Positions 1 through 64,000 of a stretch of 64,000 nucleotides of DNA are shown piece after piece. The notes beneath the pieces are model-generated. The model ran no database searches, was not told where the DNA came from, and worked only from the letters and a program-made list of their open reading frames with translations. The DNA is taken from NCBI RefSeq assembly GCF_007752135.1, contig NZ_CP036298.1, positions 3,100,001-3,164,000 on the forward strand, in the 5' to 3' direction. Numbering within the stretch: the stretch's first letter is position 1; each line of letters begins with the position of its first letter. Made by a program: the position numbers and the translations under genes. The stretch is from Aureliella helgolandensis (GTDB lineage Bacteria; Planctomycetota; Planctomycetia; Pirellulales; Pirellulaceae).

Positions 1-287
1 GCTTTACCTCCGCTCATCTTTTGATTTGCAGACGCCCCGCGATCGGAGTCGACGTCGGCGATGGCGACTACATCCAGCCACTCCTTAGCGGCATTCATGT
101 TTCCTTGTGCCATTCCGCCAGCACCGATGACGCCGATGGGGATTCGGTCGTTCTTCGACTTGGTTTCCTGGGCCAATGTCTTGGGGGAGGAGAAGAAGTA
201 GGGGACGGTAGCCAACGAGGCGACGGTGGCCGTTTGCTTCAGGAAAGCTCGTCGAGAGTCTTCGTTTTGGGGATGTTCGACTGTCAT
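1..287 (-). CDS. Gfo/Idh/MocA-family oxidoreductase, Tat-exported, 3' part outside window
   Basis: The start codon is at 287 and the frame stays open to the window edge, giving about 95 residues. The N-terminus has a twin-arginine signal (SRRAFLKQTA, residues 11-20) followed by a hydrophobic stretch, so export in folded form is expected. From about residue 49, IPIGVIGAGGMAQGN is a Rossmann dinucleotide-binding fold with the GxGGxxxGN pattern of the Gfo/Idh/MocA family, followed by VVAIADVD at the end of the second strand, where an acidic residue usually contacts the NAD(P) ribose. Planctomycetes carry many exported paralogues thought to act on sugars or sugar acids; the substrate cannot be told from this fragment. 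The catalytic domain is not in the window. It is the last gene of a minus-strand series, 127 bases downstream of the ferredoxin reductase. Confidence 0.85.
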   Translation of the reverse strand, partial: MTVEHPQNEDSRRAFLKQTATVASLATVPYFFSSPKTLAQETKSKNDRIPIGVIGAGGMAQGNMNAAKEWLDVVAIADVDSDRGASANQKMSGGK

Positions 288-414
288 AATTAAACTCGTT
301 CTAGGATTGATTGGAGAGGCGCGGTGCGCAAAAGTAGGGAAGCGAGTCGCTGGACCATTCGCGGTAAGCCGACCATTACAACTAGGCTAAGCAATAAAAG
401 CCACCGCTGCAAGT

Positions 415-1152
415 TTACCAGTAGCGTTCGACGACGATTTGCCCCGGCTCTTTTTGTTTGTGCTTTCGCAGGCCGCGTTCGCCCAGGATGTTCTCCATTT
501 CTTGCAACATGTCGGGATTCCCGCACATCATTATGCAGCTGTCTTTTGTAAAACGGGTTGCAGCGCGTTCTTCCAGACTGCCGTTGACGATACAGGTGGT
601 TATGCGGCCAGGTAAAGCCTGTGGAGCCGCTTCACGCGAGACGACCGGAATATGGTGGAAGCGGTCACCATAGGTGGCGGTAAATTGCGCCAATTCCGGC
701 TGATAGGCCAAATCGGCTGCATAGCGCACTCCATGCACGACCGTAATACGATCATAGCGCTGCCACGGAAGTTCGGTGCGTAGCATGGCGATGTAAGGCG
801 CCAAACCCGTCCCCGTCGAAATTAGCCACAGGTCCTTGGCGTCGGGACAATGGCTCAGCGTAAAGCTTCCGGCTGCTCGCTTGCTTACGTCGACTGAATT
901 TCCTGGCTCTAACTTCCATAGCTGAGGAGTGAGTCTTCCGTCTGGTACGACCACGATGAAAAAATCGAGCAGTTCACCGTGTGGCGAAGCGACGCTATAG
1001 GGACGATGCAAGTGTCCGTCGGGTTGCTCCATGCCCAACTGCAGAAACTGACCTGGCTCGAACGATTGAACCTCTGGAGCACGGATTCTCAGCGTGAAGA
1101 GTCCTTCAGCCCAAACGCTTTTCTGTTCGATGATGCCTGGAGTCCATTTCAT
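415..1152 (-). CDS. fpr: ferredoxin--NADP(+) reductase (Fpr type)
   Basis: Encodes 245 residues, typical for bacterial Fpr enzymes that move electrons between NADPH and ferredoxin or flavodoxin in the cytoplasm. The FAD domain carries RPYS at residues 50-53. The NADP domain carries STGTGLAPY (112-120) and CGNPDM (210-215). The chain ends ERYW, and a C-terminal aromatic residue stacking on the flavin is characteristic of this enzyme class. The start is ATG at 1152, preceded by AAGGTG at a good distance. No fused ferredoxin domain or partner gene is nearby, so the physiological role (oxidative stress, Fe-S supply or anabolic reduction) is open. It lies 305 bases downstream of the HD phosphohydrolase and may have its own promoter. 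Confidence 0.9.
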   Translation of the reverse strand: MKWTPGIIEQKSVWAEGLFTLRIRAPEVQSFEPGQFLQLGMEQPDGHLHRPYSVASPHGELLDFFIVVVPDGRLTPQLWKLEPGNSVDVSKRAAGSFTLSHCPDAKDLWLISTGTGLAPYIAMLRTELPWQRYDRITVVHGVRYAADLAYQPELAQFTATYGDRFHHIPVVSREAAPQALPGRITTCIVNGSLEERAATRFTKDSCIMMCGNPDMLQEMENILGERGLRKHKQKEPGQIVVERYW

Positions 1153-1457
1153 CAGTATCGCACCTTGGGGATAATGGTTATGGGAACGAATTTAGGTGAA
1201 TTCGCATGGGGTGGGGGGATGTTGCCAGATCGATTCGGCCAATGATTAAGCCGTGTCGGCGTTGACGTTGGGTCGCTCGCCAGCGTACGGAAATGCATGA
1301 AAAATAGCGTTGCTGGGCATCATAGCATTTGCCATCGGGCCGTGCGCGCCAGCCGTTTTTTTTGACGCCGAGCGTGGTAGCACTGCGACTGCGGCGAGCT
1401 GCTGGAGTTCTGGAGCCGAAGAATGGGTAGCCAAAGAATGGATACCAGCCGCACTCT
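1153..1457. other. intergenic gap without a supported gene
   Basis: This 305-base gap separates two minus-strand genes. A 62-codon minus-strand frame (1246-1434) begins only at TTG, has no ribosome binding site and shows no recognisable motif, so I do not call it. It probably contains the fpr promoter; I could not identify one with confidence. Confidence 0.5.
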
Positions 1458-2867
1458 TTAATGCGGACTGGTGGAGCAGCTACTCGCTGCGGCGATCAGG
1501 GAGTCGGCTAACGACTCTTCCGTAAAGCTGATTTCTTGGACCCGGTCGGGAGCGATGAATACCCGCACCTGCTTGACGAAGCTATCGAATTGGTCGGTTG
1601 CCAAGGCACGGACCACGGGGGATTGTTGCGTTAACGGCGCAAAAACGGCGTCGGTAGTGGTGCCCGACGCGAGTCGAATCCCCATGCGAAATTGCACTTC
1701 GAGTTTAACCGGAGGTGCATCCAGGAGGACGTCGGTTGCGAGCAGCGGGCGCGCGAGACCGCGACTCAACTGTTTGGCAAGCTTGGCAGCGCATTGGACT
1801 AGGTGTGGGTAGGGACGCTGGGCTAGTGCTGCATGGATTTGGGGGTTCTCGGCGTGGCTGTACTGCGCGACACGCTTGTAGAGCCGGCGGTCGACGCCAA
1901 ACAGCCCACACGCCAGACTTGCCAAGTCGGGGATCCGCCGCGAACACTCGAGCATCTGTTCGGCAAATTCCGAATCGGTCTGCTGAAGCCACAATTCCCG
2001 CCAATTGTTGGCCAACGCTTCAGCCCCCAGCTCCGCCGCGTTGGTTGCTTGAGCAATCGAATATACCAGCCGCTGCAGCATGGCTGTGGCACTTCGAACG
2101 GTGTGATGCCAATAGACTTCGCTGAACATCACATAGCGGGCGAAGACCAGCAGCTCTGTGGCGGTCTTGCCTTTCGGGGTAATCGCCAAGCTCTGTTCGT
2201 CGTGGTTGATGCACAGACTTTTGATCAAGCGGCCCGAATCGAAATTGCGTCCATAGGGCACCCCTGCGTGGAGACTATCCCGCTGCAGGTAATCCATCTT
2301 ATCGATGTCTACTGGGCCATTGAGCACATTGTACAGCACCGGAGAGACACCGCTGGTTGGCTGCTCAGACAGGAAATCGGAAACTTCATGAGGTGCGAGA
2401 CCCCATTGGCTCTGCAGAATCGAATGGACCTCCGGGGCAGATAGATGCGCCAATGCCAACGATTCGTGCTTGGGGATCCAGGGGAGTCCTAGATCTTCCA
2501 ACGGGTGACAGTAGGGCCAGTGCCCCACATCGTGCATGAGGGCTGCTACCAAGAATATTTTGAGTTCATGATCCGTAACTCTGGAAGCGAAATGGGAATC
2601 GACGCCGAGCAGGTGTCGCAAGACTTCGCAGGCCAGGCGATAGACCCCCAGGCTGTGCTCAAAACGCGTGTGTGTCGCACCAGGGTAGACGTGACCGACA
2701 AGTCCGAGTTGTGTGATCCGCTTCAGACGCTGCATCTGCGGAGTTTCAACCAAAGCCATCACACGCGACGTTACGGGAACATCCAGCTCTGGTGGAATGC
2801 GAATGGAGTTCGCTAGATTTCCCGAAAGCTCTGGTAAGTCAAGCAGTGATGGACCGGGCTGGTGCAT
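1458..2867 (-). CDS. HD-superfamily phosphohydrolase (dNTPase/SAMHD1-like fold)
   Basis: 469 residues. The HD metal site is complete: H66 in GATHTRFEHSLG, H112-D113 in MHDVGHWPYCH, and the distal aspartate in VDIDKMDYLQRD (about 187-197). The RFEHS and YLQRDSLHAG signatures place it with the HD proteins related to dGTP triphosphohydrolases and SAMHD1 (COG1078). Family members cleave nucleoside triphosphates or other phosphoesters; the substrate here is unknown. The C-terminal half (about 220-469) is the family helical region plus an unassigned tail. It starts 35 bases after the lipoprotein gene on the same strand, so the two may be cotranscribed. The ATG at 2867 lacks a strong Shine-Dalgarno sequence, so the N-terminal few residues are less sure than the rest. 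Confidence 0.85.
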   Translation of the reverse strand: MHQPGPSLLDLPELSGNLANSIRIPPELDVPVTSRVMALVETPQMQRLKRITQLGLVGHVYPGATHTRFEHSLGVYRLACEVLRHLLGVDSHFASRVTDHELKIFLVAALMHDVGHWPYCHPLEDLGLPWIPKHESLALAHLSAPEVHSILQSQWGLAPHEVSDFLSEQPTSGVSPVLYNVLNGPVDIDKMDYLQRDSLHAGVPYGRNFDSGRLIKSLCINHDEQSLAITPKGKTATELLVFARYVMFSEVYWHHTVRSATAMLQRLVYSIAQATNAAELGAEALANNWRELWLQQTDSEFAEQMLECSRRIPDLASLACGLFGVDRRLYKRVAQYSHAENPQIHAALAQRPYPHLVQCAAKLAKQLSRGLARPLLATDVLLDAPPVKLEVQFRMGIRLASGTTTDAVFAPLTQQSPVVRALATDQFDSFVKQVRVFIAPDRVQEISFTEESLADSLIAAASSCSTSPH

Positions 2868-2902
2868 TGAGTAGACGGGCTACATTGAGGAGGCGATTCG
2901 CT

Positions 2903-3553
2903 CTAGAACGAATTGGCGGTGGCGTCGAGCGCCACTTCAGCGGTCGGATCAACAGGATAGAATAGACCGGAAACTTTTTCTGCTACCACGGTAAGGAACA
3001 AACCGCGAAATTTGGATTCGGTGGTGTCGGTAACCGAGGGGCCGCCCATCTTGGGAAAGGTAAATTCCGGCAAGTGTTTGCGATACATGATTTCGCCTTC
3101 GTCGGTGATGTCTAGGACCGATACTACCAAATCGGCATGTCCTTTGTATAGAGTTGCACCGTTGCGAAGCCCAAGATTGGTGACTTCCACCGCCACAACT
3201 TGCTCCGCTTTGACTCCCTTGCCGATATCGAGATAGCTTCCGTCGGTTTGACCGCGGGAGCTTACCCAGCGTTCCACTTCTGATTGACGGACCAGATCGA
3301 TGTCTTTGACATTGTTTTTGAGATTGGCTTGGATATAGCTCGCCAGCATGGCACTGGCGGTATCGGCGCCAATTCCGCTGTCGGTTGCCACTATGACCGC
3401 CACGCGCTTGCCCTTGAGCCCGGTGTATTCAGCTGGGCGGTCGGTACCTTGCACCGCGCCGATTAAGTTGGCCGCGAGGGAGATGCAACCACTGGCCATC
3501 GGCACTAGAGTCAGTATGGCCAGGACTGCGAGGAGTCTTTGTTGTCGTTGCAT
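2903..3553 (-). CDS. putative lipoprotein of unknown function
   Basis: 216 residues from ATG 3553. The frame is open further upstream, but this start begins a clean lipoprotein signal: basic MQRQQR, a hydrophobic core, then ASGC with the acceptor cysteine at residue 23. A longer start would overlap the DUF2752 gene. The mature part has a Rossmann-like opening (GLKGKRVAVIVATDSGIG), then a segment on ageing of strand-helix units (DIDLVRQSEVERWVSS, VVAVEVTNLGL, VVSVLDITDEGEI). It may resemble periplasmic proteins that assemble transporter or envelope components, but I cannot name a family. It is predicted to sit in a membrane facing the periplasm. Neighbours are a small membrane protein upstream and an HD phosphohydrolase downstream. 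Confidence 0.7.
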   Translation of the reverse strand: MQRQQRLLAVLAILTLVPMASGCISLAANLIGAVQGTDRPAEYTGLKGKRVAVIVATDSGIGADTASAMLASYIQANLKNNVKDIDLVRQSEVERWVSSRGQTDGSYLDIGKGVKAEQVVAVEVTNLGLRNGATLYKGHADLVVSVLDITDEGEIMYRKHLPEFTFPKMGGPSVTDTTESKFRGLFLTVVAEKVSGLFYPVDPTAEVALDATANSF

Positions 3554-3708
3554 CGGCTTGTGTCTTTCGTAGAGGCGTGGGCGGTTTGTTGCCAGGAAAC
3601 GACGGGCGTTATCCTGGGGGCTGGGCCTCATGCTGCGGTTATGTGTAATGCGCTCTGCCTGGGACGCCTGTGAGGGCGCGAGGGAGATTGGCTCAAGAGC
3701 GTTCGTCA

Positions 3709-4164
3709 CTAACGCAGCCAGCTCTGCATGGCTGCCGCGCCGAGCGCCGAAGCCAACGCTAGAGCAAGTGCTAGTGAGAACCAAGACCCTCGAGTTGCTC
3801 GTCCCCGTAGGAAGAAATAGCAACTCACCGGCAAGAATGCTAGAGCGATTGTGGCTAGCAAAAATCCCCCCAGGTTGGCCGAGGCGGACGCGGCAAACTC
3901 GCAGCGGGTGAACAGGGCCCATGAGGTCGTCATGCCGCAGGCGGGGCAGGGGCGATTCAGCCAAACCATGGAAAGGCAGGCAGGCAGCCCCAATTGTTGG
4001 TGGGTGCCGATTCCCGCTGCTGCCGGCTCAAGGCTGCGAGCTAGGATCAGCAGCCCCAGCGTGCCACCGCCCACCAGCAGGCAGAGCCAACGGAGGCTTG
4101 CAGGCAACTTGCGCGGAGAACGAAGCGAGGGAGGCCCCTCGGTCTGGGGCGATTGATGCGGCAT
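3709..4164 (-). CDS. DUF2752-family membrane protein
   Basis: 151 residues with a basic cytoplasmic N-terminus, a first hydrophobic segment (about 26-43), the diagnostic CPACGMTTS motif (73-81), and two further hydrophobic segments (about 92-115 and 124-145). The C-P-x-C-G-x-T motif in a small three-helix membrane protein defines the DUF2752 family, whose function is unknown; the two cysteines suggest metal binding or redox activity at the membrane surface. It starts 17 bases after the ymdB stop on the same strand, so cotranscription with rny-ymdB is likely. The C-terminal half is unusually alanine and leucine rich. Confidence 0.8.
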   Translation of the reverse strand: MPHQSPQTEGPPSLRSPRKLPASLRWLCLLVGGGTLGLLILARSLEPAAAGIGTHQQLGLPACLSMVWLNRPCPACGMTTSWALFTRCEFAASASANLGGFLLATIALAFLPVSCYFFLRGRATRGSWFSLALALALASALGAAAMQSWLR

Positions 4165-4181
4165 GCGGTCGGAGTGTTGCT

Positions 4182-5087
4182 CTAAAGAACTTGACGGTCG
4201 CGCTGTGCCTGCGCCACAAATTGGTCAATGAGAGATTCACGCCAATGGATGCGACCAATCTGCATGCATTTTCCGGTTTCCATATGAGCATCGAACCAGG
4301 TGCCGTTGAGTCGAACGTCTTCGGTCGCAACTTGGAATGGGAGTGGAACTCCCTTAATTGTAGCCGTATGCACAGCCTCTATCTTTCGACCCAAGATACT
4401 CTGAAATGGGCCAGTCATCCCCACGTCACACTGAAATCCTGTTCCCATTGGCAGTATCTGCTCATCTGCGGTCGCTACGTGAGTGTGCGTTCCTAACACC
4501 GCCGTGACGCGACCGTCGAGATGTCGCCCCATGAGTTGCATATCACTGGTGGCCTCCGCATGGAAATCCATCAGCCGAATTGATACTTCGGGGGCAACTT
4601 CAGCCAAAATTCGGTCCACGGCCCGGAAGGGGCAATCGACGGGCTTCATAAAGACTCGCCCCACGGCGGTTGTAACCGCCATGGATAGGCCATCGCCGAT
4701 GGGAACAATCGCTAGCGAGCAGCCAGGTCCGTCGGCAGGCCAGTTGGCCGCTCGCACGATATTGGGCTGACTGTCGAGCACTTCCATGATCTCCCGCTTG
4801 CGGAAGGCATGGTCGCCGAGCGTAATGGCGTCCACACCGTGCTCGACCAAACGCCGGTAATCCTTGCAACGCAGGCCAGAGCCGTCAGCAGCATTCTCCG
4901 CATTGACGACGACCGTGCGTATGTGCAGCAGGCGGCGTAACCATGGAATCGCATTGCATACCATCCGCATGCCGGGTTTCCCCACGACGTCGCCGATGAG
5001 TGCGATGCGCGTACAGCCAGCGGGAACCGGGGGGAGCGGTTCGAGCAGCGACGCGGGGATGGGAGGGACATGTTCCGGTGGAATCAC
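4182..5087 (-). CDS. ymdB: YmdB-family metallophosphoesterase
   Basis: 301 residues. It matches the TIGR00282 phosphoesterases by IGDVVGKPG (31-39), [12 protein letters not shown] (60-71), [11 protein letters not shown] (90-100), DFHAEATSD and [11 protein letters not shown], which together provide the di-metal ligands. Bacillus YmdB hydrolyses cyclic nucleotides and modulates RNase Y, which fits its position directly behind rny: the start codon overlaps the rny stop by four bases, implying translational coupling. Compared with typical YmdB proteins, which begin at the first beta strand, this one has about 25 extra proline-rich N-terminal residues; no internal start offers an obvious alternative. 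Substrate and regulatory role are inferred from the family. Confidence 0.92.
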
Positions 5088-6691
5088 CTGGCAACCTCAA
5101 TGAATCGTGATTCTCGCACGACCGTCACTTTGATCTCGCCGGGATAGGTCAATTGTTGTTCAAAGGCTTTGGCGATGTCGCGGCAGACTTTGGCTGCTTT
5201 CGCATCGTCGGTTTCTCGGGCGCTCACAATCACGCGCAATTCTCGGCCTGCCTGGATGGCAAAGGCTTGCTCCACTCCGCCGAAGCCTTTGGCAATGGAT
5301 TCCAGCTCTTCCATGCGTTTGATGTAACGTTCCAGCGATTCACGCCGAGCGCCTGGTCGGGAGGCGCTGCAGGCATCCGACGTGGCGACGAGGAGCGTGT
5401 AGGGATAGTCGCTGGTCAATTGGTCGTGGTGTCCCAGGGCTGCGTGCACGACATACTCGTTCTCACCGTGCCGTTTGAGCAAGTCGGCTCCAATCTTGGG
5501 GTGCCCTCCCTCCAACTCATGGTCCGCCGCTTTGCCAATGTCGTGCAGCAAGCCGGCGCGCCGGGCGACATCTGGGTTGAGTCCGGTCATCTCGGCCATC
5601 AGGCCTGATAGAAAGGCGACTTCTACGCTATGCCGTAGGACATTCTGACTGAAGCTGGTACGGAAGTGGAGTCGTCCGAGCATGTAAATGATCTTTTCAT
5701 GCAGCCCGCCGATATTGACTTCCTCAGCTGCTTCCTGTCCCTTGCGACGGATGAACCGGTCCAGTTCCTTCTCGGTCTCGGCCACGATCTCCTCGATCCG
5801 CGACGGGTGAATGCGCCCATCCGCAATCAATTTGTCGAGCGCTTGTCGGGCTACCTCGCGACGGACCGGATCAAATCCGCTGACGATGACGACTCCGGGA
5901 GTATCGTCAATAATCACGTCCACGCCGGTCGCCTTCTCGAACGCGCGAATATTGCGTCCCTCCCTCCCAATGATTCTCCCCTTCATTTCATCGTTGGGGA
6001 TATCTACGGTGCTGGTCGTACTGTCGGCAGTATGCGAGGCCGCATAGCGTTGCATGGCAGTTAGGATGATCTCTTGAGCTTTCTGCTCTGCGATCTCCGT
6101 AACGCGACGTTCGTGTTTGAGAATTTTGTTGCCGACCTCTTGCTCAAGCTCCCGATCGAGCAGCTTCATTAATCGGTCTTCTGCGTCGGCGCGATTCAAT
6201 CCGCTGATCTGCTGCAGTTGCTGGGTCTGGTCGGCAAGGACCTTCTTCAACTGCTCACTGCGGTTGGTCGCATCCTGCATCTTCTCAGACAAGCGTCGTT
6301 GATTGGCCTCAACCATCTTTTCCTGCTTGCGGAAGTCATCGGCCGTTTGCTGCAGTGTTTCCTCGCGCCGGTCCAGGGCCGCTTCCCGCTTGCGGACTTG
6401 TTCACGCAATTGGTTAGCTTCCTGTTCTTGCTGCTGTTTGGTCTGCAGCGTTCGTTCCTTGGAAGCTAATTCCGCTTCTCGAACCACATTGGCGCCATCG
6501 CTCTTGGCTTTTTCCAAAATAGCTTGGGCCTGCGCTTTGAGATCGCGTCCGCGGAGAATATTGAGTAGCAGTAGGCCGCCGGCGCCTACGATAATTCCAA
6601 TCAGAACCGGGAGAACGCTAGACATACCTAGCCCGTCGGACTCTGCCAGGAGCAGCCCACCGATCGATGGTGCAATTTCGTTCAATGGCAC
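5084..6691 (-). CDS. rny: ribonuclease Y
   Basis: 535 residues with the full RNase Y architecture: a membrane anchor (about 25-46), a long coiled coil rich in Lys, Glu and Gln (about 50-190), a KH RNA-binding domain with [12 protein letters not shown] (about 235-290), and an HD nuclease domain containing [20 protein letters not shown] and LGHHD. The enzyme is the membrane-bound endonuclease that starts mRNA decay in many bacteria lacking a dominant RNase E. A shorter start at MSSVLPVL (residue 23) would leave the anchor intact and brings the length closer to the family norm of about 520. It overlaps ymdB by four bases. A gap of over 1.1 kb lies upstream. Confidence 0.95.
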
Positions 6692-7820
6692 GTTAGTAGC
6701 CTTTCTTTGCAGTTATGCGTGTACGCAAGCAGCAAAGAGAAGAACATCAAGACTGGCTAGGCAACCCGCCAGCTCACTTCCGTATCCACAACGACCAAGT
6801 TCCTCATCCTGCACTCCAGTTCAGCGTTCGAACCACTATCGTTCGAGTCGCATTCCATGCGCCCGTAATCGGGGACGTGGAAAGTCGGCTGCGCAGCGAT
6901 TTTCGAGTGCATCGATTACCGCTGAGTGTCGATTCAACCAGGACAGCCAAAGTTGATGGTTGCCAGCCTAGTAGAGCTAGCCACGCTTTGCAGCGTCGCA
7001 TCGCAGGACCAAGCTTGGAGCGCGCACGCGGCAACCCTGTCTGAGCAGGCCCGGTCTCGCCGCTGGGCTGTGTAATGGCATTCGGTCGTCGAAGGGTTGG
7101 CACGAAGTTCAGGGAACGTTGCTGGTGCACGGAATCTGGCAGACTGGGCAATCCCCAGCGCACACTCCATGGGCTCAATAAACTGGAAGCTGAGTTTCGT
7201 CCTTTGGGACGCCGACCTAGCACTCGTTCTTTGAGGCGCAATATCCCTACAATTCGCCAACAGACGGCTAGTAGTAATATTGGGAGAGACACCACGACAA
7301 TCACAACACTTGAACTCCAACAACCCTGCAACCATTGCCTTTGCAGAACCGTGGGGAATGAGAGAAGACTTAAAATTCGTTGGGACGAGGAATTTGTTCG
7401 ATTCTCTTAGCAATCTCGCGATTATTAGTGTGGTTAATACTTCGGAATCGCGGGGATCATTAGCTCGAAACATCCAGTTCCCGAGGGGGGTGCAATGCCG
7501 GCAAAAGTCGGGTTGCATTGAGAGAGTCACTCTGGTTTCTGAATCCATCCAGGCACTGACTTCTCAGCGGTTAATGTAACGCTCCGTCGCGGCCACCGCA
7601 ACTATCACCCAACGCAATGTCGGGCACGTTGGCTCAGTTTGCGGTCCCCCCTGACCGTATTCCCCCTAGTCCTCACAATCGTCTTAAATTTCCTGCGCGA
7701 ATTCGATCTGGCACTCAAACGCTCAGCTTGCGAGAATCCTTTTTGGCAGTTCTGCCCAATTGGAGTTGTTGAGAAGCATTCAAAAATGACCGTGGGTTCC
7801 CACGGTGGAGTGAACTAGGC
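6692..7820. other. 1.1-kb intergenic region between divergent rny and the AsmA-like gene
   Basis: This region separates divergent genes and must hold both promoters. Two overlapping minus-strand frames (6804-7331 and 6934-7548) are open, the first beginning with a hydrophobic segment (SSSVVIVVVSLPILLLAVCW). They lack convincing starts or ribosome binding sites and resemble no family I know, so I do not call them genes. A perfect inverted repeat lies at 7789-7806, just before the ribosome binding site of the next gene. Confidence 0.5.
7789..7810 (+). promoter_or_regulatory. hairpin abutting the Shine-Dalgarno of the AsmA-like gene
   Basis: ACCGTGGG (7789-7796) and CCCACGGT (7799-7806) form a perfect 8-bp stem around TT; the tight loop means one or two top pairs will open. 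GGAG (7807-7810), the likely ribosome binding site for ATG 7821, follows with no gap. The stem could mask or present the site. Regulation is inferred. Confidence 0.4.
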
Positions 7821-10800
7821 ATGGCACGAGACAACCAAGAGCACGGTGATTCGAGCTCTCGTCAAAGTGGACGTAAACCGCGCCGTTGGTACCGTTGGGG
7901 GACGCTGCTATTCATCGGCCTCTTGCTGCTGATCGGCTTTCTTCCCCGCTTGTTGACTCAGCGTTCGATTTTGGTGGGTGCAGCCAACCGCTTTGGTGGC
8001 CTCGCTCCTCTGAAGATCGATCTCACCTCAGCCTCGGCTGGATGGTGGGCCCCCGTGTCCATCGCGGGCCTGACCGTGACGGACGAAACGGGAAATGTCG
8101 TCGCACGTGTGGCTAGCCTAAAAACCGAAAAGGGGCTGTTGGATTGGATTTTCAACAGCCAAGACTTGGGAATCATCGCAATCGACGGAGCGGAGTCGAT
8201 CGTTGTGGCCAAGGATGGAACGACCAACCTGGAAATGGCGCTGGAGCCAATGCTTTCGGCGGTTTCGAGTGAAGAGACATCTGGAAGCAGTGATCCGAGC
8301 GCTGCGCTGACTGGCACGATCTCAGTTACCAATTCCAAATTGATGCTCATGGAAGCTGGCCGGCCGGAACAATGGCTGATCGAGTTGGAGGAAGCAACGG
8401 TCGAGATGCCCAGCGCCGACCAGCTGCTGGGCCCTATTGCCTTTCAGGCTCGCGTGGGAGATGCCTCAGGCACCGTCTCGGGTGGCATTGGAACGATCGC
8501 GGCGGAGATTGCACAGGTGAGTGATAGTCAGGCATTGCGGCTGCGCGCCCAGTTGAGCCAAGTGCCCTTGGATTTCTGGCATGTGGTGCGAACGCGATTG
8601 CCCGAGTTGCCGATCGATGAGCTAGCGGGCCGAGCTTCGGCAGTACTTTCCGGCACCATTGCGACTGCTGAGAGCTGGGATTTCGACGTGCAGCAGCTGC
8701 AGACGCAGAGTGTCCAGGTTGTTGCTCCTGAATTGCTTGGGAGTCAGCCCGCACAATTGGAAATCGTTTCGTTTTCCGGCAAGGCATCGCTCGATGGCCA
8801 GTTTCTGAGGGTTGACGGTGCAAGCTTGAGCTGTGACTTTGCCAACGCGGCGGCTCAGGCTGTGATTCCATGGCCCCTCACAATTCCGTCGGCCGCCGAT
8901 CCCTTCTTGCGTGGTGCGACCCTGGAAGCGAATGGGACGGTCGATCTGCCACGCTTGGTGAAGGCCGCGGAAACGTTGATTCCGGTTCGCGAAGGCACGC
9001 AACTACTGGCCGGGCAGGTTCAATTTGCCGTTTCCCAGACCTTGGACGCTGCCGCAGCGCCGGATAGTCGTGCGAGTCTGAAATTCGCTGGATTGAAAGC
9101 GATTGCAGCCGGCCAAAATCTCGTTTGGGATAAACCCTTAGCAATCGATGTCAGTCTGCTTGACGGTCCTAAAGGGCCACAAATCGGAGCTCAGGCTACG
9201 GCCGATTTCATGTCCATCGAAGGTCAAGGTACGCTCGACTCGGGCGAATTTTCTACCAATCTCGATCTGCAACAGTTGCATGAACGACTGAGTCAGTGGG
9301 TCGACATTCCAGTGGAATCGATGAACGGCGCACTGCAATTGAACTTGGGCTGGACTTTGGCTGAGGGCCAGACGCTCGCCGCCGAGGGAACACTCGACAC
9401 AACGCCACTGACGATTGTGTCGACTGCGGGTGGGGAGTTGCAAGAGCCAGCTTGGAGGGGAAGCTTTCAAGCGGGCGCCTTGTTGAAAGAGGGAGTTCCC
9501 CATTCCCTGACGCGAGCCAAACTTGTGTTTGAAGCTGATACCGAACAACTGACTTTGGACCTACGCGAGCCGCTGCTACTGGTGACACCGGAAGCTCCCG
9601 ATGTGGCGTTGCCTCCCGCTGCCTTTACGATCGACTTGGTAGGGGATCTTAAGAAATGGGAGCGGCGGGCCATGATGTGGTTGGCGGAGCCCCCGGAAAT
9701 GAGCTTGGACGGCAACCTGAACCTAGCCGTCGAAGGGCGGATCGATCTAAACCATGTCGAAGTTTTTGCGGCCAACTGGCGCAGTCAACCCATCGGAATC
9801 GCTACGCCTAGCATGAGTTTTTCCGAAGCCCAGATGGTGGGCAGCTTCAAGGGGGTGGTTGATACCAGCCAGTTGACCAGGTTAGCGATTGAAGATCTCA
9901 AGGTTCAAGCGACTTCTTTCTCAATCAGCGCGCGAGATTCGGCCAGCGACGATTCCAGCGGTAGCCGAGTTGGCGAAGCAGTGTTCCTGGTCGATCTCGG
10001 TCGACTGATGAAGAGTGTCGGTTCCACTGCGCCACCGCCGACACAGAGCGGTGTGCCAGCCACTCAAGTTAGCGCACAAGGGCGCGTGCAAGGCCAATTG
10101 ACCTGGCAGGTCAACACGCAGCAGGCTGGAGTTCGTCTACAAGCGAATGCGGACAAGTTGGCCGTCACCAGCGTATCCGCAGGCAGTAATGCTCCGGAGA
10201 CGTTATGGGCGGAGCCCACCTTGGGCATAGCGCTCAATGGTCGATGGGTTGCAGAGACGGGCAATATCGATGTCGATAGTTTGCAGCTGCAGACCGATTG
10301 GCTGAGCTACAACGGCGACGTCAGCTATCGTGGGGGAAGCACCTCCACCGACGCTGCCGATTTGACTTCGGCCGTTGGGACGCAAAGCGTTGTTATGAAG
10401 GGGCAGGCCGTCTACGACTGTTCTAAGCTGTCAACGAAGCTTGTTCCGATGACTGGGAATCAATTCCAGATGCAAGGTCAGCAAAGCGTCCCGGTTGAAG
10501 TGCAGTGGACGAGTTCAGTGGATCCCACCGCTTCCGTCCTAGCTGGCTTGCAAGCCACGGCCCGGATTGGTTGGGAGCAAGCTCGTGTGGCTGGCATTGA
10601 GTTGGGGAGGGCTGACGTTCCCATTCAGATTTCGCAGGGCGTCCTGTCCACCGCCACTGAAATAGCGGTAAGTGGCGGGAAGCTCAGGTGGGACATTCAA
10701 AGCGATTTGACAGCGGCCGATTTGGTGATCAATCAGAAGCCAATGAAGGTCCTGGAAAACGTGGAGATTACCGAAGAAATGTGCCAGGGGTGGCTCAAGT

Positions 10801-11411
10801 ACGTGGCGCCTTTGCTGGCGGAGACGACCAGCGTGGATGGCCGCCTGAGCCTGCAGCTCGATCAAGCGATCTTGTCTCCCGCCGACACCAAGCGGCAGAC
10901 CGTGGTAGGGAAATTGTTGATCCATCAAGCGCAGGTGGGGCCCGGCCCACTATCCAATAGCTTGATCAGCCTAGTTCGTCAGCTCGACGCAATCCGCAAG
11001 CAGGATTTTACTCAGGCGGTGAGCAGTCAAAAGGTCTGGCTGGATGTGCCGGAACAACAGATCGATTTTCAGATGGTGGACGGGTTGGTGTCGCACCGCA
11101 ATCTAAGCGTAAAGATTGGCGATGCCAATATTGCCACCTCGGGTAGTGTTGGAATTGATGGGCAACTGGCGTTGCAAGCCGATTTGCCGATCCCAGACAA
11201 ATGGATCGAGAAAACACCGCTGCTGGTAGGACTCAAGGGGAAATCATTGCAATTTCCAATGCGCGGCACCCTGTCCCAGCCTCAAATGGATACGCAGTCC
11301 CTGCAACAATTGGGACGACAGACCATTCAAAGTGCGGCCCAAGGCGCCCTTCAGCAAGGCTTGTCTAAAGGACTGGAAAAACTCTTTGGAGCTCCACCCA
11401 CGGCGCAGTAA
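7821..11411 (+). CDS. AsmA-like giant envelope protein
   Basis: 1196 residues. A basic cytoplasmic N-terminus (about 1-25) leads into one transmembrane helix (about 26-44), and the remaining 1150 residues are a repetitive beta-rich chain with no other membrane segment. The opening pattern (SILVGAANRFGGLAPLKIDL, SAGWWAPVSIAGLTVTDETG) and the C-terminal block (LSVKIGDANIATSGSVGIDG followed by LVGLKGKSLQFPMRGTLSQP) resemble AsmA/TamB/YhdP-type proteins, which form long grooves for moving lipids between membranes. The tail ends in amphipathic Gln- and Ala-rich sequence. A predicted role in envelope lipid traffic is inference. GGAG lies ten bases before the ATG. It stands alone, with an MBL-fold gene 112 bases downstream on the same strand. 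Confidence 0.75.
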   Translation: MARDNQEHGDSSSRQSGRKPRRWYRWGTLLFIGLLLLIGFLPRLLTQRSILVGAANRFGGLAPLKIDLTSASAGWWAPVSIAGLTVTDETGNVVARVASLKTEKGLLDWIFNSQDLGIIAIDGAESIVVAKDGTTNLEMALEPMLSAVSSEETSGSSDPSAALTGTISVTNSKLMLMEAGRPEQWLIELEEATVEMPSADQLLGPIAFQARVGDASGTVSGGIGTIAAEIAQVSDSQALRLRAQLSQVPLDFWHVVRTRLPELPIDELAGRASAVLSGTIATAESWDFDVQQLQTQSVQVVAPELLGSQPAQLEIVSFSGKASLDGQFLRVDGASLSCDFANAAAQAVIPWPLTIPSAADPFLRGATLEANGTVDLPRLVKAAETLIPVREGTQLLAGQVQFAVSQTLDAAAAPDSRASLKFAGLKAIAAGQNLVWDKPLAIDVSLLDGPKGPQIGAQATADFMSIEGQGTLDSGEFSTNLDLQQLHERLSQWVDIPVESMNGALQLNLGWTLAEGQTLAAEGTLDTTPLTIVSTAGGELQEPAWRGSFQAGALLKEGVPHSLTRAKLVFEADTEQLTLDLREPLLLVTPEAPDVALPPAAFTIDLVGDLKKWERRAMMWLAEPPEMSLDGNLNLAVEGRIDLNHVEVFAANWRSQPIGIATPSMSFSEAQMVGSFKGVVDTSQLTRLAIEDLKVQATSFSISARDSASDDSSGSRVGEAVFLVDLGRLMKSVGSTAPPPTQSGVPATQVSAQGRVQGQLTWQVNTQQAGVRLQANADKLAVTSVSAGSNAPETLWAEPTLGIALNGRWVAETGNIDVDSLQLQTDWLSYNGDVSYRGGSTSTDAADLTSAVGTQSVVMKGQAVYDCSKLSTKLVPMTGNQFQMQGQQSVPVEVQWTSSVDPTASVLAGLQATARIGWEQARVAGIELGRADVPIQISQGVLSTATEIAVSGGKLRWDIQSDLTAADLVINQKPMKVLENVEITEEMCQGWLKYVAPLLAETTSVDGRLSLQLDQAILSPADTKRQTVVGKLLIHQAQVGPGPLSNSLISLVRQLDAIRKQDFTQAVSSQKVWLDVPEQQIDFQMVDGLVSHRNLSVKIGDANIATSGSVGIDGQLALQADLPIPDKWIEKTPLLVGLKGKSLQFPMRGTLSQPQMDTQSLQQLGRQTIQSAAQGALQQGLSKGLEKLFGAPPTAQ

Positions 11412-11523
11412 GCCCCGGACGGGGACGACTTTGGGCGGGTGTGCTGCATGGAAAATAGGGACTAGAATGGTCGCCACCTCAAGCACGGGGGCTTCTTTCA
11501 CTCAAGCACGGTTAGTCTTGTAA

Positions 11524-12282
11524 ATGCATATCCACTGCCTGGGAACTACCGGCTACCATCCGAGCCCGTCCAGACACACGGCATGTTACTATCTGCCCGA
11601 ACTGTCCCTTGTGCTCGATGCGGGCACCGCCGCATTTCGATTGGCTCAATGTTTGCTGTCGGAGCCCAAGGAATCACTGGACATCATCTTATCCCACTCG
11701 CATCTCGACCATATCGTCGGTTTGACATTCCTGTTGGACGCACAGGCTGTTACCTCGCTGAAACGCATTCGCGTCCACGGGGAAGCGGCCAAGCTCGAGG
11801 CGGTTCAGAAGCATCTTTACGCTCCAGCCCTTTTTCCGGTTCCACCGGATTTTGAATTCTTGCCCTTCTCCAGTGGAACTGGGCAAAAACAGATCGGCGA
11901 AACCAAAGTGCACTGGTTTCCGCTAGAACATCCCGGCGGAGCCTTAGGGTATATCTTGGAGGCTAAGGGTAAGCGAATCGCTTATGTTACCGACACTGTC
12001 TCGCGCCTCGATGCCGAGTATGTGGGGGAACTGGATGGGTGCGACCTGCTGTTGCACGAGTGCTATTTTGGCGATGAACATCAAGAGTTAGCGGTTCGGA
12101 CTGGGCATAGCTGGCTATCCGAAGTGACCAAGATCGTGCGCCGTGTTCGTCCGCGACAGACCTTGTTGATTCATACAAACCCCTTAGCGGAAATCGTCGG
12201 AAGCACCCTGCAGCTTTCCAGGGAGCAACGTGAAGAGTTGCACATCGCAATTCCCAATGATGAACAAATCGTAGCGTTTTAG
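11524..12282 (+). CDS. MBL-fold metallo-hydrolase (RNase Z-like)
   Basis: 252 residues. The metallo-beta-lactamase signature is complete: HSHLDH (58-63), H136 in PLEHPGG, D157 in YVTDT and a late histidine in LLIHTNP. The order and the short spacing fit the RNase Z / phosphodiesterase-type branch (PF12706-like) rather than beta-lactamases or glyoxalase II. It lacks the exosite insertion I would expect in a true tRNase Z, so the substrate could be a cyclic nucleotide, phosphodiester or other ester. It is cytoplasmic, with no signal sequence. The stop overlaps by four bases the stop of the convergent GGDEF-EAL gene. Confidence 0.8.
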   Translation: MHIHCLGTTGYHPSPSRHTACYYLPELSLVLDAGTAAFRLAQCLLSEPKESLDIILSHSHLDHIVGLTFLLDAQAVTSLKRIRVHGEAAKLEAVQKHLYAPALFPVPPDFEFLPFSSGTGQKQIGETKVHWFPLEHPGGALGYILEAKGKRIAYVTDTVSRLDAEYVGELDGCDLLLHECYFGDEHQELAVRTGHSWLSEVTKIVRRVRPRQTLLIHTNPLAEIVGSTLQLSREQREELHIAIPNDEQIVAF

Positions 12283-14354
12283 CTGTCGCTTGAGAGTAGC
12301 CGTCGTTCAAGCCACTGCTCGATATCCACTTTCGCCATCGGCCGCCCGACCAAGTATCCCTGCACGAGATCGCATCCCGCTTGAGCTAGATACTGTTGCT
12401 GTTGGGCGGTTTCGACCCCTTCCGCAACAATGGTGAGATCCAGCCCTTTGCCCAGCGAAATGATGGAATTCGCAATCGCTGCGCAGTTTCGGTCGGTGGC
12501 TACTTCCGAGACGAAAGACTTATCTATTTTGAGAGTGTCAATGCCAAAGAACCGCAAGTAGCCTAAGGATGAATAGCCCGTCCCAAAGTCGTCAATCGCG
12601 ATTTTGAATCCAAGTGCTCGGAGTTGATCGATCGTTTCGATGGCATGTTTGATGTTTTCGACGATCGCATTCTCGGTGAATTCCAATTCAATCCAGTGGG
12701 GGCTCCCACCGAATTCTGCGAGCAGTGCCATTAGGCGATCAACAAAGTGGACTGATCTGAGTTGCTGGGGGGAGATATTGATCGCCACTGGGAATAGATC
12801 CCGTTGCTGCTCTGTCCAGGCTGCACACGTCTCCAACGCCTGGCTGATCACCAACTCGCCCAATGCAAGAATCGTTCCCGATTGTTCCGCAATCGGAATA
12901 AACTCTGCAGGTGAGACCATGGAGCCATCTGGACGCTGCCAGCGCGCCAACGCTTCGCAGCCACGCATGGCACCGGTATGGGCGCAAACTTTGGGTTGGA
13001 AGGCTAAGGAAATTCCTCCTCCATCGAGCACCGTGCGCAATTCGGAACGCATGAAGTGTCGGTGATCCACCTGCTGTTGCATCTTGCTATCGAAGGAGCA
13101 AACCTGATTCTTGCCTGCTGCCTTGGCCGAGTACATGGCAATGTCTGCACAAGACATAAGGGAGTCGGCATCTAGCCCGTCCTGCGGATAGGTTGCAATT
13201 CCCAAGCTAAGCCCCACCGCAACTTCGTTGGCCCCAAGGAGGATCGGGTCCATAAAGGCAGCGAACAGGCTTTGAATCGAATCGTCAATATTGAGATCCC
13301 GGTCGCGACGTTTCGGGAATACCGCTGCAAACTCATCACCACCGAAGCGCGCGATGAAGGCGTTATGACCAATCGCAGTCGAAAGCCGACGAGCGACTTC
13401 GACCAATAGCTCATCTCCGGTGCCGTGACCGAGCGAATCATTGACCCCTTTGAAATCATCTAAGTCTAGAAAGCATACGGTGAACGAGTTTTCTGCATTG
13501 GATTGATTGCAAACCAATTCATCGACGTAGTTTCGGAAGTAGCGCCGGTTGGGTAAACCCGTTAGGTTGTCATGCAAGGCCTGCTGCTTGAGGATTTGCT
13601 GGGAATCCTCTAGCTGAGTCACATCGGAGAACAAGGCGATGATGTGGGGTTCCTTGGTTCCCTCACATCTATTCGGACCGAGTGAAACCCAATACCAGCG
13701 TTGTCCCAAGCCGACTTGGTGGGTGGGAATCTTGCCACTCCACGTTTTTCCACCGCTGACCTGCTGTAGTCTTGCCGAGAAGGTCGCTCCGAATGCAGCC
13801 AGAATATTGGTCAGACCGGGGCTATTCGTGGGGCCACTATCAAACATCTCGATGAAACGCGGATTGGCTTCCACAATGGTGCCGTCCGCAGTTAAGACAG
13901 CTGCGCCTTCTGTTGCATTGTGGAACGCGCTAGCCAGCAAGTCCATTCTCGCTATTTCGGCAGGAGAAGCGCCTGGCAGGGAACGCGCTTCGGACAGCAA
14001 CTGCTGGGAGTGTGATAACTCTCTAGTTAAAGACTTGGTTCGTTGTCGAGCATCGGCTAAGTTGCCTGCGAGTTCCTGAACCTGTTGCTGCGAGATGTGC
14101 AGCTCACGAGCGGCGCGAACCACCTGGGTCCGGAGTTCCTGCAGTTGGAGCTGCAGCGAATCGTCCACTGGATAATGCGTCGAGCCGCTATCGATTTGGC
14201 GCATTGCGCGATCGATGGAATCGAGTCGAACGGTTAGTTGTTGCAACCACCGATCGCTCGAATCGAGGATCAATTCGTTCAGATTTGCGACTGGCGGGGT
14301 TCGGACCGTATCTTGGTGCAAGCCGTCAGAAGCTGAGTATGGGCTACTCGACAT
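12279..14354 (-). CDS. PAS-GGDEF-EAL cyclic di-GMP enzyme
   Basis: 691 residues without a membrane segment. An N-terminal coiled coil (about 25-125) precedes a PAS domain (about 135-255, LLASAFHNATEGAAVLTADG). The diguanylate cyclase domain has intact ARFGGDEF with the GGDEF motif starting at residue 338. The phosphodiesterase domain has EALARW (E467), ELEFTENA, AIDDFGTGYSSLGYL, IDKSFV and VAEGVET, so the metal and general-base residues appear present. Both activities are therefore possible; bifunctional proteins of this type usually have one dominant activity set by the PAS signal. The target process is unknown and no obvious effector gene is adjacent. It is convergent with the MBL-fold gene, and a 670-base gap lies upstream. 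Confidence 0.93.
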   Translation of the reverse strand: MSSSPYSASDGLHQDTVRTPPVANLNELILDSSDRWLQQLTVRLDSIDRAMRQIDSGSTHYPVDDSLQLQLQELRTQVVRAARELHISQQQVQELAGNLADARQRTKSLTRELSHSQQLLSEARSLPGASPAEIARMDLLASAFHNATEGAAVLTADGTIVEANPRFIEMFDSGPTNSPGLTNILAAFGATFSARLQQVSGGKTWSGKIPTHQVGLGQRWYWVSLGPNRCEGTKEPHIIALFSDVTQLEDSQQILKQQALHDNLTGLPNRRYFRNYVDELVCNQSNAENSFTVCFLDLDDFKGVNDSLGHGTGDELLVEVARRLSTAIGHNAFIARFGGDEFAAVFPKRRDRDLNIDDSIQSLFAAFMDPILLGANEVAVGLSLGIATYPQDGLDADSLMSCADIAMYSAKAAGKNQVCSFDSKMQQQVDHRHFMRSELRTVLDGGGISLAFQPKVCAHTGAMRGCEALARWQRPDGSMVSPAEFIPIAEQSGTILALGELVISQALETCAAWTEQQRDLFPVAINISPQQLRSVHFVDRLMALLAEFGGSPHWIELEFTENAIVENIKHAIETIDQLRALGFKIAIDDFGTGYSSLGYLRFFGIDTLKIDKSFVSEVATDRNCAAIANSIISLGKGLDLTIVAEGVETAQQQQYLAQAGCDLVQGYLVGRPMAKVDIEQWLERRLLSSDS

Positions 14355-15028
14355 TGGGCTTACACTAAATCACGAGAATTGCACGGGCTGGGAATTGATC
14401 TTGCGGATCACCAAGTTCGGTTCGAAGAAAAGTACGAGGAAGTGGATCCTCAAGTAGCGTGTTGGATACTCTGCGAGTTGTCAGCAGCCGGGGCGGCTCG
14501 GGGACTGCAGGTAGTTGTTGAGTTCCGCTGAACATGGCGGTCAGACTTACAATGCGAGGATATAGTCAAGGAGGGGGGCTGACCACACGGGTGCCTCCGT
14601 ATGGGGAGGATTCAACGCAACATAACTCGGATAGGTTGCCTCAAATCGTCTTGGAAATATACGCCCTTGGTTACGCCTAACGAGACTCTTGCGTTTAAAA
14701 CCCACTTGCTAGCACTGCTCGACGGTAAGTTGCAACGATTGGAGCAGTTGGGGGGCAGGATCGCTTGCGGGGCCAGTTCCGGCTGCATTCTGGAGTTCTC
14801 GTCCTGGCATGTTTTGGATTGGGTGAGTTAGTCGAGATTAACCGCCGATCCTGCGGCTGAGAATCCGCCATAACTGAAACGGTATCCCCTAATGGGATGC
14901 GTCGATGGGGGTTGAAACGGTGGGTGTCCGGAGCGGCCCAGAGGCCTAGCGAAGGAGAATGATCTAGTACCTCTAATATCATTTCAGTACTGTAGATTCG
15001 TCAATTCACTTATCTAAAGTACAATTCT
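14355..15028. other. intergenic region between divergent GGDEF-EAL and channel genes
   Basis: This 674-base gap must contain two divergent promoters. A 76-codon plus-strand frame (14601-14831) has no ribosome binding site or recognisable motif and is not called. I looked for a cyclic di-GMP riboswitch because of the neighbouring GGDEF-EAL gene and did not see the conserved core. Confidence 0.5.
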
Positions 15029-18000
15029 ATGCTATCGCCCAAGAGTCTGTTCAGCTGCCTCCTGGTTGTATTTTGCTTCTGTGATGGACGTCTCTGCTCG
15101 ACGGTATATGGGCAAGGTCCTGCCGTGTTGAACGGCCCATCCGGACCCGCAGCGAATCTGCTCGCCAGCAATATCGCATCACCGAATGCCGGCTTGAGAT
15201 CCTCCGCCGGTACGCCAGCGACTTCATCCGATAGGGCTTTGTCCACCGGCGTGGAGGAGCGTCTAAAGCCAGAGAGAGTAGCCCAGGAATTGCAGGCGGT
15301 CGAAGCGTTGTCCGAGCAACCTGCTGAGGTAAAAAAGGACCTGATCGAAAGGCTGAACAAAGCCAACGAATGGCTGCAAAGTGAGCAGGTTTCCGCGAAA
15401 CGCCTGCATGAATTTGAAAAGGAATTGGCAGCCCTGCCGGAGCTTGCCAACTCAGTGCAGGCGGAATTGGCTAAACCAACAACTCCGATCGTCGTTGAAT
15501 TTCCCGATGGAGTAACCATTCCCCAGTTGGAAAGCAAGCTGACCGAGCTGCGACATCAAGTGGAAGTCGATGAAAAGGCGCTGCGCGAAAAGGAAGCTGA
15601 GACCGAGAACCGCTCCAAACGTTTGGCTGAAATCAGCAAGGAGAGCATCGATCTCGAAAAACGACTGGCCGATGCGAAGCAACAGCTCTCCACACTGGTG
15701 GGGGCAGAAGTGCCTGTGCGGGTCAAGCGGCTCGAGCAGCAAGCCCGGATCCAAGCGCGACAACAACAATTGTCGACGCTCAAGTTAGAGCAATCGCGAC
15801 TTGAGTCCGTGACCGAACTGTTGCCCATGCAACGAGATTTGTACAACCGGAGCCACAACTTCAGCAAGAAGCTTTTGCAGACTTGGCAATCAGCTGTCGA
15901 TGTTTGGCGCAAGGAGGAATCGCGTCGGCAAGCTACCGAAGCACGTCTCGTCGCCGAGAACTCACATCCCGCTCTCAAGTCGCTGGCGAATCAGAATGCC
16001 GAAATCGCCGAACGTCGGATTCAAACTGCAGCTGATATTGAGCGTAGTTCGAAAACCATCAAACGCTTGCGCGAGGCAAGTTTAGAAATCTCTGACGCCT
16101 TTGCCGACTTGAAGAACAAGGTGGACCATGCCGGCGCGACCTCCTCGACTGGCGTACTGCTCCTCAAGCAGCGGGACGAATTGCCGCCGGACCGAGAGTT
16201 CCATGAACGGGCAAAGTTTGTGCAGAAGGTCATGCCGGAAGCGCACTTGCGATTGATGGAGTTCAACCAGCTCCGCAATCAGATGTCCGATCCAGCCGAA
16301 ATGGCGACTCAACTGCTCAGTTCGTTTCGCGAGTCATTGGGTGACTACGATCAGCAATCTGTTTTGGAGGTTCTGACTCGCCTGCTCAATGATCGACGCG
16401 ACTTTTTGAATAAAGCCTGGACGGACCAAGGCACCTATTTGAGCGACCTCAATGAGCTGGAAATCGCTAATCAAACGCTCCACGACGAAGTGGAAGAGTT
16501 CCGCGAGTATCTCGACCAACGGGTCATGTGGATTCGCAGCGCTGAGCCGGTCAGTTCCGCTGATTTGGCGCGATCCTGGAAGGGGGCAGCCAACATCCTC
16601 AGTCCACGTCGCTGGCTAGAGGCGTTCAAGGTTGCTGGTGGAGAAGTCCTCCGTCGGCCGGCCGCTGGTTTTGCCGCTTTCTCGCTGTTCATGCTGCTGC
16701 TGCTCGGTCGGGCGCGGCTGCTGGCAATCCAGACACAACTGTGCGAGCCTGCTCTGCCCGGGCAAGTCGATTCCTTTCGCAAAAATATTGGGGCCATTGC
16801 CATTGCTGCCGTGATGGCTGCACGCTGGCCCGTCCTCCTCTTAGCCATCGGCATGCGATTGAAGGTCGCAGCCAGCGCGAGCCCTTGGACGCAAGCGGTG
16901 GGGGATTCCTGCCTCACCGCCGTGATGTTCCTGTGGGGGTGCGAATTGATGCGGGAAGTGTGCCGACGCAAGGGGATTGGCGAAAAACTCTTCAATTGGC
17001 CCGCGGATTCGACTGCCTCTGTTCGCAATACACTCGAGTTCACTCTGTTGATTGGGACGCCACTGCTAGCCTTTCTGCAATTGTCGCAATTTAGTGAATT
17101 GAGCGACATGAAAGCCTTCGAACGCTTGCTCTTTGTAGCAACCATGGTGCTGTGCAGCGTCCAGCTCGGTCTGTTGACCCGCCCCAAAGGTCGCCTACTG
17201 AATAGCCAAGCTACCGACACCGCTGAGGAGCTCAAGGCCGGGCCGTCGAACTTTGCGATTCCCAGCCCAGGCATCCTTCACTCGCTGCGTATCCCCATAT
17301 GGCTCTTCGCCACGTTCTCTCCGCTGGCGTTGGCTATTCTTTCACTCGTGGGTTACCATTTCTCCGCCTACCAGCTCTCCGCTCGTCTGGCTGAGACGGG
17401 AGGCACCGTGGCGGCAGTCATTCTTTTGCACAGCATGCTGCTCAGTTGGCTGGATGTAAAGACGCATAATGACCGTCTGCGTCAGCCCAAACCGACGCAA
17501 CCCGAGCATCTTGCCGATGTTATTCTCCAGGATCAAGAAGGTGCAGGCGGCGAGTCCGACTTGTTCGACGAGGATGAAATTCTGGGAGATGCTGCAAAAC
17601 CACAGCAGGATTCCTACCAACAATTCCGAGATTTGATGCGGTACGCAGCCGTCATCGGATTACTTTTCTGTGGATGGTTTATTTGGGACAGCGTGCTGCC
17701 GGCATTAAGAATCCTAGACCAGTTCGAACTTTGGACGAATATCGAGAAAGTAACGGAAGTTTCCCTCGACGAAAACGGGCGCGAAGCACTCACCACGTTT
17801 GACCGACGCATTCCAACAACTCTAACCGACATCCTGATGGCGTTTGCCATCTGCGCGGCTACTTTCAGTGTAGGGCGAAGAATTCCTAGCCTGCTGGAAT
17901 TGACGGTATTGGAACGCTTGCCAATTGATCAAGGTGGCCGCCAAGCAGTTGGAATACTAGTACGCTATGCGGCCACGCTAGCTGGGCTGCTGGTGGCCTG

Positions 18001-18661
18001 TCATTTCATTCGTCTCTCATGGAGTAGCGTGCAGTGGTTAGCCGCCGCTATGACTGTGGGCCTGGGGTTTGGATTGCAGGAGATCTTCGCCAATCTGGTG
18101 AGTGGTATCATTATTCTTTTCGAACGCCCAATTCGAGCGGGCGACTTGGTGACCGTGGGAGATATTACGGGCAATGTCACGCGGATGCGTATGCGGGCAA
18201 CGACCATTACCGACTTTGATCGCCGTGAGTTGATCGTTCCCAATAAGACGTTTATCACTGATAATGTGATCAACTGGACACTCAGCGATCCGATTAGCCG
18301 TGTGGTGCTGCCGATTGGAGTCGCTTATGGTACCGATGTGCATCGCACGCAGGCGATCCTTTTGCGAATTGCGAAACGCAGCGCCTTTGTGATGCAAGAG
18401 CCTGCACCATCGACTCTGTTCAAGGGGTTTGGAGACAGTACACTCAACCTGGAGTTGCGAGTCTTTATTCCCAGACGCGATCTCTACATCGAGGTCGTGA
18501 ATGAGTTAAACCTTGCAATTGTGCGTGAGTTCCAACGCTTCAAGATCGAGATCGCATTTCCTCAGCGAGATCTGCACATCAAGAGTGTCGAATCCCTTCA
18601 GCCGCTGCTGTCCAAGTTGCGCGAGCCGGCGGAAAGAGAAGTCAGTGCGCGAGCGGCCTAA
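15029..18661 (+). CDS. MscS-superfamily mechanosensitive channel, MscK-like
   Basis: 1210 residues: a secretion signal (about 1-29, ending STVYGQ), a long periplasmic coiled coil rich in Glu, Gln, Lys and Arg (about 70-545), a multi-helix membrane region from about 555, an acidic cytoplasmic loop near 825-865, and a C-terminal MscS domain (about 960-1190). The pore helix and following beta domain are clear: VGLGFGLQEIFANLVSG then RPIRAGDLVTVGD and DRRELIVPNKTFI. Size and order match MscK/MscM-type channels, which open under membrane tension and release solutes on osmotic downshift. The corA gene follows on the same strand, about 60 bases on, suggesting a shared ion and osmotic role. The start has only a weak ribosome binding site. 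Confidence 0.9.
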   Translation: MLSPKSLFSCLLVVFCFCDGRLCSTVYGQGPAVLNGPSGPAANLLASNIASPNAGLRSSAGTPATSSDRALSTGVEERLKPERVAQELQAVEALSEQPAEVKKDLIERLNKANEWLQSEQVSAKRLHEFEKELAALPELANSVQAELAKPTTPIVVEFPDGVTIPQLESKLTELRHQVEVDEKALREKEAETENRSKRLAEISKESIDLEKRLADAKQQLSTLVGAEVPVRVKRLEQQARIQARQQQLSTLKLEQSRLESVTELLPMQRDLYNRSHNFSKKLLQTWQSAVDVWRKEESRRQATEARLVAENSHPALKSLANQNAEIAERRIQTAADIERSSKTIKRLREASLEISDAFADLKNKVDHAGATSSTGVLLLKQRDELPPDREFHERAKFVQKVMPEAHLRLMEFNQLRNQMSDPAEMATQLLSSFRESLGDYDQQSVLEVLTRLLNDRRDFLNKAWTDQGTYLSDLNELEIANQTLHDEVEEFREYLDQRVMWIRSAEPVSSADLARSWKGAANILSPRRWLEAFKVAGGEVLRRPAAGFAAFSLFMLLLLGRARLLAIQTQLCEPALPGQVDSFRKNIGAIAIAAVMAARWPVLLLAIGMRLKVAASASPWTQAVGDSCLTAVMFLWGCELMREVCRRKGIGEKLFNWPADSTASVRNTLEFTLLIGTPLLAFLQLSQFSELSDMKAFERLLFVATMVLCSVQLGLLTRPKGRLLNSQATDTAEELKAGPSNFAIPSPGILHSLRIPIWLFATFSPLALAILSLVGYHFSAYQLSARLAETGGTVAAVILLHSMLLSWLDVKTHNDRLRQPKPTQPEHLADVILQDQEGAGGESDLFDEDEILGDAAKPQQDSYQQFRDLMRYAAVIGLLFCGWFIWDSVLPALRILDQFELWTNIEKVTEVSLDENGREALTTFDRRIPTTLTDILMAFAICAATFSVGRRIPSLLELTVLERLPIDQGGRQAVGILVRYAATLAGLLVACHFIRLSWSSVQWLAAAMTVGLGFGLQEIFANLVSGIIILFERPIRAGDLVTVGDITGNVTRMRMRATTITDFDRRELIVPNKTFITDNVINWTLSDPISRVVLPIGVAYGTDVHRTQAILLRIAKRSAFVMQEPAPSTLFKGFGDSTLNLELRVFIPRRDLYIEVVNELNLAIVREFQRFKIEIAFPQRDLHIKSVESLQPLLSKLREPAEREVSARAA

Positions 18662-18721
18662 GAGGCGGCACTCGCACGCCTTGCTCTGCTCATGCCTGCC
18701 GCTCGTCACAAAGGTCTTATC

Positions 18722-19921
18722 ATGAATTCATTTCGCGGTTTCAAGAAGGCGCTGCGTCGACGGACTAAGCAGAATCACGCTTTAGTGGGAGCGGTGCCAG
18801 GAAGTTTGGTCCAACACGAGTTTGCTCACGATAGCCGAGCCCGGGCAATTGAATTTTCCCGCCTCAAGCATGAGGATCGGCAGCTGGAATCTGCTGCAGA
18901 ACTGCAACAGCATTTGGCTGCCAAACAGCATTTGGTGCGTATGCGCCCCAGACGTACTGCTGGCAGCGACGACGCGACGGAAGCGTCCAACCTAGAAGCA
19001 GGCCGATTGTCCACCTCTCCCCCGCGTCCAGTCACGTGGCTCAATATCGACGGGCTGGCTGACGTTGAATTGCTCAAAGAAATCGGCGCTCAGTTCGGTT
19101 TGCATCCCCTTGCACTTGAGGATGTCGTAAACGTCGGCCAATTGGCAAAGAGCGAGGCGTACGACAATAACCTATTCATTATCCTCCGCATGCCGCACGT
19201 CACCGATCAATTTGAAACCGAGCAAGTTAGTCTGTTCTTGCTAGACGGACTGGTCATCACGTTCCAGGAGTTCAACGGTGACTGCCTCAATCCCGTGCGG
19301 GAGCGCTTAGTCAAAAGCATGGGGCGGATTCGCTCACGTGGGGCGGATTACCTAGCGTATGCAATCATCGACGCCGTGATTGATGGCTATTTTCCAGTGC
19401 TCGAACACTTCGATCGGTTGCTGGGGGGAATTAGCGATGAAATTGATGAGGATTTGCCCCACGATATCCCCAAGCGTTTGCATCACATTCGCGCTGATTT
19501 GTTGAGCGTACGCAAGGTTGCTCAACAACATCGGCATGCCCTGAATACGCTACTGCGTGAACGCAGCTCTTTGATCGAAGAGGACACCCTTCTGTTCTTG
19601 CGAGATTGCTTAGACCATATCACTCGCTTGATAGAAGATGCGGACACTTACCGCGAAACATGTGGTGAATTGCGAGAACTCTATTTTGCCCAGCTTGGAC
19701 AAAAAACCAACGATGTCATGAAGGTTCTGACCATAATCGCCACGATCTTTATCCCCATGAGCTTCATTGCGGGGGTCTACGGCATGAATTTTGATTCCGA
19801 TGTTTCGCCTTTAAATATGCCGGAATTGCACTGGTCGTTGGGTTACCCTTTTGCCGTCTTGCTGATGGCCTGCACTGGAGGAGGCTTGGTGTACTATTTG
19901 AAGCGGAAGCAATGGCTCTAG
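18722..19921 (+). CDS. corA: CorA-type magnesium/cobalt transporter
   Basis: 399 residues from ATG 18722, chosen over ATG 18692 because AAAGG sits about ten bases upstream. The soluble cytoplasmic domain covers about 1-335. Two C-terminal helices follow, with the selectivity motif YGMNF at 353-357 in the loop after the first helix. The chain ends YYLKRKQWL, a basic tail typical of the family. CorA pentamers carry Mg2+ (and Co2+/Ni2+) inward. An unusual feature is a roughly 90-residue polar N-terminal extension before the conserved LNIDGLADVELLKEIGAQFG segment. It lies downstream of the MscS-type channel on the same strand. Confidence 0.93.
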   Translation: MNSFRGFKKALRRRTKQNHALVGAVPGSLVQHEFAHDSRARAIEFSRLKHEDRQLESAAELQQHLAAKQHLVRMRPRRTAGSDDATEASNLEAGRLSTSPPRPVTWLNIDGLADVELLKEIGAQFGLHPLALEDVVNVGQLAKSEAYDNNLFIILRMPHVTDQFETEQVSLFLLDGLVITFQEFNGDCLNPVRERLVKSMGRIRSRGADYLAYAIIDAVIDGYFPVLEHFDRLLGGISDEIDEDLPHDIPKRLHHIRADLLSVRKVAQQHRHALNTLLRERSSLIEEDTLLFLRDCLDHITRLIEDADTYRETCGELRELYFAQLGQKTNDVMKVLTIIATIFIPMSFIAGVYGMNFDSDVSPLNMPELHWSLGYPFAVLLMACTGGGLVYYLKRKQWL

Positions 19922-19959
19922 ATGTCTCTCTCGCAGTTTGTGGGACTGCGAGACTAGAG
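19917..19959. terminator. hairpin between convergent corA and the DUF1501 gene
   Basis: CTCGCAGT (19930-19937) and ACTGCGAG (19945-19952) form a perfect stem around a seven-base loop. An outer pair, CTCTAG at the corA stop and CTAGAG at 19954-19959, extends it across small internal loops. There is no U-tract, so intrinsic termination may be weak; its position between two converging genes suggests it serves both. Confidence 0.5.
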
Positions 19960-19965
19960 TGGCGG

Positions 19966-21441
19966 CTAACTAAGGATTTCGTGAATGACCTCCCCTTCGA
20001 CATTGGTTAACCGCCGCTGAACACCATTGTGTTCGAAGGTCAGCCGCTCATGGTCCAGACCGAGTAAGTGCAAAATCGTAGCGTTTAGATCATACAGGGG
20101 ATGGATGTCCTCTATGGCACGTCTGCCGAGTTCGTCGGTTTGCCCATGGCTGATCCCGCGCTGAACACCTGCCCCGGTCAGCCAGCATGTGAATCCATCG
20201 GGATTGTGGTCACGTCCCTGAGAACCTTTCTGAAACATCGGCATGCGGCCAAATTCGGTACACCAAACCACCAGAGTATCTTCGAGCAATCCCCGTGACT
20301 TCATGTCACGAATGAGTGCAGCGGTGGGTTGGTCTAGGATGCCCGCGTGCCGATCGTACTGTTCCTTGAGCTTGTTGTGTCCATCCCAATTCAACTCACC
20401 ACCTGAAGCATATGCTCCGTTGAATAGCTGAACGAAACGGACTCCGCGTTCGATGAGCCGCCGAGCGAGGATGCAATTGCGCGCGTAGGCAGCCTTGGTA
20501 CCATTGTTGGTGTCATCGGCACCGTAGCTCCGCAAAATGTATTCGGGCTCCGTACTCAGGTCGCTAATTTCAGGCATGCTCAATTGCATGCGGGCTGCCA
20601 ATTCGTAACTTGCGATGCGGGCCGCGAGTTGCCCATCGCCTGGGTGGCGTTGCTGGTGCGCTTGGTTCACCTTTTGGAGCATGGCTCGGACTTCCGCATC
20701 CTGCTGGGCGGAAAGGTCTCCCGCCGGTCGCAAGTGGCGGACTGGGTTCTCGGAGCTAAAGGTGGTTCCTTGAAATTCGGCTGGTAGGAAGCCAGCCCCC
20801 CAGTTGTTGACGCTGGCTTGGGGGACTCCGCGTGGATCGGGAATGGCGATAAAGGCCGGCAGGTTCTGATTCTCACTGCCCAGGGCATAGCTCGACCAGC
20901 CACCTAGACTGGGAAAGCCGTCTGCGACGAATCCAGTGGACAGGAAATTTTCCGCTGGGCCGTGCGTGTTGGATTTACTGGTCAATGAGTGGATGAACGC
21001 GAACTCATCGGTCAATTCAGCGAGGTGCGGCAACAGGTCGGAGACCATCTTACCGGTCTCGCCACGTGGACGGAAAGGGTATTGAGGGCGGGCCAAATCT
21101 CCCGCAGGTCCTTGGAAGGTGACTTTGGGGCCTCCGGGGAGCGGGGTGCCATCGTGCTTTATCAATGCCGGCTTGTAGTCCCAGGTCTCTAGCTGACTAA
21201 CGGCACCAGCACAAAAGATAACCAGCACATTGCGAGCTTTGGCCGGGTAGTGGGGAGGCCGGGGGGCATAGGGATGGGCGGGATCGATGGCGGTAACGAG
21301 AGGAGCTTCTGAACCCAACGCTCCCTCTTGGCTCAGCAAGCTTGCCAGGGCAACAGCGCCCAGTCCGTTGGTCATGTCTCCCAGGAACCTCCGCCGGTCG
21401 AGCCAGTGGCGCCCGCGATTGGTGAGTGGTGGTGCGGTCAT
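19966..21441 (-). CDS. DUF1501 protein, Tat-exported
   Basis: 491 residues. It opens with a twin-arginine signal (DRRRFLGDM, about 16-24) and a hydrophobic stretch ending near ALGSEAP. The body has the DUF1501 (sulfatase/alkaline-phosphatase-like fold) landmarks: [33 protein letters not shown]-like region, [15 protein letters not shown] and [11 protein letters not shown]. These proteins are almost confined to planctomycetes and relatives, where they are encoded next to PSCyt1/DUF1549/DUF1553 proteins; the biochemical role is unproven. Here the partner gene lies 32 bases upstream on the same strand, so the two form an operon. The protein should fold before export. Confidence 0.9.
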
Positions 21442-21473
21442 GCTTATTCGGTAGTCGTTGCGATAGAGGGGTG

Positions 21474-24314
21474 TTAGGGGATGAACAGAAACTCATTGCT
21501 ATTGAACAAGACTCGAGCCAAGGCTGGTACGCCCTGCCGCTCTGCAAATTGAGCAGCGTCCAGTAGCTCCGCTTCCGAAGGCTCACGTCCATAGGCCAAC
21601 TGGAATGCCAGTTGCACCTGTGTGAGCAATTGAGGGCCAGCTTCCGATTCGACACGTTGGGCGAAGGCTTCTGATTCGTCGAAGGTAAAGCGACTGTTGA
21701 ATAAATTCAGCGCCTGGATGGGAGTGGTGGATTGGCGTCTACGTGCAGTACTCTGTCCAGCGTCTGGACAATCAAATGCACCAAACACCGACTCCCGTTC
21801 CATTCGAACTTTGTGTGCATAGATCATGCGCCGCCGCCCCTCTGCGGAAAATGACTCGATGGGCGGAAATCCGTTCAGACCACCACGAGAGCGAAAGAGA
21901 TCAAACCCGGGCCCCCCCACCGACATTTCAAGCCGGCCACTGGTAAAGAGCATTGAATCGCGAATCGCCTCTGCTTCCAGCCGCCGTGAAGGGAACCGCC
22001 ACAAGAGGGTCACGTCGGCATCGCGTGCGGCACCCTGCTGCGTGACCTGGTTCGATTGTCGATAGGTCGCTGAAAGAACAATTTTCCGCTGCAAAGTTTT
22101 GATCGACCATCGCGCGTCGATGAATTGCTCGGCCAACCAGTCCAAAAGCTCGGGATGGGTGGGCGATGCACCATTCCAACCAAAATCGCTAGGGGTCGCA
22201 ACTAAGCCTGTTCCGAAATGCCACTGCCATAATCGATTCACCATAACTCTAGCGGTCAAAGGATGTTCAGCCTGCGAAATCCAGTTGGCTAAAGTGGTCC
22301 GTCTTGTCTGGTCCCCCGCATCAAAGGGCAATGCAACTTCCCCGAGGACAGATGGCGTATGGGGAAAGATTGGATCCGCGGGTTGTTCTGGATCGCCTCG
22401 AAGCAGAAGATGCGTTGGCTCAGGGGCTTTGAAGACCCCAGCATATACTTTCGGAACCGCTGCGAGTTCCGCGATGCGCCCAGCGATGTCCGCTCGTCGA
22501 TCCAAAAGCTCTTGAATACCAGCCTGCTGTTCCGTTGAGAAATTCCAGTGGGCCATTGCGTCTTGAAAGGCGGGTGCTGTCAGCACGCTGGCGACGGTGA
22601 CAAGCTCGTCCGGCGAAGTGCCAATTTGAAGCGTGTAGGCCAGTGGCGTGCGATCCTGCAATTGCGCCTCGCGATCGCGACTCCAAACAACGCGTTCGAT
22701 GTTCACCTCTGCAGGTAGTTCAAACTGCAACCAGCCCTTGCCGTTTTCATCCGACATCCAACTGCGACTATTGCCATACTGCCCATCATTGACGTGTGCT
22801 AGTTGGTGCGAGGCGGAAGGGCGACTTCCCGAGGCGGTTACCCGGGTGCCCTGTGTGGCAAGCGCCAAGTTGGTGTTGCTGCCGGAAGCATAGATCTCGA
22901 ATTCGTCAATACAGGGCTCAATGAGGCCCAAACTGGGATGCACGTTCGCATCGTGAATGATGAATTTGACCCACCGGGCAGGTTGAGGTGCTACGGCTAC
23001 TTCATTGAATCTGGAATTGAGGCTGCTCTCGGCTGAATCGAAGATGACCGAAGATGCCGCCAGTTGTTGTGTTAGCGCCTGCAGTTGAACGTCAATTTCA
23101 GCCAAGTCTTGTTGGTGATTTTGGACCGAAGCAAGCCGAGATTTCGTTGCAGGGCTCCGCCAGTCACGTTCACCGTAATCCACGCCACTGAAGAACGCCT
23201 GCATAGCGTAGTATTCCCGATGGGAGATCGGATCAAACTTGTGATCGTGACATCGAGCGCAGCCGACGCTCAGCCCCAAAAAGGCCTCGCTCGTGTTGAT
23301 CACAATTTCATCCAAAGCATCTTGGCGAGCAAGTCGCTTCGAGGCGTCGTCCTTTCCGATTTGCCCGGGCAACAGAACAGCGGCAGTGACCAGGAACCCA
23401 GTTGCAGCATCTTTCCCTAGAGTGTCGCCAGCCAACTGTTCACGAATCATTTGGTCGTAAGGCTGGTCGCGATTAAATGCATCGATGATGTAGTCGCGAT
23501 AGGGCCAAGCGTTAGCGCGTTCTGTGTTCACCTCGAACCCGTGCGTGTCGGCATAGCGAACAACGTCCAGCCAGTGTTGCCCCCATCGCTCGCCGTATCT
23601 CGGTGAGGCGAGCAGCTCATCCACTACCGATTCGAAAGCGTGATTGCTGCGGTCGTTCTCGAAGTCCGCGATTTGCTCCGGGGTCGGAGGCAAGCCGGTC
23701 AAATCAAAAGAGACTCGACGCAACCAGGTTAATCGGTCCGTTTCGGGGTTGGGAGTCAGTTCTGCTTGTTCGAGACGATGAAGAATGAAATGGTCGATGG
23801 CGTTGTTAGGCCAAGAGGCGAATTCAGCCAGACCGTCTGCCACGGGAGGTGGTGTTGTTGCATGGAGTGGGTGGAACGCCCAATGGTCTCGAAGGTCGAC
23901 CAGCTTCGCGGTGTCAACGCCATCGGGCCAGTGGGCCCCCTGAACAATCCACCGGCGAACCGTCTCAATTTCCTCCGGAGTAAGTCCAGGTCCCTTGGGC
24001 GGCATGCGCATATCCGCATCTGATTCGGTCATCAGTTGAAAGATGGGACTTTCATCCGGTGCGCCAGCCACTGCAAAGGGGCCGTAGCCGTCGCCTCCCT
24101 GGAACGCTTCGGCTTTGATATCCAACCGTAGGCCACTCTTCTGCTTTTCCGCCGCATGGCAAGCGTAGCAATGAGTTTCAAAGAGAGGCTGAATGTCGCG
24201 TACGAAGTCCACCGGCGGTTCGCCCGCACGCAATGGCAGACTGTGCGAGGAAATCAGAAAGAGCAGCACACTAGCGATGCTGCCAAGCGATGAACAATGA
24301 GAGGCCTGGTTCAT
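21474..24314 (-). CDS. PSCyt1-DUF1549-DUF1553 protein with a discoidin-like insert
   Basis: 946 residues with a signal peptide (about 1-31). The cytochrome-c-like PSCyt1 domain follows (about 38-105) with one haem-binding site CYACH at 49-53. DUF1549 (about 165-375) shows [20 protein letters not shown]-type sequence and [21 protein letters not shown]1553 fills the C-terminus (about 655-920) with [20 protein letters not shown] and LSATYRQS. Between them, about 435-570, is a beta-rich segment ([51 protein letters not shown]) that looks like an F5/8 type C carbohydrate-binding module. Proteins of this type are linked by context to polysaccharide breakdown; the redox role of the haem is unknown. 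It is the first gene of a pair with DUF1501. Confidence 0.9.
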
Positions 24315-24896
24315 GATTTATTGCATGGGGGCTGCAAATTGGTGGCGGGAAAACATTGGGCAGGTGTCAAAAGGCTGGTTCTGTAGCATAGTCGATTTCC
24401 GGTCTCAGCACACAACCATTTCGAATTTTGGACGCACGCCAGACAATGCTACGACTTACCTACCAAATGCTTGCGTGGCACAACCGAGCAATTTACGATA
24501 GAAGCATATCGCCCGAACGAGGGACACTTCTCGCTCAACTTTACCCTTTAGAACTGCGCGTTTCCTCACTCCCATATTGCTTAGGAAACCAATTTTGGGG
24601 CCGCCGCCTAGTGCTGCTGCTGCAACGCGTTGGAATTGGCAATCGGTTACCGTGGCAAACTGGTTGGGCAATACTTGAGGCGTCAGTCGCAGATTGATCT
24701 GTATTGATGAGGCGCCGAGATGTGTCCAAAAAACCTTTCGATTTTCGTTCTCTATAAACGCAAGTTGAAGACTGTCGTTCCCGATCAGTAGTGCTTTCAT
24801 TGCCGGAAAGGTTTAAGCCTGCCGGCAGGCTATTGAGGTTACTCCTGCGGGATGAGTTTTCGTAGATTTTGCGAGATCGAGATGAGGAGGGACGAA
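24315..24896. other. intergenic region between divergent genes
   Basis: About 580 bases separate the PSCyt1 gene from the DUF4153-like gene and should contain both promoters. A 114-codon minus-strand frame (24456-24800) starts with ATG but has no ribosome binding site or recognisable domain and is not called. The one clear element is a 16-bp palindrome at 24816-24831. Confidence 0.5.
24816..24831. promoter_or_regulatory. 16-bp perfect palindrome upstream of the DUF4153-like gene
   Basis: AGCCTGCCGGCAGGCT reads the same on both strands and lies 65 bases before the ATG at 24897. It could be a dimeric regulator's operator or an RNA hairpin in the leader. No similar site was noticed elsewhere in the window. 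Confidence 0.35.
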
Positions 24897-26627
24897 ATGT
24901 CTGAAGTGCTTCAAGCAGATTTGGTGGATGAGCAAGAGGATTCTCCCGTAGACGCAAGCAGTAGCACCGCTTCAACACTGGAGATCGTGGCGGGGCGAAG
25001 TCTGTTGCGAGACGGGGGCCTTCTTCTCTGTTGGGTTGCAGCCACCGATTGGCTGTTGTACCAAGTCGGAAGCTACTTTGCTTGGGCGGGGCTGTTCTTG
25101 GTTGTCATCCTGTTCCTCGGCTTGGCCAAGCGTTCTTGGGGGCACAAGATGAGTGCTCTGCTCATTGCTGGGGTGCTCGTGCTCGTGGCCTTTAAGCTCG
25201 TGTGGTGTGGTAGCTGGCTGCAGATCGCTTGCGGGTTGCTATTGACGGTTGGTTATGCAATGTCGCTCAGTGGCACCGCGCCGTTTTTACCAGAACTCTT
25301 GGGGTTCATCGGTTTGATGATTGCGGGCAGCCTCCGGCGCGTGTGCGGCTATCGCTTGGGGCGTCTGTCACCCCAGTCGGGCCGAGTGGTGCCCTTGGTC
25401 AATACCGCCGTGCTGTTGCCTGTCGTAGTGGTCCTCGTATTTGGTACGCTGTTCGTACTCGCGAATCCCGACTTGCTGAAGTCGCTTTCCAACCGCATGA
25501 ATGACGTGCTGCTGAAGGTACAAAGCCTCATCGATGGAATTGGTGTCGATGAGACCTTATTCTGGCTGTTCAGCGGGCTGACCATGCTGGGCCTGCTTTA
25601 TCCGTTGCGTGCGAAGCTGCTCTCGGAAAAGAGCAGCGAAGCACAACCACAATCTCCGGCCAAGATGGCGCTCTTTGCAGCGTATTTCAATACGCTGCTG
25701 TGCGTGATCCTCCTGTTCGGTGTCTACTTGATCTTTGAGTTTTCAACTCTCTGGTTTCGAGAGCTTCCTGACGACTTTTACTATGCAGGCTACGCCCACC
25801 AAGGCGCGTTTTGGTTGACCGTAGTGCTGGCGCTTTCCACGCTGACTCTCTCCACCATCTTCCAACGCAGGACTCTGCTCGATCCGCGAATTGGTAAACT
25901 GAAAAGGCTTGCGTGGGTGTGGTCGGTCGAAAACCTCGTGTTAACGATTGCGATTCTCTATCGACTGTACATCTATGTAGATTTCAATGGGATGACGCGC
26001 ATGCGTGTCATTGGTGTGCTTGGAATTTCATCAGTTGCGGTCGGTTTCTTGCTAGTCGTCTACAAAATCCATCGTCAGCGCAGTTTTGTCTGGCTGTTGC
26101 ATCGACAGTTGTGGGTGCCGGTAATGGCCGTGGTAGTATACGCCGTATTGCCGGTAGATTGGCTGGTGCAGCAAGCAAATGTACGCCAAGTGTTGCAAGG
26201 GAATCTTGCCTCTTCGGTGCAGATTGTCGCCCATCGCACTTCTGCCGAAGGGATGTTGCCGCTATTGCGATTGATCGATTGTGAAAATCCTGCAATTCGA
26301 GAGGGAGTTCGCGCAATGATGGCAAGCTGGGCCAGCGAATTGGCCCTGGTGCGTTCGCAAAGCACGGCATCACCGGGAAGTGCAGCGACCTACAATTATT
26401 GGACCTCGGAAGCTGGGCATGCGAGTCCTTGGCTCGAGCATGATGCAGTTGAGCGTGTTGCCAAGGGGGAAGATGCCCCAGCTTGGCAGCACTTTCAGGC
26501 CGCCGAGTATTTGTTGTCCAAGGGATTGGAGGATAACGCTGCCAAATGGGAACCGTACGCAAGCGAGCCGGGCTCCGGAGATCGAGCCATCGATGCGTTT
26601 TTTCAGTATGCCTATCAATGGTATTGA
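24897..26627 (+). CDS. DUF4153/DUF4173-like polytopic membrane protein
   Basis: 576 residues from ATG 24897. The frame is open upstream (ATG 24852), but GAGGAGGG at 24884-24891 sits five bases before this start. A polar N-terminus is followed by about a dozen hydrophobic segments from residue 40 to about 435. YAGYAHQGAFWLTVVLALST and ENLVLTIAILYRLYIYVDFNG match the pattern seen in DUF4153/DUF4173 proteins: a YAxxG segment, then a Tyr-rich helix before a xMTRMR-like turn. The C-terminal 140 residues are soluble and include a run of helical sequence around residues 440-575. The function of the family is unknown, although it includes sporulation-linked and sensor-linked proteins. No operon partner is evident; the sulfatase lies 290 bases downstream. 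Confidence 0.65.
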   Translation: MSEVLQADLVDEQEDSPVDASSSTASTLEIVAGRSLLRDGGLLLCWVAATDWLLYQVGSYFAWAGLFLVVILFLGLAKRSWGHKMSALLIAGVLVLVAFKLVWCGSWLQIACGLLLTVGYAMSLSGTAPFLPELLGFIGLMIAGSLRRVCGYRLGRLSPQSGRVVPLVNTAVLLPVVVVLVFGTLFVLANPDLLKSLSNRMNDVLLKVQSLIDGIGVDETLFWLFSGLTMLGLLYPLRAKLLSEKSSEAQPQSPAKMALFAAYFNTLLCVILLFGVYLIFEFSTLWFRELPDDFYYAGYAHQGAFWLTVVLALSTLTLSTIFQRRTLLDPRIGKLKRLAWVWSVENLVLTIAILYRLYIYVDFNGMTRMRVIGVLGISSVAVGFLLVVYKIHRQRSFVWLLHRQLWVPVMAVVVYAVLPVDWLVQQANVRQVLQGNLASSVQIVAHRTSAEGMLPLLRLIDCENPAIREGVRAMMASWASELALVRSQSTASPGSAATYNYWTSEAGHASPWLEHDAVERVAKGEDAPAWQHFQAAEYLLSKGLEDNAAKWEPYASEPGSGDRAIDAFFQYAYQWY

Positions 26628-26689
26628 ATGACGTGTGCCATGAGGCCAGGCGTTAGTGTTGGAATTCAACTTGACCCACTCAACACGTG

Positions 26690-26905
26690 GCAGTTTGTTG
26701 GGGAAGCAGTTTGTTGGGGAAAGTGAAGCATCGTGTGTAGGTCGCTGTTGAAACCGCTTTTCCAGATTTTCGAGTCGGTTTCCTATTTGAGAAAATCCAA
26801 CAGGGACCAGTTGGAGCTCCACACTACCGATGCTAGGAAGCGTTTCATCACGCACTTCGCCTTTGCCCACTTACCAGTCATCACTTACCAGTCATCACTT
26901 ACTAG
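26690..26905. repeat. two short tandem duplications before the sulfatase gene
   Basis: GCAGTTTGTTGGGGAA (16 bases) occurs twice back to back at 26690-26721. CACTTACCAGTCAT (14 bases) occurs twice plus a partial third at 26868-26905, ending 12 bases before the sulfatase ATG, so copy number would change the leader and the distance to any upstream promoter. Replication slippage is the simplest origin. Confidence 0.8.
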
Positions 26906-26917
26906 GGACAGTTCCAT

Positions 26918-28417
26918 ATGCATTGCCGATTGCGAGTGTGTGCTCGAGCCCGAAGCTTATGGGGAGGACCTGGAGTCGTTGCGTGGATAGGTGCAATTGC
27001 TCTCGTTGCTGCAACGCTCCAGATTGCCCCGGCTCAATCGCCTCCCAATATTCTTCTGATCGTCTCGGATGATCAGGGATACAACGACCTAGGGATGTTG
27101 GGCAATGGGATTCTGACTCCCAACCTGGATCGACTGGCCGCCGAAGGAACGAGGTTGACCAACTACTATGTTGCCTGGCCTGCCTGTACTCCTTCCCGAG
27201 CTGCTTTGCTCACCGGCCGCTATCCACAGCGGAACGGAATTTACGACATGATTCGCAATGAGGCTCCCGACTATGGCCACCGATACTCCTCTAGCGAGTA
27301 TGCGGTAACGTTCGAACGCATTGGTGGCATGGACGAGCGTGAAGTGTTATTGCCGGAGTTGCTCGCCGCCGGTGGCTACCGTTCCGGAATTTATGGTAAA
27401 TGGGATCTAGGAACGCTTAAACGTTTTTTACCTACCTCCCGAGGTTTTGACGATTTCTATGGGTTCGTAAATACGGGGATCGATTACTTTACCCATGAAC
27501 GCTACGGCGTCCCCAGCATGTACCGCAATGCAACGCCGACCGTGGAGGATCGAGGCGAGTATTGCACGCACCTATTCGCTCGCGAGGCGTTGCGGTTCTT
27601 GGACACAACCGGCGACGATACCCCCTTCCTGCTCTATGTGCCCTTCAATGCTCCTCACATGTCCTCGTCACTTGATCCCAAGCTCCGCTCCACCGTTCAG
27701 GCACCTGAGGAGTTCAAGACGCTTTACCCACCAGTTCTCCAAGAGTTCCGTTCGGTAGACAATTATCGCTATGGCGGGGCAGCGGAGGTGGTGACTGCGG
27801 CGGCCAAGAAGCGAGACTACCGAGCTGCGGTAACCTGCATGGACGCTGAAATTGGCCGCCTGCTGAACAATCTTGAAGCGCAAGGCACCTTGGACAACAC
27901 CATCGTGATCTTCTTTTCCGACAACGGAGGTAGCGGTGGCGCAGACAATAGCCCGTTGCGCGGACATAAGGGGCAGACCTGGGAGGGAGGAATACGCGTT
28001 CCCTGTATCGTGCGCTGGCCCGCTGGCGGCGTTCCTGCCAATGCCGTGTCCGATGCATTTCTCTCATCGCTAGAGTTGGTACCCAGCCTTGCGGCTGCAT
28101 GCAATGTTTCATTGCCGCCTGACTTGATCCTTGATGGCTTTGACTGGTGGCCTGTCTTGCGCGGACAAGCGAACTCTCCAAGGAGCGAAATGTTTTGGCA
28201 ACGCAAGGAACTGCTGGCCGCACGCGTCGGTAAGTGGAAGTGGGTGCATATGGGAGACACGGCTCAAGGGTTGTTCGATCTGAGCAACGACCCGGCGGAA
28301 CGCCATAATCTGGCGGAGGAGTTTCCCGATGCGGCGCGGGCGGTCCAAGCACGATTGCATGCCTGGCAGACCGAGATGGAGCAAGCTGAGCCTCGCGGGC
28401 CATTTCGCGATTATTGA
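26918..28417 (+). CDS. Cys-type sulfatase, secreted
   Basis: 499 residues. The N-terminus has a basic region and a hydrophobic core (about 18-36) ending APAQS, a plausible signal peptide. PPNILLIVSDDQGYNDLG (42-59) supplies the calcium-binding aspartates (51-52). C90 in CTPSRAALLTG is the site converted to formylglycine, and the following GRYPQRNG is typical. GIYGKWDLG and FFSDNGG give further active-site residues; the usual GKWHLG is GKWDLG here, a change from His to Asp in a conserved position. Substrates are probably sulfated polysaccharides, as for the large sulfatase sets of marine planctomycetes. No maturase gene is in the window. Confidence 0.92.
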   Translation: MHCRLRVCARARSLWGGPGVVAWIGAIALVAATLQIAPAQSPPNILLIVSDDQGYNDLGMLGNGILTPNLDRLAAEGTRLTNYYVAWPACTPSRAALLTGRYPQRNGIYDMIRNEAPDYGHRYSSSEYAVTFERIGGMDEREVLLPELLAAGGYRSGIYGKWDLGTLKRFLPTSRGFDDFYGFVNTGIDYFTHERYGVPSMYRNATPTVEDRGEYCTHLFAREALRFLDTTGDDTPFLLYVPFNAPHMSSSLDPKLRSTVQAPEEFKTLYPPVLQEFRSVDNYRYGGAAEVVTAAAKKRDYRAAVTCMDAEIGRLLNNLEAQGTLDNTIVIFFSDNGGSGGADNSPLRGHKGQTWEGGIRVPCIVRWPAGGVPANAVSDAFLSSLELVPSLAAACNVSLPPDLILDGFDWWPVLRGQANSPRSEMFWQRKELLAARVGKWKWVHMGDTAQGLFDLSNDPAERHNLAEEFPDAARAVQARLHAWQTEMEQAEPRGPFRDY

Positions 28418-28810
28418 CAGCTCCGGATCGTGATGGATGCGGAGGCCTGTCCGGTCGCTTCAAGGGGGCCTCGAAGCTTGGCGATGGGCACGAACCGTTT
28501 GCGTGACCTCTATAGAAGTCACATGTGTTGCAAACCTAAGCCGTACTCGGTCGACTTTGCGATTTATTGCTTTTCCTACTGCGCATTCGAACAAGGGCTA
28601 CTTATCGGAAGGAATACTCCGGTGACTTGCTTTGTCGCCTCCGACTTCAGATTGTCATCGGAAGAGGGGGGAAGCGGTATGTCGATTTGGGTGCAGTGGT
28701 TGGCAATTGTTCTATCGCCAGGCGATTCCACTGCACAGGCCGTCTGTTGATAATCCATACTGACTTCGGGTTTTGACGAATGGTAAAGGCCATTGAGGGA
28801 GTTTCAAGCA
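28418..28810. other. intergenic gap, nothing recognised
   Basis: About 390 bases between two plus-strand genes. I see no supported ORF, hairpin with U-tract or repeat. It presumably carries the promoter of the kinase gene. Confidence 0.5.
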
Positions 28811-30736
28811 ATGGATCTATCTGCCAATCGCCACCTATCTCCTGCTCAAGCTCGGCAGAAGCTCGAATCCGCTAGTGCGTTTCACTGGATTCACTGGTTG
28901 ATCGTTATTCTTTCAACACTTGTCACGCTGTTTGCCTGGCACTTCACGAGTTCTGAGAAGCATGCCAAGGATCGAGTTCAATTTGATCGCCAAGCGGACC
29001 AGATTCTAGAGCTAGTCCGAGAGCGGATGCAAAAGTACGAAGAGGCGCTGTGGAGTGGAGTGGCCTTGATCCATTCGGCCGATGGGAAGATGGATCGTGG
29101 ACGCTGGAATCAATATGCGGATTGCTTGAACCTTGACCAACGGTACCAAGGCATCAATGGCATTGGAGTGATCTATGCAGTCAAGGAAGGTGATCGAGAA
29201 ACCTTCTTGACCACACAACGCGAAAGTCGTCCCGACTTCAAGATCTACCCAGAGCACGACGGCGAGGAATGTTTTCCAATTGCCTATATCAGTCCAGAGA
29301 AAGAAAATCTTAAAGCTCTTGGGCTCGATATGGCGCACGAGCCCAATCGCTGGGAGGCCAGCCAGCAGGCACGCGAAACCGGCGTTGCCCAAATCACTGG
29401 ACCGATCAACTTAGTGCAAGAGGATAGTCATACGCCCGGCTTCCTGTTTTTTGCCCCCTTCTACGCAGGGGATCGTGACGGAACGGCAGCGGAGCGACAT
29501 GAGCATTTTCTAGGAATGGTCTTTGCACCGTTCGTCATGCGCAAATTAATGGAAGGAACGCTGCAAAAAGACAAGCGGCAGGTTGGATTCCGCGTCGCCG
29601 ATGGTACGCACACGCTTTATAACGAATTGCTGAATACAGAGCCCGACTTTGACCCCCATCCGCAGTTCACCCGCTCGGTCTCCATTCCGACATACGGTAG
29701 GGACTGGACTTTTCAAATCTCTAGCTCGAAATCATTTCGTGAAGCAACGCGAGACTTTCACCCGCTGTCGATCTTAGTGGGGGGAATATGCCTGGACGCG
29801 ATGCTTATTTGGATCTTCTTTGTGACGTCTCGGACCGCTCAGCGGTCGCTGAAATATGCACGCTCGATGACGGAACAGTTGGAGCAGAACTATGAGCAAG
29901 TACAGCAAGAGGTTGCAGATCGAATGCGCGCGGAGGAGGCTCTTACTCAAACCAACGCCTCTCTCCAGCAGTCTCAAGCATCGCTTGAAAAGCTTCTCAA
30001 CGAATTAAAACGCTCCAACGCAGAACTGGAGCAATTTGCCTACGTAGCATCGCATGACCTGCAGGAACCACTGCGCAAGATCTCCTCTTACGGTCAACTC
30101 CTTCGCGAAGACTACGGGGAATTTATCCAAGAAGAAGGCAATCGCTACCTCGATGTGATGGTCAGTGGCGCAAACCGGCTGAAAAATTTGGTTTCTGATC
30201 TACTCACCTTCTCAAGGATTCGCACCCGTGGGCAATCCCTGGAAGCGGTGGATCCCAATGCCGCCCTGCAGATCGCCATCGAGCAGCTTGAGGTTGTGAT
30301 CAAGGAGTGTGATTGTCAGTTGACCTACGATGAGTTTCCATGGGTTATGGCGGACAAGGGGCAGTTAGTCCAACTCTTTCAAAACCTGATTGGCAATGCT
30401 ATAAAGTACCGAGGCGAAAAATCACCAGTCATTCATGTTGGCGGACATGATGCGATGGAAAGCTTCCAATTCTCGGTAGCCGACAATGGAATTGGAATCG
30501 ATCCCCAATTCCATCAGCGAATATTTGAGATTTTTCAACGACTCCACAACCGGCGAGAATATAGCGGTACCGGAATTGGTTTGGCCATTTGCAAGCGAAT
30601 CGTCGAACGTTTTGGCGGGGATCTCCTCGTCGAGTCTGAGATTGGCGAAGGTTCCACCTTTTCCTTCACGCTGAATAAAGCTTCCTTCACGCTGAATAAA
30701 GCTAGTCAGAAAGTGCCAGCATATGCCGTTCGTTAG
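28811..30736 (+). CDS. CHASE-domain sensor histidine kinase
   Basis: 641 residues from ATG 28811, preceded by GAGGGAG; an upstream TTG at 28793 is less likely. TM1 (about 26-46) and TM2 (about 318-340) flank an extracytoplasmic CHASE domain, recognisable by QGINGIGVIYAVKEGDRE and IAYISPEKENLKALGLDM. A coiled coil links to HisKA, with phospho-acceptor H415 in ASHDLQEPLRKISSYG, then an HATPase domain with NLIGNAIKY, DNGIGID and GTGIGLAICKRI. The absence of a PAS or phytochrome domain and the close fit of the HisKA region to phytochrome-like kinases suit a single-domain partner regulator, which overlaps the 3' end by 14 bases. CHASE domains sense small extracellular molecules; the ligand is unknown. 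The last residues contain an exact 21-bp in-frame duplication. Confidence 0.93.
   Translation: MDLSANRHLSPAQARQKLESASAFHWIHWLIVILSTLVTLFAWHFTSSEKHAKDRVQFDRQADQILELVRERMQKYEEALWSGVALIHSADGKMDRGRWNQYADCLNLDQRYQGINGIGVIYAVKEGDRETFLTTQRESRPDFKIYPEHDGEECFPIAYISPEKENLKALGLDMAHEPNRWEASQQARETGVAQITGPINLVQEDSHTPGFLFFAPFYAGDRDGTAAERHEHFLGMVFAPFVMRKLMEGTLQKDKRQVGFRVADGTHTLYNELLNTEPDFDPHPQFTRSVSIPTYGRDWTFQISSSKSFREATRDFHPLSILVGGICLDAMLIWIFFVTSRTAQRSLKYARSMTEQLEQNYEQVQQEVADRMRAEEALTQTNASLQQSQASLEKLLNELKRSNAELEQFAYVASHDLQEPLRKISSYGQLLREDYGEFIQEEGNRYLDVMVSGANRLKNLVSDLLTFSRIRTRGQSLEAVDPNAALQIAIEQLEVVIKECDCQLTYDEFPWVMADKGQLVQLFQNLIGNAIKYRGEKSPVIHVGGHDAMESFQFSVADNGIGIDPQFHQRIFEIFQRLHNRREYSGTGIGLAICKRIVERFGGDLLVESEIGEGSTFSFTLNKASFTLNKASQKVPAYAVR
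30661..30702 (+). repeat. exact 21-bp tandem duplication in the kinase 3' end
   Basis: Two identical 21-base units (30661-30681 and 30682-30702) lie side by side and keep the frame, so SFTLNKA appears twice at the kinase C-terminus, just after the last beta strand of the HATPase domain. The absence of any mismatch points to a recent event. Confidence 0.9.
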
Positions 30737-31181
30737 TCCACCGAAAATCTCCACACCGCCAGTGGTTATACTGCTCGTCGAGGATGATGATGACGACGTT
30801 TTGCTTATCTCTAAGACCTTCAAAACGGATGTTGTCCGCAGTCAGCTCTTTCGCGTCGAAGATGGAGTGCAGGCGATTGAGTTTCTGAGAAGGCAAGGTC
30901 AGTTTGCGGATGCCCCACGTCCCGATCTCATCTTGTTGGACCTCAATATGCCTCGCAAAGATGGACGCGAAGTTCTCAAGGAAATCAAAGAAGACGTCGA
31001 CTTGCGTTTAATCCCCGTGGTGGTCCTGACCACCTCGGAGAGTGAGAGCGATATCTTGGCAAGCTATAACTACCATGCCAACAGCTTCATTAGTAAGCCT
31101 CTTGACTTGGTTGAGTTCCGACAAGTCTTAGCCGCGATACGCGAGTATTGGTTCTCGATCGTCAAACTTCCCCGCAGTTAA
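30723..31181 (+). CDS. single-domain response regulator (Rcp-like)
   Basis: 152 residues, one receiver domain and no output domain. VILLVEDDDDDVLLISKTF gives the acidic pocket, D73 in LILLDLNMP is the phosphorylation site, VVLTTSES gives the conserved Thr/Ser, and SFISKPLDL the conserved lysine. The long alpha4-beta5 region (SDILASYNYHANSFI) is typical of Rcp-type regulators paired with phytochrome-like kinases. The ATG lies inside the kinase gene, overlapping 14 bases in another frame, so translation is coupled and pairing with this kinase is nearly certain. Downstream targets must act through protein contact, and none is encoded nearby. Confidence 0.92.
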   Translation: MPFVSPPKISTPPVVILLVEDDDDDVLLISKTFKTDVVRSQLFRVEDGVQAIEFLRRQGQFADAPRPDLILLDLNMPRKDGREVLKEIKEDVDLRLIPVVVLTTSESESDILASYNYHANSFISKPLDLVEFRQVLAAIREYWFSIVKLPRS

Positions 31182-31934
31182 CGTGCACCACTCACACGCG
31201 AATTTCTTGCCGGTTGTTATTTGCAGTAAACGCGAATCGCTCTTTCGCAACCGACAGCATGCGTAAGCCTACGACGGTTGGCGCTGCAGCGTGCTTGAAG
31301 TCGGCTCATTCACCAGACCGACACGCTCTTCGATCCAAGAGCCTCTAGACAACGCACTCTCGAGTGGGCACGTGCACGCAGCGAACTGTAAGTCCCCGCT
31401 CACGCAGCTTGCCTCCCGAATCGCTAACCGCACCCGGTCCGTGTCGCGAATGAGTCGCGAGTGGTGAAATGCCAGACCGGGCGCATCTCAGGTGCTCAGA
31501 CGACTCCGGGGGCGTCCCTTCGAGACTCCTCGTCCGGGAGAACCCTCTGGAGACTTCCCGTCGAATTTGAGTGGCTGGTTGAGTTGCGGACTGCTTCTTC
31601 TTGCCACTGAGGTTGGAGTATTCGGTTCGAATCATTGGAGTAGCCGGCCCGGACTATCTTGGTCCGGGCGATACGTCCCCCCCTTCCGCACTGGGAGCTC
31701 GTGGTCACCGACCGCCATGAATCTTATCCGTTATGGTTACCGTCCACGATGGTCACAGTCCACGATGGTCACCGTCCACGGCGCCGCCTACCATGAATGC
31801 CACCGAAATGCCGGGAGGGGGCCGATCGAGCCGCAGGTGGTCCGGTCGTCAGCAGCAACGGTTCTGGGGAAAGCAACGGGAGCGTGTTTGTGTAGCTTGG
31901 AAAGAGCCGAGAAATCCAACCCACTTTGCCGTGA
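31182..31934. other. intergenic region with tandem repeats and a hairpin
   Basis: No gene is supported. A plus-strand frame at 31492-31962 and shorter minus frames show no domain or good start. The region holds a GCCCGGAC / GTCCGGGC hairpin near 31648-31670 and a 3 x 16-base tandem repeat at 31733-31780. The guaB promoter candidate begins at 31935. Confidence 0.5.
31733..31780. repeat. three tandem 16-bp units
   Basis: ATGGTTACCGTCCACG, ATGGTCACAGTCCACG and ATGGTCACCGTCCACG follow each other without spacing; they differ at two positions. The array is about 150 bases before the likely guaB promoter. A regulatory role is possible but there is no direct sign of one. Confidence 0.85.
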
Positions 31935-34995
<3,061 letters not shown>

Positions 34996-35041
34996 TGCGG
35001 GCTGAACGGCAACGCGGGATAAACGGCTAGCTACCCAACAG

Positions 35042-35074
35042 TGCACCGAGAGGAGTTCACTCCTCTGCGGTGCA
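35042..35074. terminator. strong hairpin between convergent SHD1 and DUF1080 genes
   Basis: TGCACCG and AGAGGAG (35042-35055) pair with CTCCTCT and CGGTGCA (35060-35074) around TTCA, with one bulged G. Fourteen base pairs and its place midway between two gene ends suggest a bidirectional terminator, though no U-tract follows on either strand. Confidence 0.6.
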
Positions 35075-35095
35075 ACAAATGGGTTTGAGCTCGGT

Positions 35096-36331
35096 TCACT
35101 CGGCAGCGACTGCGGCTTCCGAGCTTTCTTCTGGAGCGCCCAATACAGGAAATTCTTCCACGCTGGCTAAGCCACGATCGATAATCCAGATGTTGCGAAA
35201 GCGGACCTGATCTTTGTGGTTTTGGAAGCGAATGGGTTGCAGGTTCGGTTCTTCAGGCTTACCCGCGCCAGTCTTGGTCTGCAATTCGACATCGTCTTGC
35301 GTCTTGACGCCGTTGTGCCAGACTGTCAAACGTGCATTGCTTACCTTGCTGCCATCGGCGGCCCACCGCGGAGCAGTAAATATCAAGTCGTATGTCTGCC
35401 ATTGCAGCGGAGGTAAACACATGTTTACGTCCGGGCTCTTGGTGCGGTAGATGCTGCTGCAGCCGTTAAAGACTGGAAGCAGCGCAAACGAATCCAGAAT
35501 CTGAAGTTCGTAGCGACTCTGTAGATAGCAGCCGCTGTTACCCCGCGCTTGGTCCTGCTGCTCCGGCATGAATGGCAAGCGGAATTCAACATGCAGGTTG
35601 AAATCTTGGAACATCTGCTTCACGTCGGCACCTTGTTTTAGCAAGCCGTCTTCGGTCATGGCGGCGGTGCTAAATTGCTCGGTGTTGGTTCCATCAAACA
35701 GGACCATTGCTCCCTCAGGCGGCGTTGCTCCCAGTGTGGGGCTTAGGCGGCGAATGCGTTCCAAACGCCCCAGGAGCTTGCCTTCTTTGTCAATCAGGGT
35801 GCAACCGCGGCTATCTGCAAAAATAGCCCATGGGCCGCCAGAGAGTACCAGCGTATCGCCGGAACGCTGTCCAATGAGTTGCAAGATCTTGGCTTGCCGC
35901 TCTTCTTCATCGCCATCTTCATGGTCGCCATCTCTATTCTCATTCTCTTCGTCCTCGACGGTCGTCTGCAGCGCTCCATCTCCAGGCAAGCCGCCAAGGT
36001 ACTGCAAGGCTTCGAATCTTCCTCCCCCGATAGGACGGATTTGCAGCCCGAGTACGGACGACTCCGCACCCGCCTCTGTCTTAATCTCCCCGACAAATTC
36101 ACCCAGCAGGTCGTAGTTTGCGTCGCCTTCGGGTACCGCCGTCGGGTCTACAGCCGGTTCGGCCTGCAGCGCTTCAGCGTCAGACTTTTCGGCGGCAGGC
36201 TGTGCCGGCTTGAGCGCGGGCTCCGCGACGGACTCAGCAACGGGAGTCGGCTTGGGTTGCTCCTCCGCTGCGTAGCTTGTGGAAACAGATGCGATTGCCA
36301 GAGCAGCAAGGAGCGGGAAAGTTCGACGCAT
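35096..36331 (-). CDS. DUF1080 (3-keto-disaccharide hydrolase-like) protein
   Basis: 411 residues. A signal peptide (1-21, ending SYAAEE) is followed by an Ala-, Pro- and Glu-rich spacer and a region with a strongly acidic insert (about 128-146, DEENENRDGDHEDGDEEE). The C-terminal half from about 205 is the DUF1080 concanavalin-like fold: MVLFDGTN, FNLHVEFRLPFMPEQ, GNSGCYLQSRYELQILDSF, PPLQWQTYDLIFTAPRW, LTVWHNGVKTQDD and PIRFQNHKDQVRFRNIWI. Some family members cleave 3-keto-glycosides; planctomycetes have many copies. It is predicted to be exported and transcribed alone. Confidence 0.9.
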   Translation of the reverse strand: MRRTFPLLAALAIASVSTSYAAEEQPKPTPVAESVAEPALKPAQPAAEKSDAEALQAEPAVDPTAVPEGDANYDLLGEFVGEIKTEAGAESSVLGLQIRPIGGGRFEALQYLGGLPGDGALQTTVEDEENENRDGDHEDGDEEERQAKILQLIGQRSGDTLVLSGGPWAIFADSRGCTLIDKEGKLLGRLERIRRLSPTLGATPPEGAMVLFDGTNTEQFSTAAMTEDGLLKQGADVKQMFQDFNLHVEFRLPFMPEQQDQARGNSGCYLQSRYELQILDSFALLPVFNGCSSIYRTKSPDVNMCLPPLQWQTYDLIFTAPRWAADGSKVSNARLTVWHNGVKTQDDVELQTKTGAGKPEEPNLQPIRFQNHKDQVRFRNIWIIDRGLASVEEFPVLGAPEESSEAAVAAE

Positions 36332-36609
36332 GAAATCCTCTCGAAAGTAAGGTTGAGGCAGTTGGACAACCAGGAATCGACCTTAACATCGTACTCCATA
36401 GCCGCTGCGGTGAGGGCGGCGGAAAGCGGCTCCCTGTGGGAATCGTCTTCCCTGCATTGTTGATCGCGATCACTCGGAATGCAGCCTTTCATTGTACTTG
36501 CTGATTGCTAGCAACGGGAAATGGTCTTGCCGTAACTAGGCAAATTTCGGTAGCAACGACTTTGCTGGATTCTTTAATTAAAATGCCGTTAATTGCGAGT
36601 TTCGCGATC

Positions 36610-38847
36610 ATGCGCCGAGCACACCGAAAACTGACTAATCGCCCTGCATTTCCGCTGAATTCGGGGCGTTATCGTCTGCCATTGACGCTGGCGGCGGCGG
36701 TGCTCTGGCTGCCACTTATCCTATTAAGCTTAGCTCAAGAGTCCTCCAGAGCAGCGGAATCCAGCCCCTCTGAACCAGAACCTCGCAAAGTATTCGTGAC
36801 GGTCAGCGATGTCCAGCTCCACAGCGGACCGAGCGAGGACTTCTATCCCACCGCAATTTTGAAAAAAGGAGCGGTCCTAAGCGTTTATCAGCAGTCGGAG
36901 GACGGCTGGTTAGGCGTTAGGCCCCCGGCTGGAAGCTTCAGTTGGGTGGCGGCCAGCGACGCTTTTCTTCTGCCTGGTGGCAAAGTAATAGAAATTACGA
37001 ACGAAACGGCCGTCAGCTGGATTGGTACCCAGCTCGGCTCCGCAAAACAATATCGCTGGCAGGTCCAGCTCCAGCGCGGCGAGCAATTGGCCGTTGTTGG
37101 AGAAGCGACGCGAAAGACCGAGGACGGCAAGCCCGTGCTCTGGTACCGCATTGCGCCTCCCTCAGGAGAATTTCGTTGGATCCAGGCGTCCGCGGTTAGC
37201 CCGGTACCGGAGCATGTCAAAACGAAGATTCGCAAGCAATCCGCTGGCAGTTCGTCCGCAGTGACTACAGCTTCTTATGATACTGAGGAGATACAAGGGG
37301 AGATTGTTCTCGAGTCCGGGAGCGCATTGCCCTCGGACTCAGAATACTATGGCGATAACGGTGTCGAGTTTTCGGAAGAGTTCGTGGATGGCGAATTTTA
37401 TGACGCACAATACGGACAAGGGGAGTGGCTCGATGGTGAGCTCGCCGAAGGCGAGTACATCGTGGGCGGCCCCTACGAGGAGGGAATGGTCGGCGGCGGC
37501 TACTACGACGATGCGCAAATCATCGAAGGTGAGGTGATCGGTGCTGAACCCATGCTGGGCGGTGGACCGTCGCGCCCGGCAGAACACTTCGAGGGGTGGC
37601 ACGCCATGCAGTTTTCCTTTGGTGGGCTCAATCTTCCCTGGCTTTCCAGAGTTCTCAACCGCCGCCAGGGACAGACGGGCTATGACCCGCTGAAGGATGA
37701 CCCCTTCAGCTTGGCAATTCCCAGTCGACCGTCGCAGGGTTTGCCTAACCGAGGCGACTACGCCGCCACCGCTATGATGAATTCACCACCTGTCATGTCC
37801 AATAGTCAGGCTTATCGCGAACCCGATATTTACGCGCCAGAGATGGTGGACCGTGGCCGCGGCTGGAGGGACCCACGGACCATCCGTGGCGGGGCGGGAT
37901 CCGGGCATGCGGGCTCGTCTACGAGGCAACCTGCCGTGCCTCACCTTGCTCCGGTGCCGGACGATAACGCGTCAATCCACTCCCGACGCTCGAACTCGGC
38001 GCCTCCCAGTACCGCCCTCGAGTTGGCTCAAGAGCGGATGGCAACCATGCGCGAAACAATTGAACGCAAATTTGGTCCAGGCGCTCCAGCCGCTAACTCA
38101 CCCCCAGCAAATGATTCGCAGCCCATTTTTCGACCTGCGGAAAACGCGCCCTACACACCCCCGGTCCAGCAAATTTCAGCATCGCTGTCTGAAAACGGTG
38201 GGGGAGGAGGACGTCCGGCTCGTATGGAGCAGGTGGATTGGTATGGCTTGGGCGCCAATGGAGCTGTCTCTAGATACGAACCCTTGCAGCTTGGCAGTAG
38301 CGGCTTGACGCAATTGCAGCTCGCCTTAGGCGAAATGGTTGCATCTCCCATGCAGAACTGGAATCTGCTGCCTTTGGCGGCTGAGGCGGAACGTTACATT
38401 TCCGTTGGCAGCACCGCAGTAGAGCGCGGCCAAGCTAGGCTCCTGTTGGATCGGATTAATGCCTTCCGCGCGTTGGCAGCTCGCAGCGGATACACGCAGT
38501 TCAGTCCTAGCGTCATCTCGAACTCCTATACATCACCCAACAATTGGTCTGGGAATCCTGTCGCTTCCGCTAGTTTCTCCACACCCGTCGCGAATTCGAT
38601 GCCTTCTTCCGGGATGAGTTATGATTCGACCGGCTGGCTGGTGCCCGTTCATGCGGCGGTTGCAGGGCAACCCAACTATGCCCTGACGGATGACTCTGGG
38701 AAAATATTGACCTACGTCAGTCCTCTACCTGGAATGAAACTCGATCTCTATCTCAATCAGGCCGTCGGAATCACAGGCTTGAAGGGCTATCTGCCTCAGT
38801 TGCAAGCGGGGAATATTCAAGCCCACCGCGTGTCTCGCTTGCGATGA
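36610..38847 (+). CDS. large secreted protein with two SH3-like domains
   Basis: 745 residues from ATG 36610; ATG 36583 is possible, and neither has a good ribosome binding site. A basic N-terminus and hydrophobic core (about 24-40) form a signal peptide or anchor. Two bacterial SH3-like domains follow (about 60-125, KVFVTVSDVQLHSGPSEDFY, and about 127-199), each ending in a Trp-Val/Ile-x-Ala strand. Residues about 225-320 are extremely rich in Gly, Glu, Asp and Tyr. A long Pro-, Ser- and Ala-rich region follows, then a more ordered C-terminus (about 540-745; LGSSGLTQLQLALGEMV, YISVGSTAVERGQARLLLDR). SH3-like domains of this sort bind peptidoglycan stems or proteins; an envelope role is inferred. 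Confidence 0.75.
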   Translation: MRRAHRKLTNRPAFPLNSGRYRLPLTLAAAVLWLPLILLSLAQESSRAAESSPSEPEPRKVFVTVSDVQLHSGPSEDFYPTAILKKGAVLSVYQQSEDGWLGVRPPAGSFSWVAASDAFLLPGGKVIEITNETAVSWIGTQLGSAKQYRWQVQLQRGEQLAVVGEATRKTEDGKPVLWYRIAPPSGEFRWIQASAVSPVPEHVKTKIRKQSAGSSSAVTTASYDTEEIQGEIVLESGSALPSDSEYYGDNGVEFSEEFVDGEFYDAQYGQGEWLDGELAEGEYIVGGPYEEGMVGGGYYDDAQIIEGEVIGAEPMLGGGPSRPAEHFEGWHAMQFSFGGLNLPWLSRVLNRRQGQTGYDPLKDDPFSLAIPSRPSQGLPNRGDYAATAMMNSPPVMSNSQAYREPDIYAPEMVDRGRGWRDPRTIRGGAGSGHAGSSTRQPAVPHLAPVPDDNASIHSRRSNSAPPSTALELAQERMATMRETIERKFGPGAPAANSPPANDSQPIFRPAENAPYTPPVQQISASLSENGGGGGRPARMEQVDWYGLGANGAVSRYEPLQLGSSGLTQLQLALGEMVASPMQNWNLLPLAAEAERYISVGSTAVERGQARLLLDRINAFRALAARSGYTQFSPSVISNSYTSPNNWSGNPVASASFSTPVANSMPSSGMSYDSTGWLVPVHAAVAGQPNYALTDDSGKILTYVSPLPGMKLDLYLNQAVGITGLKGYLPQLQAGNIQAHRVSRLR

Positions 38848-39131
38848 CCTCATCGTTCGCGGCAAGGGCACGATCGGGGCTGAGCAGCTCGCTGCTAATT
38901 CACTAACCAACGGAATTGATCTGCTTTTGAGCGGCCCATCTCTCACGCGAGCCATATTGCTATCGAGCTACATTCGGTAACTTGCGTCTTTAACTCATTA
39001 TGGGAAGAGTGCCGCACCCACGCTAAAGTCCTCCAAGCACTTAGAGTGCTCAATTCGCAAAACGCCCGCTCTTCCTCGCAACCGCAATTGCCACGCCCCG
39101 ACGCCTTCCCCCCCATGCAATCGTAACCCGC

Positions 39132-40665
39132 CTAGGCTGTGAATTTTTAGCCAAGTGGTTTGCAAATTAATTTTGGGCGCTACAACTATAGCATGAATAC
39201 TCAAAAACCATCGCAGCTTGCTCGTGTTTCCCGCCCCCATCGTATTCAAGTGGAAATGCACATGCTTTCACTTGAAGATATGCTTCCGCGCGACCATCGT
39301 GCTCGCATTGTCTGGTCGTTTGTCAAAACGTTGGACCTAGAACCTCTGTATGAAAAGATCGTTGTCACCAAGAGCACCGTTGGTCGCAATAGTATTGCGC
39401 CGGAGATACTGGTTTCACTGTGGCTTCTGGCAACCTTGGATGGCATCGGCACAGCCCGAGAACTTGGTCGCCGATGCGAGACGGACATAGCCTATTTATG
39501 GACGCTCGGAAATGTCACGGTCAATTATCACACGTTGAGCGACTTTCGAGTGGAGAACGGAGCATTCTTGGAGAAGACGCTCGTTGACACGGTTGCCTCG
39601 TTGGTCGCCCAAGGTCTGGTGCCCCTGGAGACCATTGCCCAAGACGGAATGCGCGTTCGGGCTAGTGCAGGCAGTAGTTCGTTTCGCCGCAAGCCGACGC
39701 TTGAGTCATTGCAGCAGCAGGCTCAGGCTCACGTAGATAGATTGAAGAAAGAATCCGAGAACGAATGCGATCGTTCCGATGGAGACGCACGTCGCCAAGC
39801 GGCAGTCGAACGAGCATCGCGTGAGCGTCAAGAGCGATTAGATGAGGCTTTGCGACAGTTTGAGGAGCTTAGTAAGCAGCGCGAGTCTCGGAGAAAAGGT
39901 GACGGCGAAAAGACTCGCGTGAGCACTACGGACCCTGACGCCCGTAATATGAAGATGGCCAATGGTGGCTTCGATCCGGCCTTCAACGTCCAGTTCGCAA
40001 CCGATGCTGACTCGCGAGTAATAGTCGCTGTCGATGTTATCAACTCGGGAACTGACAGTGGCCAAATGGCACCAATGCACGAGAAAGTGTGCTCAACTTA
40101 CGACAAGACACCCAAGACGCAATTGGTCGATTCCGCTTACGCAACCAAGGGCGATGTTAAGACCGTGGAGTCTAAAGGGACCGAAGTCGTCTCCACGATC
40201 CCCCGTGGATCGGTATTGGAAAGCAAAGGCAAAGATCCTCACGCGCAGCAACCTGGCGAAAGCGACGAATACACAGCGTTTCGCGCGAGAATGGCCAAAG
40301 AGGAATACAAAGAGCTTTACAAGACGCGGCCGTCGGTTGCCGAGTTTCCCAATGCGGACTGCCGCAATCGGAACCTTCGGCAATTCAAAGTTCGAGGACT
40401 GGTGAAGGTCAAAGCGGTAGCGCTATGGCATGCCGTGGCCTTTAACTTCACACGCATGGTAAACCTGGGGGCCTTGGCAATCTAAGCAGTTGCAAGGCAA
40501 CCGCTTGGTTGAGAAATAACACAACTCGAAGAGATGAGCATGATGGACACGAGCTAACTTGCTGGCCAACAATCCGACCCAGTAAGACTTTCAGCCGCCA
40601 ATTCGAAAAAATTTCGTGGTTGGAATACCAAAAGAGTCCGTTGGTGAAAAAACTTCACAGCCTAG
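39132..40665 (+). mobile_element. IS1182-like insertion sequence with inverted ends
   Basis: CTAGGCTGTGAA at 39132-39143 is matched inversely by TTCACAGCCTAG at 40654-40665, and similarity between the two ends continues inward (T-run, then CCAA). One transposase gene fills most of the 1.5 kb. CTAG at each outer end is a palindrome, so it may be a 4-base target duplication rather than part of the ends; the element would then be 39136-40661. The flanks (GTAACCCGC on the left, CCACGTGACGGGCT on the right) rejoin to resemble the start of the downstream 370-bp repeat, so the element inserted at the repeat edge. Confidence 0.85.
39193..40485 (+). CDS. IS1182-family transposase (DDE)
   Basis: 430 residues from ATG 39193; the frame extends upstream only through TTG. 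The N-terminal DUF772-type region (about 20-100) includes LPRDHRARIVWSFVKTLDL and PEILVSLWLLATLDGIGTAR. The catalytic DDE domain follows, with one acid in IAQDGMRVRASAG, a charged helical insertion (about 175-245, rich in Arg and Glu), a second acid in LVDSAYATKGD and the conserved C-terminal region ending VAFNFTRMVNLGALAI. The reading frame is intact, with no frameshift or premature stop, so the enzyme may be active. It occupies nearly the whole element. Confidence 0.9.
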   Translation: MNTQKPSQLARVSRPHRIQVEMHMLSLEDMLPRDHRARIVWSFVKTLDLEPLYEKIVVTKSTVGRNSIAPEILVSLWLLATLDGIGTARELGRRCETDIAYLWTLGNVTVNYHTLSDFRVENGAFLEKTLVDTVASLVAQGLVPLETIAQDGMRVRASAGSSSFRRKPTLESLQQQAQAHVDRLKKESENECDRSDGDARRQAAVERASRERQERLDEALRQFEELSKQRESRRKGDGEKTRVSTTDPDARNMKMANGGFDPAFNVQFATDADSRVIVAVDVINSGTDSGQMAPMHEKVCSTYDKTPKTQLVDSAYATKGDVKTVESKGTEVVSTIPRGSVLESKGKDPHAQQPGESDEYTAFRARMAKEEYKELYKTRPSVAEFPNADCRNRNLRQFKVRGLVKVKAVALWHAVAFNFTRMVNLGALAI

Positions 40666-40670
40666 CCACG

Positions 40671-41002
40671 TGACGGGCTGTTGAAATAGTAACCCGCCGC
40701 GTGAGCAGGGAAAGATAGACTCCGCTGCAAGGCAATTAAGGGTTCTACCTCCGCATTAAAATTCAAATTGCGATTAAATCAACAGTTCGGTGAGCAAGGG
40801 AAAGGTATTCACCGCTACAGGGTAAAGAGTGCCAAAAGTGGATGGCACCTATTGGGCTTATTGGCTAAAAGCAATCCCATGTGCGCGCATGCCTAGCGAC
40901 GTGTGCAATGCCATTAGGGCCAGTACCGAGTCGCTCATGTTGCAAGCTTGCTGCTCTTAAGAGTCTGGCGAGCGGGGGGGAAAATGGCTGGCACCTATCG
41001 GG
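40671..41002. repeat. 370-bp-period compound repeat, copy 1
   Basis: This copy aligns without gaps to the sequence exactly 370 bases downstream, at over 90% identity by eye. It opens with a hairpin-forming GGGCTGTTGAAATAGTAACCC. Two related submotifs of the form GTGAGCA-GGGAAAG...CCGCT-CA-GG follow (about 40699-40735 and 40790-40824), separated by an AT-rich core (ATTCAAATTGCGATTAAATC). Two GGCACCTAT motifs (40834-40853 and 40981-40998) and the palindromes GCAAGCTTGC and CTCTTAAGAG complete it. No ORF spans it. Confidence 0.85.
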
Positions 41003-41040
41003 ATATCCCCACGTCTGGCGTCAAATAGCATCCCGCCGCG

Positions 41041-41372
41041 TGACGGGCTATTGAAATAGTAACCCGCCGCGCGAGCAAGGGAAGATAACCTCCGCTACAG
41101 GGTAATTTAAGGATGCTACCTCAGCATTAAGATTCAAATTGCGATTAAATCAACAGCCCGGTGATCAAGGAAAGGTAGTCACCGCTATAGGGTAAATAGT
41201 GCCAAAAGTGGATGGCACCTATTGGGCTTATTGGCTCAGAGCAATCCCATGTGCACGCATGCCTAGCGACGTGTGCAATGCCATTAGGGCCAGTAACGTG
41301 TCGCTCATGTTGCAAGCTTGCTGCTTTTAAGAGTCTGGCGAGCGGGGTTAAAAATGGCTGGCACATATGCGG
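41041..41372. repeat. 370-bp-period compound repeat, copy 2
   Basis: It has the same internal order as copy 1, with scattered substitutions. Its left side keeps CCCGCCGCGTGACGGG, the palindromic edge that is interrupted by the insertion sequence in copy 1. A diverged relative occurs at about 50731-50870. The sequence is non-coding on both strands. Confidence 0.85.
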
Positions 41373-41402
41373 ACTCCCTAGGGTAGGGGGGCTTCTGATG
41401 GC

Positions 41403-41457
41403 AAAAGTGGATGGCACCTATCGGGCTCCGCGCTCTCGAAAGTGGGTGGCACCTATT
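41403..41457. repeat. two extra copies of the GTGGATGGCACCTAT motif
   Basis: After the second long repeat, AAAAGTGGATGGCACCTAT (41403-41421) and GAAAGTGGGTGGCACCTATT (41438-41457) repeat the short motif found twice in each 370-bp copy. All six copies face the same way. They lie between the long repeats and the rpsI terminator. Confidence 0.8.
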
Positions 41458-41491
41458 GGACTGTGGTTAGGGCGGGGCGAGCTGGAGGTAC

Positions 41492-41521
41492 AAAAAAAGG
41501 GTGTCCCTGGAGGACACCCTT
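41492..41521 (-). terminator. intrinsic terminator of rplM-rpsI
   Basis: Read on the minus strand, AAGGGTGTCC (41521-41512) pairs with GGACACCCTT (41506-41497) around five bases, and the stem is followed by a run of T. It is 30 bases past the rpsI stop and is a textbook Rho-independent terminator. Confidence 0.92.
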
Positions 41522-41551
41522 CTGATTTTGCTGGCCACTTGAGTTGAGCAA

Positions 41552-41965
41552 CTAACGCTTGCTGAACTGAGTACCACGACGGGCACCGTGCAAACCTGGC
41601 TTCTTACGTTCCTTCATGCGGGAATCGCGAGTCAGGAAGCCGTCGTCACGAAGCGGTTGGAAGTGCTCTTCGTTGACTCCACATAGGGCACGGGCAAGTG
41701 CCATGCGAACCGCACCAGATTGGCCAGTGAGTCCACCGCCAGTTACGCGAGCGACAACATCCACTGAGCTGGTTTCATTGACGTGTGCTAACGTCTGGGT
41801 AACCGCTGTTTGGTGCTGAGCTGTAGGAAAGAACTCTTCCAGCGGCTTGCCGTTTACGGTGATTTTTCCAGTGCCTGGGCGAACACGTACGCGTGCAACG
41901 GCACTTTTGCGGCGTCCTGTGCCGAGGAAATCACCGTTAATTTTGTCTTTCTTGACTGCTACCAT
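41552..41965 (-). CDS. rpsI: 30S ribosomal protein S9
   Basis: 137 residues. GTGRRKSAVARVRVRPG near the N-terminus, the central GGGLTGQSGAVRMALARAL and the basic C-terminus ending GTQFSKR are diagnostic of S9, whose C-terminal tail contacts P-site tRNA. It follows rplM by 63 bases on the same strand, the usual bacterial L13-S9 pair, and ends at a strong terminator. Confidence 0.98.
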   Translation of the reverse strand: MVAVKKDKINGDFLGTGRRKSAVARVRVRPGTGKITVNGKPLEEFFPTAQHQTAVTQTLAHVNETSSVDVVARVTGGGLTGQSGAVRMALARALCGVNEEHFQPLRDDGFLTRDSRMKERKKPGLHGARRGTQFSKR

Positions 41966-42028
41966 GGCTTTTTAAGATGCAAAGATGAATTGAGTGGTTG
42001 TGAGTGAAATCCGTAACTTCGCAATGAC

Positions 42029-42481
42029 TTACGAAGCCTTCTTGCCAATTTCCAAAGTTTCGCACTGTTGAGCTTGGTGTGGATGCTCAGGACCGGCGTA
42101 GACCTTCAGCTTTTCGAGCATGTGTCGGGCCAACTTGTTCTTCGGTAACATGCGGCGTACTGCATGATGGATCAAGTCTTCCGGCTTGCGATCCAATCGC
42201 GATTGGTAGCTTTCCATCTTTTGACGGGGGTAGCCGTTGTACCAAGCATAGTGCCGGTGCTCGAGTTTGCGACCGGTCATCACAATCTTCTCAGCATTGG
42301 TGACTACCACGAAATCTCCTGTATCGACGTGCGGTGTGTACGTCGGGCGGTGTTTGCCCATCAGGATCATTGCAATGTCGCTAGCCAGTCGACCGAGGAT
42401 TTGTTGATCAGCGTCAACGTGGAACCACTTCTTGGGGATTTCAAGTGGCTTGGCAACAGTGGTTTTCTGAGACAGTGTCAT
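42029..42481 (-). CDS. rplM: 50S ribosomal protein L13
   Basis: 150 residues. [40 protein letters not shown], the YNGYPR segment and [20 protein letters not shown] identify L13, an early-binding protein of the large subunit. It is the first gene of the L13-S9 operon. The promoter should lie in the AT-rich stretch just upstream (about 42505-42525), where I see several possible -10 boxes and no single convincing one. Confidence 0.98.
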
Positions 42482-43448
42482 GGCAGTTCGACGACCATTC
42501 CGTGGCTATAAATTTATATTAATGTGAGCCAACCACCACAGGAATTGGGGTTGGTGACGATCTGTTTAGCCGCAATGCTGGCTAATTCCAGCGAACGTAA
42601 GCCCCGAAGTTTATCGCTGGTGCTCAAGATCCGCAAGCCGTTTTCTCCAGCTTCCTGAGAAAGACTTGCCGCTTCAAGGGATATTTCCTATGAAATCGGT
42701 TCATTCGTTGCACCAACCGTTATCAAAATTGGTACTTTTGCGACGTCGCGCGCCTCTACGTGTGCCGTTGTTCGACGGGAAGCCCTTGGACTCGTGCGGT
42801 CGCTCTGCCTCAAATCCTACCCAGACTAATTTCCACTTCCATCGACTCCACGGTCTCGCAGTCGATAGCGCCAGTGCATTTGGGCCTGTGTTTAGGATTA
42901 TTGCGATAGTAGTGCCTGCGAGAGGGGCCGCCACCAGTCGTACTGCAGAGGGATTCTCTCTGGCGGGACAGAGTTCATGGGGATGTGCGGGCAGGGGGAT
43001 GTCCGCCGGTGGAGGTGACCACCTGCCGACCAGTAGCGGCACAATGGGCGCAGCCCATGCGCTGCTCTGCTGATTCCGGTTATTTAGGAAATTGCTCCGG
43101 CAATTCCCTAAAGTGTCCGCTCTGTGGGCAGTGTCCGTTCTGCAGGCGGTGGCACTTGGCGGTGATAGGCTCGGGGCAGTGGAAGGCAAGGTAAGGCTGG
43201 CGCCTGTGCTCGGATAATCGTCTGAGGGGAGTGGTTCATTAGGAAACGCCTCGTCCGACGCTTGTCCAGCTCGTTCGTTTTTTTTGCCGTTTTTTGGTAC
43301 CGTAGCAACGCGAACCACACCCTTATACACTACGTAATTGATAGACAACTAAACCTAGTGCTCATTGAGCAACGCAAGTTGGATCGATGATGGTTTATTT
43401 TTTCCCACCTTAACTTGCCCCTGATTTTTCGGAGGATTAGCTGTACCA
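42482..43448. other. 970-base region between divergent rplM and the ABC operon
   Basis: No gene is well supported. On the plus strand, ATG 42690 with AAGGGA ahead opens a 127-codon frame to 43073 and is followed at 43083-43112 by a strong hairpin. On the minus strand a longer frame (42701-43348) starts only at TTG. Neither product resembles a known family. Two 18-base near-repeats (AGTGTCCG...GGC) lie at 43112-43147. No known structured RNA was recognised. Confidence 0.45.
43083..43112. other. 13-bp hairpin with TCCG loop
   Basis: TTTAGGAAATTGC (43083-43095) pairs with GCAATTCCCTAAA (43100-43112), with one A-C mismatch, around TCCG. There is no U-tract on either side. It begins ten bases after the stop of a doubtful small frame (42690-43073). 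Confidence 0.6.
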
Positions 43449-44201
43449 ATGGGTAATCAATCTGACGGTTCCCAGTCCACGCGCCGCCCCATGATCGAGG
43501 CTGTAGGACTTTCCAAATTCTACGGTCCCTTTGCTGCAGCCCGCGACGTCACCTTTCAAGTCAACGAAGGGGAGTTGGTTGCCTTCTTGGGCCCCAACGG
43601 TGCTGGCAAGAGTACCACGATGAAGATGTTGACTGGCTATTTGGCTCCCAGCGAAGGGACGGCTCGCATCGCGGGCCACGATATGACCGCCGATCGAATC
43701 GCCGGTTCCCGACATCTTGGCTATTTGCCTGAGAATGGTCCGCTCTATCCAGAGATGACCCCAGTCGCGATGCTCGATTTCTTTGCCGAAGCGCGGGGAC
43801 TCGACGCCCGCCGTAAGAAGGATCGCATCGAGGCGGTGATCGAGCTGTGCGACTTGAGCACGGTCGCTCACAAGCCAACTGCCAAACTCTCCAAGGGATT
43901 CAAGCAGCGGGTTGGAATGGCCCAAGCTCTGCTTCACGAGCCCGATGTCTTGATCCTTGACGAGCCAACTGCAGGGCTGGATCCCAACCAAATCCGTGAG
44001 GTTCGCAAGACCATGCGAAAGTTGCGCGAAACCAAGACCATCTTGCTGTCGACGCACATCTTGCAAGAAGTTGAAGCGATGGCCGATCGCGTCGTCATGA
44101 TCAACGAAGGTCGTAAGGTTTTCGATGGAGATGTGAGCGAGTTGCGAGCCATCAATGCCGATCTCGATCACGCCTTCCACAAGCTCACTGGTGTTGCTTG
44201 A
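43449..44201 (+). CDS. ABC transporter ATP-binding protein, GldA-like
   Basis: 250 residues with every ABC landmark: Walker A GPNGAGKST (48-56), Q-loop region, signature LSKGFKQRVGMAQAL, Walker B VLILDEPTAGLD and the switch histidine in LLSTHILQEVE. The sequence fits the ABC-2 exporter branch that includes gliding-motility GldA. A GGAGG lies 15 bases before ATG 43449, longer spacing than usual; the only internal ATG (43491) has no ribosome binding site. The downstream gene encodes its membrane partner 40 bases away, so the two form one transport unit. Confidence 0.92.
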   Translation: MGNQSDGSQSTRRPMIEAVGLSKFYGPFAAARDVTFQVNEGELVAFLGPNGAGKSTTMKMLTGYLAPSEGTARIAGHDMTADRIAGSRHLGYLPENGPLYPEMTPVAMLDFFAEARGLDARRKKDRIEAVIELCDLSTVAHKPTAKLSKGFKQRVGMAQALLHEPDVLILDEPTAGLDPNQIREVRKTMRKLRETKTILLSTHILQEVEAMADRVVMINEGRKVFDGDVSELRAINADLDHAFHKLTGVA

Positions 44202-44241
44202 ACCTCCCCCATCCACCACGTACTCGATAACTTAAGTAAAT

Positions 44242-47214
44242 ATGTCTCCGCAAATCATCGCATTGTTCGCACCCATGCTGAAATTGGTTGTGATCGATCT
44301 CATTCTGGGGTTGATCGCATTTCTTCTACTCGGATTGTTGGCAAAACGGAAACGCGCCGCGCACGCCGTTTTGAAACGCAACTTCTTAGGCTACTTCAGT
44401 AATCCGACCGGATATGTGTTTCTGTGTATCTTTGTCTTGCTGACTTCGATGGCCGCTTTCTGGCCGCATGAATTTTTCAACTCCAATTTGGCGAACTTGG
44501 AGCAGCTCAACTACTGGTTCCCAATCATCATGTTGTTCTTCATTCCTGCCATTACGATGAGTATCTGGGCGGATGAAAAGCGGCAGGGTACCGACGAGTT
44601 GCTGTTGACCCTCCCAGCCGACGATTTTGATATCGTGATCGGAAAATATCTTTCCTCCGCTTCGATTTACACCGTTTCGCTCCTGTTCTCCCAGATCTCG
44701 ACTTTCTTGGTGCTGCTGTTTTTGTCTAAGGGCGAAGTCGACACAGGACTGTTTGTTGCCAATTATGTGGGCTACTGGTTCATTGGCTTGGCGATGCTTT
44801 CGATTGGAATGATTGCTTCCTTCTTGACTCCCAACTTAACGGTGGGCTTCATCCTGGGGGCGCTGTTCAATGCTCCACTCGTTTTTGCATCGATGTCCGA
44901 CGTTATCAGTTCCACGAATGCTTGGTCGCGCACGGTGTCGATGTTCTCGATCCAGGAGCAGTTTGATAACTTTGGTCGCGGAGTAGTAAGCATTGCTCCC
45001 ATCGCGTTTTTCACGCTCGTGCTGACGTTCGGACTCTATTTTTGCATGGTGCTTATTGGGCGTCGCCATTGGAGTGGCGGCAAGGATGGCAATACTCGAT
45101 TTTTACACTACCTTGCGAGAATTTCGCTACTGGGAGTGATCGTGTTTGCCACCAGCTATTTCTTGCGCAACAACGATCGCCCCCGCTACGATGCCACCGA
45201 GGGACAGGTGAGCTCGCTGAGTCCTAAGACGCGGAGCGTCATTCGCACGTTGTCGCCCGAACGCCCCATCGTGATCGACGCTTACATTTCGTCCAACATC
45301 CCTGAACAGTACGCTAAGACACGCTATGACTTGCTGACGTTGCTCAAAGAGTTCCAAGCCATGGCCTCGAGTCGCAATGTTAAATTGCAAGTTCAAATCA
45401 ACGATAATCTGGAACCCTCGGGAGAAATCGCTGCCCGAGCCGAGAAGCAATACGGCATCCGATCGCAGGTCGTGCGCGTCCGCGAGCGAGGGGCTTTTAA
45501 GGATCAGGAGATATTGCTCGGGGCTGCGGTCCGAAGCGGTCTATCCAAAGTGGTCATTCCGTTTTTCGAAAGCGGAATTCCAGTTGAATATGAATTGGTA
45601 CGTTCCATCGATACGGTGGCGCAGCCCAAGCGACGCAAGCTGGGAGTGGTGCGCACCGATGCGAACTTCATGGGGGGCTTTTCCATGGCCGGGGGCAATT
45701 TCCAGCAGTTGCCTAAGCAACCGATTATCGAAGAGCTGGAGAAGCAGTACGAGGTCGAGGAAGTTGACCCCAGCTCTCCAATCTCCACCGATGCGTACGA
45801 TGTGCTGTTCGTAGCTCAGCCCTCGTCGCTCAACCCACAGCAATTGCCGAATCTGGTGGCAGCCATTGCTGCTGGCGTGCCCACTGCCATTTTTGAAGAC
45901 CCCTTTCCGTTTGCCTTCCAAGGCTTGCCAGCGACAGGGGAACCGAAGCAACCGCAGGGAGGCATGATGGGGATGGGGGGACAACCTCCCGAACCCAAGG
46001 GCGATATCCTCGAGCTGTGGAAAACTCTGGGCTTGAATATCCCAACGCACGCTGGCATGGGAGGCATTAATCCTGACATTGTTTGGCAAAGCTACAACCC
46101 GCACCGTAAATTGGAAAACATCCAGAACGCCAACGACGCTTGGTTGTTCGTCTTGGAAAGTCCCGTTGAAGGTGAGGACTACCTCAGCCAAGAAAGCAAA
46201 ATTACCGCCAATCTGCGCGAATTGATGTTCCTGTTCGCCGGAGCTATCGACAAGGAAGACAATCGCGACGACCTCAAGATTACCAATCTTGTCACCACGC
46301 GACCGGACGCGTCAGGCCTGATCAGCTTCGATAACCTGCAGAACCAAATGCGTACTGGTGGCTCGTCGGCCCAGTTGAAAGTACTCCAAGGTCCACCGAC
46401 TGGTTCTCAAACCCTGGCTGTGTTGATCGAAGGGGTGGCCCCGCAGGCTGCAGAGTCTTCGGATGAAGAGGCAACCGAAACTGCGGAAGCCAAGGAGGAG
46501 GAGGAGCCTGCAGCCGATTCCGAGGCAACATCCAACGCCGAAGATGCCTCAGCACGACCGATCCGCGCCGTCTATGTCACCGATGTCGATTTCATGCATC
46601 AGTTCTTTAGCGAGAACCGCAAGCGGCCAGAGCAGTTCGAAGAGTTGGATCTGCGTTTGCAAAACATTGTGTTTGCACTCAACGTAGTCGACGTGTTGGC
46701 GGGAGAAGAGAACTACCCCACCATTCGCAGTCACGAAGCTCGGCACATCACACTTGGTCTGTTCGAAGATCAAGCTGAGAAGTACCGCAATGAAGAGAGT
46801 GATAACCAGAAGGAGTTTCAGGAAAAATTCAACAAGGAATTGCAAGCAGCTGAGGAGGAGAATCAGAAAACCCTCGCCAAGTTCCAAGAGAAGGTTGATC
46901 GTCTGCAAAAGGAAGGTGCCGTAGATAGCTCCAAATTCCAGGAGCTCAGCGCACTGACCCAACAATTGTTTGATCAGCGTGGAATGCTCGAACGCAAACT
47001 GGCTATTCAACGGGAAAAGATGACCGTTGAACGCGATGCTGCGATTCGAATCAGCCGTCGCGATGCAGAACGAAAGATCTTGCAATTGCAAAACCGCTAC
47101 AAGATGTTGGCTATTTTTCTCCCACCGATTCCGCCACTCTTGGTTGGAGCGGGAGTGTTTGTGACTCGACGTGTTCGAGAGCGTGAGGGGATCGCCAAGA
47201 ATCGCCTGCGATAA
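44242..47214 (+). CDS. fused GldF-GldG-like ABC transporter subunit
   Basis: 990 residues. The first 300 contain about seven membrane helices of ABC-2 permease type, with IWADEKRQGTDELLLTLP, a GldF hallmark, near residue 110. From about 320 to 640 lies a GldG/IFT52-type extracytoplasmic domain (PIVIDAYISSNIPEQYAKTR, then DAYDVLFVAQPSSLNPQQLP). A Glu- and Ala-rich linker (about 735-772), a coiled coil (about 845-945) and a final helix near 955-975 complete it. In Bacteroidetes GldF and GldG are separate proteins; here one chain carries both. GldAFG-type transporters are linked to gliding or surface secretion, but the substrate is unknown. It sits between the ATPase and a DUF4340 gene. Confidence 0.9.
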   Translation: MSPQIIALFAPMLKLVVIDLILGLIAFLLLGLLAKRKRAAHAVLKRNFLGYFSNPTGYVFLCIFVLLTSMAAFWPHEFFNSNLANLEQLNYWFPIIMLFFIPAITMSIWADEKRQGTDELLLTLPADDFDIVIGKYLSSASIYTVSLLFSQISTFLVLLFLSKGEVDTGLFVANYVGYWFIGLAMLSIGMIASFLTPNLTVGFILGALFNAPLVFASMSDVISSTNAWSRTVSMFSIQEQFDNFGRGVVSIAPIAFFTLVLTFGLYFCMVLIGRRHWSGGKDGNTRFLHYLARISLLGVIVFATSYFLRNNDRPRYDATEGQVSSLSPKTRSVIRTLSPERPIVIDAYISSNIPEQYAKTRYDLLTLLKEFQAMASSRNVKLQVQINDNLEPSGEIAARAEKQYGIRSQVVRVRERGAFKDQEILLGAAVRSGLSKVVIPFFESGIPVEYELVRSIDTVAQPKRRKLGVVRTDANFMGGFSMAGGNFQQLPKQPIIEELEKQYEVEEVDPSSPISTDAYDVLFVAQPSSLNPQQLPNLVAAIAAGVPTAIFEDPFPFAFQGLPATGEPKQPQGGMMGMGGQPPEPKGDILELWKTLGLNIPTHAGMGGINPDIVWQSYNPHRKLENIQNANDAWLFVLESPVEGEDYLSQESKITANLRELMFLFAGAIDKEDNRDDLKITNLVTTRPDASGLISFDNLQNQMRTGGSSAQLKVLQGPPTGSQTLAVLIEGVAPQAAESSDEEATETAEAKEEEEPAADSEATSNAEDASARPIRAVYVTDVDFMHQFFSENRKRPEQFEELDLRLQNIVFALNVVDVLAGEENYPTIRSHEARHITLGLFEDQAEKYRNEESDNQKEFQEKFNKELQAAEEENQKTLAKFQEKVDRLQKEGAVDSSKFQELSALTQQLFDQRGMLERKLAIQREKMTVERDAAIRISRRDAERKILQLQNRYKMLAIFLPPIPPLLVGAGVFVTRRVREREGIAKNRLR

Positions 47215-47359
47215 TTGCGAGGCGAGGCGAGGCGAAAACCGTTAGCAACATCTTTACTTTTTACTGAACTATCAAAAGAGAACGCGTCCGAGCGCTGGTC
47301 CAGGGACATTTCCCCTGCGACCAGCGTGAGACTAGCGAATATATTTAGGAGTTTTGAAC

Positions 47360-49495
47360 GTGAACGAGGGTAGAACCACAGCCATATTTGCTGCCGTGGC
47401 CGCCATTGTCTTCGGACTAGCTTGGTGGACACGACCGGATGCCATCAGCAATGAGCAGGATCTGGAAGCTTCCATTGTTGGCAAGCCAATTTTCACTAGC
47501 TTCACCGATCCGAGTGCAGCGACGTCGTTTCAGATTGTCAAATTCGATGAGACGCTCGGCCAACGCGAACGCTTTGAAATCACCAAGGATAAATCGTCGA
47601 ACATGTGGAAGCTGCCTTCCCACGACGATTATCCCGCCGATGCAGCAGAGCAAGTCCGCGATGCCACCACACCTTTGATTGATCTCCAGGTCTTGGGGAT
47701 TCAGAGCTTTGACCGTGGAGACCACTCGCTCCTCGGGGTGATCAACCCCGATGAAGATGTGAGTGTCGCAGAGACCGGCGTTGGAATGCTGGTGCGCGTT
47801 AAAGATGCCGAGTCCACGGTGCTGGCAAACTTGATTGTCGGTAAGGCAGTCGAGAATGCTGAAAATCAGCACTATGTGCGAGTTCCAACGGAGGATGCCG
47901 TCTATATCGTTGAGCTGAATACGGCTCCCTTTACGACCGACTTCAAGAAGTGGATCAAGGGCAAGCTACTCGACGTTCAGAGTTTCGATATCGCCAAGAT
48001 TGGCCTCCGGGACTATGCCGTATTGCCCATGCAGGGTGGTGGCTACGGGATGAGTCGAAATTTCAATGCGGATTTGAATTTCGATGCGAGTTCCAATAAG
48101 TGGGCGATCGAACGGTTCGGCACCTTCTCCAATGGCCAAGAAGTGGAGACACCTCTGGCCCCCGGTGAACGCTTGCAGGAAAGTTCTTTGAATGCTCTGC
48201 GCGATGCGGTGCAGGACCTTGAAATTGTCGGAGTACGGCGCAAGCCGAGTGGTTTGGCTGCCGACTTGAAGGCCGACAAATCGCTGATGGAGAATCAGGA
48301 ATCCTTGACCAGCCTCTACAGTCAAGGCTTCTTCCCCCAAGAGCGTGGCGATGAAGTCGAGATTTATGCTACCGGAGGCGAAACGCTGGTCGGAACTACC
48401 GATGGCGTTAACTACTTGTTGCGTTTCGGAGAAACCGACTCCAGCACCAGGGCTTCCGAGGATGATGAAGAGGGACTCGAGGAGGAGGATGAACTCGAAT
48501 CCGGTGGATTGAGCCGTTTTCTGTTGGTTACAGCTCAAGTCGACCACAGCAAGTTTCCTGTACCTGAACTAAAACCTCAGCCTGAAACGGTTGAGGAAAT
48601 GTTGCAAATGGAGCGCGCCGATGCGGAACCCGAGGATTCGCCAGAAGTTGCTGCAGAAGAGGCACCGCTAGAATTGCCTGATGCCCCAGTGCAGCCAAAG
48701 GCTGAAGAAGCGGAGACGGCCCCAGCAGCTGAGCCGAAGGAATCGTCGGAAGAGGCCTCCGAAGAGGCCTCCGAAGAGGCCTCCGAAGAGGCCGCATCAG
48801 AAGCCGCCCCAGCAACTGAGGAAGCCACGCCTGAAGAAGCAGCAGCAGCCGCTGAGGAAACGCCTCCAGCTGCCGAGGCGCCAGCACCCGCAAGCGAACC
48901 AGCAACTCCTGCAGCCGAAGTGACCGATGCTCCTGCCGAGCCTGCTGTCGATGAGCCTACGGCCACCGATCCCGAAGCCGAGGCTCCGGCGGCGACCGAG
49001 GAAGATCTGAACAGTTGTGGTCCCCAGGAGGCGGATGAGGACGAGCCAGAGCAGGAGACTGCAACGGAAGCGAGCGAGGAAACGCCCGATGAGGACGCTA
49101 CTGAGGACGCCGACGCCGATGTAACGCCTGCAGAACCAGCCGCTGCAGAGTCTGCAGAGGAAGCAGCTGAGCAGCCCGCCGAAACGCAAGAGGAACTTGA
49201 AGAGCGACTGGCTGCGGTGCGTGAGCAAATCGGCAAGGAAAATCAACGCCTTCTCGATGCTCACAAAGAGGGAGTTGAAAAGGCGACTCGCAAGGCTCAG
49301 GAATTGAATGCGCGTTTTGCGGACTGGTACTACATCGTCAGCGATAGCGTGTACAAGAAGCTCAAGATTTCTCGAGAGCAATTGATCACCACCGAGCCTG
49401 CTGCCCCGGCAGCTCCTGGCGGTGGAGCTGGTGCAGGTTTCCCTGGCGGGATACCTGGCCTACCGCCTGGCCTGTCACCTCAATTCGGTAACTAG
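47360..49495 (+). CDS. DUF4340 protein with a long acidic linker
   Basis: 711 residues from GTG 47360, chosen because AGGAG lies eight bases upstream; a TTG at 47354 would be too close. One N-terminal helix (about 7-23) anchors a DUF4340 domain (about 55-385; FEITKDKSSNMWKLPSHDDY, TTPLIDLQVLGI and a repeated version later). Residues about 410-613 are a very acidic, Ala-rich linker with four SEEA units. A short coiled coil and a Gly/Pro-rich tail (GGGAGAGFPGGIPG) follow. DUF4340 proteins are regularly encoded behind GldA/GldF-GldG-like transporters, as here, and probably complete the complex on the outer side of the membrane. The third gene of the operon. Confidence 0.9.
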   Translation: MNEGRTTAIFAAVAAIVFGLAWWTRPDAISNEQDLEASIVGKPIFTSFTDPSAATSFQIVKFDETLGQRERFEITKDKSSNMWKLPSHDDYPADAAEQVRDATTPLIDLQVLGIQSFDRGDHSLLGVINPDEDVSVAETGVGMLVRVKDAESTVLANLIVGKAVENAENQHYVRVPTEDAVYIVELNTAPFTTDFKKWIKGKLLDVQSFDIAKIGLRDYAVLPMQGGGYGMSRNFNADLNFDASSNKWAIERFGTFSNGQEVETPLAPGERLQESSLNALRDAVQDLEIVGVRRKPSGLAADLKADKSLMENQESLTSLYSQGFFPQERGDEVEIYATGGETLVGTTDGVNYLLRFGETDSSTRASEDDEEGLEEEDELESGGLSRFLLVTAQVDHSKFPVPELKPQPETVEEMLQMERADAEPEDSPEVAAEEAPLELPDAPVQPKAEEAETAPAAEPKESSEEASEEASEEASEEAASEAAPATEEATPEEAAAAAEETPPAAEAPAPASEPATPAAEVTDAPAEPAVDEPTATDPEAEAPAATEEDLNSCGPQEADEDEPEQETATEASEETPDEDATEDADADVTPAEPAAAESAEEAAEQPAETQEELEERLAAVREQIGKENQRLLDAHKEGVEKATRKAQELNARFADWYYIVSDSVYKKLKISREQLITTEPAAPAAPGGGAGAGFPGGIPGLPPGLSPQFGN
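48749..48793 (+). repeat. 12-bp tandem repeats in the DUF4340 gene
   Basis: GAAGAGGCCTCC is repeated three times plus nine bases of a fourth unit, exactly. Twelve-base steps keep the frame and encode the SEEA repeats of the acidic linker. Identity at third codon positions shows recent expansion rather than selection on protein alone. Confidence 0.92.
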
Positions 49496-49526
49496 TCCAG
49501 GTAGATTTCGAGCAATGGTTCCCTGA

Positions 49527-49550
49527 CCGTCGCTGATTCGTCAGCGACGG
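49527..49550 (+). terminator. UUCG-tetraloop hairpin after the ABC operon
   Basis: CCGTCGCTGA and TCAGCGACGG form a perfect 10-bp stem capped by TTCG, an exceptionally stable loop. It lies 30 bases after the DUF4340 stop and before the convergent fabI end. There is no U-tract, so it may act with Rho, protect the 3' end or serve both strands. Confidence 0.65.
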
Positions 49551-49742
49551 AACGGGATGTCCATGACACTACTCGCAGCAATCGACCGTTGAACGCGGCC
49601 GCCGAGCGTTTCTTGCTAGCTCCCCCGGTAGCGATTTGCAACCGAACCTCGGTGGTAATTCAGCAGGAATGCTGGTCGCCGCTTCTGCTCGGTAGCAATT
49701 GCTGCTCTCTCGCGAGCTAATCGGTCAACCTTAAGAGTCCGT

Positions 49743-50576
49743 TTAAGCTCCTCGCATGGCATCGCTGACCACGTCATGGTCAAAGTAATTAGTGCTCATG
49801 CCTGCATCGACCACGATTGACTGCGACGCAATCCCGCTGGAACGTGGGCTGAGCAGGAAAGTAGCGGTCGAGGCAACTTCTTCGGTATGAAGCGCGCGTT
49901 TGCGAGGGATAACCCGCTCAGCGTAAAGGTAGGCATCGACATACCCCGGGATGCCAGCCGAGGCGCTTGTTTTCAAAAGCCCAGCCGCGACGGCATTGAA
50001 TCGCACTTCGCTAAAACGGCTGAACGACTTGGTTAGAAAGGCGAGTGAGGAATCTAGGGCAGCTTTGACAGGCGCCATGAAGCCGTAACTCTCACTGGCC
50101 ATGCGCGTCGTAGAAATGCTGATCGTTACCACAGAGCCCGACGGATCGAGCTGGTCTTGGAGTGCGCCAGCTAGGGCGATTAGGGAGAAGCAGCTGATAT
50201 CGATGGCCTGCAGAAACTGTCGGCGGGTCGTCTCGTGAAATGGATGCATGCCATCGCTGTAGTCGGCAAAGGCGATGGAGTGGACCAAGCCCCAAAAGCC
50301 ATCAAAATCACTCTTTAAGTTCGCAGCTAGTGCGTCGATCTGCGACTGATGCTCGACATCACAGACATAGATCGCTCGCGCTTTTCCGGCCAACGATGGG
50401 TTGGCAACGCGATCAAGTAACTTCGCCACCTGTGCCTTGCGCTCTTCAGAGCGTACTACGTAAACCACTTCGGCGCCGACCGCCTCCAATTGTTGGGCCA
50501 CCTGGTAGGCGACACTCTTCTTGTTAGCTACACCAAACACTAGGATGCGTCGGCCGCTTAACTGCAGGAAATCCAT
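49743..50576 (-). CDS. fabI: enoyl-ACP reductase (FabI)
   Basis: 277 residues from ATG 50576; upstream codons in frame add a proline-rich stretch unlike the family and are excluded. The NAD(P)-binding N-terminus [20 protein letters not shown] is typical of FabI (GVAN..S/A). SIAFAD, the active-site Y-x6-K in YGFMAPVK and the C-terminal [14 protein letters not shown] region agree. It reduces the enoyl-ACP double bond in the last step of fatty acid elongation, using NADH. It shares strand with the fabZ-like and CrtI-like genes upstream, but a 385-base gap containing a repeat lies between, so it may have its own promoter. Confidence 0.92.
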
Positions 50577-50961
50577 GTTCGTTGTTTCTTCGTAAAGGCT
50601 TGGCCAGTGGGGAGGAGCGAGAAACGCAATTCTAACTCGCACAAGTGGCGGAGGGAGGGGCAAGTGGCTAGTTCAGGATGCGTCCGCCACTGTGGCATAT
50701 CCTTGCCAACTCCTCGCAGCTGGTTGGAATCGTAGATCGCAGCGTGAGCAGGGGCAGGTGGTAGCAGCTAACGGGCAATGCATTGCTCTACCTCAGCTCT
50801 CAAATCTGGAATTGATTTTAAATCATCAAGCCGATGGCTAGTGCGGATGGTTGCTGCTACACGGCAGATGGAAGCACGATCGCCGCGTTAAAACCAAAAA
50901 AACGCTTTGAATCGCCCGCCTCCCTGGCTGGGGGCGAAAAGAGGGGGGCAGCTTAGCGGAT
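50577..50961. repeat. gap between fabI and the fabZ-like gene holding a diverged repeat copy
   Basis: No gene is supported in this 385-base gap. About 50731-50870 follows the same order of motifs as the 370-bp repeats near 41041: GCG-GAGCA-GGG, GCTA-GGG-AAT, CTACCTCAGC, TTAAATCA, and a second GG-TGCTGCTAC-CGGC block. Identity is clearly lower than between the two tandem copies. The promoter of fabI must also lie here. Confidence 0.65.
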
Positions 50962-51405
50962 TCAATGGGACTTGGGAGTTGCCAGCGTGCAGGCAAAATC
51001 TAGGCGAGCGGCCAGCTTTCCGTTGACAGTAATCTTTCCCGTTAAAAAGTAGGCGGTTGAAACGACCTCGGTCAAAGTAGCCTGAATGTCGATTGTGTCG
51101 CCCGGACGAACCATCTGCTTAAATTTAACACTGTCCATGCGGGTGGCGACGGGAACGCTGTCGCTGTCCGCAGCAAACTTAGCCAATAGGATGGCTCCAC
51201 TCTGGAGTGCGCATTCGCAGAGGATAACCCCCGGCACCAGCGGGTAGTTGGGGAAGTGCCCTTGCACGAAAAACTCTTCACTCGAGAACGTCTTGCGGCA
51301 ATGAATTGTCTCGGGAGTTTGCGCCACGATTTCATCCACCAACAACATGGGTCTGCGATGGGGAATAGCTGCTTCAATCGTCGCGAGTTTCTCGGGTTGA
51401 TTCAT
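50962..51405 (-). CDS. FabZ-like 3-hydroxyacyl-ACP dehydratase
   Basis: 147 residues from ATG 51405; the frame is open upstream but this start gives the standard FabZ N-terminus IPHRRPMLLVDEI. The hotdog active site is present: H in VQGHFPNYPLVPGV and E six residues after the Pro-Gly-Val in ILCECALQ. It would dehydrate 3-hydroxyacyl-ACP. It follows the CrtI-like gene by 52 bases on the same strand, so the two are probably cotranscribed. Two more dehydratase-like genes lie on the other strand at 56270 and 57363. Which of the three serves the main cycle cannot be read from sequence. Confidence 0.88.
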   Translation of the reverse strand: MNQPEKLATIEAAIPHRRPMLLVDEIVAQTPETIHCRKTFSSEEFFVQGHFPNYPLVPGVILCECALQSGAILLAKFAADSDSVPVATRMDSVKFKQMVRPGDTIDIQATLTEVVSTAYFLTGKITVNGKLAARLDFACTLATPKSH

Positions 51406-51457
51406 GATTTTCTCAGAGAGGAGATTGGTAAAGACGCCTGTGGGCGAGAGCAACGCA

Positions 51458-52888
51458 CTACATAGCCTGGGACTTCATGAGGAACTGATCAACGTCGTTG
51501 GCTACGATGACGCCGTAGTTGATTGCACCTAGCCAGCCCGACATGATGATGCCCACGCTGCCGGCATGGTAGAGTCCGGGGACTTGTTCCGGCAGAGCGC
51601 GACTGACGGCGAGTCCTTCAAACTTAGTGCCAAAACTAGCGCCAGACAAGTGCTTGGTGTAGTGTTGGAAGGTGCGTGGCGTGGCTGCTTCGACATGATC
51701 AATTTTGTCCCGCACGTTGGGCACATATTTCTCCAACGCATTCAGCGTGGTCTCGATCAAGTCCTGCTTTTGAGCTTCATACTCGGACGCATCCAAGTGT
51801 TCCCAGTCGCTAAAATTCGCGTTCGTGCTGCTTACGATGGCGTGCCCGCGCTTGCGGGCATCGGGGCGAGTCCGCGGGTAGTAAAAACTGAACGTGCGAC
51901 TCGTGATGTTGGGGCTTAGCAGGGCTTCGGTTCGGAACAGTGGCGCCGTGGAACTGAATAGCAAATCCCCGGTACTTTCGTCGATTTCGACACCCTCTTT
52001 CATCGCCATGTAGACTTGGGTACTGCTGTTGTTCAAGCGGACTTGCCGCGCCTGGTCGACGAATTGGGGATCAAATTTCTCTTCACCGACCAGCTGGAAG
52101 ACTGTCGCGTTTAGGTTCGAATTGCTGATGACACTTCCGCAGCGAATGGTGCGTCCATTGACGACGACCGATTCGATGCCTTGGCGTCCTACTTCAATCT
52201 TGCTGACATCGCAATTGATTCGGCAGTCGACCCCATTCTTCTTCAGCTCGGCGTGCATCTTGCCGATCAAGTCATCGGTCCCACCCTCGTAAATGTACAC
52301 TCCCTTAGCCATGAAGTTGGAAAAGACGATTCCGTAGGTAATGGCCGGGTCCTCGAGGGTCGATCCATTGGCGTAGGTGATGGGTTCCATCAATAATCGA
52401 ACGACATCCTCGCGCCCCGGAAAGTACTTTTCAAACAGTTGGCCGGTCGTCATCGATTGGTCATCGTAGAAATTCATGTTTCGCGCAGCATCGAAGAAAT
52501 CGCGCACACTCTCTGCTGGAACGCCGAAGTCCGAAGTGAGCAACCGCGTAAAGTCTTCTCGATTGAAGGTTGTGGTGAGCGAGAACATGGGGTTGTCAAA
52601 ACGGATGTTCTTAAGCTGAACGATGTTGTCAGCAATTTCTTGGTTCCAATACCGCCTGCAACTCTTCAACATGCCGGCCGGGAAGCCATGCAGCGAGATG
52701 TCAAAAATATGGCTTTTCGGACGTCGAAACCACGTGGCCAAGCCACCGAATTTGTAGTGCTGCTCCAACAGAAGAACGCGATGTCCAGCGCGACCGAGAA
52801 TGTTGGCGGTCGTCATGCCAGCCAATCCACTGCCGATCACGATCACGTCGTAGTAGTCTTGGCAGCCTTGCAGAAAGTCTTTGGCCAT
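51458..52888 (-). CDS. CrtI-like FAD-dependent desaturase/oxidoreductase
   Basis: 476 residues. [21 protein letters not shown] (about 15-35) is the FAD-binding Rossmann motif and [17 protein letters not shown] its ribose-binding strand and loop. The C-terminus [20 protein letters not shown] is the second FAD-binding motif. The family (phytoene desaturase / carotenoid isomerase / retinol saturase) introduces or removes double bonds in long unsaturated chains. No carotenoid gene (crtB, crtE) is nearby; its neighbours are fatty-acid-type genes, which suggests action on an acyl or polyene chain. The substrate is therefore inference. It is the first gene of a unit with the fabZ-like gene. Confidence 0.85.
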
Positions 52889-53196
52889 CGTTTAGAGCTC
52901 GAAAACTGGTAAAGGAGTGATTGCTGCTACAGTACGATTCGGGGTGTGGTGGTAGCGTTGGCATTGCCTGCGCCAACAAATCCAGCAGCCGTCAAGCCTC
53001 AGGGGCCCCTCCGGTTTTCCGCTATTACCCCGATTCGCTGAACAGGTGACGTAGATCGCCAGCCCGTCGTGCGGCGGCTTACCTGCTGGACAATGCACCG
53101 CGCCGTCGCTCGTGGATCGCCGCAGTTCTTCCAGCCAACCGCACCTGGACGGCCAAGATACGGCAGTTAAGGACGCCTGCCAACCTCTAACCCGAC
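52889..53196. other. intergenic gap with a REP-like hairpin
   Basis: No gene is supported in these 308 bases. AGCCCGTCGTGCGGCGG at 53061-53077 is, on the minus strand, nearly the same as the CCGCCGCGTGACGGGCT edge of the 370-bp repeat (two differences), so it is probably a solitary relative. Confidence 0.5.
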
Positions 53197-54729
53197 CTAC
53201 TCCGAACGTGTTTTTTTGGCGCGTCCCTGGGTCCACAGCAGCAGTCCCTCTAGGCGTTGTTTGCCACGGTGGAAATAGGCCTCACTGAGGCCTCGCAACT
53301 GATTCGCATAGCTTTCAGCGCGATCCTCACGCCACTGGAGGTTGCCTGGTTGGATCAGCCCCTCCTGGACGCATTTTTCTGCAATCGCCTCAGCCAGCAA
53401 TTGATGGCCTTCAAGCGACGGGTGAATGTGATCGACTAGCCATTGGTCACCCACAATTCCATGTTCGCTCGCGTCCGAGAACAAGCGGTCTGCGTCAACT
53501 AGTGGGAGGTCAGCATTTTGGGCTACCTCGCGGATAACGGCCGAGATGGCTGTCGGTGCTCGCAGCGGACAGACATCTGCATCTCGCGCAGCTTGGAGAG
53601 TGCGTTTGGCGGGGGCGTAATCCCCACTGGCGTATTGTCTGCGGCCTAGGAGGAACAGCGCGCCGGCATGGTGGGGATCGATTTCCAAGGCCGAGGCAAG
53701 GGCTTGGCCGGCTGACGCTTGATTTTCGGCCTCTCCCGTGTTTTGCGTGGCCTGCTCCCAGTACTCCGAAAATTGTGCACGCTGCTGGGGCGACTGATGG
53801 GGAGCGAATGCAAATTTGAAAGGGGGGCAATCCAGTAGGTTGGTCACGGGGGCGACCAGCACGAGCGGTACTTGGGCGCGCTGGCAACCCGCTACCATCT
53901 GCTCTAGATTCCAGCGGAAGTGGAGTGGGACCGTATCATGCCAGGTGTCGCCACGTTGGTATTCTTCCAAGCCACCTTGGTAGTCGAGCAGCGCGTCGAC
54001 CTCGGTCTGCATGCGAGTGGGCTGGCGAACGACGATTTCCTCTCGCTCCGCCGGGCCAGTGATCCATGACCGAAAGAGCTGGACAAGCCGAAGCTGCGAC
54101 AACCGATACCGCGTTAAATGTAGTAGCTGGTAATCCTCAAGCCCCTCGTAACTGCGCCGCTCCAGGTACTCGTTTTGTCCCGTATAAATCACGATGAGAT
54201 CGGGGGAGTACTCTAGGACTTCTTGGAGGATTGCCAGGACTCGATAGCTGGCGTACGAAAGCCCTCCGCAATTGATCACTTCGACTCTGCGGTCCGGCAT
54301 TGCGGCTTGTAGGTTCAGCTCAAGCCATTGGGGGAAGGCTGTTTCGGTACTGTAGGGTTCTCCCTGTGTCGTGGAGCCACCGAGGGCGAACACCCGGAAC
54401 CCGCCTTGCCCTTTAACTCTGGCAAAGGAAGCGGGGCGAAACAAGTTCATCCGTTGAGCACCAATGCTCAAGATATCCGTCTCGGGATTCAGTTCGAACA
54501 AGGGCTTCAGGCTGTGAAGATCCACAAATGGGTCGGTGGCCGGTGGGTGGCGTGGAAGGTCTATCCAACGCAACACGCCCTCGCAGGCCGCCAACGGAAG
54601 CAGCCCAACCAGAATCGCACCGATCCGAAATAGCCAGAGTCGATGCGCGGGAATTCTAGCGGACTTGGGGCGATGCCTCTTTTCTTGTCCCAGGTCATCC
54701 GAATGCTTGTTGGCCAGAGGGTTGAGCAT
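53197..54729 (-). CDS. SGNH-hydrolase-like membrane-anchored protein with TPR-like insert
   Basis: 510 residues from ATG 54729; an upstream TTG (54762) is possible. A basic N-terminus precedes one hydrophobic helix (about 31-50). The SGNH/GDSL blocks are in order: FALGGSTTQG (Ser near 119), GGLSYASYRVL, YTGQNEYLE, and late DHIHPSLEGH, giving a Ser-Asp-His set. Between blocks III and V lies a helical TPR-like repeat (ALASALEIDPHHAGALFLLG, then QYASGDYAPAKRTLQAARDA). Enzymes of this type remove or add acyl groups on sugars or lipids in the envelope. It lies 45 bases downstream of the Gln-rich gene on the same strand, and the pair probably forms one operon. Confidence 0.82.
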   Translation of the reverse strand: MLNPLANKHSDDLGQEKRHRPKSARIPAHRLWLFRIGAILVGLLPLAACEGVLRWIDLPRHPPATDPFVDLHSLKPLFELNPETDILSIGAQRMNLFRPASFARVKGQGGFRVFALGGSTTQGEPYSTETAFPQWLELNLQAAMPDRRVEVINCGGLSYASYRVLAILQEVLEYSPDLIVIYTGQNEYLERRSYEGLEDYQLLHLTRYRLSQLRLVQLFRSWITGPAEREEIVVRQPTRMQTEVDALLDYQGGLEEYQRGDTWHDTVPLHFRWNLEQMVAGCQRAQVPLVLVAPVTNLLDCPPFKFAFAPHQSPQQRAQFSEYWEQATQNTGEAENQASAGQALASALEIDPHHAGALFLLGRRQYASGDYAPAKRTLQAARDADVCPLRAPTAISAVIREVAQNADLPLVDADRLFSDASEHGIVGDQWLVDHIHPSLEGHQLLAEAIAEKCVQEGLIQPGNLQWREDRAESYANQLRGLSEAYFHRGKQRLEGLLLWTQGRAKKTRSE

Positions 54730-54774
54730 GAGGCACGACGAGGGGCCGAAGGTGTGAAGCAAGCGTTTGATCGA

Positions 54775-55881
54775 CTAGCGATTTTCTTTTGCCAGCTGGC
54801 GGAAGTAGCCTTCGATGACATCTCGATAGTGGCTGGGCAATTCTTCCGTCAATCGCTGTAGGGCCTGCTGCCGTTGGGCGGGCGGTAGATTTCCCCAACC
54901 AGATCGATTGCCATTGTCCTTTTGATCGACATCACCGGGCCCAGAGCCGCCGGCTATTTGGCTGTCCTGCATCCCTTGGGATTGGGATTGTTGCGCAGAT
55001 CCATTCTGCTGGCTCTGACTTTGTTGCTGCTGCATTTGCTCTTCAATTTTCTCAATCATCTTGTCGAGCTTGCTGACAATCTCCTCCTCCTGGTCGCGCA
55101 CGCGCGTCCCGGCCCTGCCGAGATCCAGCCGTCGTTCCACATCGCGCATCATGCGGGAGACCTCGTCCAGAGAATCGGATTCCAGCGGTTGGATATCGGA
55201 CAGCATGAGTTTGGCAAGCAGCGCGTAGCGCGTTGGCAATTCCTCCTCGCGTTCGAGCAGTTGTTCGAGATGAGCTAGGCAGGAATCCTTTTTCAACAAA
55301 TGGTGTTCACTAACAGCTCGATAGAAGATCAGGCTGGCTGGATCACAGACTTGTCCCACTTCCAGACCGGCCAGCGTTTCTAAAGCTTCGTCGTACATCC
55401 TTCGCTGGGCAAATGCCCGTCCGATGGCTAGGCGGAGGGTGTCTTGCATCCAGCCAGGCACATCGCTCGTCAACCAGGGGAGTTCTCCCGGTTCGAGCAC
55501 CGGGCTGCTAACGTCGGATAGGGAGCCATATACCTTTGCGATGCGAGGCTCGATCAGTGCCGCAGACTCGATCAATCGATTCAGGAACGAGTCTCCCGTC
55601 GTTTGTTCGGCCGTGCTTTGCCAGAAGGATTGAACCTCGGCTCGCCCAGCTTCATCCAGCTCACGTTGATCCATGTAGCTGAGGAGATGTTGTTCGAAAA
55701 TTGCCACCTCAGGCCAGTCCCACGAAGCCGCCTTGCGTAGGTCTTGGTAGGCTTGTGTCTCTGTCGAACCACCTGGAATCGCCTGGGCAATCGAGCAGCA
55801 GGTTGGCTGTCCGTTGGCTAGAATGATAAAACCAACACCCCACAGAAGGAGGGTTCGAGTCGGACACGTTGCATCGCTCAT
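54775..55881 (-). CDS. exported helical protein with Gln/Ser-rich linker
   Basis: 368 residues with a hydrophobic N-terminal segment (about 9-23), then a mostly helical body with TPR-like character (RLAIGRAFAQRRMYDEALET, SLIFYRAVSEHHLLKKDSCL). A coiled coil (about 250-282) runs into a low-complexity segment of Gln and Ser (about 283-310), and a conserved-looking C-terminus WGNLPPAQRQQALQRLTEEL. Similar tails appear in planctomycete proteins of unknown function. I cannot assign an activity; a scaffold role beside the SGNH protein is a guess. An intergenic gap of 388 bases separates it from the divergent dehydratase-like gene. Confidence 0.7.
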   Translation of the reverse strand: MSDATCPTRTLLLWGVGFIILANGQPTCCSIAQAIPGGSTETQAYQDLRKAASWDWPEVAIFEQHLLSYMDQRELDEAGRAEVQSFWQSTAEQTTGDSFLNRLIESAALIEPRIAKVYGSLSDVSSPVLEPGELPWLTSDVPGWMQDTLRLAIGRAFAQRRMYDEALETLAGLEVGQVCDPASLIFYRAVSEHHLLKKDSCLAHLEQLLEREEELPTRYALLAKLMLSDIQPLESDSLDEVSRMMRDVERRLDLGRAGTRVRDQEEEIVSKLDKMIEKIEEQMQQQQSQSQQNGSAQQSQSQGMQDSQIAGGSGPGDVDQKDNGNRSGWGNLPPAQRQQALQRLTEELPSHYRDVIEGYFRQLAKENR

Positions 55882-56269
55882 GCCTTTTTCCTTTTCAAGC
55901 CCAGGTTATCCACTTCGATCGTCGCAATCCAAGCGGTGAATATCGCGGTGATGTGCTCGTTGAGGACGTTACTCAAGGGGCGTTCATGGGCGGCACCGAT
56001 CCGCGGACTTTTTCATGGGGTTCCTGATCCATCCAGTTTCCGCCAATCTACGGAGCTTTTCAGCGAGTGGATCCGACAATTGTACATGAAAAATTGCATT
56101 CAGGCCAAGAACAACCCGATCTACTGGAGGATTGGAGGTGGACATTTGCGGATTGTCGCCTGTAAGGTTTGTCGAAATCCTGTAATAAATTATGATCGGA
56201 GCCCGAACGACTGTTGGTACCCACATTCCCAAGTGTGTTTTAACTTCCTACCTTACCACCTGATTTGCT
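55882..56269. other. divergent intergenic region before the acyl-carrier cluster
   Basis: It should carry promoters for the Gln-rich gene (minus) and the dehydratase-like gene (plus). The 100 bases before 56270 are AT-rich but hold no clear -35/-10 pair. Short open frames here are not supported. Confidence 0.45.
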
Positions 56270-56737
56270 ATGCGATTTTGCCAAATTGACCAGATTACCT
56301 TACTTGAGCCCGGAAAACGCATCCAAGCGACCAGGTACCTCTCGGGTAAAGAAGATTATTTGCGCGACCACTTCCCGAGGTTTGCAGTGATGCCGGGCGT
56401 GATGATGCTCGAATCACTCTTTCAGGCCTCTGCTTTGCTGGTTCGTGCGACCGACGAATACCGTCACGGGGTCGTTCTGATGCGGGCCGCGAAAAATGTG
56501 AAGTTTGCTGATTTTGTCCAGCCGGGGCAAACACTAACCATTACGTCGGAAATTTTCAAACAAAATGGCGATAGCTATATCCTGAAAGCGTTGGGGACGA
56601 AGGGCGACTCGGTGGCCGTAAATGCCAGATTAGTGGTGGAGTGCATTCCCGACTCTGACACGTCACCCGTGGATCAATATTCAAGTCGGTATATGAAGCA
56701 ATTGACAGAACAATTGCAGCAAGCGGCTATGGCATGA
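56270..56737 (+). CDS. FabA/FabZ-like hotdog dehydratase
   Basis: 155 residues. YLSGKEDYLRDHFPRFAVMPGVMMLESLFQ carries the FabZ-type pattern: His in RDHFP, Pro-Gly-Val, and Glu in MLESLFQ. VLMRAAKNVKFADFVQPGQTL is the second conserved strand pair. The opening region is shorter than in FabZ (no HRPPFLLVD-type segment; ITLLEPGKRIQATRYL instead), so it belongs to a divergent branch. It would act on an ACP-bound 3-hydroxyacyl chain; whether it is active as a dehydratase or works as a partner subunit is unknown. An ACP gene follows 148 bases downstream on the same strand. Confidence 0.82.
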   Translation: MRFCQIDQITLLEPGKRIQATRYLSGKEDYLRDHFPRFAVMPGVMMLESLFQASALLVRATDEYRHGVVLMRAAKNVKFADFVQPGQTLTITSEIFKQNGDSYILKALGTKGDSVAVNARLVVECIPDSDTSPVDQYSSRYMKQLTEQLQQAAMA

Positions 56738-56885
56738 AAACTAAGGTAGCTATAATCTTGTGCTTCTCTTGGGCACTTCCTATGGTTATAGCCTGGTGCC
56801 GTTGACGACAATGAAATAATTCCATCGCTGATATCCGTGGGCACATGGCCTCGGCAGCATTTAAACTTAAGCAGGGATAGTTACT

Positions 56886-57266
56886 ATGGCGAGTTCGGAA
56901 GAGATCTTCGCAAAGGTTCAAGAAGCGCTAGTCGATGCATTGGGAGTCGAAGAGGACGAAGTCACGCCAGAGGCAACGATGGTCGGCGATCTGGGGGCGG
57001 AGTCGATTGACTTCTTGGATATTGTTTTCAAGCTGGAAAAGGCTTTCGGAATCAATATTCCACGCGAAGAACTGTTTCCAGACGACATCCTCACAAACGC
57101 CAAATATGTCCAGGATGGAAAAGTGACCGAAGAGGGTATTACAGCCCTGAAGGAACGACTCTCCTGGGCAAACCTCAGCAAGTTTGAGCAAAATCCACGG
57201 GTTCAAGATTTTGGCAACCTGCTCAGTGTTAACGATCTTTGCCGCTATGTAGCTAGCAAGATCTAG
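56886..57266 (+). CDS. acyl carrier protein with C-terminal extension
   Basis: 126 residues. The phosphopantetheine site is S40 in DLGAESIDFLDI, where the common DSL is ESI. Helices I-III of the ACP fold occupy about 5-75, with EKAFGINIPREELFP giving the recognition helix. Standard ACPs are about 78 residues; the extra 45 (LKERLSWANLSKFEQNPRVQ and ending DLCRYVASKI) form a C-terminal extension of unknown use, possibly part of partner recognition. A perfect TATAAT (56751-56756) lies 130 bases upstream without a good -35. A strong terminator follows. It is a dedicated carrier, distinct from the housekeeping ACP expected elsewhere. Confidence 0.9.
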   Translation: MASSEEIFAKVQEALVDALGVEEDEVTPEATMVGDLGAESIDFLDIVFKLEKAFGINIPREELFPDDILTNAKYVQDGKVTEEGITALKERLSWANLSKFEQNPRVQDFGNLLSVNDLCRYVASKI

Positions 57267-57280
57267 TATTGCGTTTTGCG

Positions 57281-57317
57281 AAAGCGGTGTGCTCCAGTGT
57301 GGGGCCACCGCTTTTTT
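57281..57317 (+). terminator. intrinsic terminator after the ACP gene
   Basis: AAAGCGGTG (57281-57289) pairs with CACCGCTTT (57306-57314), followed by T to 57317. It sits 15 bases after the ACP stop and before the next dehydratase-like gene, so the latter needs readthrough or its own promoter. Confidence 0.88.
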
Positions 57318-57362
57318 AGCGTCAATAATTCTGCCCGCCTTTCCATGTTTAGATGATTTGCC

Positions 57363-57905
57363 ATGCGCTGGTTTTGGATCGATCGATTTGAAAAGTTTGT
57401 CTCGGGCGAAGAGGCGGTAACCCTCAAGAACGTGACGCTAGCCGAGGAACCGCTCGATGACTACTTGCCCGGCTTTCCTCACTACCCGCATTCGTTGATT
57501 ATTGAGGGGATGGCGCAGACCGGCGGATTGCTGCTCTCCCAAATGGAAGACTTTCAGCAACGCGTGGTCTTGGCCAAAGTCAGCAAGGCGGAGTTTCATC
57601 TGCCTGCCCAGCCAGGGGATCAATTGCGACTCACCGCGCGCTTGGCCAGCACTCATTCCGATGGTGCCATCGTCGAAGGCACCGTAGACATTGGTGATGT
57701 ACGGCAAGCTGATTTGGAGATGACATTCGCGATTCTCGACGAGTCTTTTGGTGATGCACCCTTTTTCGTTCCAGCGGAGTTGTGTCGAATCCTGCGGGCA
57801 ATGAAGCTGTTTGATGTTGGTGTGAACCCGGATGGTTCCCCAATTCAGATTCCGCAGCATATGCTGGACGAAGAGTTGGAGTTGCTAACTCGACCGCGAG
57901 TTTAG
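57363..57905 (+). CDS. second FabA/FabZ-like hotdog dehydratase
   Basis: 180 residues. YLPGFPHYPHSLIIEGMAQTGG has the hotdog helix pattern with Glu in IIEGMAQ, and His in FPHYPHS in the dehydratase region, although the GHF of true FabZ is GFPHYP here. VVLAKVSKAEFHLPAQPGDQ matches the second conserved strand pair. The last 45 residues (LCRILRAMKLFDVGVNPDGS onward) are additional to FabZ. Its ACP-type partner is probably the preceding gene product. The replaced GHF histidine raises the chance that it is a ketosynthase-chain-length-type partner or a thioesterase-like hotdog instead of a dehydratase. Confidence 0.8.
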   Translation: MRWFWIDRFEKFVSGEEAVTLKNVTLAEEPLDDYLPGFPHYPHSLIIEGMAQTGGLLLSQMEDFQQRVVLAKVSKAEFHLPAQPGDQLRLTARLASTHSDGAIVEGTVDIGDVRQADLEMTFAILDESFGDAPFFVPAELCRILRAMKLFDVGVNPDGSPIQIPQHMLDEELELLTRPRV

Positions 57906-58255
57906 CAGCCAGCCCAGACAGAAGGTGTTCCTGAGCGGTTACCCCAGCGGTGGTCGCAATTTCTTTCAGCCGGGCCGCAGCAGTGGTGTCTGAAGCGTGG
58001 CTCCTTGCGGCGCTGCCCGGGTTTGGCCAGGCAGTCCTTGTCGCATCTCAGGCGAATTGTCACTACGTAGGGCTTGGGCGCAGCTGTGCTGATAGGGTGC
58101 TCAGTCTGCGGCCGCAAATGATCGCGCAGTGATCCGACGGGAAACCCAGGGCGGCGAGCCGCCCTTTTTAGGTGACCGTCCGTCGGTGCGCGGTGTCTCC
58201 CGTGCGCCGCCGAAAATGCAGGCAGGTGCAATGCCTTTTGCCTCCAGGCCCAATT
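57906..58255. other. intergenic region ending in a terminator
   Basis: No gene is supported. The stretch from 57906 to the terminator at 58149 is a 240-base 3' UTR of the dehydratase-like gene or could hold a small RNA. I looked for the SRP RNA core and did not find it. Confidence 0.45.
58149..58169 (+). terminator. intrinsic terminator on the plus strand
   Basis: GGGCGG (58149-58154) and CCGCCC (58159-58164) pair around CGAG, followed by TTTTT (58165-58169). It ends plus-strand transcription from the acyl-carrier cluster before the minus-strand Tat genes. Confidence 0.85.
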
Positions 58256-58525
58256 CTAGTCGTCGTCAGCGGGTGGGACGAATTTAGGAGATTGGGGTTC
58301 GCCCGAATCGACTTCGCCTGAGTCTTTAGGGGCCGGAAGGCGATTGATGGTCGGTTCTGCGCGGTCCCAATCACGAAATTCGCGTTGGAAATCATCCACT
58401 TTCTTGCGCAATTCGCGATAGGTCCCTCCGAAGCTGCGGGCAACTTCCGGAAGGCGGCTACCGAATAGCATCAGCGCAATGATCCCAAACAGGACCATTT
58501 CTGTGGTGCCTAAGCCGTTGAACAT
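58256..58525 (-). CDS. TatA/TatB-family translocase subunit
   Basis: 89 residues. LGTTEMVLFGIIALMLFGSRLPEVARSFGGTYRELRKKVDDF is the family pattern: a short N-terminal membrane helix, the FG hinge, then an amphipathic helix. The rest is a polar Pro-, Ser- and Asp-rich tail. It could act as TatA (pore) or as TatB-like receptor; length and tail favour a TatB-type role. The TatA-like gene lies 144 bases upstream on the same strand. No tatC is in the window. Confidence 0.88.
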   Translation of the reverse strand: MFNGLGTTEMVLFGIIALMLFGSRLPEVARSFGGTYRELRKKVDDFQREFRDWDRAEPTINRLPAPKDSGEVDSGEPQSPKFVPPADDD

Positions 58526-58669
58526 TGGTGCAGCTCCCCTCGCGGTCGATCTAGAGACCGCGAACTAGTTTCGGTTGATTGCAGCGGGTGAGGCGGCGCA
58601 GGCTGGGAGGGTCTTCGTCCAGCCTAGTTGCCTGCGTCTATACGCTCCCAAACGCGTGGAAGTCAGCGA

Positions 58670-58852
58670 TTACTCTTTCGAGTCTTCGTCGATCTTTTTG
58701 GCGTTCTCGTCAACGGGCTCTTTCATTCCAGCCTTGAATTCGTTGGCACTGCGTCCCAAATTGCGCATCAGGCTTGGAAGTCGTGAACTGCCGAACACAA
58801 CTAGTACGATCACCATGAAAATGAGAAGTTCTTGGGTTCCCATACCGAACAT
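58670..58852 (-). CDS. tatA: TatA-family translocase subunit
   Basis: 60 residues. FGMGTQELLIFMVIVLVVFG (2-21) is the membrane helix with conserved FG, and SSRLPSLMRNLGRSANEFKAG the amphipathic helix. The tail is short and acidic. Small size favours TatA/E, the pore-forming subunit that lets folded proteins cross the membrane. Clients inside this window include the DUF1501 and Gfo/Idh/MocA proteins, both with twin-arginine signals. Confidence 0.92.
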   Translation of the reverse strand: MFGMGTQELLIFMVIVLVVFGSSRLPSLMRNLGRSANEFKAGMKEPVDENAKKIDEDSKE

Positions 58853-59176
58853 TGCAGCTACTTTTCTTCAAGCAGTTTTGCGTGATGCATTGCCACAACT
58901 CTCAGCAGAGTCGATTGGCCCTGAGCCATGTAGCGATCACGTGTCAATCACAGCGAAAGCGGGTCAGTCACACTCACCGCGAGTGTACTGCCAGAACTGT
59001 TCCTTGACGATTCATCTTGCTCCCATTCTAAAGGCGCTCCCCACTGTGTCAAATACCGTAGGTCGCAATTGGCTGCAGTTTTCCAAAGCTGCTCTTCAGT
59101 AGAGGGAGGCTGGGGAGTGGGAGGCCGGGAGTGTCCCCACTGCCGCCCCGTTCGGCGGCGGGGCCAGCGTAAGACG
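58853..59176. other. intergenic gap, GC-rich hairpin near suhB end
   Basis: No gene is supported. GCCGCC and GGCGGC near 59140-59156 can pair on either strand, about 20 bases past the suhB stop, without a U-tract; termination there is possible but unconvincing. Confidence 0.4.
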
Positions 59177-59181
59177 CTAGT
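59164..59181 (-). repeat. 18-bp dispersed repeat, copy at the suhB stop
   Basis: On the minus strand it reads ACTAGCGTCTTACGCTGG and is identical to 62956-62973 on the plus strand. It has an internal AGCGT-CTT-ACGCT hairpin. The suhB stop codon (59179-59177) is inside it. Confidence 0.85.
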
Positions 59182-59956
59182 ACATGCAGCCAAGCATGAT
59201 TTTCTGTAGCTCAGGGCTCCCAGACGCCACGAATTTAGGGTTCCACAAGTCGAAAGCACTCCCGTCCATTTGGGATAGGGTGGCACCCGCAGTTTGGGCG
59301 ATGAGGTAGCCAGCCGCCACATCCCACGCCTTGACGGAGGTTGCCCAGTACGAGTCGAGGCATCCTTCGCCGACATAGCACAGGTTGAGTGCAGCAGAGC
59401 CGAGTCGTCGGAGCGACTGGGAGCGTTCTAGTATCCGCAGGAAGTTTTCGACTTCTGGGTCCTCGCGGTTTACGCCTGGCCGGAAGCTGCAGCAGACCAT
59501 CGCCTTGTCAATCTGCTGGCAGCCACTGACCCGAATCGGTTTGCCGTTTTTCGTGACCCTGCCACCAGCTTCTGCCGCGTACAGCACGTCGAGCATGGGG
59601 TCGTAGACGACTCCGACGCGAGTCTGATCCTGTTCCACCAGGGCGATCGAAACAGAGAAGCTAAGCAGGCGGTGTACGAAGTTGGCAGTGCCGTCGAGCG
59701 GATCGACCACCCATAACGGCTTGCCTGAATCGCGCGCTGCTTGCCGATCCTGTTCGGTCGACTCCTCGCCAAGGAACGCAAAGTGTGGGAAGCGGGCGGT
59801 TAGGATTTGTTCAATCGCGTGTTGTGAAGCAATGTCTGCGTCGGTTACGAGATCTGCCGGTCCCTTCTCCCGCACGGCCGCACGCCCTAGTTGTTCACGT
59901 AGGATTTTACCTCCTGCACGCGCCGCCTCGCAGGCGGCTTCCATGGTTGTTTGCAC
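59177..59956 (-). CDS. suhB: inositol-1-monophosphatase-family enzyme
   Basis: 259 residues. The metal-binding motifs are all present: GEES (63-66), VVDPLDGTANF (84-93, with D85 and D88) and KAWDVAAGYLIAQTAGATLS near the C-terminus. The family dephosphorylates inositol phosphates, PAP or other sugar phosphates using Mg2+; in Escherichia coli SuhB also assists rRNA transcription antitermination. Length fits SuhB. The name is for the best-known family member; the true substrate is open. The last codons and stop lie in an 18-bp dispersed repeat. Confidence 0.88.
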   Translation of the reverse strand: MQTTMEAACEAARAGGKILREQLGRAAVREKGPADLVTDADIASQHAIEQILTARFPHFAFLGEESTEQDRQAARDSGKPLWVVDPLDGTANFVHRLLSFSVSIALVEQDQTRVGVVYDPMLDVLYAAEAGGRVTKNGKPIRVSGCQQIDKAMVCCSFRPGVNREDPEVENFLRILERSQSLRRLGSAALNLCYVGEGCLDSYWATSVKAWDVAAGYLIAQTAGATLSQMDGSAFDLWNPKFVASGSPELQKIMLGCMY

Positions 59957-60542
59957 GATAATGACCTTCGAGAGCGAAACGGAATGTTGCGGAAAGCGGC
60001 CTGCGAGTTCTTACGGACTCGATGCCGGTGGCTTGTCGGGGGGGGCGTGCCCCGCGTGAATGCTTGTCGTTGTAGTGAGCGTTGTAGTGAGCGTTGCATG
60101 GGCTGCCGCGAATCTAAGGAATTCGAAACGTTCGGCAAGGCCGAGGGCTAGCCGCTGGTACCGTTCGTGATCCGCCGCATGATCGCTCGCCGAATGCATT
60201 GCCTGTTCGACTCCCGTGCCGGAAGCATCCTGCTCTACACTTCCGCTGCAACGCCACTCGGCTTGCTTGCGCGGCGGGGGAAGCGGGAGCAGTGGCAACA
60301 ACACCGGTGACAAAAGGAGAGCTGATGGTCGTCCGTTTCAGGTTGCAACTTTCGCGTTAAAACTGAGCCGCTGATGTAGCAGCCCAAGCGATAACGCTCT
60401 GTCGCCCACTCGGATACTGGGAACCACTAGCACTCCGCTGAGTAACGTGCCGGAGGATGCCAATCGTTCGCGATACGGCTAGCCAATGCTGGCCCCGTAC
60501 GCCGGCAGAGCAGTTGACAACGGCAAGTCGCTGGTGCGAAGA
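59957..60542. other. intergenic region with a 12-bp tandem duplication
   Basis: GTTGTAGTGAGC occurs twice in tandem at 60069-60092. A minus-strand frame (60011-60313) begins only at TTG and has no recognisable domain. I see no terminator with U-tract. Confidence 0.45.
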
Positions 60543-61529
60543 CTACTCGTAAATGGGGAAAAAACAACCAAATGCCTGCTCGCAGAAGACTCCAGGATCG
60601 TTGTAGCGCTGGTGGCGATTCAAGTGGTCGATTTCCAGGGTTTCTTCCGCGCTGAGACTGAAATCAAACAGGTTGAGGTTTTCTGATAGCCTGGCGATAC
60701 GCGACGTCTTGGGGATGACCGCTGTGCCGCGCGCCACACCCCAACGCAATGTAATTTGCGCCGGGGACTTGCCGTACTTTTCGGCGAGCTGTTTGATCAG
60801 CGGCTGCTCCAGCACCGAATCGCTCATTTCAGCGGTTCCCATCGGAACGTAAGAGCCGGCTCCCAAGGGAGAGAAGGCCGTGTAAGCAATCTGCTGCCCC
60901 TGGCAAAACCGCAAGAGTTTCTCTTGAGTTAAATAGGGGTGGGATTCAACTTGTAGGACTGCGGGGCGCGTTGCCGCGTAGCTGAGTAGATCCCGGATCA
61001 TGGAGCATCCAAAGTTGCTCACTCCGATATGCCGCACCAATCCCTCGCGGTGAATCTCTTCCATGGCGCCCCAAGTTTCCGCCACGGGGACTTGATCGAG
61101 CTCCATGCGAGGATTGACGGTGTTGGTGTCAAAGAACCAACCTGGCGGATAACGTTTTTCGATCGGTACATATTTCAGTGGGATGGGGAAATGCACAAGG
61201 TACAAGTCCAGGTAATCCAGCCCTAAGTCGTGCAGCGAGCGTTCCAGGGCAGGCCGCACATGGGCGCGGCGATGGTAGGTATTCCATAGCTTGCTGGTGA
61301 CCCACAACTCTTCGCGCATGCACAGACCCTCTTGCAGCGCCCGTCGTATGCCCTCTCCCGCTTCCTGCTCATTGCCATAGTCGCAGGCAGCATCGATGTG
61401 GCGATACCCAGCTTCAATCGCACGATACACCATTTCGGCGGTTTGGCTGTTGTCGATCTTCCACAATCCCAAGCCTACACTTGGCATGCGGCTTCCGTCG
61501 GCGATGGTAAGGTGAGTGCATTCTGTCAT
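60543..61529 (-). CDS. aldo/keto reductase, AKR2 (xylose reductase)-like
   Basis: 328 residues. The catalytic tetrad is complete: D46 and Y51 in IDAACDYGNE, K80 in TSKLWN and H113 in LVHFPI. VIPKTSRIARLSENL near the C-terminus binds the adenosine of NADPH. HFPIPLKYVPIEKRYPPGWF strongly resembles yeast and fungal xylose reductases (AKR2), which also show this P-L-E/K-YPPG loop. It would reduce aldehydes of sugars with NAD(P)H in the cytoplasm. It has no operon partner; the ZIP gene starts 100 bases upstream on the same strand. Confidence 0.9.
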   Translation of the reverse strand: MTECTHLTIADGSRMPSVGLGLWKIDNSQTAEMVYRAIEAGYRHIDAACDYGNEQEAGEGIRRALQEGLCMREELWVTSKLWNTYHRRAHVRPALERSLHDLGLDYLDLYLVHFPIPLKYVPIEKRYPPGWFFDTNTVNPRMELDQVPVAETWGAMEEIHREGLVRHIGVSNFGCSMIRDLLSYAATRPAVLQVESHPYLTQEKLLRFCQGQQIAYTAFSPLGAGSYVPMGTAEMSDSVLEQPLIKQLAEKYGKSPAQITLRWGVARGTAVIPKTSRIARLSENLNLFDFSLSAEETLEIDHLNRHQRYNDPGVFCEQAFGCFFPIYE

Positions 61530-61629
61530 GGGTTTGCCCTGATAGGGGTGAGTTAAGAGGTTGAAGGGAAACGCACCTACTTAGCGCAGTCTCTCTCTCC
61601 AGCCTGTCTCGTGGGGTATTCGTGTGTGA

Positions 61630-62646
61630 TTAGTGCGCATGGCCGTGATCATCTGGCACCGCCGATTGGGTGGCTGGCGTCGGGGCGTGTTGGTGAGCAT
61701 GTTCTCCCTCAGCCAAGCCAATGGCCCAGGCCGCGAAGATGCCAAGCAACAGCGCGATCGAAAGTGGGACCCGGTTGTGCGAGTGGAATTCCATTTCTGG
61801 CAGGAGGTCGCTGAGTGAGATGCAGAGGAAGACGCCTGCCGAGAAGGCTAATCCCCAGCCCGCCAGGCTGGCAGCCCAGTCGGAATTCAAGCTCGCTCCG
61901 GACCAAAAAAGGAACGCGCCCAAGGGGCACATCAGCGCGAAGCTGACGTTTACCAGCAGGCGTTTTGTCGGCGTGGTGACTGGGTGCATCAGCGAGGTGA
62001 TGGAAACCGCGTCGAGTGGTTTATGCAGAAGTACGGCCAGGAAAATTCCAAGGCCAGGCAGGATGGCCGCATGTCCATGACTAACGTCGGCGGCAATGCC
62101 GCTGGCCATGGCCACACCATCCATCAGGGTATGGAGCCCCAATCCCACGAGGACCGCCATCCAACGCGTGGCTCCTCGGCCTTCTGCTCCCTGGCATCCG
62201 TCGTGAGCGTGGGCCTGAGATCCAGTGGACGCGGGGTGGTTGTGGTCGGAGCACAAGTGGGTCGATTCTTCTTCGTCTGGCGGCAAGCCCTCCGCCAGTT
62301 CGGCCCGTCGCTCGTCGGCGGTGATCCCAAAATCGGCAGGCCCATGCTGGTGGAAATGGAAGATTCTCAACAGGAAGAAGGTGGCCAGTAGACCCAGCAT
62401 CAGGCCCCAGCTCACTTGATTGATCGCGTTGGTGGGCAGTGTAACCAGGGCGTGCGGAATCATGTGGAAGACCGCGATGCCAAGCATGACTCCCCCCACA
62501 AAGCTGATCATGAGCTGCATGCGATTGTGGGTCAACCGAATCCATTCGGGCAGCAAGCCCCCCAGCACTGAAGCTAAAATGACCGCGCAGGAGTAAGCGG
62601 TCAGCAGCCAGATGGTCGACCACGAATTTATGTCAGCAATGAGCAT
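61630..62646 (-). CDS. ZIP-family metal transporter
   Basis: 338 residues with about eight hydrophobic segments. HTLMDGVAMASG and HKPLDAVSITSL are the paired metal-binding helices IV and V of ZIP transporters. A cytoplasmic loop between helices III and IV (about 120-155) is rich in His and acidic residues (SDHNHP, QAHAHDG), and the C-terminus ends with HAHQH and DDHGHAH. ZIP proteins bring Zn2+, Fe2+ or other divalent metals into the cytoplasm; the His-rich stretches fit zinc best. A His/Cys-rich secreted protein is encoded divergently 333 bases away, so the intergenic region may hold a shared metal-responsive switch. Confidence 0.9.
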   Translation of the reverse strand: MLIADINSWSTIWLLTAYSCAVILASVLGGLLPEWIRLTHNRMQLMISFVGGVMLGIAVFHMIPHALVTLPTNAINQVSWGLMLGLLATFFLLRIFHFHQHGPADFGITADERRAELAEGLPPDEEESTHLCSDHNHPASTGSQAHAHDGCQGAEGRGATRWMAVLVGLGLHTLMDGVAMASGIAADVSHGHAAILPGLGIFLAVLLHKPLDAVSITSLMHPVTTPTKRLLVNVSFALMCPLGAFLFWSGASLNSDWAASLAGWGLAFSAGVFLCISLSDLLPEMEFHSHNRVPLSIALLLGIFAAWAIGLAEGEHAHQHAPTPATQSAVPDDHGHAH

Positions 62647-62979
62647 CGGGACTTTCTAGCTGCTAAGTAAACTTCTCAAGAGGGAGCCGAAGCAGTGCCG
62701 GAGAGCGGCATTCTGCGGGGACGCACCGTTCATGCCGAACGTGCATGCCTGCCGACTTCGGTGGATTTTCAAGGCAAATCTTCGCGGAAAGTGAACTATC
62801 CGCCAAGGGATGCGAATCGATTCCTACCCACTTTCCAGTCCATTTCGACGCAAACCCTACTCGAATCCGTATGCGTAAGTCTTGACAGACACGAGGGTAA
62901 CGGCGACTATGGATGGAGGTGCTCGCGCTACGATATTGATAGGCGAGCGGGATGGACTAGCGTCTTACGCTGGGAAACT
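62647..62979. promoter_or_regulatory. divergent control region of the metal locus
   Basis: These 333 bases separate the ZIP and His-rich genes. TTGACA at 62882-62887 with GACTAT 17 bases on is a weak plus-strand promoter candidate; I found no perfect Zur- or Fur-like palindrome. The copy of the 18-bp repeat (62956-62973) ends six bases before the His-rich gene start. The plus-strand frame is open through this region from 62695, but the signal peptide argues for the start at 62980. Confidence 0.4.
62956..62973 (+). repeat. 18-bp dispersed repeat, copy at the His-rich gene leader
   Basis: ACTAGCGTCTTACGCTGG is identical to the inverse copy at 59164-59181. Its AGCGT-CTT-ACGCT hairpin would form directly over the region where a ribosome binding site is expected. 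Confidence 0.85.
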
Positions 62980-63489
62980 ATGGCAATTCATCGGCAAATA
63001 CTATCGCTCTTCGCTCTGGCACTGCTTTGTGCCGGCCCGATACCGCTATGGTTTCACCACGCCCAGTGCCATGTTTCCGACTGTCACTCGGGACAGTGCC
63101 ATGCTTCTCTGGACGCCCACGGCTCAGCGCACTGTCATGGGACAGGCGACGTTTCCGAAGGGCACACTCATGCTGCCAACAGCTCCTCGAGCTCGCGTGA
63201 GCTAGGTTCCGTCTCAGAAGATTGCCCCCTCGCACTGCCTGGGGATCATCTGGGAGTGGCTGGCACCGCATCCGGGAATCTCTCAAGTGGAGGTGTTCCC
63301 CACTCCCATGACTGCCTCGTTTGTTACCAGCTTTCGCAAGCCGGCTCTGCCAGCTTTTGCGTCCAAGCGGTATCCGCAGAGCATGTCCCTTCTTATGTGC
63401 CCTCGGTAGGGCTCATTCATTCTTTGGCCTGCATTGAGGTCCCACAACCTCCTCGCGGCCCGCCAGCGCCTAGGCCACTTGTCGCCTAG
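62980..63489 (+). CDS. secreted His/Cys-rich metal-binding-like protein
   Basis: 169 residues from ATG 62980, which starts a signal peptide (MAIHRQILSLFALALLCAGP). The mature N-terminus has clustered ligands (FHHAQCHVSDCHSGQCH), followed by more histidines (SAHCHGTGDVSEGHTHAA), a Ser-rich spacer, and a HSHDCLVCYQL site with a CxxC in the second half, similar to the His-x-x-Cys-x-x-Cys patterns of DUF2946 proteins. The ligands suit zinc or copper. It is divergent to the ZIP transporter, and together they suggest a periplasmic metal store or scavenger feeding the importer. Family assignment is tentative. Confidence 0.72.
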   Translation: MAIHRQILSLFALALLCAGPIPLWFHHAQCHVSDCHSGQCHASLDAHGSAHCHGTGDVSEGHTHAANSSSSSRELGSVSEDCPLALPGDHLGVAGTASGNLSSGGVPHSHDCLVCYQLSQAGSASFCVQAVSAEHVPSYVPSVGLIHSLACIEVPQPPRGPPAPRPLVA

Positions 63490-63756
63490 AAGCAGGAGAG
63501 TTCGCTGGCCCAACCGCTAGTCGGGCCGCTTCCTGCGTCCAGCACGGTACCACTCCGTTTGCGCGAGAATCATTTCGCAATCGTCTGCAGTCGTTCGTGG
63601 TTATTGCTGGAGCCAGCGTCCAGGGTCGCTGTGACTCTCGCTCGATGCCTCTGGCAAGCTACGGGATGCACGGACCGGATTCCGCCGGCGCGCAATTTCT
63701 TAGACACGAAGAATCATTCTGAAATTATTTGACATATTCATATTTGTGGGAAAATT

Positions 63757-64000
63757 ATGAGACCTATTCATCAGGCAAAGCAATCGCGAGGGTTTACCCT
63801 CGTGGAATTACTCGTCGTTATCGCCATCATTGGAATTCTCGTGGGACTGTTGCTGCCTGCGGTGCAAGCGGCACGCGAGGCCGCGCGCCGCATGCAGTGT
63901 TCCAGCAATGTTCGTCAATTGGGAATTGCCGTTCACAATTTCGAATCAGCCTACAAGAGCATTCCAGCTGGCTGGGTCTCTCACGGCAATTCAGGGGAAC
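63757..64000 (+). CDS. DUF1559 protein with prepilin-type N-terminus, cut by the window end
   Basis: 81 residues are visible. [20 protein letters not shown] (12-31) is a type IV prepilin processing site and helix: cleavage would fall after Gly13, with Glu at +5 of the mature chain. It runs into [21 protein letters not shown] and [20 protein letters not shown], the classic DUF1559 start. Planctomycetes have dozens of such pseudopilin-like proteins of unknown function. The C-terminal part is outside the window. The ribosome binding site (GTGGGA) is weak. Confidence 0.95.

Follow-up and report, generated by a model that had tools for sequence, protein, structure and literature searches.

In the window, the 64,000-nucleotide stretch of the Aureliella helgolandensis chromosome analyzed here, three minus-strand genes for a CrtI-like flavoprotein, FabZ, and FabI are probably a fragment of a scattered pathway in which a dedicated type II fatty acid synthase (FAS) and OleABCD lead to a long-chain olefin. 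This proposal builds on the presence of the genes, their order in relatives, the co-occurrence of CrtI and OleA, and the finding of no Pfa synthase in the genome, and from the sequences we predict that the synthase provides OleA with acyl chains, that these chains are polyunsaturated, and which part each flavoprotein plays. Bacteria are known to contain long-chain olefins carrying as many as nine double bonds, and the demonstrated acyl source, in the accessible parts of the literature, is the Pfa megasynthase. If the proposal is correct, a compact set of discrete genes would be the acyl source for the ole genes of planctomycetes and verrucomicrobia, a widespread CrtI-like family would gain a function, and an old hypothesis for Desulfotalea and Kuenenia would become testable with ten genes.

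All six gene products that a first-pass annotation had placed in positions 49743-57905 were recovered by ORF and profile searches (Table 1). They form two units and not one: CrtI-like–FabZ–FabI on the minus strand (49743-52888) and a hotdog–ACP–hotdog cassette of its own on the plus strand (56270-57905). The FabI protein reaches 174 bits on the best FabI model against a cut-off of 391, thereby missing the equivalog cut-off, and by its sequence is a divergent FabI-type SDR that carries what we take to be the Y-x6-K motif of such enzymes. FabZ scores 106 bits against a cut-off of 113 and retains the active-site motif residues His and Glu. The starts given for FabI and FabZ are ATG codons, and the longest ORFs start at TTG farther upstream; the 4-bp gap between FabZ and the CrtI-like gene on the same strand is counted from the longest ORF. 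In the second unit, the PP-binding match covers only residues 10-64 of the ACP, which therefore has a long C-terminal tail, and HD3 has Tyr at the catalytic His position. The three window hotdogs account for all but one of the four PF07977 (FabA/FabZ-type) matches in the genome.

Table 1. Genes of the two units and of the interval between them, in window positions
Feature	Position	Strand	Basis
FabI-type enoyl-ACP reductase of module	49743-50576	-	SDR match; beside FabZ/CrtI in relatives
FabZ-type 3-hydroxyacyl-ACP dehydratase of module	50962-51405	-	profile match; 4 bp from CrtI-like gene (longest ORF)
CrtI-like FAD flavoprotein, 476 aa, module core	51458-52888	-	Amino_oxidase/NAD_binding_8
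Two genes between units, outside module	53197-55881	-	GDSL-type hydrolase with TPR match; 368-aa protein without Pfam match
HD2, FabZ-type hotdog of cassette	56270-56737	+	profile match
ACP with C-terminal extension, 126 aa, of cassette	56886-57266	+	Pfam PP-binding
HD3, FabZ-type hotdog of cassette	57363-57905	+	profile match

The neighborhood of the minus-strand trio, whose conservation across relatives had been put forward as a check, is kept in many of them, where it belongs to a module ordered KS–ACP–CrtI2–CrtI–FabZ–FabI. The ketosynthase (KS) sought outside the window is thus a dedicated one that is part of this module, as is an ACP. Counting by tblastn with identity cut-offs that we set ourselves, and including loci broken by contig ends and several short contigs, the complete six-gene module was found in 23 of the 40 loci from Pirellulales, 17 of the 20 from other classes, and 35 of the 80 named loci, the last being the best 80 of 570 relatives from a contig scan. 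In these loci, the best match of each module gene shares its strand with CrtI. At least one ole gene lies near the module in 21/40, 18/20, and 56/80 (again the best 80 of 570) of the same sets. In Planctomycetota, the module adjoins oleA, B, C, and D, the genes for head-to-head hydrocarbon formation. For example, one locus (L149) holds OleA-B-C-D, KS, ACP, CrtI2, CrtI, FabZ, and FabI within 13 kb on one strand, with the longest ORFs of OleA-B-C-D overlapping by 4-28 bp. OleB was found near the module in none of the 40 Pirellulales loci. In Verrucomicrobiota, oleA and oleB stand beside the module and oleC and oleD are absent nearby; among the matches listed, 42 loci titled Verrucomicrobiota gave OleA in 27, OleB in 27, KS in 14, and OleC and OleD in none. 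The six stretches fetched from a sister order contained neither an ole gene nor, in any case, all six core genes, and in some Opitutae the CrtI orthologue stands alone in the stretch searched. The very long polyunsaturated hydrocarbons hinted at from the window alone agree with this linkage to ole genes.

All ten genes (the six of the module and oleA-D) are present in the window's own genome but are scattered. The KS lies at 723.6 kb of the chromosome, the ACP and CrtI2 at 4809-4811 kb, OleA at 2929.6 kb, OleB at 7234 kb, OleC at 8080 kb, and OleD at 364 kb. Relatives of all four Ole proteins are thus encoded, with identities to the proteins of clustered relatives of 55% for OleA, 51% for OleC, 51% for OleD, and 46% for OleB, and the dedicated KS is 72% identical. 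OleA matches 12 PDB entries at E 1e-20, all titled 3-oxoacyl-(ACP) synthase III, which we take to be Xanthomonas OleA; OleC had no PDB match at E 1e-50. In profile searches, OleA and OleB hit no ole-named model, and the best models for OleB were haloalkane dehalogenases, under the cut-off. OleC matched a fatty-acid CoA ligase family first and the olefin beta-lactone synthetase models second (569.7 bits, cut-off 900, and 481.1 bits, cut-off 850), and the best models for OleD were 2-alkyl-3-oxoalkanoate reductases (368.8 and 321.1 bits, cut-off 580 each). The ole-named equivalog cut-offs were missed; these models were built for the Xanthomonas and Shewanella types, and OleC and OleD are therefore not filed as those equivalogs.

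Across 146 genomes of the order, as raw counts uncorrected for kinship, 103 have both CrtI and OleA, 2 have only CrtI, 1 has only OleA, and 40 have neither. The three exceptions are fragmented assemblies with a completeness of 88-93%. OleA-like matches of 35-44% in eight genomes were scored as negative, and scoring them as positive changes the distribution to 103/2/9/32. CrtI-like orthologues are counted in 105 of the 146 genomes, and part of both the CrtI and OleA counts comes from incomplete genes, such as a 73-residue fragment in G031. No Pfa synthase was found in the window's genome: PfaA had no match at E 1e-60, and no KS frame was longer than 519 aa. Elsewhere in the order, 75/146 genomes have some match to the PfaA model at E 1e-60, and PfaA exceeds the cut-off in 4/146, one of which (G013) is CrtI-positive; PfaA-like matches of 740-825 bits, under the cut-off, occur in 5 of the 105 CrtI genomes.

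The proposed route can be set beside the Pfa plus OleABCD route to C31:9 of Shewanella and Geobacter, in which the Pfa synthase provides the polyunsaturated 16:4 acyl chain that goes into the hydrocarbon (PMC6463001, PMC4882568). A polyunsaturated ketone has been reported for Pfa combined with OleA (PMC6463001). Common to both routes are OleABCD-type proteins and a dedicated fatty acid system feeding OleA, which for the window's genome is predicted; the difference is that a multidomain Pfa acts there, whereas discrete KS, ACP, FabZ, and FabI proteins and two CrtI-type flavoproteins would act here. Pfa-like synthases have been suggested as the olefin source in Geobacter and in one planctomycete, Gemmata (PMC3098273). 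C31:8 and C31:9 have been reported from members of Planctomycetes, and both also occur in Desulfotalea psychrophila, which lacks a PKS (PMC2649909). This bacterium resembles the present case by description, as a C31:8/C31:9 maker whose neighboring loci DP2405 and DP2406 are of the CrtI-like/FAS kind (PMC2649909). Planctomycetes and Verrucomicrobia have ole genes (PMC7158056, PMC10176705). Both ole genes in Planctomycetes and the involvement of CrtI-like enzymes in the synthesis of such hydrocarbons had been proposed earlier. The open-access literature searched gave neither a link of the module to ole in Planctomycetes nor a demonstrated acyl source for the ole genes of Planctomycetes and Verrucomicrobia. 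Sukovich reportedly assayed members of both groups for olefins in AEM in 2010.

In the proposed pathway, the dedicated KS and ACP would elongate the acyl chain, FabZ would dehydrate it, and the FabI-type reductase would saturate it in some rounds only, with the two CrtI-type flavoproteins positioning or shifting double bonds. Partial saturation together with this placement of double bonds would therefore give an unsaturated, probably polyunsaturated, acyl-ACP. OleA would then carry out the head-to-head condensation of a pair of these chains, the product of which OleD, OleC, and OleB would convert to a long-chain olefin such as a C31:9 hydrocarbon. Weighing against this reading are the dispersal of the genes in the window's genome, the OleC and OleD scores under the ole-named cut-offs, the results for OleB in Pirellulales, for OleC and OleD in Verrucomicrobiota, and for the sister order, the solitary CrtI orthologues of some Opitutae, the PfaA matches in a few CrtI genomes, and the suggested Pfa-like source in Gemmata. 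A more specific version, which we offer tentatively and regard as rather doubtful, has CrtI and CrtI2 as redox-neutral 2-enoyl-ACP isomerases in a Pfa-independent type II route whose chains OleABCD couples to C31:9, and makes this the principal route of Planctomycetota and Opitutae. One flavoprotein would convert trans-2 to cis-2 and the other would move the double bond to cis-3, so that together they would stand in for the pair of dehydratase/isomerase domains in Pfa and yield an all-cis, methylene-interrupted polyunsaturated acyl-ACP. It is also conceivable, if unlikely, that the module supplies unsaturated chains to membrane lipids or to some other product, with OleA and its partners merely co-inherited or fed by the housekeeping FAS. 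The Ole pathways of Xanthomonas and Stenotrophomonas draw on housekeeping FAS chains (PMC6463001), and both the sister order without an ole gene near CrtI and the Verrucomicrobiota without OleC and OleD near CrtI would fit. However, the nearly complete co-occurrence of CrtI and OleA and the joint gene clusters in two phyla argue against it.

The identity of the flavoprotein itself bears on two further explanations. Its AlphaFold model (pLDDT 86.4) has a carotenoid desaturase as the closest solved fold (TM 0.75), followed by many amine and nicotine oxidases, a look-up that settles the modeled fold and not the reaction. It shares the FAD fold of the carotenoid CrtI/CRTISO family and, over part of its length, about 25% identity with the genome's own carotenoid-type CrtI, but it falls far under the family cut-offs (crtI_fam 77 bits against 238, CrtD 95 against 550, isomerase 90 against 587), and the conserved module lacks carotenoid genes. 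The grouping with ordinary carotenoid enzymes that could have undone the first-pass reading was thus not seen, and on the model scores we reject a carotenoid function for this gene. The carotenoid-type CrtI, at 2.834 Mb, reaches 410 bits against the cut-off of 238; two adjacent squalene/phytoene-synthase matches lie at 8.088 Mb, and the window proteins scanned by profile gave no further carotenoid-type match. With another protein above the crtI_fam cut-off and the adjoining FAS genes kept across phyla, an ordinary carotenoid or squalene desaturase beside FAS genes by chance is very improbable. The conservation of the trio and the missed carotenoid models both favor a specialized function. A ladderane-like or ladderane-precursor pathway is similarly far-fetched, even though kuste3604-3608-like clusters likewise join FabZ, KS, and a CrtI-like protein; the CrtI-like genes among FAS genes in Kuenenia stuttgartiensis and D. 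psychrophila were proposed to serve polyunsaturated chains (Rattray 2009, PMC2649909). With FabZ-KS-KS-CrtI-radical SAM clusters (L106), picked by gene content alone, standing in for Kuenenia, the flavoproteins share 23-25% identity with the window protein and, in a tree of 27 rows, fall in a clade of their own that includes neither CrtI nor CrtI2. The orthology implied by the earlier ladderane comparison thus fails, being rejected on the tree for these stand-in sequences. Support was 100/100 for the CrtI clade and 99/94 and 100/99 for the other group; the tree has long branches, and the residue composition of some rows is atypical, which makes the order of the deep splits unsure, and the two 100/100 clades less so. 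Additionally, the radical SAM/B12 enzyme encoded beside the CrtI-like gene in L106 is not one of the six genes that define the conserved module, and OleA and OleD matches in those stretches are weak (25-26%). Among the window proteins scanned by profile, no radical SAM match was found.

The acyl or polyene-lipid set first drawn from the window therefore stands for the CrtI-like protein, FabZ, and FabI, which belong to the conserved set, and does not extend to the cassette's ACP or its hotdogs, which lie outside it. That all six genes serve a single pathway, as originally grouped, is scarcely credible. Here both units fit within 8 kb, and in G129, the only other such genome of the order by listed coordinates on draft contigs, the ACP gene is no more than 10 kb from the CrtI-like gene, as it is in G294 (L121) of another order; proximity in these three genomes alone does not make one conserved neighborhood of the two trios. 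Of the 146 genomes, 139 have the window-type ACP, among them 39 of the 41 that lack CrtI, and the cassette is sited elsewhere in the remaining listed relatives and is flanked by its own KS in 19 of 20 fetched loci. On this distribution and the position of the cassette in relatives, we reject the six genes as a single locus. Neither gene between the units was matched in the mapped relatives' loci. As a side observation, the gene for the 368-aa protein has a 57% match beside HD2 in one relative (L230).

The genome of Aureliella helgolandensis (G000) is one contig of 8.44 Mb, with the window at G000:C1:3100001-3164000. All genes named by the first-pass annotation are present, and Pfam and NCBIfam assign their products as a FabI-type SDR, FabZ, a CrtI-like flavoprotein, a second FabZ-type hotdog protein, an ACP, and a third hotdog protein. 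The minus-strand FabI-type, FabZ, and CrtI-like proteins each score under the cut-off of their own best-scoring FabI, FabZ, or carotenoid model and are therefore divergent family members; 4 bp separate FabZ from the CrtI-like gene. The gene set behind the proposed specialized lipid locus is real and was worth following, but half of its genes drop out and seven others, located elsewhere in the genome, join. This trio and the seven genes probably constitute a novel form of the Ole hydrocarbon pathway with a putative product: the module would make an unsaturated acyl-ACP, and OleABCD would join the chains to a long-chain olefin such as C31:9.

Comparison of neighborhoods (20-kb stretches around the CrtI-like gene, a few shorter) revealed a module of KS, ACP, CrtI2 (a second, different CrtI-like flavoprotein), CrtI, FabZ, and FabI. 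A CrtI-like orthologue occurs in 105 of 146 Pirellulales genomes, mostly at 64-81% identity, with two at 49-50%, and a few orthologues are fragments; of 195 genomes sampled across the phylum, 51, the window's included, have a match of at least 54% identity. Among 40 loci of the order, the genes recurring on the CrtI-like strand are KS (26), a second ACP (28), CrtI2 (28), FabZ (31), and FabI (28). OleA, OleC, and OleD are each found in 14, OleA on the opposite strand every time, and OleB in none of these 40 stretches. The 20 loci from other classes contain KS, ACP, FabZ, and FabI in 18 each and CrtI2 in 19, along with OleA and OleB (15 each), OleC (14), and OleD (12). Six loci from another order of the same class show a module that is for the most part disrupted (KS 2/6, CrtI2 3/6), and the fetched stretches contain no ole genes. 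The locus L149 carries OleA-OleB-OleC-OleD-KS-ACP-CrtI2-CrtI-FabZ-FabI in one direction within 13 kb. Its OleA scores 396 bits on the 3-oxoacyl-ACP synthase III model (cut-off 285), its OleC has a fatty-acid CoA ligase as top model and olefin beta-lactone synthetase as second (484 of 900 bits), and its OleD best matches 2-alkyl-3-oxoalkanoate reductase (338 of 580 bits). The module FabZ of L144 (11437-12597) consists of two tandem FabZ matches that share a single 386-aa frame, resembling a dehydratase dimer fused into one chain, and L145-L148 likewise give two matches; the L149 FabZ frame (11433-12395) has an N-terminal PF13366 domain (16-131), either a fusion or a start-codon artefact. In some members of the family, the ole genes are interspersed with genes for proteins of RimK-like ATP-grasp and zinc-ribbon-like type (L053, 1196-2209 and 4125-5147).

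Of 570 relatives, the best 80 loci from named genomes come from Planctomycetota, Verrucomicrobiota (mostly Opitutae), a MAG labelled Nitrospirae, and a few titled only "bacterium"; all six core genes are present in 35 and at least one ole gene in 56. Split by title under a looser match-length criterion than for those two counts, the 42 Verrucomicrobiota loci have OleA in 27, OleB in 27, and KS in 14, with OleC and OleD in none of the fetched stretches, and the other 38 have OleA in 19, OleB in 19, OleC in 25, OleD in 22, and KS in 32. Linkage to full oleABCD is therefore shown for Planctomycetota, and within the stretches fetched around the CrtI-like gene Verrucomicrobiota link the module to OleA-OleB only. 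Three Opitutae loci (L197, L215, L179) have a lone CrtI-like gene and no further module gene within the fetched stretch.

In G000, the pathway is complete yet scattered over the chromosome.

Positions of the window genes and of the dispersed pathway genes in G000
Feature	Position	Strand	Remark
FabI-type SDR	window 49743-50576	minus	
FabZ	window 50962-51405	minus	
CrtI-like	window 51458-52888	minus	
HD2 hotdog	window 56270-56737	plus	
Cassette ACP	window 56886-57266	plus	
HD3 hotdog	window 57363-57905	plus	
Module KS	723.6 kb		72% identity to clustered KS
Module ACP + CrtI2	4809-4811 kb		ACP 73% identity
OleA	2929.6 kb		
OleB	7234 kb		
OleC	8080 kb		
OleD	364 kb		

The other five KS loci of G000 are 24-35% identical to the clustered KS. 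All 12 PDB matches of G000 OleA are titled 3-oxoacyl-(ACP) synthase III (3s21, 3row, 4kti, and 5vxd among them), entries that we take to be Xanthomonas campestris OleA. Two adjacent squalene/phytoene-synthase genes (G000:C1:8087956) lie about 7 kb from OleC (G000:C1:8079662). Near OleA, three genomes including the window's encode a 251-252-aa protein (L053 13983-14741, L056 5599-6357, L130 3270-4025), by eye a putative class I glutamine amidotransferase-type peptidase.

Searches of 146 genomes with the two proteins gave CrtI together with OleA in 103, CrtI only in 2 (G023, G051), OleA only in 1 (G050), and neither in 40 (Fisher p 3e-32, kinship not corrected for). Families f2, f10, and f17, which otherwise have both proteins, include genomes lacking the two, and joint absence is also seen in f8, f9, and f19. 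Scoring a weaker OleA-like match (35-44%) in eight genomes lacking CrtI as OleA changes the table to 103/2/9/32.

The demonstrated acyl source of C31:9 is a Pfa synthase (PMC6463001, PMC4882568, PMC3098273), and Pfa-like synthases have been suggested for Geobacter and the planctomycete Gemmata (PMC3098273). G000 has no PfaA match at E 1e-60, and the largest frame at its six KS loci is at most 519 aa. At that threshold, 75 of 146 genomes have some PfaA-model match; four exceed the cut-off, G013 alone of these having a CrtI-like gene, and seven more reach 740-825 bits, under the cut-off, five with CrtI (G001, G046, G066, G075, G134).

Carotenoid chemistry and a ladderane-type system were also weighed for the flavoproteins. 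The window CrtI reaches 95 bits with CrtD and 90 bits with a carotenoid isomerase, its two best NCBIfam models, and CrtI2 reaches 92 bits with a carotenoid isomerase, its sole model at E 1e-20. All three scores are far under cut-off, setting the CrtI-like protein apart from ordinary carotenoid enzymes. The AlphaFold model of the window CrtI (pLDDT 86.4) best matches a gamma-carotenoid desaturase (4rep, TM 0.75). Window CrtI is 21-26% identical to CrtI2 sequences, and the two form separate clades (support 100/100 each). A third, long-branched group (99/94) unites flavoproteins of FabZ-KS-KS-CrtI clusters from other planctomycetes with the carotenoid-type CrtI of G000. One such cluster, L106 (7862-13868), adjoins a radical SAM/B12 enzyme and has the gene content given for kuste3604-3608 in PMC4790861, where two Kuenenia relatives put in place of crtI made no lycopene; an ACP match occurs in some of these loci. 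The suggested likeness to ladderane genes does not extend to the flavoproteins, that of L106 falling in a clade other than that of the window CrtI. Our preferred but tentative reading is that the two flavoproteins may isomerize 2-enoyl-ACP, because they usually adjoin each other, because they weakly resemble carotenoid isomerases, and because methylene-interrupted chains, as in Pfa synthesis, require two kinds of double-bond placement.

Ole genes were already reported in Planctomycetes and Verrucomicrobia (PMC7158056, PMC10176705). C31:8/C31:9 is described from Desulfotalea psychrophila and reported from members of Planctomycetes in PMC2649909, which proposes CrtI-like proteins as makers of these chains. 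Within the open-access library searched, what is new here is the module of six genes, along with its linkage by gene order to ole genes in two phyla, the shared occurrence of the module and OleA, and the complete but dispersed form in G000.

The HD2-ACP-HD3 cassette had been grouped with the CrtI unit, a grouping we abandon: its ACP also occurs in 39 of 41 genomes without CrtI, and in 139 of 146 overall, tail included. By the listed coordinates, and as far as draft contigs allow, G000 and G129 are the only genomes of the order with the cassette and the CrtI-like gene no more than 10 kb apart; G294, from another order, shares this arrangement. We take it to be a separate, putative fatty-acid system of general use. 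A KS (31-35% identity to the module KS) stands beside the cassette in 19 of 20 fetched loci and is absent beside it in the window and in the genus-mate L230. In the aligned sequences, both His and Glu of HD2 are retained. HD3 keeps Glu and has Tyr at the FabZ catalytic His position in the window, L138, L230, L231, L232, and L236, with His in the remaining aligned sequences; HD3 may be a non-catalytic partner of HD2. The window (56270-57905) and L231-L249 represent a Pirellulales hotdog-ACP-hotdog-KS cassette with a long-tailed ACP, and L241 and L248 contain an extra SDR inside it, 25-33% identical to FabI.
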